Shown: positions 1 through 64,000 of the stretch, piece after piece
Layout: every line of letters begins with the position of its first letter
Position numbering within the stretch: position 1 is the stretch's first letter
From: Labrenzia sp. 011
GTDB taxonomy: Bacteria > Pseudomonadota > Alphaproteobacteria > Rhizobiales > Stappiaceae
Assembly (NCBI RefSeq): GCF_003075075.1
Contig: NZ_QCYM01000023.1
Location: forward strand, 1 to 64,000
DNA: 64,000 bases
Direction of reading: 5' to 3'
Program-made: the position numbers and the translations under genes
The notes under the pieces: model-generated
Told to the model about the DNA's origin: nothing
The model's input: the letters and a program-made list of their open reading frames with translations, nothing else
Databases searched by the model: none

Positions 1-193
1 ACCTTGCAGCCCGGAACACGATGTCCGATTTTCAGGAATTTAGGACGAAAAACCCTCTCGCCAGCGACGTTGCCGCCGTCGATGAGCCGCGTTATACGCA
101 GCACACTCCACACCGTCAACTCCTGAATTCGAAAAAAATCAAAAAACCCGAAAAAACTTTCAGTGCCGATTTTTTTTCGGCGAAATCATGCGG
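1..193. other. Intergenic left edge; T-rich stretch downstream of the thiolase gene
   Basis: No convincing coding sequence is seen. Read on the minus strand, directly downstream of the thiolase stop, the sequence has several T runs separated by short G/C blocks (about positions 130-180). This could serve as a Rho-independent or T-rich termination region, but a clean long stem is not obvious. Confidence 0.3.
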
Positions 194-1402
194 TTAGTCG
201 TTACCCGCCTTTGCTCTTCGCGGGTCCGGACCGGCCTCCACAACCAGTCCTGCGGCCAGTCCGCCGGCTGCCGCAATCAGCGCCATGCCCCGGAATTGGG
301 CAGACTCGGCGAGATCCTCCTGCAACCGCAGCCGCTCAAACAATTGCACCGCCAGAACAGCGCCGGAAGCGCCGACCGGATGGCCGCGTGCCAGGGCGCC
401 GCCGAGCGGATTGAGGCGGCGGGGATCGATCCCGAGGTCCTCCACCGTGACCATGGCCTGAACCGCATAGGCTTCCATCAGTTCCACCGTGGTCAGGGAC
501 GCTGCCTCCAGGCCGAGACCGGCAAGCAGGCTCCGGGCAACCGCGATCGGGGCCAGGGCGGGCGCGGCCGGATCGCCGCCCGCGGTCAATCCGGCGACGA
601 TGCGCATCGAAGGTCGCCCGTTTTCCGCCGGACAGGTCCTAGTCAGGCAATCTTCCGCTACCAGCAGGACCGCGGCAGCCCCATCTGCCTGGCAGCAGAT
701 GGTTGCAGCACTCAGGCCGGTGTCTCCGGATCCGGCCAGAACAGGGGCGCGCAGGGCGGTTTGCAAAGACAGCGCTCTCGTGAAGCTGTCCCGATCAGCT
801 CCCGGTTCCTCCACTTGCACCAGTCTGTCGCGCAAGGCGTTGGCCGCCTCGGCGGCCTTGGCATGCGACTGAACGGCGAAGTCCGCCTGGACCGTGCGCA
901 ACACGCCCCGTTCCGCCGCCAGCCGTGCGGCCGCAGCCGCCAGATCCGGATCCTCATAGGGCGGCGGCGCAAAGGCGGGCCGGTCATAGGCCACGGGCCG
1001 GGCCTCAGCGGACTGCGGACGGTGCATGCGAATTGGTGCCCGGCTGAAGCTTTCCGTGCCACCTGCCAGCACACAGTCGGCCGCCCCCGCCTCGATCATG
1101 CGGGCGCCGAGCAGGATGGCATCGAGACCGGAACAGCATTGGGTGTCCACGGTGAGCGCGGGAACGGAGGGCGGCAGGCCCGCACGCAGGGCGGCCAGGC
1201 GGGCCGGATTGCCGCCGCCATAAAGCGCATTGCCCAGAATGACATGATCGATCCGGCCTTCAGACAGCCCGCCATCGGCGATGAGCCGGGCCAGAACCGA
1301 CGCGGCCAGCTCATCCGCCTGAAAGCGGGACAGGGCGCCACCGCGCGGGGCGATGGCCGTGCGTCTTGCCGCAGCAATGACAACCCGACGTCTTGCGGTC
1401 AT
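194..1402 (-). CDS. Atypical thiolase-family protein (acetyl-CoA acetyltransferase-like)
   Basis: 402 aa, the usual thiolase length. The N-terminal half carries the nucleophile motif (TQCCSG, Cys about 89), and the C-terminal half has the catalytic-His motif GHPVGASG. The second catalytic Cys, normally in a CxGGG motif near the C-terminus, is replaced: the segment reads IAAAGGLAAG. That Cys normally acts as the acid/base in thiolysis and condensation, so activity is probably altered or lost. The start ATG overlaps the stop of the upstream acyl-CoA ligase gene (1399-1402), so the two are translationally coupled. The pair lies downstream of bioMNY on the same strand. Family membership is clear; substrate and reaction are not. 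Confidence 0.8.
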   Translation of the reverse strand: MTARRRVVIAAARRTAIAPRGGALSRFQADELAASVLARLIADGGLSEGRIDHVILGNALYGGGNPARLAALRAGLPPSVPALTVDTQCCSGLDAILLGARMIEAGAADCVLAGGTESFSRAPIRMHRPQSAEARPVAYDRPAFAPPPYEDPDLAAAAARLAAERGVLRTVQADFAVQSHAKAAEAANALRDRLVQVEEPGADRDSFTRALSLQTALRAPVLAGSGDTGLSAATICCQADGAAAVLLVAEDCLTRTCPAENGRPSMRIVAGLTAGGDPAAPALAPIAVARSLLAGLGLEAASLTTVELMEAYAVQAMVTVEDLGIDPRRLNPLGGALARGHPVGASGAVLAVQLFERLRLQEDLAESAQFRGMALIAAAGGLAAGLVVEAGPDPRRAKAGND

Positions 1403-2850
1403 GCCTTCTCCCTGCCTTGCTCCCCAAGAAGATCAGAAACGATCCGTTGAATATCCGGCTTTCCGCCGGCGGTCAGAGGGAGGCTTTCGCGGATATGGAA
1501 ATTCCGGGGCACCTTTCCGGCGGCCAGACGGTCCCTGCAGTGACGCTGAAGAACATCTGCCGGGTCGGTCAATGGCCTGCAGAGCTGCACGACCGCTTCC
1601 AGCCTCTGGCCCCGGACGCTGTCAGGAAGACCGGCCACGACAGCCACCGCGACGGCGGGATGATCCACCAGGACCGCTTCGACCTCCTCCGGATAGACAT
1701 TCAGTCCACCGGTGATGATCATCCGGTTGCCGCGCCCGGTCAGAAACAGAAAGCCGTCACTGTCGAGAAAGCCGTTGTCGCCGAAGGTCAGCCAGCCGTC
1801 GTGCCAGCGGGTCTGCGGTGCCTCTCCACAGATATAGCCGGAAAACAGCATGCCGCTCCTGACCCAGACAGGACCGGAGCGGCCTGCGGCTGCCGGGTTC
1901 CGCGGATCTCCAATGACGATCCGAACGCCCGGTGCGGCACGCCCGACCGAACCTGCGGGCACAGTGTCCTCAGGCGCAGCGATGGCAATGAAACTGGTTT
2001 CGGAGGCGCCGTAGAATTCGATCAGCCGGGCCTGCGGAAAGACACCGGCGAGGGCCTTGCGATCCTCCTCCCCCCATTTGGCGCCACTGGCCAGCACCTG
2101 GCGCACGGCTTCGACCGGCCCCAGGCGGCGTGCCGCCGCGCACAGATAATGAAGCTGGGTGGGCGTTGCATAGAGCGTGGCTCCGGATCCGGCGGATGCG
2201 AGTTCCGCCAGCAAGTTGCGCGGATCGAAGCGCGGCAGGAGAACGACCTCCCGGCCATAAGCGAGACCGCAGACGGCACCATAAAGATGCAGGGAGTGGG
2301 TCAGTCCGCCGGGCAGAACCACGCGATCCGCCTGCGCGGGACCGAACATGCGATTGCTGAGTTCGAAACTTTCCAGCCAGGAGCCATGGGTGCGCACATA
2401 GCCCTTGGGCAGGCCGCTGGTGCCGGACGTGAAGCCTGCATAAAAGAGATCCGCCGCTTCGGGTGGCGCATCCGTGTCCGCCGCATCCGGTACCGGCCGC
2501 GGCGCAAGGTGGCGGCGGGCAGCGGCAAACGACCCGTCGTCGATGCAAAGGTCCGGCTTCACCCCGGCCAGAATGTCGGATTTCAGGCCTGCGGGCCAGG
2601 CAGCATCGGCGACCACCGCAATCCGCCCGGTACGGGCGCAGGCAAAGAAACAGATGAGCAGCGCAGCCGGGTCCCTCAAAAGCAGGAGGATCCGGCCAGC
2701 GCGCGGCGCGTGGCTGCGAAGATGGCCTTCAACCGCCGCGATGTCGCGCAGCAGTTCCCGCCACGTCCAGCCGGCAGAGCCGCATCGCAGAGCGGCGCCG
2801 TCCGGGTTTTGCGCGGCAAAGGCCGTCAGATTGTCGCCGACAAATGCCAT
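1399..2850 (-). CDS. AMP-dependent acyl-CoA synthetase/ligase
   Basis: 483 aa ANL-superfamily adenylating enzyme, expected to activate a carboxylic acid to acyl-AMP and then acyl-CoA. The P-loop-like motif FTSGTSGLPKG is present around residue 150. GASETSF, the hinge-region GDNGF and GRGNRMIITGG, and the C-terminal catalytic Lys in TAGGKPDI follow in the expected order. It is somewhat shorter than typical FadD. It starts 39 bp after bioY and overlaps the thiolase gene by 4 bp, which suggests one operon with biotin uptake. A substrate linked to biotin or its pimelate-type precursor is possible but is inferred from context alone. Confidence 0.85.
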   Translation of the reverse strand: MAFVGDNLTAFAAQNPDGAALRCGSAGWTWRELLRDIAAVEGHLRSHAPRAGRILLLLRDPAALLICFFACARTGRIAVVADAAWPAGLKSDILAGVKPDLCIDDGSFAAARRHLAPRPVPDAADTDAPPEAADLFYAGFTSGTSGLPKGYVRTHGSWLESFELSNRMFGPAQADRVVLPGGLTHSLHLYGAVCGLAYGREVVLLPRFDPRNLLAELASAGSGATLYATPTQLHYLCAAARRLGPVEAVRQVLASGAKWGEEDRKALAGVFPQARLIEFYGASETSFIAIAAPEDTVPAGSVGRAAPGVRIVIGDPRNPAAAGRSGPVWVRSGMLFSGYICGEAPQTRWHDGWLTFGDNGFLDSDGFLFLTGRGNRMIITGGLNVYPEEVEAVLVDHPAVAVAVVAGLPDSVRGQRLEAVVQLCRPLTDPADVLQRHCRDRLAAGKVPRNFHIRESLPLTAGGKPDIQRIVSDLLGEQGREKA

Positions 2851-2889
2851 GGCGGGGCGGTTCCGAATGCGGCTCTCTTCACAGCCCGG

Positions 2890-3474
2890 TCAGTTCACCG
2901 TCTTGTCGTTCGCACCGGTCGGCGTGCGGGAGAGAACGGCTCCCGGCAGGCCGCGGGCAACCGTCTGGGTGATCAGCGCGGCCAGAACGACCTTGATCAG
3001 ATCGCCGGGAATGTAGATGACGCTGGCAAGGGCCGCTTTCGGCAGGGACAGGCCCGCCATGAGGGCGACGCCGGGAACCCCGAAGGCATAGACCACGACA
3101 ATTCCGCCAAGAGCCGCCGAGAGGCCCGCCGCCGCCAGGATGTTCATGTCGGACGTGGCGCGCATGACCCATCCGGCAACGAAGGCGCCGACCGGCCAGC
3201 CGATCAGAAAGCCGACGGACGGTGTCATGAAGACACCCCAGCCGCCCCGGCCACCGGACAGGAAGGGGGCGCCGAGCGCGACGAGAAACAGAAAGAGCAG
3301 AACAGCGAGCCCGCCGCGAACCGGCCCGAGCATCACGCCGGCCAGCATCACGCCGAGGGTCTGCGCGGTAATGGGCACGCCCCCCATGAGCGGAATGGCC
3401 ACGGGCGGCACGAGCCCGAGGGCGGCAATCAGCGCGGCGTAGAAGGCAACATGCACGAGGGACCGGTCAGTCAT
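2890..3474 (-). CDS. bioY: Biotin ECF transporter S component BioY
   Basis: 194 aa integral membrane protein with about six hydrophobic segments. It has BioY-type features: an N-terminal helix (FYAALIAALGLVPP) followed by GGVPITAQTLGVMLAGVMLGP, and the later GRGGWGVFMTPSVGFLIGWP. BioY binds biotin in the membrane and couples to the BioMN energy module encoded upstream on the same strand. Length and motif order are normal for the family. Confidence 0.93.
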   Translation of the reverse strand: MTDRSLVHVAFYAALIAALGLVPPVAIPLMGGVPITAQTLGVMLAGVMLGPVRGGLAVLLFLFLVALGAPFLSGGRGGWGVFMTPSVGFLIGWPVGAFVAGWVMRATSDMNILAAAGLSAALGGIVVVYAFGVPGVALMAGLSLPKAALASVIYIPGDLIKVVLAALITQTVARGLPGAVLSRTPTGANDKTVN

Positions 3475-3591
3475 TTGTTTTTCCTTGGTTTCCTGTTTGA
3501 CGACCCGCGGAGGGCCTCAGCAGTGCAGTCATCTGCCGGGGCGATAGCGCAGATCCACGGCGAAGGCCAGACCCGAGCGGCATGTTCCTGC

Positions 3592-4200
3592 TCAACCCGA
3601 GAGTCCCTCGGAGCCGCCGCGAGCCTTCAGGGCTTCGGCCACATTATCCGACATGCGCAGCGATTGAACAGCAAAAGGCGCCAGCAGCCGCCAGGAGGTT
3701 CTCGATCCCGTCCGTGCCTGCCAGGCTTCCCGCAGCATGGAAAAGATCTGCGTCATGTGCGGCGCGAAGCGCAGGGCCAGCGCCACGCCCAGCGCCGGTT
3801 TGCGGGAGGACAGGCCGACCCATTCAAGAGGCCGGAAGAGCGGGCGGACAGCTTCCAGCATATCGTCCAGGCGCGTGGTCACCGAAACGAAATTCGCCGC
3901 CAGGAACATGACGACCAGCCGCAGCACAACCGCAATGCCCTCCATGAGCGTGCCGGACAGCCAGTGCAGGGCAACCAGAATGACGAGAAACACCGTCAGA
4001 CCGCGCAGCAGCTTCAGCTGCGCCAGCCCCTGTCTTCCCAACGAGGCATACAGTGCGACAACGGCGGCCAGACAGGCCAGGAAAATCCAGATCGAGGCGG
4101 TCTGGAACAAAAACAGGCTGCCGATGGCCACCGCCAGGAGCTTGACCCCGGCGGGCGTCCTGTGCGCCCAGCTGTCGCCTCTGAGATAAATCGAGATCAA
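3592..4200 (-). CDS. bioN: ECF transporter transmembrane component BioN
   Basis: 202 aa membrane protein of the CbiQ/BioN family. It starts ISIYLRGDSWAHRTPAGVKLL and carries the coupling-helix region ALRFAPHMTQIFSMLREAWQARTG used to contact the ATPase. The reading frame is open further upstream, but the most likely start is the TTG at 4200-4198, which overlaps the bioM stop as TTGA. That start removes a non-homologous N-terminal stretch. A gap of about 117 bp separates it from bioY. Confidence 0.88.
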   Translation of the reverse strand: MISIYLRGDSWAHRTPAGVKLLAVAIGSLFLFQTASIWIFLACLAAVVALYASLGRQGLAQLKLLRGLTVFLVILVALHWLSGTLMEGIAVVLRLVVMFLAANFVSVTTRLDDMLEAVRPLFRPLEWVGLSSRKPALGVALALRFAPHMTQIFSMLREAWQARTGSRTSWRLLAPFAVQSLRMSDNVAEALKARGGSEGLSG

Positions 4201-4973
4201 AGGGCCGCGAGCTCCGCTTCCGTCCCCAGCCTGCGGCGGATGTCGGCGGAATAGGCCGGCAGGACCGTGTCGGGAGGTCCGTCCATGCGCAGACGCCCGT
4301 CCTCCAGCCACAGGATCCGGTCGAATCCGGCCAGATGACCCAGGTCGTGGCTGACCATGACGATCTTCTGCGGCAGGGACAGGAGCTTGTCGCGGATCCT
4401 GCCGGTGGCGAGCGCGTCCAGACTGGTCAGCGGTTCGTCAAGAACCAGCAGCCTCGGCTCCATGACCAGGACGGCGAGGATGCAGATGAGCTGCTTCTGT
4501 CCCCCGGACAATTCTGCTACCGGGCTGTCCGCAAGTTGCCCGCAGCCATGGCGGGCGAGAAAATCCCGGGCGCGGGCGCGGCTTTCGGTCTTGTCCGCTC
4601 CGAGTTGCGTCAGTCCGAAGGCGATCTCCTCCTCGACCGTCGGAAAAATGGCCTGATGATCCGGGTTCTGGAAAACGAAGCCCACATGGCGCGGCAGTTC
4701 CGGCAGGGCCCGCTCGCCCGGCGCCCCGAATAGGGTGAGGCTGCCGGCGTCCGGTGTTCTCAGCCCGTTCAGCAACCGGACGAAGCTGCTCTTCCCGGAA
4801 CCGTTGAGGCCGATCACGCCGATCCTGTGCTCCGACAGGGTCAGGGACAGCCCCTGCAGAATACGCCTGCCGCCGATGGAAAGCCCGATGTCATGGAACT
4901 CCGCATAGGGACTCGCCTCGGGATCACAGACGCGCGGCCGCTGTTTCCTGGTGTTTTTCCGCCAATACGCCAT
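4197..4973 (-). CDS. bioM: ECF transporter ATPase BioM
   Basis: 258 aa ABC ATPase powering biotin uptake with BioN and BioY. It has Walker A GLNGSGKSS (about residues 55-63), a Q-loop at VFQNPDHQAIFPTVEEE, the ABC signature LSGGQKQ, Walker B LLVLDEPLTSLD and the switch His in MVSHD. A good ribosome-binding site (GAGGTGAC) directly precedes the ATG. It is the first gene of the run bioM-bioN-bioY-ligase-thiolase. No BioR-like palindrome was recognised in the roughly 100 bp upstream. Confidence 0.92.
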   Translation of the reverse strand: MAYWRKNTRKQRPRVCDPEASPYAEFHDIGLSIGGRRILQGLSLTLSEHRIGVIGLNGSGKSSFVRLLNGLRTPDAGSLTLFGAPGERALPELPRHVGFVFQNPDHQAIFPTVEEEIAFGLTQLGADKTESRARARDFLARHGCGQLADSPVAELSGGQKQLICILAVLVMEPRLLVLDEPLTSLDALATGRIRDKLLSLPQKIVMVSHDLGHLAGFDRILWLEDGRLRMDGPPDTVLPAYSADIRRRLGTEAELAAL

Positions 4974-5073
4974 GTCACCTCGTCGCCGGACGTTGCAGGA
5001 CGGCCGGTTCCAACCCTTGTCGCGCCGCTTATTGACCGGTCCGTGCCGGTTGTCAAAGCCTCTGCGGGCGGGC

Positions 5074-6483
5074 TCAGCCTACCGGCCGCGTCAGTTCCGG
5101 CAAGTCAGCCAATTGGTCGATCGTCGCCCTGACCTTTCCGAGAGCCCAACGGAAACGGTCTTCGCAGTCCTCCGATCCGAAAGTGATGCGCAGATAGGGG
5201 GCGGGTGTGTGATCCCGAACCTGAAAATATCTCGACGAGAGAACCGCGACACCCTGGTGGCCAAGCGTGGCCTGAAGCGTATCGGGATCGACAGTGTCCG
5301 GCAGCCGCAGCCAGCCGAACACCTTGTCCGGCCCGCCTTGAAGAAAATAGGGCGACAGGAGATCCTGCGCATGCAGGAACCGGACACGGTTGGCCTTCCG
5401 CTTCAGGCGCAGCGCCTTGAACAGATGCCCCTCCCGGACCCAGCCGGCGATCAGTTCGGCGGTGATCGGCGAGGCCATCCAGGTGCTTTCGCCGATCTTG
5501 TTGCGGATGCTGTCGCCAAAGGCGGCCGGCACGTGGACAAAGCCGATCCGGCTGCCGGGAGAACAGACCTTCGATATGCTGGCGATCGACGCGGTCCGTT
5601 CCGGGGCGAGCGCTCCGAAAGCGGGCAGGCTTTCCGGCAGAAACGGCGTGTAGGGATCGTCCTCCACGATCCTGATGTCATGGGACCGCGCCACGCGGAC
5701 AAGATCCTGCCGTTCCTCCACGGACATGGTGTGGGTGGTCGGATTCTGCATGTTGGGCATCAGGAAAACCCCCTTGACGCCGTGGGTTTCCGCCGCCCGG
5801 GCAAGCGCTTCCGGATCCATGGCGCCGAAACCGCCGTCCGCCCGCCGCAGGGCCGGCAGGGGAACCGGTTTCAGACCGATGCCCGCCAGGGAACTGAAGA
5901 TCGACGGATAGGTAAAGCGGTCAACGGCGATTGCGTCGCCGGGTCTGAAGAGCGCCTGACAGGTCACCTGGATGCCGTGCTGGGCGCCGCAGGTGACGGC
6001 AACACGGGCCGGATCGGCGTCGAGACCGTAATCCTTGAAGACGAGAACCCCGGTTTCCCGGTGCGCCCTCAACCCCTCGGAGGGCACGAAACCGTTCAGC
6101 CGGTCGATGCCGAACGTGCGGGCCATGCGCATGAGCCCGTCGGACAGGCTCGGATTGAGATGCGGATAGGCGAAATTGCGGGCCAGATCGACAGCATCGG
6201 GTTCCTCTTCCCTGGCGATCAGCGGGGAGACCTTCTGCTTTTCCGGGGCGACATAAGTGCCGCGGCCGGTCTCGCCCTTCACCAGCCGGCGCCGTTCCGC
6301 CTCGCCATAGGCCCTGGTGACGGTCCCAAGGGTCACGCCCAGCCGGTAGGCCAGTTCCCGCTGCGGCGGAAGCCGGTCCCCCTGCGCCAGGGAACCGCTG
6401 GCGATATCGGCCTCCAGAGCGTCGGCGATGGCCAGATAAATCGGCCCCTGCGCCGCCGTGATGTCCGGGATCCACATTGTCAT
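5074..6483 (-). CDS. MocR-type transcriptional regulator (GntR wHTH + aminotransferase fold I)
   Basis: 469 aa. Residues about 10-75 form a GntR winged HTH (GDRLPPQRELAYRLGVTLGTVTRAY). A linker and a full PLP aminotransferase fold follow, with MQNPTTHTMS, the PLP-ring Asp region VEDDPYTPF and the Schiff-base Lys in SISKVCSPGSRIGF. Such regulators use PLP or an amino-acid adduct as effector and usually control a neighbouring gene. Here the divergent neighbour is a LysE-family exporter, and TTGTATCG repeats lie between them, so control of amino-acid export is the natural inference. Confidence 0.9.
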   Translation of the reverse strand: MTMWIPDITAAQGPIYLAIADALEADIASGSLAQGDRLPPQRELAYRLGVTLGTVTRAYGEAERRRLVKGETGRGTYVAPEKQKVSPLIAREEEPDAVDLARNFAYPHLNPSLSDGLMRMARTFGIDRLNGFVPSEGLRAHRETGVLVFKDYGLDADPARVAVTCGAQHGIQVTCQALFRPGDAIAVDRFTYPSIFSSLAGIGLKPVPLPALRRADGGFGAMDPEALARAAETHGVKGVFLMPNMQNPTTHTMSVEERQDLVRVARSHDIRIVEDDPYTPFLPESLPAFGALAPERTASIASISKVCSPGSRIGFVHVPAAFGDSIRNKIGESTWMASPITAELIAGWVREGHLFKALRLKRKANRVRFLHAQDLLSPYFLQGGPDKVFGWLRLPDTVDPDTLQATLGHQGVAVLSSRYFQVRDHTPAPYLRITFGSEDCEDRFRWALGKVRATIDQLADLPELTRPVG

Positions 6484-6488
6484 GAGAA

Positions 6489-6559
6489 CAATGTTATCAT
6501 TGACGGATACAATTTCTCAAGACACTTGGTATTTCCGTGATTTTGTATCGATTGTATCG
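6489..6559. promoter_or_regulatory. Putative MocR operator repeats between the divergent regulator and exporter
   Basis: Two direct copies of TTGTATCG lie at 6543-6550 and 6552-6559. An inverted copy of the core (GATACAAT) lies at 6506-6513, and a small inverted repeat CAATG/CATTG lies at 6489-6493 and 6498-6502. MocR-family operators are commonly built from short direct repeats plus an inverted copy, so this intergenic cluster is a plausible binding region for the regulator that begins at 6483. Confidence 0.5.
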
Positions 6560-6584
6560 ATCTCTTGCCGTCCGGAGACAGACC

Positions 6585-7181
6585 ATGGATCTTGCCACGT
6601 TGCTCGCCTTCGCGGTCTTCGTCATCGTGATGACCGGAACGCCGGGTCCGGGGAACCTGACCTTCCTGGCGGTCGGCGCCTCCGCCGGATTCCGCAGGGC
6701 GTTTCCGATCATCGTCGCCTCCCAGATCGGGGCAGTGCCGCTGCAGCTCGGCGTTGCCTACGGTCTCGGCCATGTCATGGCCGGCGGCGGTCCGGTGGTC
6801 GTCCTCTTCAAGGGCCTGAGCATGGCCTATATGACCTATCTCGCCTGGCGGATAATTTCCCTCTCCGTCAAGCCGAAGGGCGAGGTTGCCCTGCCGGGCT
6901 TCAGGGAAGGCCTCTTGATCCATCCGCTCAGCCCGAAGACCTGGGCAATGAACCTGGCGGCCTTCTCGACCTTTCTGGCCGGAAACGGTCTCGGCGTACA
7001 TGAAAACGCGATGATCCTGGTCACCGGCTTCGTGCTCGGCGGCTCGGTGTTTCATTCGCTCTGGGCACTGGCCGGCGTTTCCATCCTCGCGCTGATCGGC
7101 GACGGCCCCCTGATGCGGGCGATCACCATCGCGATGGCGGTGGCGATGATCGCCGCCACGCTCTGGTCGCTTGTGCTGTGA
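6585..7181 (+). CDS. LysE/RhtB-family amino-acid exporter
   Basis: 198 aa, about six membrane segments. The N-terminal LysE signature is present: AFAVFVIVMTGTPGPGNLTFLAVG. PKTWAMNLAAFSTFL matches the mid-protein conserved P-K-W/x-N segment. The ATG at 6585 is preferred over an in-frame ATG at 6537, because the family N-terminus aligns there and the earlier start lies inside the operator repeats. It is divergent from the MocR-type regulator, its likely controller. Exported substrate unknown. Confidence 0.87.
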   Translation: MDLATLLAFAVFVIVMTGTPGPGNLTFLAVGASAGFRRAFPIIVASQIGAVPLQLGVAYGLGHVMAGGGPVVVLFKGLSMAYMTYLAWRIISLSVKPKGEVALPGFREGLLIHPLSPKTWAMNLAAFSTFLAGNGLGVHENAMILVTGFVLGGSVFHSLWALAGVSILALIGDGPLMRAITIAMAVAMIAATLWSLVL

Positions 7182-7227
7182 ATGCCCGAAACTGCGGGCA
7201 AAACGATCCGGCCTTGTCCCCTTCGGA

Positions 7228-8085
7228 TTACGGGGTGAAGACAATCGTCTTGTTGCCGACGATCATCACCCGGTTCTCCAGATGGTATTTCACCGCACGG
7301 GCAAGGACGCGGGCTTCGATGTCCCGGCCACGGGCGACGAAATCCTCGGCGGACAGGGCATGGCTGACCCGTTCCGCATCCTGTTCGATGATCGGCCCCT
7401 CATCGAGATCCGGCGTGACGTAATGGGCCGTGGCGCCGATCATCTTCACGCCGCGCGCATGGGCCTGGTGATAGGGTTTGGCTCCCTTGAAGCTCGGCAG
7501 GAAGGAATGGTGAATGTTGATCACCTTGCCGAACAGCCGCTTGGACAGGTTGTCGGACAGCACCTGCATGTAGCGGGCCAGCACCACCAGATCGGCACCG
7601 GTTTCCTTGACCAGTTTCAGCAGCTTGTCTTCCTGCTCGGCCTTGTTTTCCTTCGTCACCGGCCAGTGATGGAAGGGAATGCCTTCATGTTCGGCCGTCC
7701 GCCGGCCGTCCGCGTGGTTGGAGACGATCGCCACGACTTCCGCATCCATCCAGCCGACGCGGATCTGATAGAGAAGGTGCAGCATCGCGTGATCGAATTT
7801 CGACACCATGACAATCACCCTCGGCCGTCGGGCCGTATCGACCAGCTTCGCCTTCATGTCGAACCGGCTGATGACCGGATCCAGCGACTTCTGAACGCTT
7901 TCCAGCGAGACGCCTTCCGGGGCCAGAATGGCGATCCTGAGGAAGAACTGATTGGTGACCCGGTCCCAGAACTGATCGCTTTCGGCGATATTGGCGCCGA
8001 AATCCGCCAGTTCCGTCGTCACGGCCGCCACGATTCCGGGCTTGTCAACGCATGACAGCGTCAGAACGAATAGGCTATCGGACAT
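7228..8085 (-). CDS. purU: Formyltetrahydrofolate deformylase
   Basis: 285 aa, standard length. Residues about 1-80 are an ACT domain (LSCVDKPGIVAAVTTEL). The remainder is a formyltransferase-type hydrolase domain with VSNHADGR, INIHHSFLPSFKGAKPYHQA and the catalytic Asp in YVTPDLDEGPIIEQD. It releases formate from 10-formyl-THF, balancing one-carbon pools. It is monocistronic here, convergent with the lysE-type gene. Confidence 0.95.
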   Translation of the reverse strand: MSDSLFVLTLSCVDKPGIVAAVTTELADFGANIAESDQFWDRVTNQFFLRIAILAPEGVSLESVQKSLDPVISRFDMKAKLVDTARRPRVIVMVSKFDHAMLHLLYQIRVGWMDAEVVAIVSNHADGRRTAEHEGIPFHHWPVTKENKAEQEDKLLKLVKETGADLVVLARYMQVLSDNLSKRLFGKVINIHHSFLPSFKGAKPYHQAHARGVKMIGATAHYVTPDLDEGPIIEQDAERVSHALSAEDFVARGRDIEARVLARAVKYHLENRVMIVGNKTIVFTP

Positions 8086-8419
8086 CTTCTTACGTCTCCA
8101 AATTGTCCCAGGACCCTTTCACGGCCGGCTTGTGCCGGTCATCAGGTCGTATTCTTCAGCAGCTTCCGCAACAGCATGACCCTGCAATACCGGCACAGCG
8201 GCATGAAAATCCGACAGGGGCCGACAATTGCGGCGCCATCCGGGAAGGGCATACCCGATCGGGCACCGCCGTGCACCCGAATTGGCACAGCCGAGCGGTA
8301 GAGGAACTATTCCGATTCATGATCGGTTAACCAAGTTTTTCATCACATTTTTAATCAAATTGTCTGAGCCTGTGCGCGGGGGACGACATTGCAATCAGTT
8401 TCGACAAGGCTTGCCCGTC
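8086..8419. other. 334-bp intergenic region upstream of purU and the M15-like lipoprotein gene
   Basis: This divergent intergenic region must hold both promoters. The stretch around 8330-8375 is clearly AT-rich (TTTTTCATCACATTTTTAAT) and is the likely promoter zone of the lipoprotein gene. No riboswitch-like or repeat structure was recognised. An open frame from 8228 runs into the lipoprotein, but it has no recognisable N-terminal domain. Confidence 0.3.
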
Positions 8420-8836
8420 ATGCGTCAGCGCCTCATCGCCTGGATCGTATTCATTGGATTTATCGCCACGCTCACCGGCTGCGGCACCGTTGCCGGTGTG
8501 ACCGGCATGGGCTGGGTGACCGCATCCCACAATTCGATCGAATATGACGACAGTTCCTGGTGCGTGCCGCGCAAGCTGAAAAAAGTGCTCAACCGGGTCG
8601 CCAAGCGCTACGGCAAGGTCACCGTGCATTCCACAAAGCGCTGGTGGCTGGAAAACTGGTGGAAGGGCGGTGCCCGGAACTCCTATCACCTGAACTGCCA
8701 GGCAGTGGATTTCTCGGTCGCCGGCAACCCCTCTTCCGTCAGCGCCTTTCTGAAAGCGCAGAAGGAAGTCGGCGGCTACAAGCACTATGCCTCCGGCCAC
8801 TACCACATCGACACCGGCCCCCGGCGCACCTGGTAG
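8420..8836 (+). CDS. M15-family (YcbK/DUF882-like) peptidase lipoprotein
   Basis: 138 aa. The N-terminus MRQRLIAWIVFIGFIATLTGC is a lipoprotein signal with lipobox LTGC, which fixes the start at 8420. The body resembles the C-terminal peptidase M15 (D-Ala-D-Ala carboxypeptidase-like) fold: a His/Asp pair in SYHLNCQAVDFSV and a second His pair in SGHYHIDTGPRRTW form the expected zinc and catalytic set. It probably acts on peptidoglycan at the envelope. Peptide specificity is not determined. Confidence 0.75.
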   Translation: MRQRLIAWIVFIGFIATLTGCGTVAGVTGMGWVTASHNSIEYDDSSWCVPRKLKKVLNRVAKRYGKVTVHSTKRWWLENWWKGGARNSYHLNCQAVDFSVAGNPSSVSAFLKAQKEVGGYKHYASGHYHIDTGPRRTW

Positions 8837-8868
8837 TCCGGACGCCGGTGCGCGCCAGGATCTGGCAC

Positions 8869-9228
8869 CTATTTAAGTTCGCCCAGTTCCAACGCCATTT
8901 CCCAGGCAACGGGGTCGAACCCGATGAAGTTCTTCGTTTCGCATTCGACGATCGGACGCCTGATTGCCGAGGGGTGCTCGCTCATGATCCTGAGAGCGCT
9001 GACGGCGTCTACGACGGAGTCCTTGATCTCGTCATCCAGTTTCCGCCAAGTGGTGCCGCGCCGGTTCAAAACCGTGTCCCAACCGAATTCGCCGACGAAG
9101 GTCGCCAGCTTGTCCGCATCCACCCCGTCCTTGCGGTAATCGTGAAATTCATATTCAAGTCCCGCCTCCTCGAGAAATGCCCGGGCTTTCTTGACGGTGT
9201 CGCAGTTCCTGATGCCGTAGACCTTCAT
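8869..9228 (-). CDS. ArsC/Spx-family thioredoxin-fold protein (YffB-like)
   Basis: 119 aa. The N-terminus MKVYGIRNCDTVKKARAFLEE carries the single redox Cys of the ArsC-like YffB subgroup. RRGTTWRKL and AIRRPIVE match later conserved blocks. Known relatives are thiol-dependent reductases of poorly defined substrate rather than true arsenate reductases. It is convergent with the upstream lipoprotein gene. Confidence 0.85.
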   Translation of the reverse strand: MKVYGIRNCDTVKKARAFLEEAGLEYEFHDYRKDGVDADKLATFVGEFGWDTVLNRRGTTWRKLDDEIKDSVVDAVSALRIMSEHPSAIRRPIVECETKNFIGFDPVAWEMALELGELK

Positions 9229-9481
9229 GTTCCGATATCCCCGTGAAAATGTCCTGCGGGACAGTTGCGTCTGGCGGATCGAGTTTCAAGCACCCGGAAA
9301 GACTTTCCACCATTGGAGCCCCCGCCGGGTTGACCGGAAGGCGCGGGCGCGTCACTGATCCCCCGCCCGACAGTCCGGCCGGCGCCCCGGTCTTTGCAAT
9401 CCTGCCGCTTTGCTGCATTCATACGATTCGGCCCGCCTGCAGGAGGCGCCGCCAAACCGGCAAGGATGCCTGGAGAACTCC

Positions 9482-11239
9482 ATGAGCGTACCCGCAGCTG
9501 CTTCCGTTCCCGCCCAACCGGCCTCCCGGCAGGCCAAGGCCGGTTTGCGGCAGGGTTCCGGCAACTGGCGCCAGCGCCTGAGGCTGTGGAGCGGGCTGAT
9601 CCTCTTCACCTTCTGCCTCAGTCACTTCCTCAACCACGCTCTCGGCATCATTTCCGTCGAGGCGATGGACAAGGCCTCGGCCTGGCACTACTGGGTCTGG
9701 CGCAACCCGTTCGCAGAGGCGCTTCTTGTGCTGGCGGCTCTGACCCATGTAACGCTTGCCCTGTGGCGCACAGCCCGGCGCCGGACGCTGAAGATGTCGC
9801 GCTGGGAATTCTGCCAGCTGGCGCTCGGCCTTTACATCCCCTGGTCGCTGATCCCCCATGTGGCCTTCACCATGGGGCTTGCCTGGGAATTCGGATTCTC
9901 GCCGGTCTATTCGCAGATGCTGACCATGCTGTGGCCGCAAGGCGCCCTGACCCAGTCCATCCTGCTGCTGGTTGTCTGGTCTCACGCCATGATCGGCCTT
10001 CATTTCTGGCTGCGGCTCTATCCCCTCTACCGGCGCCTTCTTCCGCTGGCCGCCACATTTGCCGTCACAGTGCCCGTGCTTGCGCTGTGGGGCTGGATCG
10101 AAGGCGCCCGGCGTCTGGCCCTGAGCCGGGATATCGCCGTGCAAGTCACGGCCGACCAGCGGCTGTGGGCCGAAAGTCTGGCCTTTCAGCTCCGGGCGGT
10201 TGTCTTCGGCCTCATCCTGATCAGCCTTCTCATCGTGCTGATCCGCTATCTTGTTCAGCGCTTTGCCTCCGGGATTTCGGTCACCTATCCCGGTGGTCTC
10301 AAGATCCGTGTGTCTCCGGGACCGACACTTCTGGAAATGAGCCGGATGAAGGACGTGCCACATGCGGCCGTCTGCGGCGGGCGGGCGCGCTGCTCGACCT
10401 GCCGTGTGAGAATCGTGGAAGGCGGAGATACGCTTGATTTGCCGGGGCCGGCGGAATCGGCCGTGCTTTCCAGAATTTCGGCCGGGGAAAACGTGCGCCT
10501 CGCCTGCCAGATCCGGCCCCGGGCAAATATCGAGATTCAGCCGCTGGTGCCGGTGCGGGCGGCGGAGGGCTCCATGCGGCATCTCCAGGATGCCTATTTC
10601 TGGGGCGTGGAACAGGTCGTGACGGTGATGTTCGTCGACCTGCGCAACTTCACCCGCATCACCGAATCCCAGCTCGCCTATGATGTGGTGCATCTGCTCA
10701 ACAGCTATCTCGATCAGGCCTCCGCAGCCATCCGCGCCGAAGGCGGTCATGTCGACAAGTTCATCGGCGACGGCATCATGGCCATCTTCGGCATGGAGAC
10801 CGACGCCGCCACCGGTGCCCGGCAGGCCCTTCTGGCCAGCAAGCGCATCGAAGATGTCATGGCGTCCCTGGAGGCGGAAAAGGGGCCGCAGTTTCGCGAT
10901 CCGATCCGTCTCGGAATCGGACTTCATCTGGGCCCGGCCATCCTGGGCCGGATCGGCGCGGCAGGCACCAACGGTGGACGGGGCGGCCTGACCGCTCTCG
11001 GCGACGTGGTCAACACGGCCAGCCGGCTGGAAACGGAAAACAAGGCTCACGGAAGTTTCCTTGCCGTTTCCAAGGCGGTGACCGACGCCGCAGGTGCCGA
11101 GATTTCCGGAGCGCAGACTTCGGAAATCAAGTTGCGGGGCAAGGAAAACGCCCTGCAGATATTCACGATGGTCAGCCTGGAGGGCCTCCAGGTGCCTGAC
11201 GCGGAAACGAGCCGCAAAAGCGCTGCGGCCACGCGATGA
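9482..11239 (+). CDS. Membrane-anchored class III adenylate/guanylate cyclase with [2Fe-2S] domain (CyaC-like)
   Basis: 585 aa from the ATG at 9482, which follows GGAGAACTCC; an in-frame ATG at 9410 is less likely. Residues about 35-260 hold about six membrane helices rich in His (SHFLNHALG, THVTLALW, IPHVAF, WSHAMIGLHFW), resembling the succinate-dehydrogenase-like diheme anchor described for Sinorhizobium CyaC. Residues about 265-355 are a plant-type [2Fe-2S] ferredoxin domain with Cys298, Cys304, Cys307 and Cys342. From about 385 a class III cyclase follows: metal Asp in MFVDLRNFTRITE, substrate Lys/metal Asp in DKFIGDGIMAIFG, and Asn/Arg in GDVVNTASRLE. The layout suggests cAMP synthesis gated by redox state. 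Confidence 0.88.
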   Translation: MSVPAAASVPAQPASRQAKAGLRQGSGNWRQRLRLWSGLILFTFCLSHFLNHALGIISVEAMDKASAWHYWVWRNPFAEALLVLAALTHVTLALWRTARRRTLKMSRWEFCQLALGLYIPWSLIPHVAFTMGLAWEFGFSPVYSQMLTMLWPQGALTQSILLLVVWSHAMIGLHFWLRLYPLYRRLLPLAATFAVTVPVLALWGWIEGARRLALSRDIAVQVTADQRLWAESLAFQLRAVVFGLILISLLIVLIRYLVQRFASGISVTYPGGLKIRVSPGPTLLEMSRMKDVPHAAVCGGRARCSTCRVRIVEGGDTLDLPGPAESAVLSRISAGENVRLACQIRPRANIEIQPLVPVRAAEGSMRHLQDAYFWGVEQVVTVMFVDLRNFTRITESQLAYDVVHLLNSYLDQASAAIRAEGGHVDKFIGDGIMAIFGMETDAATGARQALLASKRIEDVMASLEAEKGPQFRDPIRLGIGLHLGPAILGRIGAAGTNGGRGGLTALGDVVNTASRLETENKAHGSFLAVSKAVTDAAGAEISGAQTSEIKLRGKENALQIFTMVSLEGLQVPDAETSRKSAAATR

Positions 11240-11255
11240 AAACCCTGGAGGAAAC

Positions 11256-12425
11256 GTGAGCCAGACCTGTTCACCGCGCGAGATGCTGAAGAAACTGATC
11301 TCGTTCAACACGATATCGGACCGCAGCAATCTCGCCCTGATCGACTTTGTCGAGGACTATCTCGCCGGACTGGGCGTGGCATCGACCCGTGTTGCGAGCG
11401 ACGACGGCATCAAGGCGTCGCTTCACGCCAGGATCGGTCCGGAGGTCGACGGGGGCGCCGTTCTGTCGGCGCACACGGATGTGGTGCCTGTGGAGGGCCA
11501 GGACTGGTCACATGACCCTTTCACCGCCCGGGAAGCCGACGGCCGGATTTACGGACGCGGCGCGGCGGACATGAAAGGTTTCGCCGCGACGGTGCTGGCG
11601 AAGGTGCCCGATTTTCTGGCGGCCGACCTCGGCAGACCGGTGCATATCGCCCTGTCCTACGACGAGGAGACCGGCTGCACCGGCGTCACGCCGCTCATCG
11701 AGGACATGCTCGCGCAGGGGCCGCGCCCGCAGTTCGTCATCGTGGGCGAACCCACCGGCATGAAAGTGGTGACCGGTCACAAGGGAATTGTCGTTCTCAA
11801 GACCCGAATCCGCGGGCACCCGGTGCATTCCAGCCAACTGCACCGGGGCGTTTCCGCCATTTCCGCGGCGGCAAAACTGATTAGCTGGCTGGATGGCAGA
11901 ACCGCGCAGAACAGGGAGAAGGCCGATCCCGCCTGTCCCTTCGATCCGCCCTACACGACCCTTCATTGCGGCGTGATCCAGGGCGGGCAGGCGCATAACA
12001 TCACGTCGGAACACTGCGAATTTGTCACCGATATCCGCATGTTGCCGGGTGAAAGGGCGGAAGACTGGGTGGCGGCCTACCGATCGTTCATCGAGCGCGA
12101 AGTATTGCCGGACATGCAGGCGATTTCAGCGAACTGCCGGATAGATGTGGAGGAAATCGCAAATGTACCCGGCCTCAGGGAAGAAGAAGATGGCCACGCC
12201 GAAACGGTCGCGCGGCGTCTGACCGGTGACAATGCCCGCAATGTGGTGGTTTACGCCACCGAAGGCGGCATTTTCCAGAATCACGGGTTTTCCACGGTCA
12301 TCTGCGGTCCGGGATCCATCGACCAGGCGCATCAGCCTGACGAGTTCATCGAACTGGCAGAACTGGACCGCTGTGCCGACTTTTTGCACAGACTGACAGC
12401 CGGATTGGCGCAAATAGACTCCTAA
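11256..12425 (+). CDS. argE: M20-family deacylase, acetylornithine deacetylase-like
   Basis: 389 aa. The GTG start at 11256 is set by the strong site GGAGGAAAC just upstream and lies 14 bp after the cyclase stop. Metal ligands are visible in SAHTDVVPVEGQDW, GRGAADMKGF, the catalytic SYDEETGCTG, IVGEPTGMKVV and the C-terminal ICGPGSIDQAHQPDEFI. ArgE hydrolyses N-acetylornithine, but many alphaproteobacterial homologues sit beside peptide importers, as here, and may act on other N-acyl amino acids or dipeptides. Confidence 0.85.
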   Translation: MSQTCSPREMLKKLISFNTISDRSNLALIDFVEDYLAGLGVASTRVASDDGIKASLHARIGPEVDGGAVLSAHTDVVPVEGQDWSHDPFTAREADGRIYGRGAADMKGFAATVLAKVPDFLAADLGRPVHIALSYDEETGCTGVTPLIEDMLAQGPRPQFVIVGEPTGMKVVTGHKGIVVLKTRIRGHPVHSSQLHRGVSAISAAAKLISWLDGRTAQNREKADPACPFDPPYTTLHCGVIQGGQAHNITSEHCEFVTDIRMLPGERAEDWVAAYRSFIEREVLPDMQAISANCRIDVEEIANVPGLREEEDGHAETVARRLTGDNARNVVVYATEGGIFQNHGFSTVICGPGSIDQAHQPDEFIELAELDRCADFLHRLTAGLAQIDS

Positions 12426-12542
12426 ACCGGTTTGAAAGCGGGCAGTTACGGTGTCATAGTTCCCGAGTACAGGGCAGGCGTGCAACTTCGGAACGTGCCA
12501 AAGCACTCGGATTGCATTTCGGGAAACCGGAAAGAGGGGAAA

Positions 12543-14126
12543 ATGATCAGGAAATCTTTTGTGTTCGCCACAGCTTTACTTGTGGCAGGATCGTGTACCG
12601 CTGTTCAGGCTGAAACACTCAAGTTCGCCTTTCAGGGTACTTTGAACGCGCTGGATCCTTACAGTCTCAACGAAACTTTCACGTTGTCGTCCCTCGGGAA
12701 TACCTACGAGGGACTGACCCGACGGGCTGCTGATCTGTCGATCGAGCCCGGTCTGGCGGAACGCTGGGAGATCGTCGAGCCGAATCGGTGGCGGTTCTAC
12801 CTGCGCAAGGGCGTCAAGTTCCACAATGGCGGCGACTTCACCGCAGAGGATGTGGCCTTTTCCGTCGATCGCGTCCGCTCCGAGGGATCCGATCTGGCCA
12901 CGCGGGTGCCCGCCGACGCCAAGGTCGAGATCGTGGACGATTATACGGTCGATTTCGTCCTGACCGGCCCGAACCCGATCCTGCATTACGAGTGGGACAC
13001 GTTCTACATCATGGACAAGGAATGGACGACCGAGCACGACGCGGTCCGGGTCACATCCGCGTCCGACACCGCCGCCAACTACGCGGCCCTGCATGCGAAC
13101 GGCACCGGCCCGTTCAAGATCACCAGCCACGAAGCGGGTGTGAAGACCGTCTTCGAAAAGAACGACGACTGGTGGGATGAGGCGACGCACAATCTCGACA
13201 CGGTCGAGTTCACACCGATTTCCTCCGATGCGACCCGTGTCGCGGCCCTTCTGTCCGGCGAACTGGACATGGTCTATCCGATTCCGGTCCAGGACATCAA
13301 ACGCGTCAACGACAATGCCGGCACGATCGCCCTGACCGGGCCTGAGCTGCGGACCATTTTCCTGGGCATGGACCAGATGCGCGACGAACTGCTCTATTCT
13401 GACGTGAAGGGCAAGAACCCGTTCAAGGATGCCAGGGTCCGCAAGGCCGTCTATCAGGCCATCGACATCGAGGCGATCAAGAAGAAGGTCATGCGCGATC
13501 TGTCGACGCCGTCCGCCATCATGATCTCGCCGTTCCTGTTCTCCAGGGCAGGTGAATTCGAGCGCTATCCGTACGACCCGGAAGCGGCCAAGGCCCTGTT
13601 GGCCGAAGCGGGATATGCGGACGGGTTTTCCGTCGGCATGGATTGTCCGAACGACCGCTATGTCAACGACGAGGCCATCTGTCAGGCGGCCGCGGCCATG
13701 CTGGCGCGAATCGGCGTGAAGGTGAATCTAAACGCCCAGCCGAAAGCCAAGTATTTCGCCAAGATCCTGGCTTCGGGCGGCTATGACACGTCCTTCTATC
13801 TGCTTGGATGGACACCGGGTTCCCTCGACAGCTGGAACGTGCTCGACAACCTGATGAACTGCCGGGACGAGACCGGCGCCGGCTCGCCGTTCAACAATGG
13901 CGGTTTCTGCGACGCCCGGATCGACGAACTGAGCGACCAGATCCTGGTGGAAATCGATCCGGACAAGCGGGACGAGCTTATCGCCGAGGCCTTCAGGATC
14001 AGTCATGACAACGCCTACTACATTCCGCTGCATCAGCAGGGTCTTGCTTGGGGCGTTTCCGACAAGGTGCAGCTCGTCCAGCGTGCCGACAACCAGTTCA
14101 AGTTCCGCTTCGTGACCAAGAACTGA
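12543..14126 (+). CDS. Peptide/opine-type ABC transporter substrate-binding protein (SBP family 5)
   Basis: 527 aa periplasmic protein. A Sec signal peptide (MIRKSFVFATALLVAGSCTAVQA) begins at the ATG at 12543. The family-5 hallmarks GLTRRAADLSIEPGLAERWEI and WRFYLRKGVKFHNGGDFTAEDV follow. It is the first gene of a five-component importer. The hairpin right after it is consistent with higher expression of the binding protein than of the permeases. Ligand unknown; the upstream argE-like deacylase makes a peptide or acylated amino acid plausible. Confidence 0.9.
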   Translation: MIRKSFVFATALLVAGSCTAVQAETLKFAFQGTLNALDPYSLNETFTLSSLGNTYEGLTRRAADLSIEPGLAERWEIVEPNRWRFYLRKGVKFHNGGDFTAEDVAFSVDRVRSEGSDLATRVPADAKVEIVDDYTVDFVLTGPNPILHYEWDTFYIMDKEWTTEHDAVRVTSASDTAANYAALHANGTGPFKITSHEAGVKTVFEKNDDWWDEATHNLDTVEFTPISSDATRVAALLSGELDMVYPIPVQDIKRVNDNAGTIALTGPELRTIFLGMDQMRDELLYSDVKGKNPFKDARVRKAVYQAIDIEAIKKKVMRDLSTPSAIMISPFLFSRAGEFERYPYDPEAAKALLAEAGYADGFSVGMDCPNDRYVNDEAICQAAAAMLARIGVKVNLNAQPKAKYFAKILASGGYDTSFYLLGWTPGSLDSWNVLDNLMNCRDETGAGSPFNNGGFCDARIDELSDQILVEIDPDKRDELIAEAFRISHDNAYYIPLHQQGLAWGVSDKVQLVQRADNQFKFRFVTKN

Positions 14127-14146
14127 CCGCGCTTTCGAACGCTCCT

Positions 14147-14176
14147 CGCTCCCGGCCCCCGGCCGGGAGCGTCTTT
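14147..14176 (+). terminator. Intercistronic stem-loop between substrate-binding protein and permease
   Basis: A perfect 11-bp GC-rich stem (CGCTCCCGGCC at 14147-14157 paired with 14161-14171) with a 3-nt loop, followed by a short T-rich stretch. In ABC operons such a structure often acts as a partial terminator or 3' stabiliser that raises binding-protein mRNA over the permease mRNA. Confidence 0.65.
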
Positions 14177-14201
14177 CATCTTCCCAGACCAAAGAGCCGA
14201 T

Positions 14202-15176
14202 ATGATTGGTTTCGCGACGCGCCGCTTCGTACAGGCGATGATTGTCATGCTGGTGGTGGCGCTTCTGTCCTTCACCATGTTCCGTTTTGTCGGCGATCCG
14301 ATCAACCAGATGGTCGGTATCGAAACTTCCCTGGAAGACAGGGAAGCCCTGCGGGAACGGCTCGGGCTGAACGACCCGATTCCCCTTCAGTTCTACCATT
14401 TCATTTCCCGGGCGGTGCGGTTCGACTTCGGCACCTCCTACCAGTTCCGCCAACCCGTCTCGGAGCTTTTCGCCAAGCGCATTCCGGCAACGCTCGAGCT
14501 GAGTTTCACGTCGGCACTCTTCGCCCTTATCGTCGGCGTGCCAATGGGCCTCTTCGCCGGCCTCAACCGGGACTCTTCCATCTCGAAACTGTTTCTTTCG
14601 GTATCGCTCATCGGCATTTCCCTGCCGACGTTCTTCATCGGGATCCTGCTGATCTTCCTGTTTTCCGTGACCCTGCAATGGCTGCCGAGCTTCGGCCGCG
14701 GCGAAACCGTGCAGATCGGCTCCTGGTGGACCACCGGGTTCCTGACGGTGTCCGGCCTCAAGGCCCTGGTGTTGCCTTCGATAACCCTCGGGCTCTACCA
14801 GATGACGCTGATCATGCGGTTGATCCGCGCCGAAATGCTCGAGGTCATCCGGACCGACTACATCAAGTTCGCCCGCGCCCGCGGCCTGCCGGACCGGCTG
14901 GTCAATTTCCGCCACGCGCTCAAGAACACGCTGGTTCCGGTGGTGACCATCACCGGACTGCAGCTCGGTTCGATCATCGCCTTCGCGACCATCACCGAGA
15001 CCGTGTTCCAATGGCCCGGCATGGGGCTCATGTTCCTGCAGGCGGTGCAGAACGTCGATATTCCGATCATGTCGGCCTATCTGATGCTGACCGCCTTCAT
15101 GTTCGTGGGCATCAACTTCATCGTCGACATTCTCTATTTCCTCATAGACCCGCGCCTGCGGGTCGGCCGGCCGTAA
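14202..15176 (+). CDS. Peptide-type ABC transporter permease (DppB-like)
   Basis: 324 aa inner-membrane permease with the usual N-terminal helix (FATRRFVQAMIVMLVVALLS) and the cytoplasmic EAA coupling loop (RAEMLEVIRTDYIKFARARG). About six membrane helices. It pairs with the next gene to form the translocation channel of the importer. Confidence 0.92.
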   Translation: MIGFATRRFVQAMIVMLVVALLSFTMFRFVGDPINQMVGIETSLEDREALRERLGLNDPIPLQFYHFISRAVRFDFGTSYQFRQPVSELFAKRIPATLELSFTSALFALIVGVPMGLFAGLNRDSSISKLFLSVSLIGISLPTFFIGILLIFLFSVTLQWLPSFGRGETVQIGSWWTTGFLTVSGLKALVLPSITLGLYQMTLIMRLIRAEMLEVIRTDYIKFARARGLPDRLVNFRHALKNTLVPVVTITGLQLGSIIAFATITETVFQWPGMGLMFLQAVQNVDIPIMSAYLMLTAFMFVGINFIVDILYFLIDPRLRVGRP

Positions 15177-15191
15177 GGGAGACCCCAGCCA

Positions 15192-16169
15192 GTGCCTACC
15201 GTCTCCAATGAAGAAGCCAAGGCCGATGTCCCTGAGCGAAGCGAAGCGGCTGCGGCCACAGGGCGGCTGACCCGGATGCTGGAAAGCGACTTCCTGCATG
15301 CCTTTCTCCGCTCCAGGGTCACGGTGGTTGCAGCCTGCGGCACGCTGACTCTATTTCTGCTCGCCTTCCTGGCGCCGTGGATCGCCCCGCACGATCCCTT
15401 CGACCTGGCCTCGATATCCATTCTCGACGCACGCGTTCCGCCGATCTGGATGGAGTATTCCGACCCGCGCTTTCCACTGGGAACCGACGACCAGGGCCGG
15501 GATCTTCTTTCCGGCATCTTCTACGGCATGCGCATTTCGCTGATCGTCGGGTTCTGTTCCGTCGCCGCCGCCGCCGTGATCGGCATTACGCTCGGCCTGG
15601 TCGCAGGCTATGCGGGCGGGCGGGTCGATGCGCTGATCATGCGCATCGCCGATGTCCAGCTGACTTTCCCGGCGATCCTGATCGCGCTGCTGATCGACGG
15701 TGTCGCGAACGGCATTTTCGGTTCGCTCGACCGCGACGTCTTTGCTTTCTACATCCTGATCGTGGCGCTGGCCCTGTCCTTCTGGGTCCAATACGCGCGC
15801 ACCGTGCGCGGCTCCACCATGGTGGAGAAGAACAAGGAATATGTTCAGGCCGCCCGGGTGATCGGGCTTCCGCCGGTCATCATCATGGCGCGTCATATCC
15901 TGCCCAACGTCATGGGGCCGGTGATGGTGATCGCCACCATCAATCTCGCACTGGCGATCGTGACGGAAGCGACCCTGTCCTTCCTGGGGGTCGGCATGCC
16001 GCCCACCCAGCCGTCCCTCGGCACGCTGATCGCCATCGGCAACGATTTTCTCTATTCCGGAGAATGGTGGATCGCGATCTTTCCCGGTCTCGCGCTGGCC
16101 CTGCTGGTCCTGAACGTCAATCTTCTGGGCGACTGGCTGCGCGACGCCCTCAACCCGAAACTGCGGTGA
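15192..16169 (+). CDS. Peptide-type ABC transporter permease (DppC-like)
   Basis: 325 aa. The GTG start at 15192 follows GGGAGACC and the preceding permease by 15 bp. It shows the N-terminal DppC pattern (FLAPWIAPHDPFD, FPLGTDDQGRDLLSGIFYGMR) and the EAA loop (GSTMVEKNKEYVQAARVIG). Second half of the permease pair. Confidence 0.92.
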   Translation: MPTVSNEEAKADVPERSEAAAATGRLTRMLESDFLHAFLRSRVTVVAACGTLTLFLLAFLAPWIAPHDPFDLASISILDARVPPIWMEYSDPRFPLGTDDQGRDLLSGIFYGMRISLIVGFCSVAAAAVIGITLGLVAGYAGGRVDALIMRIADVQLTFPAILIALLIDGVANGIFGSLDRDVFAFYILIVALALSFWVQYARTVRGSTMVEKNKEYVQAARVIGLPPVIIMARHILPNVMGPVMVIATINLALAIVTEATLSFLGVGMPPTQPSLGTLIAIGNDFLYSGEWWIAIFPGLALALLVLNVNLLGDWLRDALNPKLR

Positions 16170-16175
16170 GGTGAC

Positions 16176-17897
16176 ATGAGCGTTCTTGAAATCAAGGATC
16201 TCACGGTTGAATTTCCCGGCCGCAAATCCGTCTTCGTCGCCGTCGACGATGTCACCCTGAGTGTCGATGCCGGAAAGATACTCGGCGTGGTCGGGGAATC
16301 GGGTGCCGGCAAGTCGACGGTCGGCAATGCGGTTATCGGCCTGCTGCAGGAACCGGGCCATATCGCCGGGGGAGAGATCTTCCTGCACGGCCGGCGCATC
16401 GACCAACTCCCCTATAGGCAAAAGCGCCTTTTGCGCGGCCGCAAGATCGGCATGATCTTCCAGGACCCGCTGACCTCGCTCGACCCGCTGCAGACCGTCG
16501 AATCCCAGCTGGTGGAAACCATCCGCACCCATCTGCCGCTCTCCGCGAAGCAGGCGCGGCAGCGGGCCGTGGAACTGATCGACGCGGTCGGCATTCCCGA
16601 CCCCGCCGAACGCATCGGTCAATATCCGCACCAGTTTTCCGGCGGCATGCGCCAGCGCGTGGTCATCGCCCTCGCCCTGTGCGCGGAACCGGAACTGGTG
16701 ATCGCCGACGAACCGACCACCGCTCTCGACGTTTCCATTCAGGCGCAGATCCTGGAGCTGATGAAAAAGCTCTGTGCGGAGCGCAACGTGGCCATGATGG
16801 TGATCACCCACGATATGGGTGTCATCGCCGACATCACCGATCATGTGGCGGTGATGTATCGCGGCAGGCTCGTGGAATACGGGGAGACGAACCAGGTTCT
16901 CGGCGCACCGGACCACCCCTACACGCGGAGCCTGGTGTCCGCCGTGCCGCGGCCGGATATCAAGGTCGACCGGTTCCCGGTGGTGGACTACATCGAGAAG
17001 GCGGGAGCGCCGCAGCGCAAGATCGACATTTCAAGCCACTGGCTCGGCAAGGCCCGTGACTTCAGCGCGGTGTCCGGCCCGCTCGTGCGGATCCGTGACC
17101 TGGACATGCGCTTCGAGACCCGGGGATCGATCTTCCCGTCCAGACGGAAATACTTCCAGGCGGTCAGGAAGGTCAGCTTCGATATCGAACAGGGTGAAAC
17201 CTTCGGGCTTGTCGGGGAAAGCGGTTCGGGCAAATCGACCATCGCACGACTGGTAACGGGCCTCTACCAGCCGACGGACGGCACCATCCTGTTCGGTGAA
17301 ACGGAGCTCACTTCGCTGAAGAACCGCAAGGATGTTCTGGCGATGCGCCGCCAGATGCAGATGATCTTCCAGGATCCCTATTCGTCGCTCAACGCGCGCA
17401 TGCGCGTGAAGGAGATCATCGCCGAGCCGATCAGGTTCCACAAACTGGCCTCCGGCAACGCGGAAGTGCGCCGGATCGTCGACGATCTTCTCGATCATGT
17501 CGGCCTGGGCACGGCCGCGGGACAGAAATTCCCGCATGAATTTTCCGGTGGTCAACGCCAGCGCATTTCGATTGCCCGAGCCCTGGCGACCCGGCCGCGC
17601 TTCCTGATCTGCGACGAGCCGACGTCCGCGCTCGATGTTTCCATCCAGGCCCAGATCCTGAATCTTCTGAAGGACCTTCAGGAGGAATTGCAGTTGACCA
17701 TGCTGTTCATCAGTCACGATCTGGCCGTGATCCGGCAGATGTGCAACCGCATCGGTGTCATGCGCAACGGCGAACTGTGCGAGGTTTCCGGATGCGACCA
17801 GCTGTTCGAAGCACCGCAGCATCCCTATACGCGCGAACTTCTGGAGCTGATGCCCTCCATGGAGCTGCTGTCGCGCGCCAATCTGGCAACCGCCTGA
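16176..17897 (+). CDS. Fused duplicated peptide ABC transporter ATP-binding protein (DppD-DppF type)
   Basis: 573 aa with two complete nucleotide-binding domains. NBD1 has Walker [12 protein letters not shown], signature FSGGMRQR and Walker [16 protein letters not shown]2 has [19 protein letters not shown] and [12 protein letters not shown]. In between lie the oligopeptide-transporter extensions with [12 protein letters not shown] and, near the end, [12 protein letters not shown]. Fusion of the D and F subunits is common in alphaproteobacteria. ATG follows GAGGTGAC. Last gene of the importer operon. Confidence 0.93.
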
Positions 17898-17925
17898 TTG
17901 CAGAAGCAGGTCCGGTAAGTCCCTG

Positions 17926-17941
17926 AAGACGAGTCTTTTTT
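17926..17941 (+). terminator. Weak Rho-independent terminator after the ABC importer operon
   Basis: A short stem AAGAC/GTCTT (17926-17930 and 17933-17937) is followed by a run of T. The stem is only 5 bp, so termination may be partial. A second, stronger inverted repeat CCCGAGTC/GACTCGGG lies at 17950-17973 but has no T tract. Confidence 0.4.
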
Positions 17942-18519
17942 CGGATTCTCCCGAGTCGCGCAGTTGACTCGGGCAAGAGGTGTGATTCCCGCTTCGGCGG
18001 CGGCGATAACCACAGTGGAGTGCGCACCCGGCAGATTTTGCCTCCCCCCGCCGTCACGCCTTGTCCGGTACAGAAGAACGCCCCGGAACCTCGCCGGAGA
18101 TGGCAGTCAAACGACCTGTTTCACGGTGGAGAAATTACCTGTTGGGTACATTCCGATTCAGGCGAACTAAAAAGGTGAGCGCCACCGCGCGCCCCGTAAA
18201 CCTACCTTCCGTCAAAAGGGTGTTTTTTCAAAAAATACTTCCGCCATTCTTGACAATACATCGGCTCCTGAAGACCGTTGCCTGTGAAACTTGTAGCCGG
18301 CGAAGAAGTCGTGGTGCGGCGGATCGCGGAAAGCCTCGGCACTTTTGCCATGCCTCCGCTTTGAGCTGCGTCCAGCCCCTCGCATCTTGCGGCTGCGCCA
18401 TTGCCCGGCGCTCCCCCGTCCCGCATTTTCAATCGCGTTCCCAAGATGCGGTCCCGATCCATGCGGCATCCATGCAAGACGGGGGCACAGCTCAAAACAC
18501 CAGGCGAAAGTTTCCGGCC
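17942..18519. other. Long intergenic region upstream of the P-type ATPase-like gene
   Basis: Over 570 bases with no recognisable gene. It contains the 8-bp inverted repeat at 17950-17973 and a relatively AT-rich section around 18200-18260 that could be a promoter. The reading frame of the downstream gene stays open back to 18061, but the translated extension has no membrane helix, metal-binding CxxC or family similarity and is compositionally odd, so it is treated as non-coding. Confidence 0.3.
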
Positions 18520-20109
18520 ATGCCGCAAAGATCTCTCACATCAACCCTGTGGCTCCTGTTCTCCGGGATGTCGGTTGTCTTTCTGGTCTTCGCCATGAGT
18601 GCGATGTCCTGGCACGGCGGCGAAGCGCCCCGCACGGTATTGGTTTTCGGCAGGTACAGCGTCCTGTTCTTCAGCATGTTTTCCGCGATCTTTTCGCTTC
18701 TCGCCCTGTCCTATTCGCTCAATTGCATGACCGGCCGCCCGCTCACCCTGGTGACCATTGCGGCCAGTTGCTTTCTTCTCGGTGTCACCACGGTGATCCT
18801 TCTGACCGGGACCCCATCCGACACTGCCGGCGTACCGGCTGTCTGCGCAGCCGTCATGATGGCGCTGCGTTCCTTCGGTGTTGCCCTGCTGCCGCCGCGT
18901 GGCGACCGGAACGGGCTGCGGGAAGCCAGCTGGTCGCTCGCGCTGGCGGCGGTGACGGCCTGGATCTGGTGGTTCATCGACCCGGCCCTGATGCCCGGCG
19001 CCATGGCGGCCGCGCTGCTGCTGTCCTGGCCGCATCTGATCGACGGGATCAATGCCTTCGCCGACAAGGTGTTTCACGCGGCAGCACTGGCGGCCGGCGC
19101 GCGCGATCTCGGTCCGGGTGCCTTCACACGGATTGCCCGGGCCCGGGACATCGTCATCGACAAGGCTGCGGTGATGTCCGGCCCGGACCTGATGGTCACC
19201 AATGTGATGGCCTTTGACAACGAGCCGAAAACGCTGCTCGCCGTGGCTGCCTCGGCCGAAGCCCAGTCCAGCCATCCGGTTGCCCTCGCCCTGCGCCAGC
19301 TTGCCTCCCAGTGGCATGTGGCGGTCAGGACGCCGGACCGGTTCGAGCCGGCGCCGGGGCTCGGTGTGGTTGCCCTGCTGGGCGGTCAGACCGTGGTGAT
19401 CGGCACCACCAAGCTGCTCAGCCGGCTCAAGATCGACAGTTTCACCGCCGATGCGATCGCGCGGTCGCTGGAGGCGGACGGCAAGACCGTGTTGCGCGTC
19501 GCCGTCGGCGGCAGGGTGGTGGGAGTGCTGGGCCTTGAGGGAACCCTGCGGCAGGACGCAGGTGTCGCGGGCCACGCCCTGCGCAACCAGGGGCTGGCCC
19601 CCTGGCTTTTCAGCGGCGACAGCGAAAAGACCCGCAAGGCGCTTGGCGACATGCTGGGGCTGAAGCTGTTCGACAAGTCCAGACCCGGCGAAACCGCCCG
19701 GGACGCCGCCTGCAGGGCCGGGCTGGGGGCTCCGCTCGTGCTTACGCTTTCCCAGGACCGCGCCACCCTGGAACTGCGGGATTGCGCGCCCGCCGGGGAA
19801 GAAGAGGCTGAAGACGTGCCGATAGCCGTCAGCAACACGGATGACATCGGCGCGTTTCCGGCGCTCAAGTCCCTTGCCATGCGCCGCAACCTGCTTGCGT
19901 TGCACGCCAGACGGCTTCTGACCGGAATCTGGGCGCTGGCCGGTCTTTCCGGCGCCTGTTTTCTCGCGCCCCTTTCCGTCGCGCCGATGCTGTTTGCGCT
20001 TTGCCTGGCGATCCTGTGGGCCTTCGCGCGGTTTTCGGTTGCCGGGAGCGCGCGCAGACCCGCCGATGGGTTTCCCGGTTCCGTGAATGCGGGCCATGCC
20101 GCCGTTTAG
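18520..20109 (+). CDS. Degenerate P-type ATPase-like membrane protein (predicted non-catalytic)
   Basis: 529 aa, predicted start ATG 18520. Residues about 5-180 contain several membrane helices. The rest follows heavy-metal P-type ATPase order: DIVIDKAAVMSGPDLMVTNV where DKTGTLT is expected, the nucleotide-domain HP motif SSHPVALALR, and GLGVVALLGGQTVVIG. LFSGDSEKTRKALGDMLGL stands where TGDN lies, and two C-terminal hydrophobic helices close the protein. The phosphorylation motif keeps DK but loses TGT, the hinge GDGxNDxP is absent, and no CPx or TGE motif was found. The frame is intact over 529 codons, arguing for a maintained pseudo-enzyme rather than a fresh pseudogene. Ion transport by phosphorylation looks impossible; a regulatory or scaffold role is speculation. 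Confidence 0.7.
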   Translation: MPQRSLTSTLWLLFSGMSVVFLVFAMSAMSWHGGEAPRTVLVFGRYSVLFFSMFSAIFSLLALSYSLNCMTGRPLTLVTIAASCFLLGVTTVILLTGTPSDTAGVPAVCAAVMMALRSFGVALLPPRGDRNGLREASWSLALAAVTAWIWWFIDPALMPGAMAAALLLSWPHLIDGINAFADKVFHAAALAAGARDLGPGAFTRIARARDIVIDKAAVMSGPDLMVTNVMAFDNEPKTLLAVAASAEAQSSHPVALALRQLASQWHVAVRTPDRFEPAPGLGVVALLGGQTVVIGTTKLLSRLKIDSFTADAIARSLEADGKTVLRVAVGGRVVGVLGLEGTLRQDAGVAGHALRNQGLAPWLFSGDSEKTRKALGDMLGLKLFDKSRPGETARDAACRAGLGAPLVLTLSQDRATLELRDCAPAGEEEAEDVPIAVSNTDDIGAFPALKSLAMRRNLLALHARRLLTGIWALAGLSGACFLAPLSVAPMLFALCLAILWAFARFSVAGSARRPADGFPGSVNAGHAAV

Positions 20110-20214
20110 GTCCACTGGGTACCGAATTGCCCGGCCGGCGCCTTTACAGCGTCGTGGAGCTGGTGTTTATCCACTTGACGCGTTTAAAGCGATTAAGTTG
20201 AGGGAGCAGGCTCC

Positions 20215-22011
20215 ATGAGCGACACCAAACAACCGAAGCTGCGGTCTGCGGCATGGTTCGACAATCCTGACAATCCGAGCATGACCGCGCTGTATATCGA
20301 GCGCTATCTCAACTACGGCATCACCCGTGAAGAGCTGCAATCCGGCAAGCCCATCATCGGCATTGCCCAGACCGGGTCCGACCTCTCCCCCTGCAACCGG
20401 CATCACCTGGAACTTGCCAAGCGCGTGCGTGAAGGAATCCGCGAGGCCGGAGGGATCGCTTTCGAATTCCCGGTCCATCCGATCCAGGAAACCGGCAAGC
20501 GCCCGACCGCGACCCTCGACCGCAACCTTGCCTATCTCGGCCTGGTCGAACTGCTCTACGGCTATCCGATCGATGGTGTCGTACTGACCATCGGGTGCGA
20601 CAAGACGACACCGGCCTGCCTGATGGCCGCGGCCACCGTCAATATTCCGGCCATCGCGCTGTCCGTGGGCCCGATGCTGAACGGCTGGCACAAGGGCGAG
20701 CGCACCGGATCGGGCACCATCATCTGGAAGGCGCGCGAAATGCTCGCCGCCGGCGAGATCGACTACGAAGGTTTCATGGATCTCGTTGCCTCCTCGGCGC
20801 CCTCCGTCGGCTATTGCAACACCATGGGCACGGCGACCACGATGAATTCTCTCGCCGAGGCGCTCGGCATGCAGCTTCCCGGCGCGGCGGCGATCCCCGC
20901 CCCCTACAGGGAGCGCGGCGCGATCTCCTACGAGACCGGAAAACATATCGTCGACATGGTGCGCGCAGACCGCAAACCCTCCGATGTCATGACCCGCAAG
21001 GCTTTCGAGAACGCCATCGTCGTCAATTCGGCCATCGGCGGCTCGACCAACGCGCCGATCCATCTGAACGGCATCGCCCGCCATCTCGGCGTCGAACTGG
21101 ACAACGACGACTGGCAGACGCTCGGGCACGACGTGCCGCTGCTGGTCAACCTGCAGCCGGCCGGGGAATATCTCGGCGAGGACTATTTCCATGCAGGCGG
21201 CGTGCCTGCGGTCGTGGCGGAACTGATGCGCCACGGCAAGCTGCCGCACCCGGACGCGATCACCGTCAACGGCAAATCCATAGGTGAAAACTGCGAGGGC
21301 ATCATCACCGACCTGCCAGATGTGATCAAATCCTATGACAAGCCGATGATGGAGCGCGCCGGCTTCATCAATCTAAAGGGCAATCTCTTCGACAGTGCGA
21401 TCATGAAAACCAGCGTGATCTCCGAGGAATTCCGCAACCGGTATCTCTCCAACCCGGACGACCCGGAAGCCTTCGAGGGCCGGGCCATCGTTTTCGAGGG
21501 GCCGGAGGACTATCACCACAATATCGACAATCCGGATCTCGACATCGACAAACATTGCATGCTGGTCATCCGCGGCACGGGCCCGATCGGGTATCCGGGC
21601 GGCGCGGAAGTGGTCAACATGCAGCCGCCGGCAGCGCTGATCAAGCGGGGCATCACCTCGCTGCCGTGCATCGGCGACGGCCGCCAGTCGGGAACCTCCG
21701 GCTCGCCGTCGATCCTCAATGCCTCTCCGGAGGCGGCCGCCATGGGCGGGCTGGCGCTTCTGAAGACCGGCGATCCGGTACGGATCGACCTGCGGAAAGG
21801 CACTGCCGACATCCTGATCTCCGACGAGGAACTGGCCCGGCGGCGCGCCGAGCTTGAGGCGGCAGGCGGTTTCAAATATGCCGAAAGCCAGACCCCCTGG
21901 CAGGAAATCCAGCGCTCCATGATCGGCCAGTTCGACAAGGGCATGGTGCTGGAGCCGGCCGTGAAATACCAGGACGTCGCCCACAAGGGCCTGCCGCGCG
22001 ACAGTCACTGA
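20215..22011 (+). CDS. IlvD/Edd-family dehydratase, xylonate dehydratase-like
   Basis: 598 aa. The N-terminal block [20 protein letters not shown] and [18 protein letters not shown] match the pentonate dehydratase branch (Caulobacter XylD-like) rather than IlvD itself. Iron-sulfur ligand cysteines are visible in [20 protein letters not shown] and [11 protein letters not shown]. The end ([13 protein letters not shown] ... [16 protein letters not shown]) also fits XylD. It would dehydrate a sugar acid to a 2-keto-3-deoxy acid. No other pentose-pathway gene is adjacent, so substrate (xylonate, arabonate or other) remains open. Confidence 0.85.
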
Positions 22012-22037
22012 CCCGACAGCGGTGGGCGTCTACATCA

Positions 22038-22436
22038 TCAGGCCCGGTCAATTCTCTCTGTCGAAACTGGGAAGACGCGGTCCTAACCAAGTGTGAAGAC
22101 GTAGGTGAAGGCGACCACAAAACTTGTCACAACAATATCGGTCGCCAAGGCTTCAAGGATCGTTAGGCCGAACCACAACGTGTAGATCGGCAGCGACGTG
22201 ATCAGAAGCGACAGTTCGAAACCAACAGCATGCAGAACACGGCCAAACGGCGTCCGATTCGATGACACGCATCCCCTTCGCGCACCTAGGTGATCCACAA
22301 TCCAGATGTAGACGAGGCTGATCAGCACCGCCTTGAGCGAGAGGACCAGACCAAGCACACCGATATCCATGAGGCTCTTGTCGAAGAACGCAGCACCTGC
22401 GGGGATCAGGAAAGCCATGATGTAAATCGGCTCCAC
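22038..22436 (-). pseudogene. Broken PACE-family (chlorhexidine/biocide) efflux gene
   Basis: An open stretch of 117 codons (22436 to 22083) matches the two-domain PACE transporter pattern: the end of domain 1 (LGLVLSLKAVLISLVYIWIVDH) and domain 2 (FGRVLHAVGFELSLLITSLP, then ATDIVVTSFVVAFTYVFTLG). It then meets TAG at 22085-22083. In-frame reading continues as DRVFPVSTERIDRA to a TGA at 22040-22038, so the TAG replaces the conserved Tyr codon of the terminal YDRxFPV motif. The 5' end is also lost: PACE similarity begins only next to the 84-bp inverted repeat ending at 22430, and the first half-helix is missing. Loss of both ends makes it non-functional. Confidence 0.72.
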
Positions 22437-22513
22437 GGAGTAACCCCATCGGCATAAGCAAATTCAATAACTTGCGATGTTGATCAGCCTCGGGTCCCCA
22501 CGCTTGTTCACAG
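22430..22513. repeat. Left copy of an 84-bp inverted repeat bounding an accessory island
   Basis: By eye, this sequence aligns without gaps to the reverse complement of 24416-24499, with 74 of 84 positions identical; the outer 50 bp have only two mismatches. Its outer edge coincides with the point where the PACE gene is truncated, which suggests insertion or recombination at that point. Confidence 0.9.
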
Positions 22514-22514
22514 A

Positions 22515-22832
22515 TTAGCCTACACCGAAGTCATGCCGGAACCGGTCGATCTGATGCATGCGCTCATGCAGGATGGTCACGACCCCGATGTCGCCATTCG
22601 AGAGATGTCGCCAGTAGACGAAATGGCGCTCGTAGCGAAAGAAAAACCCCTCAACGCCGAATTCGGCCGGGATAGGTTTTGATGCGACACCGTGGGCATT
22701 GATCCTGTCGAAGGCCGCGAACAGACCGGTGACATACTTCTCTGCCTGATCATCTCCCCACCTGTCACGGGTGTAGCGGTAGATATCATCAAGGCGATGG
22801 GACGCTCCTTCCTGTATACGGATAGCGGGCAT
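22515..22832 (-). CDS. parE: ParE/RelE-family toxin
   Basis: 105 aa, typical ParE length. It has the family pattern of an N-terminal helix (IQEGASHRLDDIYRYTRDRWGD), a central KPIPAEFGVEGFFFRYERHFVYWR strand region and the C-terminal IGVVTILHERMHQIDRF. It starts 4 bp after the stop of the antitoxin gene, a coupled arrangement. ParE toxins usually inhibit DNA gyrase, though RelE-like mRNA cleavage cannot be excluded from sequence alone. Confidence 0.88.
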   Translation of the reverse strand: MPAIRIQEGASHRLDDIYRYTRDRWGDDQAEKYVTGLFAAFDRINAHGVASKPIPAEFGVEGFFFRYERHFVYWRHLSNGDIGVVTILHERMHQIDRFRHDFGVG

Positions 22833-22836
22833 CGGA

Positions 22837-23091
22837 TCAGGCCCGGTTCCGCGCGATAACCTCGGCAGCAGTCAGTGGTTGATACGTCTCCTCGGGGGCT
22901 GCGAATGCGTGGGTCAGCTCGCCCTTCAGCCGATTGAAGGCTTCCTGCTCTGCCCTCTCCTTGTCACGCCGGATCAGGTCGCGGATGTACTCGCTGACGT
23001 TCTCATAGGACCCGTCATCGCCTACGTTAGCCGACACGAAATCACTCAATGCTCCACCAATGCGGACGGTTATCGTGGTTGTTCGGGACAT
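22837..23091 (-). CDS. parD: ParD/CopG-like ribbon-helix-helix antitoxin
   Basis: 84 aa. The N-terminal RHH DNA-binding domain (TTTITVRIGGALSDFVSANV, then YENVSEYIRDLIRRDKER) is followed by a flexible acidic C-terminus that would wrap the toxin. It is upstream of parE and probably autoregulates the pair through the promoter at 23122-23149. Confidence 0.88.
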   Translation of the reverse strand: MSRTTTITVRIGGALSDFVSANVGDDGSYENVSEYIRDLIRRDKERAEQEAFNRLKGELTHAFAAPEETYQPLTAAEVIARNRA

Positions 23092-23121
23092 GGCACTTCA
23101 CCCCTCACTTCATGTGTATTC

Positions 23122-23149
23122 AATATAACCAAAAACGCACACAAAACAA
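23122..23149 (-). promoter_or_regulatory. Putative promoter of the parDE operon
   Basis: On the minus strand TTGTTT (23149-23144), a 16-bp spacer and TATATT (23127-23122) precede parD by about 30 bp. The region is AT-rich compared with the surrounding chromosome. Confidence 0.4.
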
Positions 23150-23711
23150 TAATGGGCTGCGCACTACTCCTCCCGATCATCGTTCACGCCGCAAGGGCTC
23201 CCGCATTCCCAGGTAGATCATTTCCTAGGCGGTTTGGGCGTATCATTGCATCGCGTTGAGAACGGCAGACGTTGAAGCCCTCCGGGCGGAGCGGGGTATT
23301 TTTGTCAGCCGTGAAACGGTCTCCAGCGCATCAATAGCCTGGCCCCAGGTCGGCCCACTCACGGTTTCCACCTGATGTGCGCGCCTGTCCTGAGCGTAAA
23401 CTCTGAGAAGGCTGTTCATCCTGTTTGAAAGTCTGAAGGTGTTTGCGACCAAACACTCCCCGAAAGGTTTCAAGGCGAACAACCCGAACAAGTTGGAATT
23501 TCCAACGCATCTGAACATTCGACCGCTTCGTGCGTTCTTCTTAAACAAGGGATTCTGATTGCCCTCAAGATTTATGGCAAATCTGAAATCCCAAGGTCCG
23601 CTTTCCAGACAAAATCCTTCGAGGCTGCCGTTTTCGGAGCCTTTCATCTATGGAGAAGCGTTCCTGCCGATAAGAAACGCACCAGTCACGGGGAAAAGGG
23701 GCCGGAATATT
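23150..23711. other. Low-GC non-coding stretch inside the accessory island
   Basis: About 560 bases between parD and the unknown membrane-anchored gene. Composition is visibly lower in GC than the flanking chromosome. A minus-strand open frame (23243-23647) has no family resemblance and no ribosome-binding site, so it is not called. The promoter of the following gene should lie near its right end. Confidence 0.3.
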
Positions 23712-24380
23712 ATGTGGAATTTCATCCAACAGAACCACGGTGCGATCAGCGCAATCGCGTCGATCCTGACGCTAGCTATATGGGCTCTCTATTTCCAACT
23801 GCTCCTGAACAGCTATAGGCACCGCATTCGTCCGAAGATCAATATCAATCGGGGAGGGGGCCGCACGAGTGCCGCCAGATGTGTGATCAGCAATATGAGT
23901 GCCGAAGCCATCTACATTGAGGCAATCGCACTTACACTCGGGGACGGCCACCGGCGAAGTGTTTGCCAGTTGAGCGAGCTTGAGGTGTCTCTCTCAAGCG
24001 AGAGCGATCCGCGTTCGCAAATCTTTCAGGGGCCGCTGAACAGCGGTGAATTTATCGATATCGGCACATTTGACAGCCTAATCGACCGGGCCAGAAATTC
24101 CTTTGCCGAACAGGAAGCCCTTAGAAACGATACGGAAAAGCTTCAAGTGATGGTCGTCGGTAACTATACCGGAGACGACGGCCTGATCGCGGCAGAACGC
24201 AGTTATGAGCTGGAACTGAAGGAAGAGAAGCGGCTCTTGATTTCAGACACTGTATCGACGCGGCAGGTCCGGTCGAGGCACGAACTCCGAAATATCGAGA
24301 AGTTCATGCTGGAATGGGGGCGTTTCGCAAACGCCAGTCAAAGGACAATTTCAAAGGACGGCAGTTTGAAGCGTGGCTGA
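23712..24380 (+). CDS. Unknown membrane-anchored protein in the island
   Basis: 222 aa from ATG 23712, preceded by AAGGGG. One N-terminal membrane helix (GAISAIASILTLAIWALYFQLLL) is followed by a basic stretch and a soluble domain containing a beta-rich segment (CVISNMSAEAIYIEAIALTLGDG). No family was recognised; the layout resembles small phage- or island-borne proteins with a single anchor. The last roughly 12 codons overlap the IS6 transposase remnant in another frame, so the native C-terminus has probably been replaced by insertion or deletion. Confidence 0.6.
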   Translation: MWNFIQQNHGAISAIASILTLAIWALYFQLLLNSYRHRIRPKININRGGGRTSAARCVISNMSAEAIYIEAIALTLGDGHRRSVCQLSELEVSLSSESDPRSQIFQGPLNSGEFIDIGTFDSLIDRARNSFAEQEALRNDTEKLQVMVVGNYTGDDGLIAAERSYELELKEEKRLLISDTVSTRQVRSRHELRNIEKFMLEWGRFANASQRTISKDGSLKRG

Positions 24381-24421
24381 TCATTCAGGCGGTTTCCTGG
24401 TATCTGCGCTATTCGCTGTGA
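24347..24421 (+). mobile_element. IS6-family transposase N-terminal remnant
   Basis: Frame NFKGRQFEAWLIIQAVSWYLRYSL followed by TGA. This matches the start of IS6/IS26-type transposases (FKGRHF...I..AVRWYxRY...SYRDLEEM), after which the catalytic DDE domain is wholly missing. It abuts the right 84-bp inverted repeat. It is a decayed fragment and cannot encode an active transposase. Confidence 0.72.
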
Positions 24422-24499
24422 ACAAGCCTGGGGTCCTGCGGTTAATCGGCATCGCAAGTTATTGAATTTGCGTATGCCGATGGGGTTACTCCATGGAGC
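24416..24499. repeat. Right copy of the 84-bp inverted repeat
   Basis: Inverted partner of 22430-22513 (74/84 identical by eye, ungapped). It lies between the IS6 transposase remnant and an IS6-like terminal sequence at 24511-24532, so the repeat is probably internal IS sequence that survived in two opposed copies. Confidence 0.9.
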
Positions 24500-24510
24500 T
24501 GCTTCACACT

Positions 24511-24532
24511 TTGCCGTTAATGCAACGGTCCC
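24511..24532 (-). mobile_element. IS6-like terminal sequence
   Basis: Read on the minus strand the end is GGGACCGTTGCATTAACGG. This resembles IS6-family termini (GGxxCTGTTGCAAA), with GG, the GTTGCA core and spacing conserved. It would mark the original outer end of the element whose transposase remnant lies at 24347-24421. Confidence 0.5.
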
Positions 24533-24662
24533 GTTTCCTGCCGGTTTTCTGTTTGACGATGCAAGAGCGAAGACGCGATATTCGCACTTGACGATTACGT
24601 AAACGGCATGCTTCAAGAGCACTGGGAAAGGCCGCAGGCCTCAGTCAAACGGGAGAAGACAG

Positions 24663-24944
24663 ATGTCCCTGGAAAAGCTTACCGAAGGCGTCCGCGCGAA
24701 GGTTGCCGATGGCGGTATCGAAGAAAGCGTCAAGTTCGATCTCGGCGAAACCGGCATCATTTATCTGCAGGGTTCCGCAGTCTCCAATGAAGACCAGGAT
24801 GCCGACTGTACGATCAACATGAGCGCCGAAGATCTGGAGGCGCTGCTGGCCGGCGACCTGAACCCGACGGCCGCCTTCATGGGCGGCAAGATGCAGGTGG
24901 AAGGCGACATGAGTGTCGCCATGAAGCTGGGCAGCATCGTCTAG
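24663..24944 (+). CDS. SCP2 sterol-binding-domain protein
   Basis: 93 aa single-domain protein. It shows the SCP2 pattern: VKFDLGETGIIYLQGSAV, a DCTINMSAEDLEALLAGDLNPTAAFMGGKMQVEGD segment and a final MKLGSIV. Such small proteins bind lipids or acyl-CoA; no partner is evident in the neighbourhood. It is followed by its own terminator. Confidence 0.9.
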   Translation: MSLEKLTEGVRAKVADGGIEESVKFDLGETGIIYLQGSAVSNEDQDADCTINMSAEDLEALLAGDLNPTAAFMGGKMQVEGDMSVAMKLGSIV

Positions 24945-24973
24945 GCCTTTCGGCAACGCAAAAACGGTGTCTC

Positions 24974-25000
24974 AGCCGGCCCTCGGGGCCGGCTTTTTCT
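24974..25000 (+). terminator. Rho-independent terminator of the SCP2 gene
   Basis: Stem AGCCGGCC / GGCCGGCT (24974-24981 and 24987-24994) followed by TTTTTCT. Confidence 0.85.
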
Positions 25001-25030
25001 TTGGGACCGAAGGGAACGCGCGCTCCCCAT

Positions 25031-25058
25031 GAAAAACGGCGGGCCCGAAAGCCCGCCG
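25031..25058 (-). terminator. Rho-independent terminator of the dctPQM operon
   Basis: On the minus strand the stem CGGCGGGC / GCCCGCCG (25058-25051 and 25044-25037) is followed by TTTTTC, about 30 bp after the dctM stop. Confidence 0.85.
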
Positions 25059-25086
25059 CCTGGAGTTTCTTCGCGTCCGGTGTTTC

Positions 25087-26490
25087 CTACCGGTTGGTGA
25101 CGATCTCCGGTCCCATCAGGCTGTAGGGCAGCCATGTGGAGAGTGCCGGGATATAGGTGATCAGGATCAGGAACACGAACAGGATCATCACGAAGGGCGC
25201 CGACGCCCTGACCACCTGCACCAGACTCATCCCCGTTATCCCGGAGGTCACGAAGAGATTGAGCCCGATAGGCGGTGTGATCATGCCGATTTCCATGTTC
25301 ACCACCATGATGATGCCCAGATGCACCGGATCGACGCCAAGCTCCATCGCGATGGGGAAGACCACCGGCGCAACGATCAGCAGCAGACCGGACGGTTCCA
25401 TGAACTGGCCGCCCAGGAGCAGCAGCAGGTTCACGGCGATCAGGAAGGTGAACCAGTTGAACCCGGCACCGATCATCCAGTCGGTGATGGCCTGCGGAAT
25501 GCGCTCCGACGTGAGCACATGGGCGAAGAGCAGTGCATTGACGATGATGAACATCAGCATGATCGTCGTTCGGGCCGCATCTATCAGCACTTTCTTCGTG
25601 TCGGCATGGAAACAGCCGGGCAGAAAGTAGACGACGGTCAGCACCAGGTTCCGGACGACCGCCGCCAGGATGGCCTCGCCCTCCTTGCGCATCGGCACGT
25701 CCTTGAGCGGTCCCATGTCGCGATAGATGAAAATCGCGATCAGGAAGGCGTAGACGGCCGCCACGGCCGCGGCCTCGGTCGGTGTGAAGATGCCTCCGTA
25801 GATGCCGCCCAGAATGATCACGATGAGCAGCAGACCGAAGGCCGCCTCTCCGGCAGCACCCAGGATCTCGCTCATGCCGGCAAAGGGCTGCTTGGGCATC
25901 TTCTTGATGCGTGCGTTGACGTAGATGGCCGTCATCAGCATCAGACCGGCGACGACGCCGGGGACCACCCCGGCCAGGAACATCCGGCCGACGGACACAT
26001 CGGTCGCAGCGGAATAGACCACCATGACGATGGAAGGCGGGATCAGAATGCCGAGCGTGCCTGCATTGGCAATGACGCCGGCAGCGAATTCCTTGGTGTA
26101 GCCGACCTGGCGCATGCCGGCGATGGCGATCGTGCCGATGGCGACCACGGTTGCCGGAGACGACCCGGACAGCGCCGCGAACAGCATGCAGGAAAACACC
26201 GCCGCGATGGCCAGACCGCCCCGGATGTGACCGACACAGGCAATCGCGAAGCGGATGATGCGCCGGGCGACACCACCGGTCGACATGAAGGCGGAGGCCA
26301 GCACGAAGAACGGAATCGCCAGCAGCGTGTAGTTCTGCGATGCCGTGAACAGCTGCAGAGCCACCGAGGAGATCGAATCGCTGGAGAAAAGGACAATCGC
26401 CAGGACGCTCGAAAGGCCCAGGGATATGGCGATCGGAACGCCCAGGAACAAAAGTCCGAGGACGAGAATAAAGAGAATTGCAGCTTCCAT
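25087..26490 (-). CDS. dctM: TRAP transporter large permease DctM
   Basis: 467 aa, about 12-13 membrane helices. DctM-type features: ILFILVLGLLFLGVPIAISLG at the start, CMLFAALSGSSPATVVAIGTIAIAGMRQVGY, and later MEIGMITPPIGLNLFVTSGITG. It forms the sodium-coupled uptake channel with DctQ, which begins 11 bp upstream. The middle contains a hydrophilic insert (residues about 255-290) of ordinary length for this family. Confidence 0.95.
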   Translation of the reverse strand: MEAAILFILVLGLLFLGVPIAISLGLSSVLAIVLFSSDSISSVALQLFTASQNYTLLAIPFFVLASAFMSTGGVARRIIRFAIACVGHIRGGLAIAAVFSCMLFAALSGSSPATVVAIGTIAIAGMRQVGYTKEFAAGVIANAGTLGILIPPSIVMVVYSAATDVSVGRMFLAGVVPGVVAGLMLMTAIYVNARIKKMPKQPFAGMSEILGAAGEAAFGLLLIVIILGGIYGGIFTPTEAAAVAAVYAFLIAIFIYRDMGPLKDVPMRKEGEAILAAVVRNLVLTVVYFLPGCFHADTKKVLIDAARTTIMLMFIIVNALLFAHVLTSERIPQAITDWMIGAGFNWFTFLIAVNLLLLLGGQFMEPSGLLLIVAPVVFPIAMELGVDPVHLGIIMVVNMEIGMITPPIGLNLFVTSGITGMSLVQVVRASAPFVMILFVFLILITYIPALSTWLPYSLMGPEIVTNR

Positions 26491-26500
26491 CGGTCCCGCC

Positions 26501-27154
26501 TCAGTCCTTCAGAATGTCTTTGTTTTCCGCAACGAGGTCTTCCGCCTCATGTGCGGCGATCATCATCTCGCGTTGACCGGTGATGATCTGCCAGGCGGCC
26601 TGAAGGCAGCGGAACAGGAAGAGGGCGAGGCCGACGGGAAGGATCAGATAGGCGATCCAGCGCTGGACGCGCTCCTGGGTGCCGAAGGTCTCGATGATGG
26701 CCTGCGGATAGCGCAGATCATCGAGGCCGATGCCGATCTTGTACATCTTCTGCCAGTAGTCGATGGCGCCGCCGCGGGTGTTGAGACCGAAGATGTGCAG
26801 CCATTCGGAATGCAGCAGGGTCAGCGCATAGACGGCACCGCAAAGTGCGCCAAAGACAGCGACGACCCGGAACAGCTTCTCGGGAAACAGGCGGATCACC
26901 GCATCAACACCCAGATGGGCGCCGATCTTCACGCCGTAGCTCATGCCGAACAGGATCAGCCAGGCAAAGAGGATGCGTGTGAACTCCAAGGCTCCGGTCC
27001 AGCCGGAATTGAACCCGTACCGCGCCACCACCTGGGTGAAGGATACGATGGTCATCGCCGCCAGGAGAAAGGCCAGAACCCCTTCCTCGAAGCGCGTGAC
27101 CCAGTTGTCGACGCGTTGCATGCGTTCCCCCGAAATCGGGCCTGCGGGCCCCAT
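26501..27154 (-). CDS. dctQ: TRAP transporter small permease DctQ
   Basis: 217 aa with four membrane helices and the DctQ region ARYGFNSGWTGALEFTRILFAWLILFGMSYGVKIGAHLGVD. The start ATG at 27154 precedes QRVDNW-type sequence; its upstream spacing to dctP is occupied by stem-loops. It is slightly longer than average because of a hydrophilic C-terminal tail. Confidence 0.93.
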   Translation of the reverse strand: MGPAGPISGERMQRVDNWVTRFEEGVLAFLLAAMTIVSFTQVVARYGFNSGWTGALEFTRILFAWLILFGMSYGVKIGAHLGVDAVIRLFPEKLFRVVAVFGALCGAVYALTLLHSEWLHIFGLNTRGGAIDYWQKMYKIGIGLDDLRYPQAIIETFGTQERVQRWIAYLILPVGLALFLFRCLQAAWQIITGQREMMIAAHEAEDLVAENKDILKD

Positions 27155-27160
27155 GTATCT

Positions 27161-27259
27161 CCGCAGCAGCGTTCATGCTGCTGCGGGACAATTGAAGGAA
27201 GGGCCGGGCAGGACCCTCCGGGACTCAGGTGAGTCGCGCGAAGGTGTGCCGGCCCTTCC
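27161..27259 (-). promoter_or_regulatory. Stem-loops in the dctP-dctQ intercistronic region
   Basis: Two perfect stems: CCGCAGCAGC/GCTGCTGCGG (27161-27170 with 27177-27186) and GGAAGGGCCGG/CCGGCCCTTCC (27197-27207 with 27249-27259). No T run follows, so a role in 3' protection of dctP mRNA and differential expression is more likely than full termination. Confidence 0.55.
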
Positions 27260-27280
27260 GATAGTCGCGTTGGCCGCTGA

Positions 27281-28288
27281 TCAGTTGGTGTTGTTCGACG
27301 CCACGGCAGCCTCGATCAGGTCCTTGCCGATATCGCCTTCGAACTTTTCCCAGACCGGCTTCATCGCATCGACCCAGACCTTGCGCTGTTCCGGGGTCAG
27401 TTCGCGGATGGTGGAGCCGGCCTCCAGAATACGGGCACGGTTAGCCATTTCCTTGGCCGCGACAGCGCCGTTCGCTTCGGCCGTGACTTCCTCGACGATG
27501 GTCAGGAACTGGTCACGGACGTCCGGCTCCAGGCTGTTCAGCCACTCATCGGAAGTGACGAGCAAATAGGCCAGCAGCTGGTGGTTGGTTTCCGTGATGC
27601 CGTCCTGCACTTCGAAGAATTTCTGCGTGTAGATGTTGGACCAGGAGTTTTCCTGACCATCCACCACACCGGTCTGCAGAGCGCCGTAGACTTCCTTGAA
27701 GGCCAGCTTCTGGGCATTGGCCCCCATGGCTTCGATCATGGCAACCGCCACGTCGGACGTCTGGACACGGAACTTCAGACCCTCGGCATCGGACGGCAGG
27801 AGAAGCGGCTTGTTGGCCGAGAACTGCTTGAGGCCCGAGCTCCAGTAGCCAAGTCCCAGGAAGCCGTAGTCGGTCATGGAGCCGAGAAGCGCCTTGCCGT
27901 CCGGGCCGGTGGAGAAACGCTCGACGGCGTTGAGATCCTGGAACAGGAACGGCAGATCGAACAGACGGAACTTCAGCGTATAGGCTTCGAACTTCGAAAG
28001 GGACGGTGCGGCAAGCTGAACGTCGCCCAGCAGCAGGGCTTCCATAACCTTGTCGTCGTCGAAGAGCTGCGAGTTCGGGAACACCTGCATGCAGGCCTTG
28101 CCGTCCATTTCCGAATTGACGCGATCGGCCAGCATCGTGGCGGCGTCGCCCTTCGGGTGACCGGTGGCGGCGACAACGTGGCTGAACTTGATGACGATTT
28201 CGCCGTCATCGCAGGCGTCGGCTGCATAGGCATTGGCGGAAAGTGCGAAAGTCGCCGCGGTTGCAGCGGCGAGAACGAATTTTTTCAT
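27281..28288 (-). CDS. dctP: TRAP transporter dicarboxylate-binding protein DctP
   Basis: 335 aa. Start ATG 28288 follows GGAGGACATCCG; the signal peptide ends at ANAYA. Ligand-binding features of the C4-dicarboxylate group are visible: the conserved Arg in GLKFRVQTSDV and the GANAQKLAFKEVYGALQTGVVDGQENSW block. Succinate, malate or fumarate are the expected ligands, supported by the linked DctBD system and the sigma-54 promoter upstream. Confidence 0.94.
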   Translation of the reverse strand: MKKFVLAAATAATFALSANAYAADACDDGEIVIKFSHVVAATGHPKGDAATMLADRVNSEMDGKACMQVFPNSQLFDDDKVMEALLLGDVQLAAPSLSKFEAYTLKFRLFDLPFLFQDLNAVERFSTGPDGKALLGSMTDYGFLGLGYWSSGLKQFSANKPLLLPSDAEGLKFRVQTSDVAVAMIEAMGANAQKLAFKEVYGALQTGVVDGQENSWSNIYTQKFFEVQDGITETNHQLLAYLLVTSDEWLNSLEPDVRDQFLTIVEEVTAEANGAVAAKEMANRARILEAGSTIRELTPEQRKVWVDAMKPVWEKFEGDIGKDLIEAAVASNNTN

Positions 28289-28362
28289 CGGATGTCCTCC
28301 CAGACATTTCGGAATGACGGCCGTTCGGACCGGACAGCACAGTGGCTGGTCGGCGCAGCAAT

Positions 28363-28379
28363 CGCAAAGTCCGTGCCAA
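28363..28379 (-). promoter_or_regulatory. Sigma-54 (-24/-12) promoter of dctPQM
   Basis: The minus strand reads TTGGCACGGACTTTGCG, matching TGGCAC-N5-TTGC perfectly. The predicted transcription start is near 28352, giving a leader of about 60 nt before dctP. Such promoters need an AAA+ activator, here supplied by the linked DctD. Confidence 0.88.
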
Positions 28380-28463
28380 GTGCCGCCAGCTTCTGAAAAT
28401 GTGCCTGTTTGCACAGACTATCAGACTTCCGGGGCCGATGACATCCCGGTCAAATCGCATGAA

Positions 28464-28524
28464 ATGTGTGCGTCCCGACACATGAACGGATTGCAATGTG
28501 TCGGTTTCGACACATTGCAATCCG
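28464..28524. promoter_or_regulatory. Two DctD-type upstream activator sites
   Basis: Two palindromes share ATGTGT-N8-ACACAT: 28464-28483 and 28496-28515. Their centres are 32 bp apart (three helical turns) and about 120 and 155 bp upstream of the predicted start. The second is embedded in a perfect 17-bp-arm inverted repeat (28487-28524). Tandem sites at this distance are typical for sigma-54 enhancer-binding proteins. Confidence 0.75.
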
Positions 28525-28554
28525 TCCGCCTGCTGGAGTCCCCATCGATCCCGG

Positions 28555-28755
28555 TCAGTCGGAGGATCGTGAGAGCGCCCCGCTGCGCGGGTCCTGCCGG
28601 AACGGCGATACCAGTCTCCGCAGCTTGTCCGGGTTGCGAATGATGTAGATGCACTCGACCATTCCGACGGCTGAATAGCCCAGCGTCATGGCCGTATGGA
28701 TTTCCGGGCCCTCGAGCAGAGCCAGGCCGCGCATGCCGTTTGTGACATGTACCTG
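28555..28755 (-). pseudogene. 3' remnant of an ECF sigma factor gene (SnoaL-tailed, SigJ/ECF41-like)
   Basis: The frame VTNGMRGLALLEGPEIHTAM...GMVECIYIIRNPDKLRRL resembles the C-terminal extension of ECF41/SigJ-type sigma factors, whose hallmark is VNGxPG... followed by I..I...NPDKL. The sigma2 and sigma4 domains are absent; the frame runs upstream into the dctD end out of register. Probably a deletion scar left next to the dct locus. Confidence 0.55.
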
Positions 28756-28774
28756 ACGTCGAGGGTCCGAAAAT

Positions 28775-30109
28775 CTAGCCGACGACCACGTCTTCCCGGC
28801 CGAGACCATGCTTGCGCATCTTCTCGTAGAGGGCCTTTCGGGAAATGCCGAGATTTTCGTAGGTCGGCTTGATGGCGCCGCCATTGCGTTTCAGTTCGGC
28901 GGCGATGAGCACCCGCTCGTAGGAGGCAACCTGGTCGAAGAGGGACGAACCGCCTGCGGCCCGCGGTGCTCCGGCCGGCTCCAGTCCCAGCACGAAGCGG
29001 TCGGCGACGTTGCGCAATTCGCGGACATTGCCAGGCCAGTCCCGGGTCATCAGTCCTGCCAGAAACCCTTCACCGATGTCCGGGATCTCGCGCCGGTAGC
29101 GGGCGCGCGCCTCCACGGCCAGATGCCGGAACAGCAGCGGAATATCCTCCAGGCGTTCCCGCAGCGGCGGAATTTCGACATTCACCACGTTGAGCCGGTA
29201 GAAGAGATCCAGCCGGAACCGGCCTTCCTTGCCGGCCGTCTCCAGATCCTCCTTGGTTGCCGCGATGAAGCGGACATCCAGTTCGATCGGCCGGTTGGAT
29301 CCGAGCCGCTCGATCGTCCGGGTCTCGATCACCCTGAGAAGCTTGACCTGCAGCTCCAGCGGCATGGATTCGATCTCGTCGAGAAACACCGTGCCGCCAT
29401 GGGCGTGCTCGAGCTTGCCGATCCGCTGGCCGCTGGCGCCGGTAAAGGCCCCCTTCTCGTGGCCGAAGAGCTCGGATTCGATGATTTCCGCCGGCAGGGC
29501 ACCGCAATTCAGGGCAACGAACGGTCTCTCGCGGCGTGGCCCCTCGTCGTGCAGGGCCCGGGCGACGACTTCCTTGCCGGAGCCGGTCTCCCCCAGAATG
29601 AGGATGTCCGCATCGGTGGCAGCCAGAGCCATGACATTGCGGCGCAGAAGATCCATGGCCGGCGTGCGTCCCACGAGACGGCTTTCCAATCCGGTCCTGT
29701 CGGCCAGTTCCTCGCGCAGCTTGCGGTTTTCCAGAACCAGCCGGCGCTTGTCCAGCGCCCGCTCGACCACGGAGGCGAGCCGGGACACGGAGAAGGGCTT
29801 TTCCATGAAATCATAGGCTCCGGCCCGCATGGCCTCGACCGCCAGCGGCACGTCGCCATGTCCGGTGATCAGCACGACCGGGAGGGCCGGATCGATCTCA
29901 AAGGCGCGCCTCATGACCTGAAAGCCGTCCGAACCGGGCATGCGGATGTCCGTCACCAGAACGCCGTAGAAACCGCGGTTGATGTGCTCCAGCGCCGCAT
30001 CGGGCGCTCCGGTGGCAAAGACCTTCTGGCCGGAGAGCTCCAGCCCCTGGGTCAGAGACTCGCGCAGGTCCGCTTCATCGTCAACCAAAAGCACGGTCGC
30101 CTGGTCCAT
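28775..30109 (-). CDS. dctD: Sigma-54-dependent response regulator DctD
   Basis: 444 aa. Receiver domain (residues 1-120) with phospho-acceptor Asp in VLVTDIRMPGSDG and conserved Lys in DFMEKPFS. The AAA+ domain has Walker A GETGSGKE, the sigma-54 loop ELFGHEKGAFTGA and Walker B GGTVFLDEIESMP. A Fis-type HTH (PTYENLGISRKALYEKMRKHGL) closes the protein. It is 12 bp downstream of dctB and upstream of its predicted target dctPQM. Confidence 0.93.
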   Translation of the reverse strand: MDQATVLLVDDEADLRESLTQGLELSGQKVFATGAPDAALEHINRGFYGVLVTDIRMPGSDGFQVMRRAFEIDPALPVVLITGHGDVPLAVEAMRAGAYDFMEKPFSVSRLASVVERALDKRRLVLENRKLREELADRTGLESRLVGRTPAMDLLRRNVMALAATDADILILGETGSGKEVVARALHDEGPRRERPFVALNCGALPAEIIESELFGHEKGAFTGASGQRIGKLEHAHGGTVFLDEIESMPLELQVKLLRVIETRTIERLGSNRPIELDVRFIAATKEDLETAGKEGRFRLDLFYRLNVVNVEIPPLRERLEDIPLLFRHLAVEARARYRREIPDIGEGFLAGLMTRDWPGNVRELRNVADRFVLGLEPAGAPRAAGGSSLFDQVASYERVLIAAELKRNGGAIKPTYENLGISRKALYEKMRKHGLGREDVVVG

Positions 30110-30120
30110 CTGGATGTGCC

Positions 30121-31905
30121 CTATTCCGCCGCCAGCATCTGTTCGTCCGCAATCGGCAGACGCATGGTGAATTCCGCGCCGCCATCATCCCGGTTCGCCG
30201 CCTGCAGCGTCCCGGAAAAGTCATGGACGATCTTATAGGCAATCGACAGGCCAAGCCCAAGGCCCGCACCGACATCCTTGGTGGTGAAAAACGGATCGAA
30301 GATCTGCGGCATGACATCCCCGTCGATGCCGGGTCCGTTGTCCCGGACCCTCAGGACGGCTTCCTCTCCCTCCAGGCGGAGCGTCAGGGCAACCATCGGG
30401 CGATCCGCGCCGCCCACCGCGTCCAGCGCGTTGGAAAGCAGATTGATGACCACCTGCTCCAGGCGGATCTGCCCGCCTTTCACGATGATGTCGGTCTCCG
30501 GCAGATCCGTCGTCAGAACGATACAGCTCTGCTTGATCTGCGGCTGGAGCAGCAGCAATGTCTCGTCGATCACCTTGCGCAGGGAGACCGGCCGGATGTC
30601 CGTTCCGGACTTGCGGGTGAAGCCCTTCAGGGTCTTGGCGATTTCGGCCATGCGGGCAACCATGCCGCCGATCCGGGCGAGATTGGCCCTGGCCTCTTCG
30701 GCGCGGCCGCGCTCGATCAGCATTCCGGCGACTTCCGCATCCGAGCGAATGGCCGCCAGCGGCTGGTTGTATTCGTGGCTGAGCGCCGCCGACATCCGTC
30801 CCAGCGTGGCAAGCTTGGCCGCCTGCACGAGTTCGGCCTGGGCCAGGCGCAGGTTGGTTTCGGCCTGCTCGCGCTCACGCACCTCCTCTTCGAGAAGTTC
30901 GTTGGCCTTGCGCAATTCGGCCGTCCGGCTTCGCACCCGCCGTTCCAGCCGCAGAGCTGCGGCCTTGTCGCGGCGGATCTGCCGGCTGAATTCCTCCCGC
31001 CTCAGGAGCACGATCCACAGACCGCCGGCGGCAATCACGCAGCCGAGAAGCGCGGCCACCATCGCCCAGGCGGATTGCTGCCGCGCATCATCGATGCTCA
31101 CGAGCGTTGCGACGTTCCAGCCCAGAACGGGCAGGGAGGTGGCCAGCCGCATATGTGTATTGATCGCACCGGTGGATGGCAGCAGCAGGCCGAGGCGGCC
31201 GAGACCCGAGAGATCGTCTATGTTTCGACCGAAATCGATGTCGGAAATGAACCTTCCGCGCCAGCCGGGGACATTTGTCACCACGACCCGGCCGTCTTCG
31301 TCCAGTGCCAGGATCGGATCCTTGCTGAGCGCCCAGGCCTGTTCGACATCCTCCAGGCTGACGCGCACGGCCAGGATGCCGATCAGCCTGTCGCCGTTGC
31401 GCAGCGGCGACGCGAAGATATAGCTGGCCGCCGACTGCGGGTTTCCGGGAATGAGCTGCCGTCCGAGCTGGCCCTGACTGGCCTGCTCGAAGGCTTCGGA
31501 TATGGCTGCGGCTCCGCCGATCGCGCCGAAGGGGACACCGTGCTGACTGGTAACGATGACCCTGCCGAGCGGATCCATCAGCCAGACTTCCTCCGCGCCG
31601 GACATCCCTGCCGCGACGGAGGTGATGGTCCGGTCGATTGAAATATCCCGCCCCGACACCAGCCGGCCCGTTTCGGGCCCGCGCGCCAGCAGCGGCGACA
31701 ACAGCCGGAACTTGTCCAGAAGCCGTTCCAGAACGGCGGCCTGAACCGCAAGATTGGCTTCCGCCCGGGTTTCGATCTCCGCCAGGGAAAGACGCAGGCT
31801 GGCCAGTCCGGTCAGCCACAGGATAGCCAGGCTGGCCGCCACCATGGCCGCCCCGATGCCCAGTTTCAGATTGCGCCATGCCCGGCGTCGGGATCCGCGT
31901 GTCAT
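30121..31905 (-). CDS. dctB: Sensor histidine kinase DctB
   Basis: 594 aa from ATG 31905 (an upstream in-frame ATG at 31989 is possible). Membrane helix near residue 20, periplasmic double-Cache-like sensor region to about 290, a second helix, a coiled coil, then HisKA with ALSHEYNQPLAAIRSDAE. The HATPase carries NLLSNALDAV, RDNGPGID and FFTTKDVGAGLGLGLSIAY. It senses C4-dicarboxylates, possibly with the transporter, and phosphorylates DctD. Confidence 0.92.
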   Translation of the reverse strand: MTRGSRRRAWRNLKLGIGAAMVAASLAILWLTGLASLRLSLAEIETRAEANLAVQAAVLERLLDKFRLLSPLLARGPETGRLVSGRDISIDRTITSVAAGMSGAEEVWLMDPLGRVIVTSQHGVPFGAIGGAAAISEAFEQASQGQLGRQLIPGNPQSAASYIFASPLRNGDRLIGILAVRVSLEDVEQAWALSKDPILALDEDGRVVVTNVPGWRGRFISDIDFGRNIDDLSGLGRLGLLLPSTGAINTHMRLATSLPVLGWNVATLVSIDDARQQSAWAMVAALLGCVIAAGGLWIVLLRREEFSRQIRRDKAAALRLERRVRSRTAELRKANELLEEEVREREQAETNLRLAQAELVQAAKLATLGRMSAALSHEYNQPLAAIRSDAEVAGMLIERGRAEEARANLARIGGMVARMAEIAKTLKGFTRKSGTDIRPVSLRKVIDETLLLLQPQIKQSCIVLTTDLPETDIIVKGGQIRLEQVVINLLSNALDAVGGADRPMVALTLRLEGEEAVLRVRDNGPGIDGDVMPQIFDPFFTTKDVGAGLGLGLSIAYKIVHDFSGTLQAANRDDGGAEFTMRLPIADEQMLAAE

Positions 31906-31942
31906 GGCACCAGTATAAGGCAGACGTCTCTCCGCCCGCAAT

Positions 31943-33034
31943 TCATACCGGCGGCGCCGGAGTGTCCTGCCCCCGGTCAATCGCCACACTCTTGATCAGC
32001 GCGGTCACGGACCTGCCAGGCTGCAGGCCGAGATCCGAAACCGAGGCCCGGGTCACCCGGGCGCGAATCCTCTGGCCGCCCAGGTTGCACAGGATTTCCG
32101 CGTAGGGACCCGTCTCCCCGGCAATGCTCTCGATTGTCGCCGCAAGGGCATTGCGAATGGACAGACCTTGCGGCGGGACGGTGGCGAGCGCCACGTCGCG
32201 GGCAAGGATGCGCAAGCGGACGGGGGCGCCCGGTTCGGCCGCCATGCCGGGAATCTGCAGCACCGCTCCGCCGATATCCACATGCGTGAGATCCCAGTCC
32301 GAATCGATCCGCGTGACGGTGCCGCTCACAAGCGCACTTGCCTCGCGGCGGCCGGTCACGCGAACCAGGTCTTCGCGGGCAAGCATGTCCGCGACGGTGC
32401 CGAAGGCCAGGGTCTTTCCCTGCGAGAGAAGCACCAGCGTATTGGACAGACGGGTCACTTCCTCGATGGAATGGCTGACATACAGGATCGGAATGGCCGC
32501 CTCGACGCAGAGACGGTCGAGATAGGGCAGGATATCGTTGCGGCGGGCGTGATCGAGATTCGCCAGCGGCTCGTCCATGATCAGCAGACGCGGACCGGAC
32601 AGCAGGGCCCGGCCGATGGCCACCCGCTGCCTTTCCCCGCCGGAAAGCGTCTCGGGCTTGCGGGAGAGCAGCGCCGTCAGCCCGAGCAGGTCGACAACTT
32701 CGCCGAAATCCCGTGTCCCGGACCTGCGGCCCGCCCAGCGCGCATAGGTAAGATTGGCCCGGACGCTCAGATGCGGAAACAGCCGCGCATCCTGGAACAC
32801 ATGGCCGATGCGCCTTGCCTGAACCGGCAGGTCGATGCCCTTGTCCGCATCGAACAGGATCGTGCCATCGACCGAAATGCGCCCCGACGACGGTGTCACC
32901 AGACCGGCGATCATGTTGGTGAGGGTGCTTTTTCCGGCGCCGGACTGGCCGAACAGGGCGGTGACGCCGTGGCCCTCAAACCGCGCGGCGAGATCGAACC
33001 GGCCGACACGGCCCCTGATGTCCACGTCAATCAT
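31943..33034 (-). CDS. modC: Molybdate ABC transporter ATP-binding protein ModC
   Basis: 363 aa from ATG 33034, overlapping the modB stop by 8 bp. Walker A FGQSGAGKST, signature LSGGERQR and Walker B LLIMDEPLANLD. From about residue 290 a Mop/TOBE oxyanion-binding domain follows (SIRNALAATIESIAGETGPYAEI), typical of ModC. Confidence 0.93.
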   Translation of the reverse strand: MIDVDIRGRVGRFDLAARFEGHGVTALFGQSGAGKSTLTNMIAGLVTPSSGRISVDGTILFDADKGIDLPVQARRIGHVFQDARLFPHLSVRANLTYARWAGRRSGTRDFGEVVDLLGLTALLSRKPETLSGGERQRVAIGRALLSGPRLLIMDEPLANLDHARRNDILPYLDRLCVEAAIPILYVSHSIEEVTRLSNTLVLLSQGKTLAFGTVADMLAREDLVRVTGRREASALVSGTVTRIDSDWDLTHVDIGGAVLQIPGMAAEPGAPVRLRILARDVALATVPPQGLSIRNALAATIESIAGETGPYAEILCNLGGQRIRARVTRASVSDLGLQPGRSVTALIKSVAIDRGQDTPAPPV

Positions 33035-33740
33035 GGCCGCCGCCCAGTCTGCCGCGCAGGCGGCGGGCGAAGATTTCGGAAGCAATCAGCGCAACGAATG
33101 CCACGGCAGCCGCGATCAGCGTCAGGCGAAAGGCGGCCAGGTCGCCGCTCGGGGTCTGTGTCGCGGTGTAGAGTGCAAGCGCCAGGGTGCGGGTTTCGCC
33201 GGGGATGTTGGAGACGAAGGTGATGGTGGCGCCGAATTCGCCCATCGCCTTGGCAAATCCCAGGATCGCGCCGCCGAGAATGCCCGGCACGGCCAGCGGC
33301 AGCGTTACCGTCAGGAAGGCGACCATCCGGTGGGCGCCGAGAGACCTGGCGGCCGCCTCCAGCTTGGGATCGACCGCCTCGAAGGAAATACGGATCGGGC
33401 GGACCATCAGGGGAAAGGCCATGACCCCGGCCGCCAGCGCGGCCCCGGCCCAGTTGAAGGCAAAGCTGATTCCGAAGGTGTCGAAGAGGAACGCCCCCGC
33501 AGGCCCCTTGCGGCCGAAAGCCAGGAGCAGGAGGTAACCGGTGACGACCGGCGGCAGGACGAGGGGCATGTGTACAAGCGCATTCACGATGCCATGCCCG
33601 GGAAAGCGGTAGCGCGCGAGAAGATAGGCGACCAGAACGGCAAGCGGCAGCGCCACGAGCAGAGCTGCTGCGGCCACTTTCAGCGTCAGGAGCAGGGCCT
33701 GCCATTCCGCCGGTTGAAGATGAAAAAAGTCCACGTACAC
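33027..33740 (-). CDS. modB: Molybdate ABC transporter permease ModB
   Basis: 237 aa, about five to six helices, with the EAA coupling loop AARSLGAHRMVAFLTVTLPLAVPGILGGAILGFAKAMGEFGA. HMPLVLPPVVTGYLLL is typical of ModB. It sits between modA and modC in the standard modABC order; a short inverted repeat (33761-33779) lies in the gap after modA. Confidence 0.93.
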   Translation of the reverse strand: MYVDFFHLQPAEWQALLLTLKVAAAALLVALPLAVLVAYLLARYRFPGHGIVNALVHMPLVLPPVVTGYLLLLAFGRKGPAGAFLFDTFGISFAFNWAGAALAAGVMAFPLMVRPIRISFEAVDPKLEAAARSLGAHRMVAFLTVTLPLAVPGILGGAILGFAKAMGEFGATITFVSNIPGETRTLALALYTATQTPSGDLAAFRLTLIAAAVAFVALIASEIFARRLRGRLGGGHD

Positions 33741-33826
33741 TCAATCTGCCGGTTTCGGACCGGCCGGACCCTCCGGCCGCTCGGATCGTCCCGTTTTCAG
33801 ATGTCTTTACCTGAACGCTGGACGAT

Positions 33827-34588
33827 CTACTCCACCTTATCGGTCACAAACCCCAGCGAGCGCAAGATTTCCTGCGCGCGCGCGCCGGCCAGATACTTCA
33901 GAAAAGCAGGCGCCGCCGGGTGGGTGTGAGCGCTTGTCAGCGCTGCCAGATAGCGGATCGGCGGGTGGCTGTCCCCCGGCAGTGTCGCAGCAATGACGAC
34001 CGCCGGCTCCACCAGGGCGTCTGTCCGGTAGACCAGTGCGAGAGGCGTGTCGCCGCGTGCGGCCGAGGCAAGCGCGATCCTGACATTTTCCATCGGTGCG
34101 AGCCTTGCGGAAACGGAAGCCCAGAGGCCGAGATACTCCAGCGCCGCCTTGCCGTAGCGCCCGGCGGGAACCGTCTCCGGATCGGCAATGGCCAGGCGGC
34201 CGCTACCGAGCGCCGCACGCAGGCCGTCCGGGGTCAGCGTCACTGCCTGGCTGTTTTCGGGGCCGACCAGAACCAGTGCGTTGGAGGCGAACTCCAAAAT
34301 GGTGTCGGCCCGGACCGCATCCCTGTCACGGACGTAGTCCATCCAGGCAGCATCGGCGGAAACAAACAGGTCCGCCGGCGCGCCGGCCTCCACCTGCCGG
34401 GCCAGCGTGCCCGTACCGGCGAAGGAGAACACCACATCGGTGCCGGTCTCCTCCTCGAAGGCAGCGGCGATGCCTTCCATGGCTTCACGCATGCTGGCCG
34501 CGGCAAACACGGTCAGCGGCGTTTGGGCGGCGGCCGGAAGGACCATGACCACAAACAGACACAGGATAAAAAACAAGCGCTGAAACAT
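33827..34588 (-). CDS. modA: Molybdate-binding periplasmic protein ModA
   Basis: 253 aa from ATG 34588, preceded by GGAGGAAAG. Signal peptide MFQRLFFILCLFVVMVLPAAA. Conserved ModA elements: LTVFAAASMREAMEGIA, FSFAGTGTLARQVEAGAPADLFVSAD, and PETVPAGRYGKAALEYLGLW. First gene of modABC. No ModE gene or clear ModE box was seen. Confidence 0.94.
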   Translation of the reverse strand: MFQRLFFILCLFVVMVLPAAAQTPLTVFAAASMREAMEGIAAAFEEETGTDVVFSFAGTGTLARQVEAGAPADLFVSADAAWMDYVRDRDAVRADTILEFASNALVLVGPENSQAVTLTPDGLRAALGSGRLAIADPETVPAGRYGKAALEYLGLWASVSARLAPMENVRIALASAARGDTPLALVYRTDALVEPAVVIAATLPGDSHPPIRYLAALTSAHTHPAAPAFLKYLAGARAQEILRSLGFVTDKVE

Positions 34589-34747
34589 CTTTCCTCCGGC
34601 GTTGCATTCAACTCCTGCCTTACGCCAGCCCGGACACCTGTTCAAGAGACGCGCCAGCCCGCCGCCAGAAGCGGCGGCGCACCCGTTTACGAAATTCTTA
34701 CAATGAAATGCGACAACCCGGGACGATCAGACAGGGAGTTTCAGCCA

Positions 34748-35926
34748 GTGCCCAATCTTGCCCAGCGCAGCCTGGAAGGAACGTTCCTCTGCGTCTACGG
34801 TTTTGTCTGCCGGCTCTACAGACCGCTGCGCTGCTGGATCGGCGCGGGCGTTTTCTGCCTGTTCATCGCCATGACGGCGGCGGTCGTTCATGTCTTTCCG
34901 CTCTCCAACTGGGACATGTTCGCCTATACGGCAACGGTTCTGGAACCGGAGATAACCGACCCGGTGGAGCTGCACCGGCAAAGCTATGCCGCGGTCAGGG
35001 ACAACGTGCCGGAGGGCGAATACCTGATCCTGACCCAGGACCGCCCCTACCGCATTCGCCAGGCGGATGACCCGGCCGCCTTTGCAACCATGCTCGGATT
35101 CTACCGGATCAAGATCCTCTATGTGGAAACGGCGCGCCTGCTCTCCGGTTTCATGGATCCGGTGCAGGCCTTGCGGATGATTTCGATTGCCTCGGCGGTC
35201 GCGGTAGGCGCCATCCTGCTTGTCTGGATGGCACGAAGCGGAACGCTGATGTACGGGCCCGTTGCGGTGGCCCTGCTGGTCCTGTCCGCCTTCGGGGATG
35301 CGGCGCAACTGCTGTCGCCCGATCTTTACGCAACCGTCTTCCTGGTTCTTGCAGCCTTTCTCTATCTGGAACGGCTCGATCTTCCCGCGGCAGCCAGCCT
35401 GTTCGCCGCCTTTCTTGTCCGCCCGGATCATCTGGCGTTCATCGGTGTGTTTTTCGTTTTCGCCGCGATCTACGGGCCCGGCCGGTGGAGCATGACGGCC
35501 TGCTTCGCGGCAAGTTTCGCCGCCTATCTGTGGCTGACCGGCGGCGCGGACCATCCCGGCTGGTGGATCCACATGTGGTTCACCCATGTGGAATATGTAC
35601 CGACCCTCGAGGGTTTCGATCCGCCCTTTTCGGTTCCCGGATATCTTCTGATGCTGGTGCGCTCGACGGTCAGATCGCTGATGAGCCAGACCTGGCTGGC
35701 ACTCCTGTTCGCGCAAGTGCTGTTTTTCGCCAAATGCCTCTCGCCGGCGGAAATGAATGAACGGGCCAGGGTGCTGCTTTACGCGGTATTCGCCTCGATC
35801 TGCGCCAAATATCTGGTGTTTCCGCATTACGAAACCCGCTTCTACCTGCCGTATCTGGTGATCATGGGCATGATCCTTCTGGTCAGCTGGCATCGTCAGC
35901 AGGAGCGGCGGACCGTTCCTGCATAG
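34748..35926 (+). CDS. Polytopic membrane protein, possibly glycosyltransferase-C-like
   Basis: 392 aa from the GTG at 34748 (AGGGAG lies 9 bp upstream); an alternative ATG at 34703 would add 15 residues. About nine to ten hydrophobic segments are present. A first luminal loop carries the acidic NWDMFAYTATVLEP, reminiscent of the Asp-containing loop of GT-C glycosyltransferases. No confident family assignment. It is divergent from modA and appears monocistronic. Confidence 0.65.
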   Translation: MPNLAQRSLEGTFLCVYGFVCRLYRPLRCWIGAGVFCLFIAMTAAVVHVFPLSNWDMFAYTATVLEPEITDPVELHRQSYAAVRDNVPEGEYLILTQDRPYRIRQADDPAAFATMLGFYRIKILYVETARLLSGFMDPVQALRMISIASAVAVGAILLVWMARSGTLMYGPVAVALLVLSAFGDAAQLLSPDLYATVFLVLAAFLYLERLDLPAAASLFAAFLVRPDHLAFIGVFFVFAAIYGPGRWSMTACFAASFAAYLWLTGGADHPGWWIHMWFTHVEYVPTLEGFDPPFSVPGYLLMLVRSTVRSLMSQTWLALLFAQVLFFAKCLSPAEMNERARVLLYAVFASICAKYLVFPHYETRFYLPYLVIMGMILLVSWHRQQERRTVPA

Positions 35927-36025
35927 GCGCTTTCGCGGACCAAGTCCGCGGTGCTCGCAAATCGGGTCGTTTCCGCAATCGCACGGTCCTAGGGTCGCTT
36001 CAAGTCACTTGAGGAGACCAGGACC

Positions 36026-36490
36026 ATGTTTCAGATCCACCCCCTACCCGCCGCCGCCTTTTCCTGTCTGAACGATCTGTCGGAGGAAGAGCTCGCCGAG
36101 AGAGCCATCCAGATCCACGTCTCGGACGGCTCATTTCCCTGCCGTGTATCCCTGGCCGATGCGACCGCGGGGGAGCGGGTGTTCCTGCTCAATTTCGAAC
36201 ACCAGCCGCATGGCACGCCCTACCGCGCCAGCCATGCCATCTTCGTCAGGGAAAACGCGCAGGAAAGCCGACCCGAGCCGGGCGTGATCCCGCAATCCAT
36301 CGCCAGCCGCCTATTGTCCGTGCGCGCATTCAATCGCCAGCATGAGATCATTGATGCGGACGTCGTCGAGGGAACACATGCGGCGGAGCTGATTTCGGCC
36401 TTTTTCGCCAATCCGGATACCGGCTACATCCACCTTCATTTCGCCCGAAGGGGCTGTTTCGCCGCGAAGGTCACCCGGGCGGGGCGGTGA
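36026..36490 (+). CDS. DUF1203-family protein
   Basis: 154 aa. The family pattern is visible: FPCRVSLADATAGERVFLLNFEHQPHGTPYRASHAIFV, a LLSVRAFN segment, and the C-terminal FANPDTGYIHLHFARRGCFAAKV. Function is unknown in all members. GAGGAGACC precedes the ATG. Stand-alone gene. Confidence 0.88.
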   Translation: MFQIHPLPAAAFSCLNDLSEEELAERAIQIHVSDGSFPCRVSLADATAGERVFLLNFEHQPHGTPYRASHAIFVRENAQESRPEPGVIPQSIASRLLSVRAFNRQHEIIDADVVEGTHAAELISAFFANPDTGYIHLHFARRGCFAAKVTRAGR

Positions 36491-36698
36491 GCCCCGTGAA
36501 CACGGCAGGCAGCTGAAGGCCCCAGGCGGTTTTGACCGCTTCGCACAGCGATGCCCCAACTGGCGCCATGTTTCCGGATAAACTGGCTCTTCCGGAGGCC
36601 GAGGTCCAGCGGGATTGTCTCCAGACATGAAATTCATGCACAAGACTAAACTTGGGGTATGCTATTTCATATTTTACTACCATAAGGAGATTCGCGCC

Positions 36699-37532
36699 AT
36701 GCAGACTGCCGCAAACCGACGGACCGCCTTCAGAGCCTTGCACGAAAGGGGGCGGGCATTTCTGATGCCCAATCCCTTCGACATCGGATCGGCCCGCATC
36801 CTGGATGGCCTGCGGTTCGATGCAATCGCTACCTCCAGCGCCGGCTATGCCTGGACGCAAGGGGTGAGGGACGCGGAAGGCCTGATCAGCCGGGACGCCG
36901 CACTCGCCCATGCGGCAGACATCCTCGCCGCAACCAGCCTTCCGGTGAACGGAGATCTGGAAAACGGGTTTGGCGACAGCCCGGAAGACGTGGCCGAAAC
37001 GGTCAGCGGCGCCATCGAGACCGGCCTCGCCGGCTGTTCGATCGAGGACTACACGACCGATCCCGCTCACCCCTACTATCCGCTGGAGCAGGCGGTGGAG
37101 CGCATCCGGGCCGCAGCAGAGACGAAAAACAGGCTGGCGCCGGATTTCGTGCTGACCGCCCGCAGTGAGGGACCGGTGCATACCGACCATGAATTGCAGG
37201 AAACCATCAAACGGCTCAATGCCTTTGTGGACGCGGGCGCCGATTGTGTCTACGCGCCGCAGGTGACGGACAAGGAACAGATCCTGACTCTTCTGAAGGC
37301 CGTGAATGCGCCGCTCAACATTCTGGCCGGTCGCAGGAACTTTCACCTGACCCGAAAGGAACTCGGCGACATGGGTGTGACCCGTGTGTCCATCGGCTCC
37401 GGTCTTGCCCGGGTCGCCTACCGGGCCTTTACCGAAGCGGCGGTGGACATCAAGGACGGCGGCGCCTTTGGATGCTTCGACCGCATGAGCGAGGCGGTGG
37501 ATTTCGAATCTTTCCTGAAATCCAGACCCTGA
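36699..37532 (+). CDS. Isocitrate lyase/PEP-mutase superfamily protein
   Basis: 277 aa from ATG 36699, preceded by AAGGAGA. Superfamily landmarks: LMPNPFDIGSARILDGLRFDAIATSSAGYAW, the metal-binding VNGDLENGFGD, and GCSIEDYT. It lacks the KKCGH motif of true isocitrate lyase, so it belongs to the PEP-phosphonomutase/oxaloacetate-decarboxylase-like branch. Exact C-C or P-C lyase substrate not assignable; the neighbouring citrate synthases hint at keto-acid metabolism. Confidence 0.85.
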   Translation: MQTAANRRTAFRALHERGRAFLMPNPFDIGSARILDGLRFDAIATSSAGYAWTQGVRDAEGLISRDAALAHAADILAATSLPVNGDLENGFGDSPEDVAETVSGAIETGLAGCSIEDYTTDPAHPYYPLEQAVERIRAAAETKNRLAPDFVLTARSEGPVHTDHELQETIKRLNAFVDAGADCVYAPQVTDKEQILTLLKAVNAPLNILAGRRNFHLTRKELGDMGVTRVSIGSGLARVAYRAFTEAAVDIKDGGAFGCFDRMSEAVDFESFLKSRP

Positions 37533-37575
37533 CTGGAGAAACCGCCTCCGGACAGGGCAGACCAGGGGTTCACGC

Positions 37576-38736
37576 CTAGCGTTCCCCCACATAGGCGGCT
37601 CTGGGCCGGATCTGTTCAGGGGCGGAATATTGTTCGAGGGCGTGGGCGATCCAGCCGGTCATTCGCGCCGCGCAGAAGATGATCTTGCCGGCATCCTTCG
37701 GCAGCTCATAGGTTTTCTGCACCGCCGCCAGAGCGAAATCGATGTTGGGCGCCCGGCCGTAAAGATCGTCGGCGACACCGATCAGCTGCGGCAGGCGCTC
37801 GACGAAGGGATGGTTCCGTTCGTCGCGGATCAGCATTTCCAGCAGGCACACGGCGCGCGGATCACGCTCCCGGTAGACGGAATGGCCGAAACCGGGCAGG
37901 CTTTCACCGCGGCCGAGCCGGTCGGACAGCACCGCCTCGATATCCGCTTCCGGTGTCAGATCCGCGAGCCAGGCGGTCACCCGGTCGGATGCCGCCCCGT
38001 GCCGCGGGCCGGCGAAAGCACCGAGACCGGAGAGCAGGGCCGCATGCAGCGGCGCGCGGGTGGAGGCGGCGCAGCGCACGGAAAAGGCGCTGGTATTGAG
38101 TTCGTGATCGGCGCAGAGCACCAGGGCGGCCCGGATCGCGTTTCGGCCGGCCGTGGAAACGCCATAGGCTTCAGCGAACTGGGTGTGGATCGGAACGGCC
38201 ACCGGCTTTGCATTCAAAAGCGCGGCGGTTCCGTAGCGCAGCAGCGCAGCACCCTTGGTCTGCAGCAGTTTCGGGGCATGGGTAAAGGCCGCCCTGTCCT
38301 GCAGCGGCCAGGCGGCAATGGCCATCATCAGCCGGTCCAGCGGTCCTAGGCCCTCCGGCAGATCGGGATATTTCTGCGGCGCCTTTTCCGCGAAGGGATC
38401 GTCCTCGGAACCCCATAGCAGTGTGGCGACCGTTTCCAGAGTGGAGTTTTCCGCCAGATCCGTCGCGCGCCGTCCCCGGTAGACCGGTCCGTCTTCGGAA
38501 ATGAGCGTCAGCTCGGTTTCCAGAACCGGATCGCCCGTCAAGGGGCGCATTCCGGCCTGATCGTCCGCCTTCCGGCCCTTCAGGCGACGAACATCCGCCG
38601 CGTCGTAGCGGCGCTGCTTGCCGGGACCGGCCACCGAGGAGATCAGCCCCCGGCTGACATAGGCATAGAGGGTGGCCGGCTGCACGCCGAGTTCGGCGGC
38701 GGCTTCGCGGGCGGAGAGATAGATTGGCTTGCTCAT
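37576..38736 (-). CDS. Citrate synthase with N-terminal MerR-like helix-turn-helix
   Basis: 386 aa from ATG 38736. Residues about 4-50 form a MerR/excisionase-type HTH (YLSAREAAAELGVQPATLYAYVSRG, RRYDAADVRRLKG). The rest is a citrate synthase fold with intact catalytic residues: GPRHGAASD (His), GFGHSVYRERDPRA (His) and APNIDFALAAV (Asp). It is divergent from a second citrate synthase and separated from it by 76 bp containing a 30-bp imperfect palindrome. The fusion suggests an enzyme-like sensor that binds its own promoter region; whether it still condenses acetyl-CoA with a keto acid is unknown. Confidence 0.88.
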   Translation of the reverse strand: MSKPIYLSAREAAAELGVQPATLYAYVSRGLISSVAGPGKQRRYDAADVRRLKGRKADDQAGMRPLTGDPVLETELTLISEDGPVYRGRRATDLAENSTLETVATLLWGSEDDPFAEKAPQKYPDLPEGLGPLDRLMMAIAAWPLQDRAAFTHAPKLLQTKGAALLRYGTAALLNAKPVAVPIHTQFAEAYGVSTAGRNAIRAALVLCADHELNTSAFSVRCAASTRAPLHAALLSGLGAFAGPRHGAASDRVTAWLADLTPEADIEAVLSDRLGRGESLPGFGHSVYRERDPRAVCLLEMLIRDERNHPFVERLPQLIGVADDLYGRAPNIDFALAAVQKTYELPKDAGKIIFCAARMTGWIAHALEQYSAPEQIRPRAAYVGER

Positions 38737-38742
38737 GTATTG

Positions 38743-38772
38743 ATTGTATTTATCAACGTTGATCAATGCAAT
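38743..38772. promoter_or_regulatory. 30-bp imperfect palindrome between two citrate synthase genes
   Basis: Arms ATTGTATTTATCAAC (38743-38757) and GTTGATCAATGCAAT (38758-38772) match at 13 of 15 positions around a perfect TCAACGTTGA core. It starts 7 bp before one start codon and ends 40 bp before the other, so one dimer bound here could control both genes. Confidence 0.65.
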
Positions 38773-38812
38773 GCTTTCTTCCTATCTGGCGCAAACAGAC
38801 AAGGAGATGACC

Positions 38813-39916
38813 ATGACAGAAGCACCAGATCCCGCCCGCATGATTCCCGATCCGACCGCCGGACTGGAAGGGGTCGTCGCCGCCACCACGAAACTGAGCC
38901 ATGTCGACGGCGAGAACGGCATCCTGATCCTGCGCGGGAAAAGAATTGAGGACCTTGCGGGCAAAGCCCCGTTCGAGACGGCGGTTCGGCATCTGTGGCA
39001 GGATTTCGACATCGCCGGCGGCGCGGCCCTGCAGGCGGTCTTCGGACAGGCCCGCATCGCGGCCTTCGCGGCAGTTCCCCTGCTTGAAGATGCGGCGCCC
39101 GAATTGTCCGTCTTCGAGCGCATGCAGCTGGGCCTGGCAGCCCTGCCGCTGAAAGGTGATCTGCCCGATGCGGTCGCCATCGCCGGAGCCCTGCCGGTGT
39201 TTCTGGCCGCGTCCCACAGGATCGCATCGGGACGGGTGCCTGTCGCCCCGGACAATACGCTGGAGACGGCCACGGACCTGTTGCGGATGCTGACCGGTGC
39301 GCTGCCGCCGGACGGCCATGCGGCGGCCCTGAACCGCTATCTGGTAACCATCCTCGATCACGGGCTGAACGCCTCCACCTTCACCGCCCGGGTGATCGGC
39401 TCCACCCAGGCGAACCTGAAACAGGCGGTTCTCGGCGCCATGGGCGCCTTGAGCGGCCCGCTGCACGGCGGTGCTCCCGGGCCGGTGCTCGACATGATCG
39501 ACGCCATCGGCCAGCCGGAAAACGCGCAAGCCTGGATCGGGGAGGCGCTTGCCCGCAAGGAGCGGCTGATGGGCTTCGGTCACCGGATCTACCGGACCCG
39601 CGATCCGCGTGCCGACGTCCTGAAGGCGGGACTGAAGCTGCTGGGACCGGACAATCCCAAGGTCAGGCTGGCGGAAGACATAGAAACTGCGGCGCTGGCC
39701 GCCCTGAAACGGGCCAAGCCGGACCGGCCGCTGGAAACAAATGTGGAATTCTACACGGCGGTCCTTCTGGATGCGATCGGCATCGACCGTACGCTTTTTA
39801 CCCCGCTTTTCGCCACCGGCCGCACGCCGGGCTGGTGCGCCCATGTGCTGGAACAGCGGCAGACAGGCAAGCTGATCCGGCCGTCTTCCCGCTATGTGGG
39901 GCCGCAAGCCGGGTGA
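38813..39916 (+). CDS. Citrate synthase paralogue (CitA-like)
   Basis: 367 aa. AAGGAG (38801-38806) abuts an ATG at 38807, so the ATG at 38813 with 6-bp spacing is preferred. Catalytic histidines lie in GPLHGGAPG and GFGHRIYRTRDPRA. The third catalytic residue, usually Asp, is Glu here (ETNVEFYTAVLLDAIG), a substitution also known in CitA-type citrate synthases. Divergent partner of the HTH-citrate synthase; substrate could be oxaloacetate with acetyl- or propionyl-CoA. Confidence 0.87.
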   Translation: MTEAPDPARMIPDPTAGLEGVVAATTKLSHVDGENGILILRGKRIEDLAGKAPFETAVRHLWQDFDIAGGAALQAVFGQARIAAFAAVPLLEDAAPELSVFERMQLGLAALPLKGDLPDAVAIAGALPVFLAASHRIASGRVPVAPDNTLETATDLLRMLTGALPPDGHAAALNRYLVTILDHGLNASTFTARVIGSTQANLKQAVLGAMGALSGPLHGGAPGPVLDMIDAIGQPENAQAWIGEALARKERLMGFGHRIYRTRDPRADVLKAGLKLLGPDNPKVRLAEDIETAALAALKRAKPDRPLETNVEFYTAVLLDAIGIDRTLFTPLFATGRTPGWCAHVLEQRQTGKLIRPSSRYVGPQAG

Positions 39917-39980
39917 GGCGGCAGAAGGCAAGGTCCCGGCTCAAGGCCGGGCCGGCATCGCAGACAGCATCCGGTCAGAT

Positions 39981-40709
39981 TTAGCCTGCCGCTTCGGCTT
40001 CACGCACGGCGAACTCGATCTCGTCGACCAGACCGGCATCCAGCTGCAACCGGGCGGCCAGCATCTGCAGATATGCCTTTTCGGCCGGGTGATCGGGATC
40101 AATGGCGAGGCGGGAGGCGGCATAGAGTTCGGCGGCCGTTTCCTGGCAGGTGGCGCAGGCGACGACCTTGTCGAGATCGAGCGGTGCGCGCAGCTCGTCC
40201 ATCAGGAAGGCCTTGGCCTCGCTGTCGAGACCGGCCTCGTCGATCTTGGCGAAGATCCGGTCCTGCTCGTCCCGGTCGATATGGCCGTCCGCCTTGGCGG
40301 CGGAGATCATCGCGGTCAGAAGAGCCACCGCCATCTGGTGTTCGCCGCCCGGATGTTCACCGGGATCGAAGGCGGTGCCGCGCGGACCTTCCACCGGAAT
40401 CGGCTCATCGGCCGGATATTGCGGACGTGGTGCATTGTTCTGGTTCGCCTTGTGACCCTGATAGGCCTTGTAGGCGAGACCGGCCACCAGGGCCAGACCG
40501 CCATAGGTGACCGCCTTCTTGCCGATCTTGCGGCCGCTTTTGGTGCCGAGCATCAAGCCAGCGAGGCTGCCGAGCGCCAGCCCGCCGCCCTGGGAGGAGA
40601 GAAAATCCTTGCCCTGAGAGAGCAGGTCCGCGGACCCGCCCCGGTTGCCTGACGGATCCGAGGCCTGTCCGCCCAGAAACTGATCCAGCAAGGATTTTGC
40701 GTCGAACAT
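39981..40709 (-). CDS. DUF533 (YebE/TerB-like) inner-membrane protein
   Basis: 242 aa from ATG 40709, preceded by GGGAGAAAATC. A Gly/Ser-rich N-terminus is followed by a Gly-zipper-like hydrophobic stretch (GGLALGSLAGLMLGTKSGRKIGKKAVTYGGLALVAGLAYKAYQG). The C-terminal domain is TerB-like (LLTAMISAAKADGHIDRDEQDRIFAKI). Function unknown in the family. Confidence 0.88.
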   Translation of the reverse strand: MFDAKSLLDQFLGGQASDPSGNRGGSADLLSQGKDFLSSQGGGLALGSLAGLMLGTKSGRKIGKKAVTYGGLALVAGLAYKAYQGHKANQNNAPRPQYPADEPIPVEGPRGTAFDPGEHPGGEHQMAVALLTAMISAAKADGHIDRDEQDRIFAKIDEAGLDSEAKAFLMDELRAPLDLDKVVACATCQETAAELYAASRLAIDPDHPAEKAYLQMLAARLQLDAGLVDEIEFAVREAEAAG

Positions 40710-40831
40710 GATTTTCTCCCTGAAATGACCCGGTGCGGGCAAGAACTGTCGTCCTATGAAATGGGACTTTCTGCAAGCCTCGCAAGTTCCCATGTCGATA
40801 TCTCCGGAGATCTGCGGTTCCCGGTATCGCC

Positions 40832-41305
40832 TCACCGCTCGCCGAGCGGCAGCAGGTTGTCGTCTTTCAGCGTTTCCATGGCGATGGAGGAGCGCACGTT
40901 ATGGACCGCCTCCTGGGGCAGCAGGTCGTCATTGATGATGCGGCTGAGCGCCTTCAGGTCCGGCACCACGATCTTCAGCATGTAATCGACATCGCCCGTC
41001 AGGGTGTGCGCTTCCTGAACCTCCGGCATGGCGGTGACCATGTTCCTGAACTTTCGGGCGTTTTCCTTGCTGTGCGCGCCCAGCGTCACGCCGACATAGG
41101 CGGTGACACTCAGCCCGAGGGCTTCCGGATCGAGTGCCGCCCTGTAGCGGCGGATGATCCCCGCTTCCTCAAGCTTCTGCCGGCGGCGGGAGACCTGGCT
41201 GGCGGACAGGCGGATCACCTCGCCAAGCTCGGCATTGGTCAGCGCCGCATTTTCCTGCAGGGTTGCCAGCAGTTTCACGTCATAGGCATCCAGTGCGATT
41301 TTCAT
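40832..41305 (-). CDS. Lrp/AsnC-family transcriptional regulator
   Basis: 157 aa from ATG 41305. HTH at residues about 5-50 (LDAYDVKLLATLQENAALTNAELGEVIRLSASQVSRRRQKLE) and a RAM/AsnC ligand-binding domain with ALTGDVDYMLKI-like sequence (TLTGDVDYMLKIVV). Divergent from hpd, so it is the likely tyrosine- or aromatic-responsive regulator of that gene. Confidence 0.92.
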   Translation of the reverse strand: MKIALDAYDVKLLATLQENAALTNAELGEVIRLSASQVSRRRQKLEEAGIIRRYRAALDPEALGLSVTAYVGVTLGAHSKENARKFRNMVTAMPEVQEAHTLTGDVDYMLKIVVPDLKALSRIINDDLLPQEAVHNVRSSIAMETLKDDNLLPLGER

Positions 41306-41321
41306 GCACAACTCTTCTATA

Positions 41322-41380
41322 TTTTGCACTATTTGCGCACCATCATACGCAACTTCACGTGTTTTGCACTCTTTCTGCGC
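41322..41380. promoter_or_regulatory. In-phase direct repeats between lrp-like gene and hpd
   Basis: TTTTGCACT occurs at 41322-41330 and 41362-41370, exactly 40 bp apart, and each is followed by a similar GCGC-containing tail. Spacing near four helical turns on one DNA face fits cooperative Lrp/AsnC octamer binding. Confidence 0.55.
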
Positions 41381-41433
41381 GTCTTTGCCGTCATACTCGT
41401 GCGAACAGCTGCATTGACACAGGAGAGTTCATC

Positions 41434-42546
41434 TTGGGACCGTTTCCGCACGACGCGCCACCGGCGAAAATCACCGCAGACAATCCGGCAGGCACGGACG
41501 GGTTCGAATTCGTCGAGTTCGCCCATCCGGAGCCGGAAAAGCTGGACGCGCTGTTCCGCAAGATGGGCTATCTCCCGGTTGCCAGGCACAGAACGAAAAA
41601 CATCACGCTCTACCGCCAGGGCGACGTCACCTATGTGCTGAACGCGGAACCGGACAGCCACGGCATGAAATTCGCCGGCGAACACGGCCCCTGCGCCCCG
41701 GCCATGGCCTGGCGGGTCGTCGATGCGCAAAAGGCCTTCGAGCATGCGGTCGCAAAGGGGGCCACCCCCTATGACGGCAACGACAGGACGCTGGACGTTC
41801 CGGCCATCGTCGGCATCGGCGGGTCGCTGCTCTATTTCGTCGACACCTATGGCGACAAGGGCTCTGCCTATTCGAAGGATTTCGACTGGCTGGGCGAGAC
41901 CGACCCGAAACCGCAGGGTGTCGGCTTCTATTATCTCGACCACCTGACCCACAACGTCTTTCGCGGCAACATGGACAAGTGGTGGGATTTCTACCGCGAC
42001 CTCTTCAATTTCAAGCAGATCCACTTCTTCAACATCGACGGGCGCATCACCGGCCTCGTCAGCCGGGCGATCACCAGCCCCTGCGGCAAGATCCGCATTC
42101 CGCTGAACGAGTCCAAGGACGACACCAGCCAGATCGAGGAATATCTGAAGAAATACAATGGCGAAGGCATCCAGCATGTCGCCGTGGGCACGGACGATAT
42201 CTACGACAGCACCGACCGGCTGGCCGACAACGGGCTGAAATTCATGCCGGGCCCGCCGGACACCTACTACGAGATGTCCCACGACCGGGTGACGGGACAT
42301 GACGAACCGATCGAGCGCATGAAGCGCCACGGCATCCTGATCGACGGCGAAGGCGTGATCGATGGCGGCACGACGAAGATCCTTCTGCAGATCTTCTCCA
42401 GGACCGTCATCGGGCCGATCTTCTTCGAATTCATCCAGAGAAAGGGCGACGAGGGCTTCGGCGAAGGCAACTTCCGCGCCCTGTTCGAATCCATCGAAGA
42501 GGACCAGGTCCGCCGGGGCGTTCTGAAGCCGGAGGCCGCGGAATAG
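41434..42546 (+). CDS. hpd: 4-hydroxyphenylpyruvate dioxygenase
   Basis: 370 aa. No ATG fits; the TTG at 41434 lies 6 bp after AGGAGAG and gives the family N-terminus GPFPHDAPP. Non-haem iron ligands are visible: His in LDHLTHNVFRG, His in GIQHVAVGTDD and Glu in PIFFEFIQRKGDEGFGEGNF. It converts 4-hydroxyphenylpyruvate to homogentisate in tyrosine breakdown; later pathway genes are not in the window. Confidence 0.95.
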   Translation: MGPFPHDAPPAKITADNPAGTDGFEFVEFAHPEPEKLDALFRKMGYLPVARHRTKNITLYRQGDVTYVLNAEPDSHGMKFAGEHGPCAPAMAWRVVDAQKAFEHAVAKGATPYDGNDRTLDVPAIVGIGGSLLYFVDTYGDKGSAYSKDFDWLGETDPKPQGVGFYYLDHLTHNVFRGNMDKWWDFYRDLFNFKQIHFFNIDGRITGLVSRAITSPCGKIRIPLNESKDDTSQIEEYLKKYNGEGIQHVAVGTDDIYDSTDRLADNGLKFMPGPPDTYYEMSHDRVTGHDEPIERMKRHGILIDGEGVIDGGTTKILLQIFSRTVIGPIFFEFIQRKGDEGFGEGNFRALFESIEEDQVRRGVLKPEAAE

Positions 42547-42569
42547 GGGCGGTTTCTATCGGCTTTCGA

Positions 42570-42719
42570 GTCATCCCCGGCTTGACCGGGGATCCACTCG
42601 TTTCCAGAGAATCGCGGATTTGAACCGTGCGCCGGAGACGTTCCATACCCAAGAAGGAACAGCGGATCCGGAGAGAGGTGGATTGGATCCCCGGTCGCGC
42701 TACGCTTGCCGGGGATGAC
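42570..42719. repeat. Paired short palindromic repeats (REP-like) between hpd and gshB
   Basis: The outer arms GTCATCCCCGGC (42570-42581) and GCCGGGGATGAC (42708-42719) are exact inverse complements. Each end also folds internally: CCCCGGCttgaCCGGGG at the left, and CCCCGG...CCGGGG at the right. This is the common alphaproteobacterial intergenic repeat style. It lies between convergent genes and may stop transcription from both sides. Confidence 0.75.
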
Positions 42720-42745
42720 CGAAGATAGAGACCCGCTGTATCGCC

Positions 42746-43690
42746 TCAGCCCTTCACCTTCGCCTCCAGCACGTCCCACACCATTGCCGCCACGTCCGGG
42801 CCGCCCAGCTTGCGGATGGCGCGGATGCCGGTGGGGGCGGTGACGTTGATCTCGGTAAGCCAGCCGTCGATCACGTCGATGCCGACCAGAATGAGACCCT
42901 TTTCGCGCAGGGACGGGCCGAGGCGGGCGCAGATGTCGCGTTCCCGGTCGGTCAGGTCGCTGTCGGTGGGGGCGCCGCCGCGCACCATGTTGGAACGCAG
43001 GTCCCCGGCGGCCGGCACGCGGTTGACCGCGCCGGCGAACTCGCCATCCACCAGCAGGATGCGCTTGTCGCCATGCTTCACATTGGGCAGGAACTGCTGG
43101 ATGACCCAGGGTTCGCGGAAGGTGGCGGCGAAGAAATCATAGAGCGATCCATAGTTGAGATCGTCCCGCGTCAGGCGGAAGACCGCCGCGCCGCCATGGC
43201 CGAAGAGCGGCTTCATGACGATGTCGCCGTATTCCTCGCGGAAGAGATCGATCTCGGCCTTGTCCCGGGTGATCAGCGTCGGCGGCATCAGGTCGGCGAA
43301 TTCGGTGACGAACAGCTTCTCCGGCGCGTTGCGCACCTCCGCCGGATCATTCACCACCAGCGTGTCCGGATGGATCTTCTGAAGAAGATGCGTCGCGGCG
43401 ATATAGGCCAGATCGAAGGGCGGATCCTGGCGCATCAGCACCACGTCCATCTCGCGCATGTTGAAGCGCCGGCTCTCGCCAAAGGTGAAGTGGTTGCCCT
43501 TTTCGTCGCGTACCTGGACCGGCTCCAGGGAGCAGAATACCTCGTTGCCGCGCATGGCCAGCCGGTCGGGCGTATAGTGATACAGCTCGTGCCCCCGTGC
43601 CTGCGCTTCCAGCATCAGCGCAAAGGCGCTGTCGCCGGCAATGTTGATGGTCGAGATATGGTCCATCTGGACCGCGATTTTCAAAGCCAT
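42746..43690 (-). CDS. gshB: Glutathione synthase
   Basis: 314 aa, usual size. N-terminal [29 protein letters not shown]-grasp elements [34 protein letters not shown] and [23 protein letters not shown]. It joins gamma-glutamylcysteine and glycine. It is downstream of yraN/rsmI on the same strand, as in many alphaproteobacteria. Confidence 0.95.
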
Positions 43691-43871
43691 GGGGCAACTC
43701 CCGGCGGGGCGCAGGTCATGCGCTGGGGGATTTCAGAACGGTTGGTCCAGATATGCGGTGCCCGATGGGCTTTGTCCAGAGGCAGGCGTCAACGGAAGCA
43801 CTGTCCCTGCGAACCGGCAAGGCGCGGGCGGACGTGCGCAGGGCAAACCACCACGGGCCGGACAACAACGT

Positions 43872-44255
43872 CTATTCGACCGCCTCGAAAGCATTCTCGA
43901 TACGCTCGGGCAGGGCCCAGGGGCGAACGACGATCACGTCGAAGCGGAGCGTGTAGAAGCCGGCCTTGGGATGTTCGGCCACAAAGATCCGGGCGGCCCC
44001 GGAAATGCGCCTCCGGCTGGCCGGTGTCACGGCTTCCAGCGCCGCACGGCGGGTCTTCCTGGCCTTGACCTCGACAAAGGCGACGGTTTTCCGGCGCTTG
44101 GCGATCAGATCGATCTCGCCTGCCCTGGTCCTGTAGCGGTGCTTGAGGATCCGCCAGCCGGTCAGACGCAGGTACCAGGCCGCGAAGGTCTCGGCGGAAA
44201 GGCCGAGTGCGTGGGCACGGCGGCGCTGCTCGGTACCCGTCCTGCCGCGGGTCAT
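43872..44255 (-). CDS. YraN-family (UPF0102) nuclease-fold protein
   Basis: 127 aa. The family core is clear: AAWYLRLTGWRILKHRYRTRAGEIDLIAKRRKTVAFVEVKARK, a PD-(D/E)xK-like nuclease arrangement (Glu, Asp, ExK). Its ATG directly follows the rsmI stop codon, a conserved pairing. Confidence 0.93.
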   Translation of the reverse strand: MTRGRTGTEQRRRAHALGLSAETFAAWYLRLTGWRILKHRYRTRAGEIDLIAKRRKTVAFVEVKARKTRRAALEAVTPASRRRISGAARIFVAEHPKAGFYTLRFDVIVVRPWALPERIENAFEAVE

Positions 44256-45170
44256 TCAGGCCTCCCCCGACTTGAGGTCCAGTGCCCGTTTGTAGACCTC
44301 GTTGCGGTCCAGACCTGTCGCCCTGGCGACCGTCTTGGCGGCGGCGCTGACCGGCATGTCCTGAAGCGCCTCCAGAAGCAACATATCCAGATCGGCCCCT
44401 TCGGATTCGGGTCTTTCCTCCGCCGGGCCGATCAGAATGACGATCTCGCCCTTGACCTGCCGGTCCGCGAAGCGCTCCGCCAGATCGGCGAGGGAGCCGC
44501 GCTCGAAGGTCTCGAAGCGCTTGGTCACTTCCCGCGCCACCACCGCGTCCCGCTCTGCGCCGAGAATTTCGGCCATCAACGCCAGGGTGGCGCCGGTGCG
44601 ATGCGGGGATTCGAAGAAGATCAGCGTTGCCGGAACGCCAGCGAGCTCCGTCAGGCGCTTGCTTTTCGGCCCGCCCTTTTGCGGCAGGAACCCGGCAAAG
44701 AGAACCGTGTCGCTGGGAAGTCCGGAGGCAACCAGTCCGGCGAGCGGGGCGGAGGCGCCCGGCACAGGAATGACGTCGTAGCCTTCCGCAACCACATCGC
44801 GCACCAGCCGGTAGCCCGGATCGGAGACCAGCGGCGTGCCGGCGTCGGAAACCAGGGCGACGGCCCTTCCGGCCTGAAGCTCGGCAAGGATCCTCGGCCG
44901 CTGCCGGTCCGCGTTGTGCTCGTGATAGGGAACCAGCGGTGTCCTGAGACCGAATTTCCGGGTCAGGGTCGCGGTGACCCGGGTGTCCTCGCAGGCGATG
45001 ATGCTGCTCGCGGCCAGGGTTTCCAGCGCCCTTACGGTAATGTCGCCGAGGTTGCCGATCGGCGTGGAGACGATATAGAGCGCCGGCTCCAGATTGGGTG
45101 CGGAAAAGGCGTGTTCGGAGAGGCTGTACCGGTTCTTGTCCGCCGTCGTCGGCGGCGTTTCGGTTGCCAT
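44256..45170 (-). CDS. rsmI: 16S rRNA 2'-O-ribose (C1402) methyltransferase RsmI
   Basis: 304 aa tetrapyrrole-methylase-fold enzyme. Signature elements ALYIVSTPIGNLGDITVRALETL, ACEDTRVT, LVSDAGTPLVSDPGYRLV and FFESPHRTGATL. With yraN downstream and the LpoA-like gene divergent, it reproduces the conserved yraL-lpoA-yraN neighbourhood. Confidence 0.96.
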   Translation of the reverse strand: MATETPPTTADKNRYSLSEHAFSAPNLEPALYIVSTPIGNLGDITVRALETLAASSIIACEDTRVTATLTRKFGLRTPLVPYHEHNADRQRPRILAELQAGRAVALVSDAGTPLVSDPGYRLVRDVVAEGYDVIPVPGASAPLAGLVASGLPSDTVLFAGFLPQKGGPKSKRLTELAGVPATLIFFESPHRTGATLALMAEILGAERDAVVAREVTKRFETFERGSLADLAERFADRQVKGEIVILIGPAEERPESEGADLDMLLLEALQDMPVSAAAKTVARATGLDRNEVYKRALDLKSGEA

Positions 45171-45421
45171 GGGGGCCTCCTTTCGCGCTGGGCCGGGTCA
45201 GGCGGCCTTCGGATGCAATCCGCAGAACCAGGCCGACCGACACCGCTATGCGGGAACCGGCGAATCCGGTCTCCGGGCAATGGCATTCTTCCTTGCGCTA
45301 CCTGCTGGACGCAACCGATGCAAGGCAAATCCACCGCTGATCGGGCGGATACGTCATTGAAACACCGCTAAAACTGGACATGCCCGCAGTGAGTACGTAA
45401 GTCTTTTGCCAAGGATGACGG

Positions 45422-46651
45422 ATGAACAGGGCAAGTGGAATGCGGGGCAAGATCGTGCATCGGCGCAGACGGGTTTTCTTGAAATCGGCGCTGGCAAGCG
45501 CCTGTGCGCTGCTGCTGGCCAGCTGCATGGGCTCGACACTCGGCTCGCTGCCGGGCGATCAGGTGCAGCCGGGCGCCCAGCCGCAGACCACCGGTGAGGT
45601 GATCGGCACAGGCAGCGTTCGCGTCGGCCTGCTGCTGCCTCTGTCCAGCAGCAACGGCAACGCCTCCATCGGAACGGTCTTCAAGAACGCCGCAACGCTG
45701 GCGCTGCAGAACTTCCCGAGCGCGGATGTCCAGCTGCTGGTGAAGGATACCAACGGCACGGCTGCAGGCGGCCGGGCCGCGGCCCAGGCGGCGATATCGG
45801 AAGGCGCGGAACTGATCCTCGGCCCGGTGTTCTCGCCGGCGGTCTCGGGCGCCGCTGCCGCGGCCCGGGCCACGGGCGTTCCCGTCATCGCCTTTTCGAC
45901 GGACACATCCGTCGCCTCCAGGGGTGTCTATCTGCTGAGCTTCCTGCCGGAAAGCGACGTCAAGCGCACGATCGGCTATGCCAACAGCCAGCAGAAGAGA
46001 TCCTATGCGGCGCTCATTCCGGAAGGCTCCTACGGCGCGGTGGTGGAAGCCGCGTTCCGCCAGGAAGTCGGCCAGGGAGGCGGCCGCATCGCCACCATCC
46101 AGCGCTACAAGCTGAACGGCACCGATACGTCCGATCTTGTCGCCAAGACACAGGCGCTGCAACCGGTGCTGAACAATATCGATGCGCTGTTCGTGCCGGC
46201 AGGCGGCGGCGTGCCGGGTCTTGTCGTGCAGACACTGGTCAGCCAGAACGCCAATCTCGGCCGCATCAAACTGCTTGGCTCGGGCCAGTGGGACTCCGCG
46301 CAGGAGAAAAACAACCCGGTGCTGGCCGGTTCCTGGTTCGCGGGCCCGGAAGACAAGGGTTTCCAGGCGTTCGCCAAGCGCTATCAGAGCATCTATGGAT
46401 CGGTACCGCCCCGCAATGCCAGCCTCGTCTACGACGGCGTGACGCTGGCCGCCGGCCTGATCCGCTCCGCCGGGCCGCAGCGCTTCCAGCAGAGTATCCT
46501 GACCAACCACGACGGCTTCATCGGCATTGACGGCCTGTTCCGCTTCCAGTCCAATGGCCTCAACCAGCGCGGTCTGGCCGTCTACCAGGTCACCGGCAAG
46601 GGCACGCAGGTGATTTCCCCGGCACCGAGGGATTTCCGGTCCGGGTTCTGA
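45422..46651 (+). CDS. LpoA-like penicillin-binding-protein activator lipoprotein
   Basis: 409 aa. Twin-Arg-rich N-terminus then lipobox LLASC (Cys about 34). The body is a periplasmic-binding-protein type I fold (VRVGLLLPLSSSNGNASIGTVFKNAATLAL, GPVFSPAVSGAAAAARATGVPVIAFSTD). Next to rsmI/yraN this corresponds to E. coli LpoA (YraM), an outer-membrane activator of PBP1a, though it lacks the LpoA N-terminal TPR domain, so activator function is inferred. Confidence 0.85.
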   Translation: MNRASGMRGKIVHRRRRVFLKSALASACALLLASCMGSTLGSLPGDQVQPGAQPQTTGEVIGTGSVRVGLLLPLSSSNGNASIGTVFKNAATLALQNFPSADVQLLVKDTNGTAAGGRAAAQAAISEGAELILGPVFSPAVSGAAAAARATGVPVIAFSTDTSVASRGVYLLSFLPESDVKRTIGYANSQQKRSYAALIPEGSYGAVVEAAFRQEVGQGGGRIATIQRYKLNGTDTSDLVAKTQALQPVLNNIDALFVPAGGGVPGLVVQTLVSQNANLGRIKLLGSGQWDSAQEKNNPVLAGSWFAGPEDKGFQAFAKRYQSIYGSVPPRNASLVYDGVTLAAGLIRSAGPQRFQQSILTNHDGFIGIDGLFRFQSNGLNQRGLAVYQVTGKGTQVISPAPRDFRSGF

Positions 46652-46685
46652 CTTTAATCGCCAGCGGCGGGAGTATGGGGTCGAG

Positions 46686-47921
46686 ATGCTGAGCGGCAAA
46701 CAGATCGTGCTGATCATCAGTGGCGGCATCGCTGCCTACAAGTCCCTCGACCTGATCCGGCGGCTGAAGGAACGCGGCGCGCGGGTGATCCCGGTCATGA
46801 CCGGGGGCGCGCAGGAGTTCATCACACCCCTGGCGGTCGGCGCGCTGTCCGCGGAGAAGGTTTTCACCGGTCTGTTCGACCGGGAGGCCGAGCATGACGT
46901 GGGCCATATCCGGCTGGCGCGGGACCACGACCTGATCCTGATCGCCCCCGCGACGGCGAACCTGATGGCCAAGATGGCCCATGGCATCGCCGACGACCTG
47001 GCGACGGCGATCCTGCTGGCGACCGACAAGCCCGTGCTGGCCGCACCGGCCATGAACCCGAAAATGTGGCAGAACCCGGCGACACAGCACAATCTGACGG
47101 TCCTGAAGGACCGCGGCATCCGCTTCTGCGGACCGGCCAGCGGCGAAATGGCTGAAAAGGGCGAGGCCGGTGTCGGCCGGATGAGCGAGCCGCTGGACAT
47201 TGTCGCGGCCGTGCAGACCATGATCCGGGGCAGGGATCTTCAGGCGGGGCGCCTGCCGCTTGCCGGAAGGCATGTGCTGATCACCTCCGGACCGACCCAT
47301 GAACCGATCGATCCGGTGCGCTACATCGCCAACCGGTCCTCCGGCAAGCAGGGGCATGCCCTTGCGGAGGCCGCTCGTGAAGCCGGCGCGCGGGTGACGC
47401 TGGTCTGCGGTCCGGTCAATCTGCCGGACCCGGCCGATGTTACGGTGATCCGCGTCGAAACGGCCGCCGAGATGCTGAAGGCTGTCGAGACCAGCCTGCC
47501 GGCGGATATCGCCATCATGGCCGCCGCCGTCGCCGACTGGCGCATGGCCAGTGAAGGCACCCAGAAGATCAAGAAGGATGGCAGCGGCAAACCGCCCGCG
47601 CTGGAACTGACCGAGAATCCGGACATCCTGGCCACCATCGGCCATCACCAAAGCCTGCGGCCGAAGCTGCTGATCGGCTTTGCCGCCGAAACCCGGGATC
47701 TGCTCACCAACGCCCTCGGCAAGCTGGAGCGCAAGAACGCCGACTGGATCGTCGCCAACGACGTCAGCCCGGCAACCGGCATCATGGGCGGGGACGCCAA
47801 CACCATCCATCTGGTCAGCCGCAGCGGCGTCGAGGACTGGCCGCAGATGTCGAAAACGGATGTCGCCCGGCAGATCGTTGCGCGGGCAGCGGATACTCTG
47901 AACGGAGCTGCGAAAACCTGA
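46686..47921 (+). CDS. coaBC: Bifunctional phosphopantothenoylcysteine decarboxylase/phosphopantothenate-cysteine ligase
   Basis: 411 aa. CoaC flavoprotein domain first (LIISGGIAAYKSLDLIRRLKERG, IAPATANLMAKMAHGIADDL, APAMNPKMWQNPATQHN). CoaB follows from about residue 190 (VLITSGPTHEPIDPVRYIANRSSGKQG, and the catalytic-loop IKKDGSGKPP). It makes 4'-phosphopantetheine for CoA. Just upstream the dioxygenase is divergent/convergent and unrelated. Confidence 0.96.
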   Translation: MLSGKQIVLIISGGIAAYKSLDLIRRLKERGARVIPVMTGGAQEFITPLAVGALSAEKVFTGLFDREAEHDVGHIRLARDHDLILIAPATANLMAKMAHGIADDLATAILLATDKPVLAAPAMNPKMWQNPATQHNLTVLKDRGIRFCGPASGEMAEKGEAGVGRMSEPLDIVAAVQTMIRGRDLQAGRLPLAGRHVLITSGPTHEPIDPVRYIANRSSGKQGHALAEAAREAGARVTLVCGPVNLPDPADVTVIRVETAAEMLKAVETSLPADIAIMAAAVADWRMASEGTQKIKKDGSGKPPALELTENPDILATIGHHQSLRPKLLIGFAAETRDLLTNALGKLERKNADWIVANDVSPATGIMGGDANTIHLVSRSGVEDWPQMSKTDVARQIVARAADTLNGAAKT

Positions 47922-48000
47922 CCATCCCTGCGCCCGGCGCCGGACAGGCGTCCGCATCAATCTTCAGTGCCGGGACAGGACCAATCGCAGGAGATGGCGG

Positions 48001-48798
48001 TCAGCTGCGCGGGGCGAAATCGTAATAGCTCATGCTGAGCGTGCCGTATTCGTAGCTCCGGTGCAAGAGCTGCGCTGTCGTCTCCGGCCCGCCCGCGCCG
48101 AAGGCGAAGAAAAGCGGCAGAAGATGGTCCTCGGTGGGATGATTGCGCCGGAAGTCCGGTGCCGAGCCGAGTTCACCGAACCAGTCGATCGAGCCCGATT
48201 GCAGGCCTTTATCGAGCCACCGGTCGAAGCCGGTCGTCCAGTCCGGCACGGCTGAGCCCTGGGGCCGGATTTCGCCAAGATTGTGGGTGGTGCTGCCCGA
48301 GCCGACGATCAGAACCCCCTTTTCCTTCAGGGGGGCAAGGATCCGGCCGAGCGCGAAAAGCGTCGCCGGCGTGCTGTCGTGCGGCAGGGACAGGGCGGTC
48401 ACGGGAATATCCGCATCCGGAAAGGCAAGGGAGAGGGGCACCCAGGCGCCATGGTCCAGCCCCCAGCGGCTGTCCATCTGGAAATCATGACCGCCGGCTT
48501 CAAGCAGATGCGCAACCGCGCCGACCTCGGCCTCTCCCGCCACGGCAGGATAGGAAATCTCGTAAAGGGGCGCCGGAAAGCCGCGGAAGTCATGATAGGT
48601 GCGCAGGGGACCCGGAGCGGACAGTTTCAGACCCTCCGTTTCCCAGTGCGGAGAGAGGATCAGGATCGATTCCGGCCGGGGCCGGCCGGCGGCAAAGGAT
48701 TTCAGAAAGCGGCTGGCCGCCGTGTCCTCCAGCGCCAGAGACGGTGCGCCATGAGCCAGGAAAACCGCGCCACCACCGGATTGATCGTCAGTCACCAT
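48001..48798 (-). CDS. LigB-type (DODA) extradiol aromatic ring-opening dioxygenase
   Basis: 265 aa. Metal/catalytic positions visible in VFLAHGAPSLAL, ILILSPHWETEG, WGLDHGAWVPL and GSGSTTHNLGEI, matching the YgiD/DODA subgroup. The natural substrate of bacterial members is usually a catechol such as DOPA. Convergent with coaBC. Confidence 0.9.
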   Translation of the reverse strand: MVTDDQSGGGAVFLAHGAPSLALEDTAASRFLKSFAAGRPRPESILILSPHWETEGLKLSAPGPLRTYHDFRGFPAPLYEISYPAVAGEAEVGAVAHLLEAGGHDFQMDSRWGLDHGAWVPLSLAFPDADIPVTALSLPHDSTPATLFALGRILAPLKEKGVLIVGSGSTTHNLGEIRPQGSAVPDWTTGFDRWLDKGLQSGSIDWFGELGSAPDFRRNHPTEDHLLPLFFAFGAGGPETTAQLLHRSYEYGTLSMSYYDFAPRS

Positions 48799-48968
48799 TT
48801 CACACCCTCGATCTCCATTTCTTCACACCAAAGATAGAGATCCGAGCGTTCACCGCTAGGCGTGGTTCCGGAAATTGCCTGTTCCGGAATATTGAACAAT
48901 CAGCCCGGGCAAGGGCGCTTCGTTCAGACTTTCGTACTGACCGGCGCCCCGCCCGGATTGTCGAGACG

Positions 48969-49550
48969 TTATTTGAAGCCCAGATTGATCAACTGGACGC
49001 GCCGGTTGACTGCCGCGTCGGGCTGGGACGGATCGCGCAGCTGCTCTTCACCGAGACCGACGGCGAACAGATACTGGGGCGGCACCATGAAGGTCGTCAC
49101 CAGTGCTTCGCGGACCGCCTGCGCACGCTTGATGGACAGGTCCAGATTGTACTGACGTGCTCCTTTCGCGTCGGTGTGGCCGACGATGACGAAAGTCTGT
49201 CCCTGCAGATACGGCGTATGAAGCGCATCGGCGATCACGCCGACGGTTTCATAGGATTCCGGACGGATACGGGCGGAATCGAAGTCGAACGTGATTTCGA
49301 CGTTGAACTGGCGCAGGCTTGCCAGCTTGTCCGCCAGGGGCAGATCGTGCGGCGAGTTGGCGCCGGGATATTTCTGAATGTTCTCGATCGCCGCCTTCTG
49401 CAATTCATCCGCAGACAGGTTCACTTCCTGCTGCGCGCCCTGAAGCGAGTTGATGATCTCATTGCGGTTCAACTCGGTCTGCGCGGCCAGGCCGGTGCAG
49501 GATACGGCAAGAATGGCGGCCGAAAGACCGGCCAGAAGATACGTTTTCAT
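48969..49550 (-). CDS. OmpA-family peptidoglycan-associated protein
   Basis: 193 aa from ATG 49550 with a signal peptide ending near VSCTGLAAQ. The C-terminal OmpA domain shows ITFDFDSARIRPES, VIVGHTDAKGARQYNLDLSIKRAQAVREAL and NRRVQLINLG, binding diaminopimelate in peptidoglycan. It is 22 bp downstream of the Cys-rich repeat gene, probably co-transcribed. Confidence 0.9.
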   Translation of the reverse strand: MKTYLLAGLSAAILAVSCTGLAAQTELNRNEIINSLQGAQQEVNLSADELQKAAIENIQKYPGANSPHDLPLADKLASLRQFNVEITFDFDSARIRPESYETVGVIADALHTPYLQGQTFVIVGHTDAKGARQYNLDLSIKRAQAVREALVTTFMVPPQYLFAVGLGEEQLRDPSQPDAAVNRRVQLINLGFK

Positions 49551-49572
49551 GGGAAATCTCCAAAACCCGGCG

Positions 49573-49989
49573 TTACCGGTACCCGGCCATATCAATGGCG
49601 GTGTTGCATTTCGCGCCGACCGAAGGCTTTGCCTTCAGCAGGCAGCGCAGAATGTGCCCGGCACCTTCCTTGACGCCCTTGCAATATTGCGCGATGTCCC
49701 GGCTGCAGATTTGCGGAACCGCCGCCTGGGCTGCGAGCCGTTCCGAAATCAACGAAATGACGACCTTCCGGTCGGCATTGCATTTCGCGGAGACTTTCGA
49801 CTGATTCTGTTCAAGGCACTGCGTAATGCCGTTGTTCGCGAGTGTGGCCGACTTGCAGTAGGTCTCGATGTCCTTGCCGCAGCTTGCGCCCAGCATCTTG
49901 ATGGCCTCGGCAAACCCTACGGTCTGCGCGACAGCCGGAGCGGTCACCAGCATCAAGCTGGCGGTGACCGCAAATATCAATTGTCTCAT
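49573..49989 (-). CDS. Exported cysteine-rich repeat (GLG1-like) protein
   Basis: 138 aa, signal peptide ending at APAVAQ. Two repeats of the C-x-D-I-x-x-Y-C ... C-L ... C pattern (CGKDIETYCKSATLANNGITQCL; CSRDIAQYCKGVKEGAGHILRCL), matching the Cys-rich GLG1 family. Function in bacteria unknown; disulfide-bonded periplasmic localisation is likely. Paired with the OmpA-family gene. Confidence 0.88.
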   Translation of the reverse strand: MRQLIFAVTASLMLVTAPAVAQTVGFAEAIKMLGASCGKDIETYCKSATLANNGITQCLEQNQSKVSAKCNADRKVVISLISERLAAQAAVPQICSRDIAQYCKGVKEGAGHILRCLLKAKPSVGAKCNTAIDMAGYR

Positions 49990-50162
49990 ATTGCTTGTCT
50001 CCCAATACGGCCCATGGCCCTGGCAATGAGCCGGAGTGTTTCAGGAGAACGTCGCGACATCAAGGGCCTTTGACGTTTCTCCTGTCTTCATGCCCGCTGC
50101 GTTCTTGACAGTCCGCGACGAATATCGTCACTCGAGCCGACCAGAACAGCCGGAACCTGAAG

Positions 50163-50612
50163 ATGACCATAACCCTCGACCTGAAGCGCCTCGACCATGG
50201 CAAGGATCTGCCGCTGCCCGCCTATCAGTCCGATCTGGCGGCGGGGCTTGACCTGCTGGCGGCCGTGGACGAACCTCTGGTGCTTGCACCGGGTGGGCGG
50301 GCGCTGGTTCCCACCGGTCTTGCGATGGCACTGCCGGCCGGCTTCGAGGCACAGGTGCGGCCGCGTTCGGGTCTTGCGGCCAAACACGGGGTCACCGTTC
50401 TGAACACCCCCGGGACGATCGACGCCGACTATCGCGGCGAGGTGAAGGTCATCCTGATCAATCTCGGCGAGACGTCTTTCGAGATCAGTCGCGGAGACCG
50501 GATCGCGCAGATGGTGATCGCTCCCGTTCTGCAGGCGCAAATCCGGGAGGCGGAAACCCTGCCGGATACGGCGCGCGGCGCCGGCGGTTTCGGCTCCACC
50601 GGCCGCAACTGA
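50163..50612 (+). CDS. dut: dUTP diphosphatase
   Basis: 149 aa trimeric dUTPase with its five motifs: [46 protein letters not shown] and the C-terminal [10 protein letters not shown]. Followed after 12 bp by a HAD phosphatase gene. Confidence 0.96.
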
Positions 50613-50624
50613 CCCCTTACAGAG

Positions 50625-51290
50625 ATGAGCATGACCCCGAACCTTGTCATTTTCGATTGCGACGGCGTTCTCGTCGACACCGAACGCGCCGCAAACCGGA
50701 ACATGGCGGCCATCGTCACGGAACTCGGCTATCCGATGAGCGGGCCGGAATCCCAGCGACGGTTCATGGGACGGACGCTGGAGAATATCCAGGAAATGGT
50801 AGAGGAACTGACCGGCCGCAGTCTGCCGTCCGACTGGCCGGATCAGGTGCGCCTGCGCGACCTGAAGGCCTTCGAAGCCGGAGTGGACGCCATTGACGGT
50901 ATCGAGGCCGTTCTGGACGACCTGGACCGGCGGGCGGTGCCCTATTGTGTCGCGTCCTCGGGCAAATACCGGAAGATGCACACCACGCTGGGCAGTTCCG
51001 GCCTGTTGCCTCGGCTGAAGGACAGACTGTTCTCGGCGGAGGATTGTGAACACGGCAAACCCGCCCCGGACGTCTTTCTTCTGGCCGCCCGGACAATGGG
51101 CCATCGTCCGGAGACCTGCGTCGTCATCGAGGACAGTGTGCCGGGCGTCCTGGCGGCCGGGGCCGCCGGCATGCGCGCCTTCGCTTTCGTCGAGGATCCG
51201 GCCTGCGACCGGGAGGCGATGCGGGCAGCGGGCGCGACGCTTTTTACCGCCATGACGGAGTTGCCGGAACTGCTGTTTTCCAAAACATGA
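50625..51290 (+). CDS. HAD-superfamily phosphatase (beta-phosphoglucomutase/Gph-like)
   Basis: 221 aa. Motif I VIFDCDGVLVDTE, motif II CVASSGKYRK, motif III Lys in GKPAPDVFLLAA, and motif IV VVIEDSVPGVLAA. The alpha-helical cap is of the C1 type. Small sugar-phosphate substrates are usual; this one cannot be specified. Probably co-transcribed with dut. Confidence 0.9.
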   Translation: MSMTPNLVIFDCDGVLVDTERAANRNMAAIVTELGYPMSGPESQRRFMGRTLENIQEMVEELTGRSLPSDWPDQVRLRDLKAFEAGVDAIDGIEAVLDDLDRRAVPYCVASSGKYRKMHTTLGSSGLLPRLKDRLFSAEDCEHGKPAPDVFLLAARTMGHRPETCVVIEDSVPGVLAAGAAGMRAFAFVEDPACDREAMRAAGATLFTAMTELPELLFSKT

Positions 51291-51454
51291 GCCTTTTACG
51301 GAAAATGGTTTTACCGGCATGACCCCAAAGGCATTCTGCGCCCCTTAAAACTTGCCGCCCGCCGTATTATCTTAGCGCACCAAGCAGTCAGGATACGCGG
51401 GTTTCCGCTTTCCCGAGCTGTCATACAAGAGCAGGTTGCTCCAGGGAGATATCG

Positions 51455-52414
51455 ATGACCATCAAGACCAGCGGCCGCGGAAAGATCTATTCCTCCATCA
51501 CGGACACTATTGGCGACACGCCGCTGGTGAGACTGGACCGTCTCGCCGCGGCCCACGGCGTCAAGGGCAACCTGCTGGCCAAGCTTGAATTCTTCAATCC
51601 GATCTCGAGCGTCAAGGACCGGATCGGTGTTGCCATGATCGAGGCCATGGAAGCGGACGGCCGGATCGTGCCGGGCAAGACCACGCTGGTGGAGCCGACC
51701 TCGGGCAATACCGGTATCGCGCTCGCCTTCGTTGCCGCGGCCAAGGGCTACCGGCTGATCCTGGTGATGCCGGAGACCATGTCCGTCGAGCGGCGCAAGA
51801 TGTTCAAGATCATGGGCGCGGAACTGGAGCTGACCGAAGGCCCGAAGGGCATGAAGGGCGCGATCGCCCGTGCCGAGGAGCTGCTGGGCGAGATCGAGGG
51901 ATCGGTGATGCCGCAGCAGTTCGAGAATCCCGCCAATCCGGAAATCCACCGCACCACCACGGCGGAGGAAATCTGGAACGACACGGACGGCAAGGTGGAC
52001 GCGTTCGTGTCCGGCATCGGCACCGGCGGCACGATCACCGGGGTGTCCCAGGTGCTCAAGCAGCGCAATCCCGACCTGCATGTGGTTGCCGTCGAGCCTG
52101 CGGACAGCCCGATCCTGTCCGGCGGCCAGCCGGGTCCGCACAAGATCCAGGGCATCGGCGCGGGCTTCGTTCCCTCCGTGCTGGATACATCGGTCTACGA
52201 TGAAGTGCAGACCGTCGCCAATGAGGACGCCTTCGCCATGGCCCGCGAAATCGCCAGGACCGAGGGCGTGCCGGTCGGCATTTCCTCCGGTGCCGCCCTG
52301 ACCGCGGCCATCCGCGTCGGCAAGCGGGAGGACATGGCGGGCAAGAACATCGTCGTGATCATTCCGTCCTTCGCCGAACGCTATCTGTCCACGGCGCTGT
52401 TCGAAGGACTGTGA
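51455..52414 (+). CDS. cysK: Cysteine synthase A
   Basis: 319 aa PLP enzyme. PLP-lysine in [14 protein letters not shown], the substrate loop [16 protein letters not shown] and the phosphate loop [11 protein letters not shown]. Converts O-acetylserine and sulfide to cysteine. Own promoter expected in the 160-bp gap upstream. Confidence 0.96.
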
Positions 52415-52447
52415 TCCGCGGGCCACTGCAGATCCGGTGAGCGCCGG

Positions 52448-53419
52448 TTATCCTCGCCGGTGGTGCAGAACCCTGCCGATGGTGTTCATCAGAAGCTGCG
52501 CGGCCAGGGTGCCGGTGGAGCCGGTCGGATCGTAGTCCGGGGCGACCTCCACCAGATCGATGCCGACGATGGACCCGCGCCTGGCGAGTCCGTCGATCAG
52601 TTCCAGCACCTCGTAATACAGGAACCCGCCATGGCTGGGCGTTCCCGTGCCCGGGGCGATGGAGGGATCGAAGGCGTCGATGTCGATGGTCAGATAGTAG
52701 CGCGCGCCCTCCGGGATACGCGCCAGCATGCCGTCAATCCCGAGCCTGCGCACATGGCGCACGGACTGGATGTCCGACCCCATGCGGCGGGCATCCTCGT
52801 AGCCATCGCGCGCCGTTGACGAGACATTGCGGATGCCTATCTGGGAAAGACCCGTCACATAGGGTTTTTCCGCCGCCCGGCGCATGGGGTTGCCGTGGCC
52901 GTAGCGCACGCCGTGGCGTTCGTCGACAAAATCCAGATGCGCATCGATCTGCACCACATGGATCGGTTCCTGGCCGTCGAAGGCGTTGATGCAGGGAATG
53001 TTCACCGAGTGATCGCCCCCGAGCACCACGGGCAGGGCGCCCGCCTGCAGGATCCTGCGTACGCCGAACTCGATCCGTCTGTGGCTTTCGACCGTATCGG
53101 TGTGGACGATATCCGCATCGCCGATATCGACGATGCGCGTCGTTTCCGCCGGCAGATAGGTGATGTCGTCCTCGAAGTCATAAGCGCCGGCATGGCCGAA
53201 GGAAAAGAGGGTCGAGGACTCCCTGATGGCCCTTGGGCCCATGCGGGCGCCCGAACGCCACTGGGTACCCATGTCGAAAGGCGCGCCCATCACGGCGACA
53301 TCCGCGTCGATGGCCTCCCAATCCGACTGATAGGGATATTTTCCGAACGTGCAGATCCCGACAAAGGGCAGGTTCAGCCGCCCGCCTTCGTAGCCGTGAG
53401 TTTCTCCATCCGATGCCAT
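52448..53419 (-). CDS. Ureohydrolase (agmatinase/guanidinobutyrase-type)
   Basis: 323 aa from ATG 53419 (AGGAGCGAG upstream). Manganese-binding motifs LGGDHSVNIP, VVQIDAHLDFVDE and TIDIDAFDPSIAPG are complete. The N-terminal GAPFDMGTQWRSGARMGPRAIRESS is of agmatinase style, but homologues also act on guanidinobutyrate or other guanidino acids. Convergent with cysK. Confidence 0.9.
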   Translation of the reverse strand: MASDGETHGYEGGRLNLPFVGICTFGKYPYQSDWEAIDADVAVMGAPFDMGTQWRSGARMGPRAIRESSTLFSFGHAGAYDFEDDITYLPAETTRIVDIGDADIVHTDTVESHRRIEFGVRRILQAGALPVVLGGDHSVNIPCINAFDGQEPIHVVQIDAHLDFVDERHGVRYGHGNPMRRAAEKPYVTGLSQIGIRNVSSTARDGYEDARRMGSDIQSVRHVRRLGIDGMLARIPEGARYYLTIDIDAFDPSIAPGTGTPSHGGFLYYEVLELIDGLARRGSIVGIDLVEVAPDYDPTGSTGTLAAQLLMNTIGRVLHHRRG

Positions 53420-53521
53420 GCCGCACTCGCTCCTGACGTGAACCAATACGTCACTAGAACACCGATTCGGCGCTCGTGAAAGCCTGCTGCCTTCAGTGCC
53501 CTTCCCAGGGGAACAAACCGG

Positions 53522-53551
53522 TTGACCAACATACCAACTGGTTGGTATGTG
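53522..53551 (+). promoter_or_regulatory. Promoter with overlapping palindromic operator (TetR-type) upstream of the VOC gene
   Basis: ACATACCAAC and GTTGGTATGT (53529-53538 and 53541-53550) form a perfect 10-bp-arm palindrome with a 2-bp spacer. A -35-like TTGACC (53522-53527) and a -10-like TATGTG (53546-53551) flank it with 18-bp spacing, so bound repressor would block the promoter. The likely regulator is not in the window. Confidence 0.6.
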
Positions 53552-53630
53552 TCTGGCGTCAGGGCGGCGCGGAAACATCTCCTCAGGTCGCATTGACCTG
53601 AAAACAGACGCAGATTTCTGGAGGAAAATA

Positions 53631-54053
53631 ATGGAACCGACGATCTATCTGTTCTTCAACGGCACCTGTCTTGAAGCCATGACCCACTACGCAGAGGTGC
53701 TCGGCGGCACGATCGGCTACGTCTTCCGCAATGGAGACGCCCCCGACGACGGCAGCCGGATGCCCGGCGGCGCCGACATGATCATGAACATGAGCGTCAC
53801 CCTGGGTGGGGCGACCGTCATGGCGTCCGACAATTGCGAAGACATGTACAGCGTGCCGCAGGGGTTCCGGGTGTCGATCTCCCCGTCCTCACGTGAAGAT
53901 TTCGGCCACGTGTACGACGCACTCGCCAGGGATGCGCGGTCCGTCGAGATGCCGCCGGACGAAACCTTCTGGGCGGAGCGCTTCGCCATGTTCACCGATC
54001 GCTACGGCACCCCCTGGATGCTGAATTATACAGGCAACAAGGCGCCGGCCTGA
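53631..54053 (+). CDS. VOC-family protein (PhnB-like)
   Basis: 140 aa from ATG 53631 with strong GGAGGAAAATA. VOC fold hints: LFFNGTCLEAMTHYAEVLGGTIGYVF, a central GGADMIMNMSVTLGGATVMASD and the C-terminal FAMFTDRYGTPWMLNY. PhnB-like members have unclear function; some confer resistance to electrophiles. Its tight palindromic operator suggests induced expression. Confidence 0.85.
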   Translation: MEPTIYLFFNGTCLEAMTHYAEVLGGTIGYVFRNGDAPDDGSRMPGGADMIMNMSVTLGGATVMASDNCEDMYSVPQGFRVSISPSSREDFGHVYDALARDARSVEMPPDETFWAERFAMFTDRYGTPWMLNYTGNKAPA

Positions 54054-54231
54054 CGACCTGCGAACAGCCGCGCCGGTCACCGCGGCGCGGCCGGGCACCC
54101 CAGTGTCGCGAATGGTCCCCAGAGTATGTCGCGCTGAACTGAATTCAGAAAATCACCCGCATGTATTTGCGCTGCGAACGCTGCCCGGGGCGTCTTCCTG
54201 AAGCCAGGAATTGGCTCAAACGCGCCAGGCT

Positions 54232-54471
54232 CTAGCTCAGACCGGCGGCCTGCCTGAGCGCTGCGTTGATGCGCTCCTGCCAGCCGGGGCCGTCTTCCTG
54301 AAAATGCGCCAGAACGTCCCGATCGAGGCGCACGGAGACCGTTTCCTTGCCCACGGGGATCGCCGGGCGGGAGGCTTTGGGCGCCTCTTCGACCGGCTTC
54401 GTCGTTACCGACTTGAACAGGGACTCGGCCCTTTCGATGGCGCTGGTATGTCGGCGAGGCGGTTGAGCCAT
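54232..54471 (-). CDS. BrnA-like (DUF4415) antitoxin, orphan
   Basis: 79 aa from ATG 54471. The C-terminal RHH region VSVRLDRDVLAHFQEDGPGWQERINAALRQ matches BrnA antitoxins. No BrnT toxin frame is found on either side, so it is an orphan, perhaps a relic or a stand-alone regulator. Confidence 0.75.
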   Translation of the reverse strand: MAQPPRRHTSAIERAESLFKSVTTKPVEEAPKASRPAIPVGKETVSVRLDRDVLAHFQEDGPGWQERINAALRQAAGLS

Positions 54472-54606
54472 GGTCTGATTCCAATGTTTGAGGAGGTCGC
54501 GCACAGCATAACCTGAAAACCCGGGGTTACAGACTTTAATATGGTGCTCCCGGGGCGTGGTTCCCCTTGCCCTTGCCAGGGATGCCGGCTGGGCGGGCCG
54601 GACCCG

Positions 54607-56133
54607 CTATGCCGCGCGGCGCGACATGTCCTGGCCGCGATAACTCATCGCCTCGGCCAGATGGATACGGCTGACGCTGTCCCTTCCGTCGAGATCGGCA
54701 AGGGTGCGGGCCAGTTTCAGGACGCGGTGATAGCCGCGGGCGCTGAGCTGCAGGGTTTCGGCAGCCTGGCGCAGAAAGGCCAGGCCCTGATCGTCCGTCC
54801 TTGCCATGGTCTCGACAATGGCGGCAGGAGCCTGGGCATTGGTCCGGCAGGACACGCCGAGATCGAGAAAACGCTGTTCCTGTATCCTGCGGGCCTCGGC
54901 GACGCGCCCGGCCACCACGGCGGACGACTCGCCCTCGGCCGGGCCGATCAGATCGGCGGCGGTGACGGCAGGAACCTCGATCCGCAGGTCGATCCGGTCG
55001 AGGAAGGGTCCGGACACCCGGGCCTGATAGTCGGTCACGCAGCGCTCGCCCCGGCGGCACTGGTGGCCGGGTTCCCCCGCATGGCCGCAGCGGCAGGGAT
55101 TCATGGCGGCGATCAGCTGGATACGGGCCGGATAGGTGACCCGGTGATTGGCGCGGGCAATCACCGCCTCGCCGGTTTCCAGCGGCTGGCGCAGGCTGTC
55201 GAGCACCTGCGGATTGAATTCCGGCAACTCGTCCAAAAACAGCACACCGTTGTGGGCGAGCGAGACTTCCCCCGGCCGGGCCCTCAGGCCACCACCGACG
55301 AGGGCGGCCATGGACGCGGAATGATGGGGCGCGCGGAACGGCCGCCGGTCGGTGAGCTTGCCTTCGGCCAGTTCCCCGGCCAGCGAGGCAATCATCGAGA
55401 CCTCCAGGAGCTCGCGCGGGGTCAGCGGCGGCAGGATCGAGGGAAGCCGGCTCGCCAGCATGGATTTTCCGGAGCCCGGAGGACCGGTCATCAGCAGATT
55501 GTGGCCACCGGACGCGGCGATTTCCAGGGCACGGCGCGCGCTTTCCTGGCCCCTGACCTCGGCAAGGTCCGGCATGTCGCCCGCAGGCCCCTGAAGCTTC
55601 GCCGCGGGACGGGAGAGCACCTGCGTGCCCTTGAAATGGTTGGCGAGCTGGATGAGGGAACGGGGCGCGAGAATGTCCATCTCGGCATCGGCCCAGGCGG
55701 CCTCGCCGCCGCTTGCCTCGGGGCAGATCAGTCCCTTGCCGAGGGCATTCGCGCCCATGGCGGCGGGTAGAACGCCGGCGACGGGCGCCAGTGTGCCATC
55801 GAGGCCGAGTTCCCCCAGCACCACGAAGTCGGCCAGAAATTCCGCAGGTATCGCCCCGATGGCGGCCATGACGCCCAGCGCGATCGGAAGGTCGTAATGG
55901 GAGCCTTCCTTGGGCAGGTCGGCGGGGGCCAGATTGACGGTCACACGCTTGGCCGGCAGTGCCAGGCCGGAGGCGGACAGGGCGGCGCGGACACGCTCCC
56001 GGCTTTCGGCCACCGCCTTGTCGGGCAGGCCGACGATGGTGAAGGCCACCATGCCCGGACCGACATGCACCTGCACGTCCACCGGAACCGCCTCGATACC
56101 CTGAAACGCGACCGTCGTTACCTTGCTGACCAT
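54607..56133 (-). CDS. comM: YifB/ComM-family Mg-chelatase-like AAA+ ATPase
   Basis: 508 aa from ATG 56133. N-terminal Lon-like domain (VQVHVGPGMVAFTIVGLPDKAVAESRERVRAAL), Walker A MTGPPGSGKSMLA, Walker B NGVLFLDELPEF and a zinc-like segment (NPCRCGHAG... CRRGERC). ComM promotes branch migration in natural transformation. A complete, intact copy. Confidence 0.94.
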   Translation of the reverse strand: MVSKVTTVAFQGIEAVPVDVQVHVGPGMVAFTIVGLPDKAVAESRERVRAALSASGLALPAKRVTVNLAPADLPKEGSHYDLPIALGVMAAIGAIPAEFLADFVVLGELGLDGTLAPVAGVLPAAMGANALGKGLICPEASGGEAAWADAEMDILAPRSLIQLANHFKGTQVLSRPAAKLQGPAGDMPDLAEVRGQESARRALEIAASGGHNLLMTGPPGSGKSMLASRLPSILPPLTPRELLEVSMIASLAGELAEGKLTDRRPFRAPHHSASMAALVGGGLRARPGEVSLAHNGVLFLDELPEFNPQVLDSLRQPLETGEAVIARANHRVTYPARIQLIAAMNPCRCGHAGEPGHQCRRGERCVTDYQARVSGPFLDRIDLRIEVPAVTAADLIGPAEGESSAVVAGRVAEARRIQEQRFLDLGVSCRTNAQAPAAIVETMARTDDQGLAFLRQAAETLQLSARGYHRVLKLARTLADLDGRDSVSRIHLAEAMSYRGQDMSRRAA

Positions 56134-56358
56134 TCCGAAATCTTCAAAAAGGCTCACGTGGAAAGTGTGGTCAAAACAAGCACACAACAGCAAAAGAAGC
56201 AAGAACAAAAGCGGAACCTGATGCCGCCCCGGCTCGTCGGCCTCGCGGCAAAGGCCCGAATTCAGCACCGGTCGGCACGTCTCACAGATACCCGTGGCCC
56301 CCTCAGGAGCCGGCATCCCGGAGAACCGGAAGCAGCAAGGCAGCCGTCCCGGTCAGCC

Positions 56359-56583
56359 TCAGGAGGCGAGGGTGCGGCGCCAGTTTCCGGAATAACCGCT
56401 GGTGCGGGAAAGCATGTCGTCCAGATACCTGGGAACACGGAACCTGTCGCTCGTCTCCAGCCGGTTGGCTTCCATCCATTCGGAAACCAGTTCGATCATT
56501 CTGTCCGGATCCTTTTCGAACATCGCGCGGCAAAGCGCCATGTCGAGTTTGACGTCTTTTTTTCTTTCCGAGGATACAATCAT
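56359..56583 (-). CDS. Small hypothetical protein
   Basis: 74 aa from ATG 56583 (a TTG at 56610 is an alternative). Sequence MIVSSERKKDVKLDMALCRAMFEKDPDRMIEL is helical and basic-acidic, without a recognised domain, signal or membrane helix. Codon composition looks coding. Lies between comM and the MFS gene on the same strand. Confidence 0.5.
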   Translation of the reverse strand: MIVSSERKKDVKLDMALCRAMFEKDPDRMIELVSEWMEANRLETSDRFRVPRYLDDMLSRTSGYSGNWRRTLAS

Positions 56584-56713
56584 GGGTTCCAACCGCAAAT
56601 TCCCTATCAATCAATACGTGCTTTAATGATGCTTACAATCTTTGAGAATGCCAGCAAATAGCGGTTATACGGATGATCGCCACCATAATGCGGTGTTATG
56701 CCCGGCTTTCTGC

Positions 56714-57886
56714 TCATTCCGGTATTTTGAACAATGTCAGTCCGCAACACAGAAGGCCCGCCGCCACGAAAAGCGCAGAATGGCCGATCACGGGGATCAT
56801 GAATCCGCCGATCACCGGGCCGAGGCCCTGTCCGAGAGACAGCAGAAAGAAGGTAAAGCCGAAGCCGATGGACGGGGTTTCCCGGAAAATCCGCATGCTC
56901 CACATGCCGAACAGGGCCGTCATCACGATGAAGCCGGTGCCGAAGCAGGCCGCGGACAGGTAAATGCCGAGTCGGGTACCGATCATCAGCGGCAAGGCGC
57001 CTATGGCGGCACCGACGGCAAGCGCCAGCACCAGATAGGTGCGGCGCAGCCCCCATCTGTTGACGAGCCCTCCGGCAAAGCAGCCGGTCACGCCGGCAAT
57101 CCCGAGCACGATCCAGAACAGGACCGCATCACGGGGATTGCCCGTCAGCGTCCATAACAGTTCGACGGCGTAGGTCCAGAAGACCGCGGTCAGAACGCCG
57201 AAGAGCAGGGCCGCGGCAAACAGCGGCCGGGCGGCCTTGTGAAACAGGTACCTGACGGATCCCGCCGCCGACGAAACCGGCCTGGCGGACCCGCCCGGCA
57301 GGGTGAACATGTTCCAGACGGTAACGGCCAGCGCCAGGACCGCGAAGGTCAACCAGGCCAGACGCCAGTTTTCGCCCGCGAAAAGGGCGAGCGGCCCTGC
57401 GAAGGCAACGCCGAAACCGGTTCCCGAATTGATCCAGGCATAGACGGAATTCTGGCGGGGCAATTCCGTATGACGGACAATCACGTCGGAAAAGGGCGGA
57501 TAGGACAGGCCCGGGCTCGTCCCGGCGATGAAAACCCCGAGCGCGAGGATCCAGGGATCCGGAGACACTGCGATGATCGCCATGCCCGACGCCGCCGCAA
57601 GGCCGCCCAGAACGATCGGCAGCCGGGGGCCGATGGCCGTGGACAGCCAGGAACCGGCGAAGGTCGCCGCCAGATAGCCCAGATAGGATGCCCCGGCGAT
57701 CAGGCCGATCATTTCCGTCGACAGACCGAATTCCAGCCGGATGTCCGGCAGGAACAGGCCGAAGCAGTAGCGGGCCAGGCCGTAGGTCACCGCCACGATG
57801 GCAAGCCCCGCGGCTGTCACGCTCCCGGTGCTTGCGGCAAGCCCGTTATGTTCGGCGTGAGAGCTGGAAATGAAGTGTCTCGTCAT
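56714..57886 (-). CDS. MFS transporter (YbfB/YjiJ-like)
   Basis: 390 aa, about 12 membrane helices. The N-terminal helix has the family pattern VAVTYGLARYCFGLFLPDIRLEFGLS. Start ATG 57886 overlaps the end of the methyltransferase gene by 41 bp, so the two are coupled. It probably exports the methyltransferase product, or imports its precursor; direction is inferred. Confidence 0.85.
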   Translation of the reverse strand: MTRHFISSSHAEHNGLAASTGSVTAAGLAIVAVTYGLARYCFGLFLPDIRLEFGLSTEMIGLIAGASYLGYLAATFAGSWLSTAIGPRLPIVLGGLAAASGMAIIAVSPDPWILALGVFIAGTSPGLSYPPFSDVIVRHTELPRQNSVYAWINSGTGFGVAFAGPLALFAGENWRLAWLTFAVLALAVTVWNMFTLPGGSARPVSSAAGSVRYLFHKAARPLFAAALLFGVLTAVFWTYAVELLWTLTGNPRDAVLFWIVLGIAGVTGCFAGGLVNRWGLRRTYLVLALAVGAAIGALPLMIGTRLGIYLSAACFGTGFIVMTALFGMWSMRIFRETPSIGFGFTFFLLSLGQGLGPVIGGFMIPVIGHSALFVAAGLLCCGLTLFKIPE

Positions 57887-58880
57887 CAGTGAGGGTCTCG
57901 CCGGCAATCTCGAAAAATCCGCCGTGCCGCCGGTAGTGGCGGTACTGCTCGAGGGTCAATTTCAGGCAGAAGTTGGAAACGTGCAAGTTTCTTCCATTGA
58001 TTGTACCGGAAAACTCCTCACCGAGAACGGCGACCTGGGCCGTGCGCCCGTCCTGGAACGGAACCGGAAGCAGAAAGAACCTGTTCATGGACGGCGCGGT
58101 GCCGTCGACCGCCTGCTCGAAAGCAATGCGTGAAAACCGCTGCATGGCGGGATGGGCATAGAATTCCGGTATCTTGCCGATCTGCGGGGCCGCATAGAGC
58201 TGGCTTTCCGACAACAGGAGATCTCCGGGGCGCGCGATATCGCGCAGCCACCCGTTCACGGTGTAGGGGTCGTCGTTGCCCTCCTGAAAGCCCAGCATGG
58301 TGACAAGTGCCGGGAGGCCGCCGTCCTCGACGGCATCGCTCAGCCGGAAGGCGTCGAAGCTCGTGGTAATGAACTCCAGCGGGGTGTCGGGCAGAATTTC
58401 CTGCAGGGCCGGCCGCATGTGCGAGACGGACATCGGATTGATGTCCACGGCGATATAGCGGTCTATGACGACGCCCAGATCCATCAGGGTTCTGAGAATG
58501 AACCCGGTCTTGATCGGCTCGGGGCCGAGCTCGACATAGATCAGCGGTCCCGACCCGCAGATCTGCGCGATTTTCGAGCAGATCTGGACCAGCGCGTCGC
58601 GGAAGGACGTGCCCTGCTCGCCGAGCCGGCCCAGCCCCGGGGAACCGATCCCGGCCAGGTTCAGCTCGCGCATGAGCCTGAACACTTCGTCAAGATGGTC
58701 CGTGGCATGCTCCCGCCGCCCGGCATTGGTGTATTTCACCCTGTTATCCTGCGTGACGATGCGGTCGAGACTGAACTCCGTGTGACTTGCTATCGTCCGG
58801 TGCACTCTGTGCTGTAGCGACAGGAGGGGTTCACTTGCTTCCAGAAAGTCCGTCTGATCGGCTGTAAGGGCTAGTGTCAT
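57846..58880 (-). CDS. SAM-dependent methyltransferase, Methyltransf_33/EgtD-like fold
   Basis: 344 aa from ATG 58880 (GGGGATCCGAC upstream). SAM motif region YVELGPEPIKTGFILRTL, acidic ribose-binding segment YIAVDINPMSVSHM and a mid-domain LGFQEGNDDPYTVNGWL resemble histidine-specific EgtD-type methyltransferases. The EgtD N-terminal LFExITxxxEYYP block is not seen, so it probably uses another amino-acid-like substrate. No EgtB or ergothioneine gene is nearby. Coupled to an MFS gene and divergent from a LysR regulator. Confidence 0.65.
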   Translation of the reverse strand: MTLALTADQTDFLEASEPLLSLQHRVHRTIASHTEFSLDRIVTQDNRVKYTNAGRREHATDHLDEVFRLMRELNLAGIGSPGLGRLGEQGTSFRDALVQICSKIAQICGSGPLIYVELGPEPIKTGFILRTLMDLGVVIDRYIAVDINPMSVSHMRPALQEILPDTPLEFITTSFDAFRLSDAVEDGGLPALVTMLGFQEGNDDPYTVNGWLRDIARPGDLLLSESQLYAAPQIGKIPEFYAHPAMQRFSRIAFEQAVDGTAPSMNRFFLLPVPFQDGRTAQVAVLGEEFSGTINGRNLHVSNFCLKLTLEQYRHYRRHGGFFEIAGETLTDDETLHFQLSRRT

Positions 58881-58960
58881 GTCGGATCCCCGCTTTGACG
58901 AATGAGACACCCGGATTACGGGATTTTTTTTCGAGGGGTAAATTTATAATTGCAGCACCC

Positions 58961-58977
58961 CATAATAGAACGTTATG
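58961..58977. promoter_or_regulatory. Putative LysR-type operator
   Basis: CATAA-N7-TTATG, a perfect 5-bp-arm inverted repeat fitting the T-N11-A rule of LysR regulators. It is midway between the divergent methyltransferase and lysR start codons (about 80 and 70 bp away) in an AT-rich spacer. Confidence 0.6.
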
Positions 58978-59045
58978 CTTGCGCGAAACCGAATTGCGGA
59001 TTTCAGCCAAACCGTGGTTTTGCGTCAAAGCGGAGACACTGAAAC

Positions 59046-59954
59046 ATGACCATCGGCCGTTTCAATATCGAGTTGCTGGAAGCCTTCGTCGCTGTAGCGG
59101 AAGCAGGCAATGTGACCCACGCCGGCTCGAAACTGAACCGTACCCAGCCCTGCGTCAGCACACAGCTCAGACGTCTGGAGGAGCGGGTCGGCAAGCCGCT
59201 GATCGAGCGCAACGCCCGCACCATGAACCTGACGGCAGCCGGACGGATACTCTACCAGCACGCCACCGACATACTCAAATCCCATGAAGAGGCGCGCCTG
59301 CGTCTGTCGGCACCGGAGCTGACCGGGACCGTGCATGTGGGACTGCCGGAATGGTATGCGACCGGGCAATTGCAATCGATCTTCTGCAATTTCGTCAAGA
59401 TCCATCCCAACGTGAAGCTGGAGATGACGGTCGCGGACAGCGCGACGCTGCACGAGATGCTGTCGAACAACGAGATCAACCTGGCCATCGCGCTGGTCTC
59501 GCCCTCCAGGGCCAAGCCGGGCGGGATCGTCGAGGAGCCCCTGCACTGGGTAGTGAGCGACTCCTGCCCGCTGACGGACCCGCTTCCCCTGATCCTTTTC
59601 CCCGAGCCCTGTCCGTTCCGGGAGCTGGCCTTCAGCGCCCTGGCCCGCGCCGGCAAGCAATGGTACGAACGTATCACCACGACAAGCGTCGCCGCCGCCC
59701 AGGTGGCGGTCCTGTCGGGAGCCGGCGTCAGCTGCCTGCCTTCGGGGGCCGTGCTGGACGGATTCAAGATCCTCAAGGAACACAACGGCTTTCCGAGCCT
59801 GCCGTCGACCGAACTGGCCATATACACCCAGTCGAAGACGCAATCGCCCATCGTCGACTATCTTGAGGTGCATCTCAACGACCTGCTGCAGAACGCGATC
59901 GCGCCCCGTTCGGCGCTTGGCGGCAAGATGCAGCCGGATCTGCGGGTGGTCTGA
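59046..59954 (+). CDS. LysR-family transcriptional regulator
   Basis: 302 aa. N-terminal HTH (FNIELLEAFVAVAEAGNVTHAGSKLNRTQPCVSTQLRRLEERVGKPLIER) and a substrate-binding domain from about residue 90. Divergent from the methyltransferase-MFS pair, with a T-N11-A palindrome between, so it is their presumptive regulator; effector unknown. Confidence 0.93.
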   Translation: MTIGRFNIELLEAFVAVAEAGNVTHAGSKLNRTQPCVSTQLRRLEERVGKPLIERNARTMNLTAAGRILYQHATDILKSHEEARLRLSAPELTGTVHVGLPEWYATGQLQSIFCNFVKIHPNVKLEMTVADSATLHEMLSNNEINLAIALVSPSRAKPGGIVEEPLHWVVSDSCPLTDPLPLILFPEPCPFRELAFSALARAGKQWYERITTTSVAAAQVAVLSGAGVSCLPSGAVLDGFKILKEHNGFPSLPSTELAIYTQSKTQSPIVDYLEVHLNDLLQNAIAPRSALGGKMQPDLRVV

Positions 59955-60110
59955 CTTTCGGAAGGCGCATCGGGTCATCGCCGGCAAAACGCGTTGCGGC
60001 CCCTGACCTTCGGATTGCTCCGGTCAAACGACTCAGTTGCGCAGGCGTCCGTACGGGCAAATCTTCGGCAGAATTCTCATGCCGATTTACCGCACATATC
60101 ATTTCATTTG

Positions 60111-60195
60111 CATATTTGAATATGTAACCTCCGGAAAATTACCTATAGTCATCCGGAAAATTGCCAAATTTTCGCCTTGGCATTGCCAAATTTAA
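60111..60195. repeat. 22-bp tandem repeat array upstream of the chemoreceptor gene
   Basis: Related units start at 60130, 60152 and 60174. Units 1 and 2 share TCCGGAAAATTxCC; units 2 and 3 share ATTGCCAAATTT at the same register (60160 and 60182). Upstream lies the palindrome CATATTTGAATATG (60111-60124). The period equals two helical turns, suggesting cooperative protein binding on one DNA face. Confidence 0.65.
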
Positions 60196-60246
60196 CAGAT
60201 CCTTCAGCTCCTTTTTCCATCTTTTCGCCAAAGGATCGGAGAAACC

Positions 60247-62184
60247 ATGAAGACCATCAGGGCGAAATTGACCGTATTGTTTGTTGTTCTGGCGCTGCTC
60301 GGCGCCGGCGCGGCATTTTCAATCAGCGAGTTGCTGACCTCCAGGCTGACCGACATGGCTCTCGCCCGGGAGGTGACTTCTGCGGAACGGACCCTGCTGT
60401 CGCGCATTCAGGCGGACAGCCGGCAAGCCCTGCTGATGGCGGCGGTCGTCGCGGGCCAGAAGGGTGTCCAGGAAAAACTGGCCGCCGGGGACCGGGAGGG
60501 TCTCGCCGCCGAATTCGTTCCGGCCTTCGGCGCCCTGAAAAAGAGCTACGACATCCGTCAGTTCCAGTTCCACCTGCCGCCGGCCGAAAGCTTCCTGAGA
60601 GTACACAAGCCGGAAAAATTCGGGGACGACCTTTCCAGCTTCCGGCACACGGTGGTGGCGACCAACACGCGGGGTGAACCGATTTCCGGCCTTGAAAAAG
60701 GCGTCGCGGGCCTTGGAAACCGGGGTATTGCCCCGATCATTCACGACGGATCCCATGTGGGCTCGGTGGAATTCGGTCTGAGCTTCCATGAAAAATTCGT
60801 GGAACAGTTCACCGCCGAAACCGGCGTGCCGCTTGCCGTCCTCATCGACACTCCTGACGGCATGAAGGTCATCGGGTCGCAACTCCCTGACGGGATGGAC
60901 CCTGAGGCCGTCCTGGCGGATATTGCCGCCGGTTCCGTGACGGATGCGAGTGGCCGGTACCATCTCGACGCCCTCACCCTTACGGATTTTTCCGGTGAGA
61001 ACGCCGCGTCGGGCATTCTCGCCATCGACCAGGCCCCCTATACGGCCATCCGCAATTTCGGACGGATCCTCGGCACCGGCGCGGCAATCGCCCTGCTGGC
61101 CATCGTGGCGGCCGGTATCCTTTACGCGAACCGCAATGTCTTCGCGCCGCTGCAGGTGGTGACCAACCAGATCTCCGAACTTGCCGAAGGCAATGCGAAC
61201 CAGGAGGTCCAGGGCATGACGCGTAGCGACGAGGTCGGCAATATTGCCCGCGCCCTCGACGTGTGCTGTGCCAACAGGCGGGCGCAGGTGGAGCTGGAAG
61301 AAGCCAAGTCCCGCGAGGACGAGAACCAGAATCACCGCCAGAACAGGATCGAAACCCTGATTGCCGATTTCAGGACCAGATCGGCGGAAATGCTGTCCGC
61401 CGTCACCCAGGTGAACGGCGAACTGCAGGACACGGCGTCCGTTCTGGAAAGCGCAGCCTCCTCGAGTGCGAGCCAGGCGGAAGGGGCAACCCATGCGTCG
61501 GAGGAAGCCGCCTCCAACGTGGAATCCGTCGCGGCGGCCACCGAAGAACTGGAATCCTCGACCAAGGAAATCGCCCAGCAGGTCGAGCGCACCACGGGTG
61601 TCATCGGCCAGGCGACCACCGGTGTCGAGGATACCAACCAGACGATCTCCGGCCTGGCAACGGCCGCCGGCAAGATCGGCGAGGTCGTCACCCTCATCCA
61701 GGCGATCGCCGAGCAGACAAACCTGCTGGCACTGAACGCGACCATCGAGGCGGCCCGTGCGGGTGAAGCCGGAAGGGGCTTTGCGGTGGTTGCCGCGGAA
61801 GTCAAGGAACTGGCGACTCAGACCTCCAACGCCACGGAAGAAATCTCCAGCCAGATCGGCGGCATTCAGACCTCGACCGAAGCGGCCGTCAACGCGATGA
61901 AGGGGATTTCCGCGACAATGAACGATGTCAACGACTACACCACCGCCATCGCCAGCGCCGTCACGGAGCAGACCGCCGTGACCTCGGAAATCAGCCGCAA
62001 CATTCAGGGCGCCGCGCAGCAGACCAAAAGCATGGTCGGCAACATCAGCCAGCTGGACCATGCGGTCACCGAAACCAACACCTCTTCGGAAACGGTAAAG
62101 GTGAAGGCCGGTGAAGCCGTTCACATCACCGAGGAAATGCGGGCGGAAATCGAACGCTTCCTGGAGGCCGTGGCGGCGGCATAA
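60247..62184 (+). CDS. Methyl-accepting chemotaxis protein with double-Cache sensor
   Basis: 645 aa. First membrane helix residues about 7-27, periplasmic Cache-like sensor to about 270 ([46 protein letters not shown]), second helix, HAMP, then the signalling hairpin ([37 protein letters not shown]). No C-terminal NWETF-type tether. ATG follows GGATCGGAGAAACC. No other chemotaxis gene adjacent. Confidence 0.93.
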
Positions 62185-62214
62185 CGTCCAGGCAGATCCA
62201 GACGAAACAACGCC

Positions 62215-62255
62215 GGGCTCCGATCTCCTGCGAAGGATCGGAGCCCTTCCTCTTT
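62215..62255 (+). terminator. Rho-independent terminator of the chemoreceptor gene
   Basis: Perfect 11-bp stem GGGCTCCGATC/GATCGGAGCCC (62215-62225 and 62236-62246) followed by TTCCTCTTT. Confidence 0.8.
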
Positions 62256-62546
62256 CAGGATCCGGTGCGTCTCTTCCGGTGTCAGGCAGCCGGGAAAATG
62301 TAACCACCCGATGCAACTGCCCGCACTGCCGGTAGCCCGCCGTGGAATTGTACTCCGCAATCAGGCTCTTCGGCATGATCCGGACTTTCCGGTCTCAGTC
62401 CCACGCGACAATCGGTTACAATTCTGCAGCGGCGATGCGGTCCCGGGTCTTTGACACCGGGAAAATACGCCGCTAGCCCTGCGAGCGTGGGCGTTCACCG
62501 CAAGATGCCCTCCCATCTTCAGTCGAAACAGGACCGTCGTGACGCC

Positions 62547-63686
62547 ATGTCATTCAAACGCATTGTTTTCTGGTCACATCTCGTTGTCGGCATCACCTTC
62601 GGACTGGTAATCCTGTTGATGTCGGCCACGGGTGTGCTGCTGACCTACGAACGGCAGATCATCGCCCATATGGAACAGCACGCGGTGGACGCGTCGTCAG
62701 GTGTCCGGCCGCTCACCGCGGACGAGATGGTGCGTGCGGCCCTTGCAAGCGGCGCTCAACCCGGAAATTCGCTGGTCTTCTCGAATGGTGACCGCACACC
62801 GGTCGAACTCTCGGTCAGCCGGCGGGAGACCCACCTTCTCGACCCCTACTCCGGGGCTCCACTCGATGATGCGGCGCAAACCACGAAAGCCTTTTTCGGC
62901 GGGGTCACCGGTCTGCACCGGTGGCTGGCCCTGTCGGGTAAAAGCCGGCAGCTGGGCCGGGCCATCACCGGTGCCGCCAATCTCGGTTTTTTCTTCATCC
63001 TGGTCTCGGGAATCTATCTTTGGTGGCCAAGGAAATGGACCTGGAGGGTCGTCAAGCTCAATCTTCTTTTTCGCAGAAACCTGCCGACTGCCAAGGCGCG
63101 CGACTATAACTGGCACCACGTCTTCGGGATCTGGGCGCTCGTGCCGCTTCTTGCGGTCGTGCTGTCCGGAGTCGTGATCTCCTATCCCTGGGCAAGTAAC
63201 CTTGTGGCCACCGCATTCGGGCCCGCATCCCCGCTCCAGCCAGGCCAGGTCGCATCCGACCAGCGGCAAGACCAGCAAGGGGCTGTCGGCGACCCGGTCA
63301 GTTTTCAGGCCATCGCCGACATGCTCCGGGAGACTGAACCCGCATGGCGAACCCTTTCGATCAAGCTCCCGAAAGACCAGGAAGATTCTGTCCTCGTCAC
63401 GGTGGATACGGGGAATGGCGCGCAACTGGCGCGGCAGAAGACCTATACCGTTTCCCGAGTGACCGGCGACATTCTTGCCACCAGCAGCGTGGACGACCAG
63501 CCGCTCGGCAGGCGTGTCCGCGTCTTTCTCCGCTTCCTGCACACGGGCGAAGTTTATGGCGTTTTCGGCCAGACCCTGGCGGGTCTTTCCTCTCTGGCCG
63601 CGGTCTTCCTGTTCTATACGGGATTTGCCCTGGCGTACCGCCGGCTGATCCAGCCGATTTTCCGGCGGCGTTCCCTGAGCGCCTGA
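62547..63686 (+). CDS. PepSY-associated TM-domain (iron-regulated-type) membrane protein
   Basis: 379 aa from ATG 62547; about four membrane helices. Family landmarks: FWSHLVVGITFGLVILLMSATGVLLTYE, GLHRWLALSG, LVSGIYLWWPRKW, YNWHHVFGIWALVPLLAVVLSGVVISYPW and LRFLHTGEVYGVFGQTLAG. Such proteins often accompany siderophore receptors and act as ferric-reductase-like proteins; no receptor gene is present upstream here. Confidence 0.9.
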   Translation: MSFKRIVFWSHLVVGITFGLVILLMSATGVLLTYERQIIAHMEQHAVDASSGVRPLTADEMVRAALASGAQPGNSLVFSNGDRTPVELSVSRRETHLLDPYSGAPLDDAAQTTKAFFGGVTGLHRWLALSGKSRQLGRAITGAANLGFFFILVSGIYLWWPRKWTWRVVKLNLLFRRNLPTAKARDYNWHHVFGIWALVPLLAVVLSGVVISYPWASNLVATAFGPASPLQPGQVASDQRQDQQGAVGDPVSFQAIADMLRETEPAWRTLSIKLPKDQEDSVLVTVDTGNGAQLARQKTYTVSRVTGDILATSSVDDQPLGRRVRVFLRFLHTGEVYGVFGQTLAGLSSLAAVFLFYTGFALAYRRLIQPIFRRRSLSA

Positions 63687-64000
63687 TCCCTGCATCCCAG
63701 GGGTCTGATGCGCCTCCGGCCACGTTGCGGCATCCACCGATGCCAAACACGATTTCTGCCGGGGCTTTCCAGCACCGGCAGAAGTCTCGACGAGCCTTCT
63801 GCCGGCGAGATAGTCCATCGGCCGAAACCACCTTTGTCTCGGCCCATTCGGGGAACGACCGTTCGCGCTGGATCTGCTTTGCAGATATCTGCCTGGTTCC
63901 GCCAGTCATTCCCAAAACGGAAGGCCTCCGTCTGCCGACGAAACTTGCGACAATCCCAGGAAAAACGTTACGTTACGTTGAGGTGCGCTCGGCCAGGGAA
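63687..64000. other. Right edge, non-coding in this window
   Basis: No gene is supported. Near the end (63965-63979) ACGTT is repeated three times in tandem in an AT-richer context, possibly an operator for a gene beyond the edge. Otherwise nothing recognisable. Confidence 0.3.

Follow-up and report, generated by a model that had tools for sequence, protein, structure and literature searches.

Within the window, that is, the whole 64,000-nucleotide stretch of Labrenzia sp. 011 DNA that was analysed, two genes of the citrate synthase family stand head to head, and the product of one of them also carries a helix-turn-helix (HTH) domain. The locus raises the question of whether this fused protein is an enzyme with an unusual appendage or a transcription regulator that has taken a citrate synthase as its sensor.

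The fused protein and its divergent partner

The fusion gene, here called HTH-CS, occupies positions 37576–38736 on the minus strand and encodes a winged-HTH/citrate-synthase protein of 386 aa, the proposed regulator. The gene of a CitA-type citrate synthase, the proposed target, runs on the plus strand from 38807 or 38813 to 39916. The spacer is 70 bp up to the first citA ATG (38807) and 76 bp up to the second (38813), so the 76 bp given in the initial annotation holds for the second ATG and not for the first; by eye, an AAGGAG sequence is better placed for the start at 38813.

The fusion itself, which had been proposed from the letters, was borne out by profile matches. HTH_17 (PF12728) matched residues 6–53 of HTH-CS (P0001; 38578–38721, minus strand) with an E-value of 7.7e-8 and 32.9 bits, above the cut-off of 27, and Citrate_synt (PF00285) matched residues 67–379 with an E-value of 6e-58. 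The helices and strands of the winged HTH (HTH_17/MerR-like) were visible in the AF2 model. When the whole model was used as the query in a VIA-align fold comparison with solved citrate synthases, the full fold was recovered, with Z scores of 31–35 among the matches listed (n = 50). This fold, the proposed sensor domain, spans residues 67–384 (37585–38538, minus strand) according to profiles, alignment and model. The MerR_1 profile covered only positions 2–47 of its 69, and the long dimerisation helix of the MerR type was absent from the model, in which a helix at residues 46–57 is followed by pLDDT values below 50 at 60–68. HTH-CS did not reach the cut-off of any of the 25 NCBIfam models among the matches listed (26 matched), for example 154 versus 421 bits for TIGR01800.

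Citrate synthases work with a catalytic His, His and Asp together with substrate-binding residues, and HTH-CS keeps the whole set (H211, N214, H246, H285, R294, D333, R358, and R377), as had been claimed. Seven of these positions were kept in 133/133 readable members and H285 in 129/133, the four remaining loci having Q or N; the same seven showed no variation across 70 diverse HTH-CS sequences. Among HTH-CS proteins of a group associated with 2-hydroxyacid dehydrogenase genes, N214 was replaced by T or S in seven loci and H211 by Q in three. The conserved catalytic residues are equally compatible with a working enzyme.

HTH-CS was present in 25/25 genomes of the same genus searched, its own genome counted in. 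After removal of L001–L003 and L030–L033, which were ordinary citrate synthases or duplicated loci, a CitA-type partner was found at 103/134 HTH-CS loci, on the opposite strand in 103/103 cases, never convergent, and at a distance of 24–196 bp. In trees built, like the structure alignment, without the broken HTH-CS of L103 and L080, the HTH-CS sequences formed a single clade separate from the CitA-type sequences (SH-aLRT 100), so that the HTH/citrate-synthase fusion must be old.

The partner (P0002) matched Citrate_synt with an E-value of 2.8e-93 and passed NF009005 of NCBIfam (399.7 bits versus a cut-off of 332). Alignment confirmed that it has Glu in place of the catalytic Asp. The same Glu was found in 102/102 readable CitA-type partners and in the aligned CitA sequences of B. 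subtilis (2c6x) and M. tuberculosis (8gmf); it is thus the rule of the CitA type and no defect, and we rejected the idea that it marks a loss of catalysis. The genome holds a further citrate synthase gene, GltA-like in our reading. A PEP-mutase/ICL-like neighbour (P0003), which the initial annotation took as a hint of a keto-acid pathway, was dropped as a member of the module: it is convergent, such a gene occurred at only 13/79 named loci (flanks up to 4 kb), all 13 from Stappiaceae, and the methylisocitrate lyase model PrpB (TIGR02317) gave 88.3 bits, far under its cut-off of 354.4.

A three-half-site element in the spacer

The 30-bp palindrome reported between the two genes is present at 38743–38772. 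Its arms (38743–38757 and 38758–38772) are complementary at 13/15 positions without a gap; when the bases of the 70-bp spacer were shuffled 20,000 times, four of the shuffled sequences reached this value. As a conserved element, however, the palindrome did not hold up; the conserved unit is an overlapping 23-bp element with three half-sites, TCAA-N2-TTGA-N9-TCAA, at 38740–38762 on the minus strand (TCAACGTTGATAAATACAATCAA), which we propose as the operator on the basis of its conservation.

In the 5.1-Mb genome, TCAANNTTGATN7ATCAA was matched exactly by this putative operator and nowhere else. Two further places had one mismatch and 27 had two, compared with four in all for a reversed-pattern control. 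With only one exact site, there is no support for a large regulon of strong sites here; weaker further sites may exist, because 30 places with up to two mismatches stand against four in the control. A Chloroflexi genome (G435) had 19 one-mismatch sites versus two in the control.

Promoter elements were assigned by consensus matching alone. A putative HTH-CS −10, TACAAT, lies within the proposed operator (38743–38748, minus strand), with TTGCAT at 38766–38771, 17 bp upstream, both picked out by eye; the HTH-CS transcript would be nearly leaderless. Over 105 operators, TATAAT was best matched at this −10 position, with a mean of 4.15/6 that includes two bases fixed by the motif itself. On the other side, the first half-site forms a putative citA −35, TTGATC (38759–38764, plus strand), which may be followed by a weak −10, TATCTG (38783–38788, plus strand), both again found by eye. 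The citA-side −10 was mildly enriched over the family (2.90 versus 2.30 ± 0.09 matches). The TTGA of the putative divergent −35 is part of the motif itself.

Conservation of the site as the neighbouring gene changes

The absence of a conserved palindrome from orthologous spacers had been named beforehand as grounds for discarding the proposal. Orthologous spacers keep the site: TCAA-N2-TTGA-N8-9-TCAA was exact in 119/133 readable regions upstream of HTH-CS, taken as a slightly wider stretch. The N5-9 form was exact in 118/133, compared with a shuffle mean of 0.0, and the spacing was N9 in 114/118. These counts leave out L103, which lies at a contig edge, and come from related loci, with 124 distinct upstream regions and ten identical pairs from genomes taken twice. 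The exact N8-9 site was missing from 14/133 regions, comprising 8/103 CitA loci and 6/9 readable loci without CitA or CoA-transferase; upstream of HTH-CS in L059, L090, and L118, nothing site-like was found even when three mismatches were allowed.

Across 385 alphaproteobacterial genomes, the strict form of the motif occurred 30 times in 30 genomes. Of these sites, 26 were at HTH-CS (25 no more than 100 bp upstream by a by-eye comparison of coordinates, and one at an HTH-CS truncated where its contig stops) and four were away from any HTH-CS. The motif-defining set contained most of the 30 HTH-CS loci with which the site coordinates were compared; among the HTH-CS genomes whose loci were unused in the motif definition, the strict site was at HTH-CS in 9/12.

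The site is retained across several bacterial phyla, and it also stayed when the divergent gene was a different one. It was exact at 21/21 HTH-CS loci with a divergent class III CoA-transferase gene, and whole-genome searches of 11 genomes with either no partner or a CoA-transferase gave no CitA-type gene above the family cut-off. One control genome of the family search scored above the CitA-type cut-off. Among plasmids, 94 records had a match, and we chose 16 loci from 60 listed, none of them used in the motif definition; the stretch examined contained an exact site in 14/16. In 11 of these, the site was at HTH-CS, beside CitA, DRE-TIM, DUF2332 or transporter/2-hydroxyacid dehydrogenase genes, and in three (Burkholderia and P. 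sprentiae) it was absent from HTH-CS and lay instead at the far divergent promoter of a cluster ending with HTH-CS. The Acidovorax locus (L214) was without the site, and the Embleya locus (L203) had the core only. Sites persisted in most loci with an altered N214, H211 or H285.

A proposed regulator with a citrate synthase fold as sensor

We favour reading HTH-CS as a dedicated one-component transcription regulator with a citrate synthase fold as its sensor, which the sequence evidence makes likely. That it is a sequence-specific autoregulator is very probable, and control of the divergent gene as well is probable. Both forms of control through the palindrome, as suggested in the initial annotation, are strongly supported, the support being conservation of the site. 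We infer DNA binding by HTH-CS, its oligomeric state, repression as the default and the ligand. HTH-CS, probably dimeric like other citrate synthases, would bind TCAA-N2-TTGA-N9-TCAA and cover its own likely −10 as well as the divergent gene's likely −35, lowering the expression of itself and its neighbour, here the CitA-type citrate synthase; repression seems somewhat more probable than activation. The signal would, on balance, be a ligand in the active site, and the conservation of that site would be in keeping with control through substrate occupancy. A ligand of the oxaloacetate type is our tentative choice; the likeliest to shift domain closure and so change the affinity for DNA would be oxaloacetate or a different 2-oxo acid, either alone or together with an acyl-CoA.

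Two alternatives overlap with this explanation. HTH-CS might be a trigger enzyme: it would be active as a citrate or 2-methylcitrate synthase and bind DNA as well, with expression set by the flux through its active site. The near-universal retention of the active site (seven positions in 133/133, H285 in 129/133) is what such an enzyme would have, but the N214, H211, and H285 changes in some loci where sites mostly persist, the GltA-like gene in the same genome by our reading, and the lack of citrate synthase activity in E. coli of Caulobacter CitC (PMC7083601), probably an orthologue, make this reading unlikely. It is rather doubtful, too, that HTH-CS binds the operator as a MerR-style activator, or is an autoregulator only, with the divergent gene under other control. 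The operator lies near the HTH-CS side, its start being 22–74 bp upstream of the extrapolated start codon in 105 loci, and it shares bases with a TATAAT-like −10; the S. coelicolor citA3/citA4 spacer is described as bound by another regulator, MtrA (PMC12323332); yet the orientation is divergent at 103/103 CitA loci, the operator is constant despite differing targets, and three Burkholderia-group loci have it at the divergent promoter rather than at HTH-CS.

A third reading takes the HTH as a relic or as a domain for assembly, joins HTH-CS with CitA in a mixed enzyme complex and assigns the palindrome to some unrelated regulator; it draws on the adjacency of two genes of the citrate synthase family. 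It is very improbable, given that the site stays with HTH-CS in genomes lacking CitA (11 searched whole), is exact at 21/21 CoA-transferase loci, and seldom occurs in strict form away from HTH-CS (4/30).

The favoured regulator resembles known systems in part. In MocR/GabR regulators, an HTH of the GntR type is fused to a PLP aminotransferase fold, often divergent from the target gene. HTH-CS likewise joins a DNA-binding domain to a complete metabolic enzyme fold as sensor, but has the citrate synthase fold, an HTH_17/MerR-type winged HTH and a three-half-site TCAA/TTGA operator. MerR proteins combine a winged HTH with a long dimerisation helix, and their operators lie within a 19–20-bp spacer between −35 and −10. 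HTH-CS shares the N-terminal winged HTH, and in this genus its site would lie between the putative −35 and −10, whereas its model is without the dimerisation helix, its sensor is a citrate synthase fold, and the putative TTGCAT-N17-TACAAT, read by eye, has 17 bp. In B. subtilis, citA is transcribed divergently from its regulator gene citR, whose product is a LysR protein; there as here, the minor citrate synthase is of the CitA type, has the Glu and lies beside a divergent regulator, but the regulator here combines an HTH with a citrate synthase fold.

In Caulobacter, citB and citC (CCNA_03757 and CCNA_03758) are extra citrate synthase genes with consecutive numbers, and CitB is reported as a working citrate synthase in E. 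coli, its neighbour CitC as unable to complement a gltA mutant of that species (PMC7083601). They are probably the Caulobacter counterpart of the HTH-CS/CitA pair, with CitC as the probable HTH-CS; the term "helix-turn-helix" is absent from the main text of that paper. S. coelicolor SCO5831/SCO5832 (citA3/citA4) are two putative citrate synthase genes that share an intergenic region and are described as coding for two citrate synthases under MtrA (PMC12323332). Embleya, of the Streptomycetaceae, has a divergent HTH-CS/CitA pair. Searches of an open-licence library listed no paper describing an HTH regulator with a citrate synthase fold.

For the family as a whole, it appears somewhat probable that the sensor goes back to a single, ancient recruitment of a citrate synthase. 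The resulting regulators, filed in databases as citrate synthase and now present in Proteobacteria, Deinococcota, Chloroflexota, Gemmatimonadota, and Actinomycetota, would read the level of oxaloacetate-like 2-oxo acids or acyl-CoAs and would have kept a single operator code through repeated swaps of target. If so, many genes now labelled citrate synthase or methylcitrate synthase would encode transcription regulators, affecting metabolic models and annotation, and HTH-CS would monitor the point at which the TCA cycle is entered. With its defined operator, the system would allow tests of which ligand is sensed, and the naturally swapping regulator–target pair would offer a model for the evolution of an enzyme into a sensor.

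The HTH-CS fusion and its divergent CitA-type partner

HTH-CS, a 386-aa fusion protein (37576-38736, minus strand), has an N-terminal HTH_17/MerR-like domain (residues 6-53), followed by a citrate synthase domain (residues 67-379). An AlphaFold2 model (mean pLDDT 92.9), based on an alignment of 70 HTH-CS sequences, predicted a full citrate synthase fold at about 61-386 and a winged HTH, with low confidence at residues 60-68, and in fold comparison the model matched solved citrate and methylcitrate synthases with Z of 31-35 among the 50 matches listed. H211, N214, H246, R294, D333, R358 and R377 were unchanged across the 70 sequences and at all readable loci (133 of 134); H285 was retained in at least 90% of the 70 and at 129 of the 133 loci, the exceptions having Q or N. 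We take these eight residues to have the roles assigned in general citrate synthase work, and their conservation is as compatible with a working enzyme as with a sensor. The names given to HTH-CS in annotated plasmid records were citrate synthase family protein, citrate/2-methylcitrate synthase and citrate synthase.

The divergent CitA-type citrate synthase (38807 or 38813-39916, plus strand) scored 399.7 bits with NF009005 (cut-off 332). Glu occupied the catalytic Asp position in all 102 readable CitA-type partners (103 in all) and, in alignments, in the CitA proteins of B. subtilis and M. tuberculosis, and is therefore a family trait. Caulobacter CitB, 37% identical to B. subtilis CitA, was active as a citrate synthase in E. 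coli, and CitC, from the adjoining locus tag, was not (PMC7083601); we think that the two would be a CitA-type/HTH-CS pair. MtrA bound a probe from the S. coelicolor citA3/citA4 spacer (PMC12323332). A divergent HTH-CS/CitA pair is present in a member of the Streptomycetaceae, Embleya (locus L203), and the comparison suggests that citA3/citA4 may be a further example. The window lies in contig C23 of the source genome, whose close relatives bear the name Roseibium; contig C3 carries a third citrate synthase gene, apparently GltA-like by reading of its sequence.

Convergent with HTH-CS lies a PEP-mutase/ICL-superfamily gene (36699-37532, plus strand), which scored well under the cut-off for PrpB, methylisocitrate lyase; a homologue was near HTH-CS at 13 of 79 named loci, all 13 in Stappiaceae. 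Reading of translations only gave a molybdate-type ABC transporter set (31943-34645, minus strand) and, at 40832-42546, a hydroxyphenylpyruvate dioxygenase-like gene with an Lrp/AsnC-like regulator in divergent orientation to it.

HTH-CS was present in all 25 same-genus genomes, own included, and at E <= 1e-50 in 42 of 385 alphaproteobacterial genomes. Same-genus, class and further genome searches yielded 134 loci, with some genomes entered twice. A CitA-type partner stood at 103 of them, on the opposite strand in 103/103, and no convergent CitA-type partner was found among these 103; the remaining 31 comprised 21 with a class III CoA-transferase on the opposite strand (assigned from one member's NCBIfam and PDB matches and from PF02515 in a second) and 10 with neither, among them L119 with its DRE-TIM enzyme. 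By divergent gene, the 42 class genomes had CitA (31), CoA-transferase (2), DUF2332 (3; by Pfam for one, by similarity for the others), methyltransferase (2; by Pfam for one), no recognised partner (3; G166, G396 and G318) or an unreadable one (1; G260). When 15 genomes were searched whole, a CitA-type gene passed the cut-off in the three CitA genomes used as controls and in Ktedonobacter; the other 11, partnerless or with a CoA-transferase, had none above it. In a tree of 37 sequences of each kind, HTH-CS formed one clade (support 100) separate from CitA-type sequences; with only two other citrate synthases and with long branches meeting, this tree is uninformative on deeper origins. On a quick HTH-CS tree of 97 rows, the CitA/CoA-transferase label required at least two changes.

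A conserved three-half-site element, the proposed operator

The 13/15 palindrome of the initial annotation was borne out at 38743-38772, its score being reached by 4 of 20,000 spacer shuffles. Overlapping it at 38740-38762 is the proposed operator, TCAA-N2-TTGA-N9-TCAA. With a spacing of N5-9, this element was exact in 118 of 133 HTH-CS upstream regions (shuffles 0.0; loci not independent of one another), and 114 of the 118 had N9. In a slightly wider stretch, the N8-9 form was exact at 95 of 103 CitA loci, with 6 more at one mismatch, and at 21/21 CoA-transferase loci. The other 10 loci had three exact sites, two with one mismatch, one with three mismatches and four without, of which L103 was unreadable; L059, L090 and L118 had neither an N8-9 site upstream of HTH-CS nor a recognised partner. 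Altogether, 14 of 133 readable loci lacked an exact N8-9 site. In the operator profile, TCAA, TTGA and TCAA were each at or close to 2 bits.

Two further arrangements were observed. In Nitrospirillum (L116), operator copies overlap or stand in tandem in one spacer upstream of HTH-CS (G433:C4:293209-293250). The Paraburkholderia genome of L090, whose HTH-CS is without an operator, has two exact sites elsewhere (G427:C19:62665-62687 and C55:3785-3807), the former about 3 kb from a citrate synthase-like gene.

TCAANNTTGATN7ATCAA had one exact match in the own genome, the window's own site; with up to two mismatches there were 30 places, against 4 when the pattern was reversed as a control, which leaves room for weaker further sites. 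Exact matches occurred in 15 of 18 other genomes, singly in 13, and not all beside HTH-CS. A search of the 385 class genomes for the strict form TCAATMTTGATN7ATCAA gave 30 sites, each in a different genome. Coordinates compared by eye placed 25 of these sites upstream of an HTH-CS at a distance of at most 100 bp, and in G188 the site precedes an HTH-CS truncated by the end of its contig. The remaining four lie elsewhere, and the 3-kb stretches retrieved around them contained no match to HTH-CS or CitA. Because 30 of the 42 HTH-CS genomes had contributed loci to the definition of the motif, the fair figure is that for the other 12, of which 9 had a strict site at HTH-CS. With CG at the two variable positions, the site of the own genome is not matched by the strict form.

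Exchanged partners at a kept proposed operator

Matches occurred in 94 plasmid records; we read 16 of these loci, and in 14 of the 16 the sequence read included an exact N8-9 site. Eleven of these sites were placed at HTH-CS, the partner being CitA in Agrobacterium, Ensifer and Pararhizobium, a DRE-TIM enzyme annotated pyruvate carboxyltransferase in two Deinococcus, DUF2332 in Roseomonas and Pseudoroseomonas, and an MFS transporter or 2-hydroxyacid dehydrogenase in Paraburkholderia, Thioclava, Caballeronia and Comamonas. In Burkholderia cepacia, B. multivorans and P. sprentiae, related loci that count as one case, HTH-CS is the final gene of a same-strand cluster, and the exact site lies away from it, between the cluster's first gene and a divergent D-glycerate dehydrogenase gene. 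Such placement is hard to explain unless the site were the HTH-CS operator at promoters under its control. The Embleya pair had the operator core only, and no operator was found in the stretch read of the Acidovorax locus (L214).

In the 2-hydroxyacid-dehydrogenase group, position 214 of HTH-CS was T or S (7 loci) and position 211 was Q in three of these, as if the ligand may have shifted along with the target. The HTH-CS homologue on the Acidovorax carolinensis plasmid (L214, 3968-5251) has several active-site residues replaced and lies downstream of a MarR gene.

The DRE-TIM (HMGL-like) divergent partners in Ktedonobacter (L119, 2558-3857) and two Deinococcus (L202, 2140-3438; L210, 2864-3907) belong to the homocitrate/isopropylmalate synthase group and may be Re-type citrate synthases, non-homologous substitutes for CitA; Ktedonobacter has a CitA-type gene elsewhere despite this partner. 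In two alphaproteobacterial genomes (L251, 6330-7167; L261, 5236-6145), a class I methyltransferase is divergent from HTH-CS, with the operator exact in one and at one mismatch in the other. In Roseibium hamelinense (L080, 3886-5166), HTH-CS is split over two frames, the operator has decayed to three mismatches and the genome has no CitA-type gene above the cut-off; the module thus seems to have been lost as a unit.

Predicted promoter overlap and proposed control

Across 105 operators, the best TATAAT match on the HTH-CS strand began at operator position 14 (mean 4.15/6, with the motif itself fixing two of the six bases); the operator started 22-74 bp ahead of the extrapolated HTH-CS start. 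From these positions, HTH-CS bound at the operator would cover its own core promoter, and its transcript would be nearly leaderless in this genus. On the opposite strand, the first half-site was -35-like, with mild -10 enrichment at the right spacing (2.90 versus 2.30 +/- 0.09). A site over the predicted HTH-CS core promoter and a -35-like half-site on the other strand make repression of both genes the reading that we favour. We infer DNA binding by HTH-CS, the sign of control and the ligand: HTH-CS would repress both divergent genes, and a ligand in its active site would relieve the repression.

The open-licence papers searched yielded no account of a regulator of citrate synthase type. Enzyme folds as regulator sensors are already known from MocR/GabR, which HTH-CS would resemble in this respect; by this analogy, HTH-CS would therefore be a new form, the citrate synthase variant, of a known principle in which an enzyme fold serves as the sensor of a regulator.
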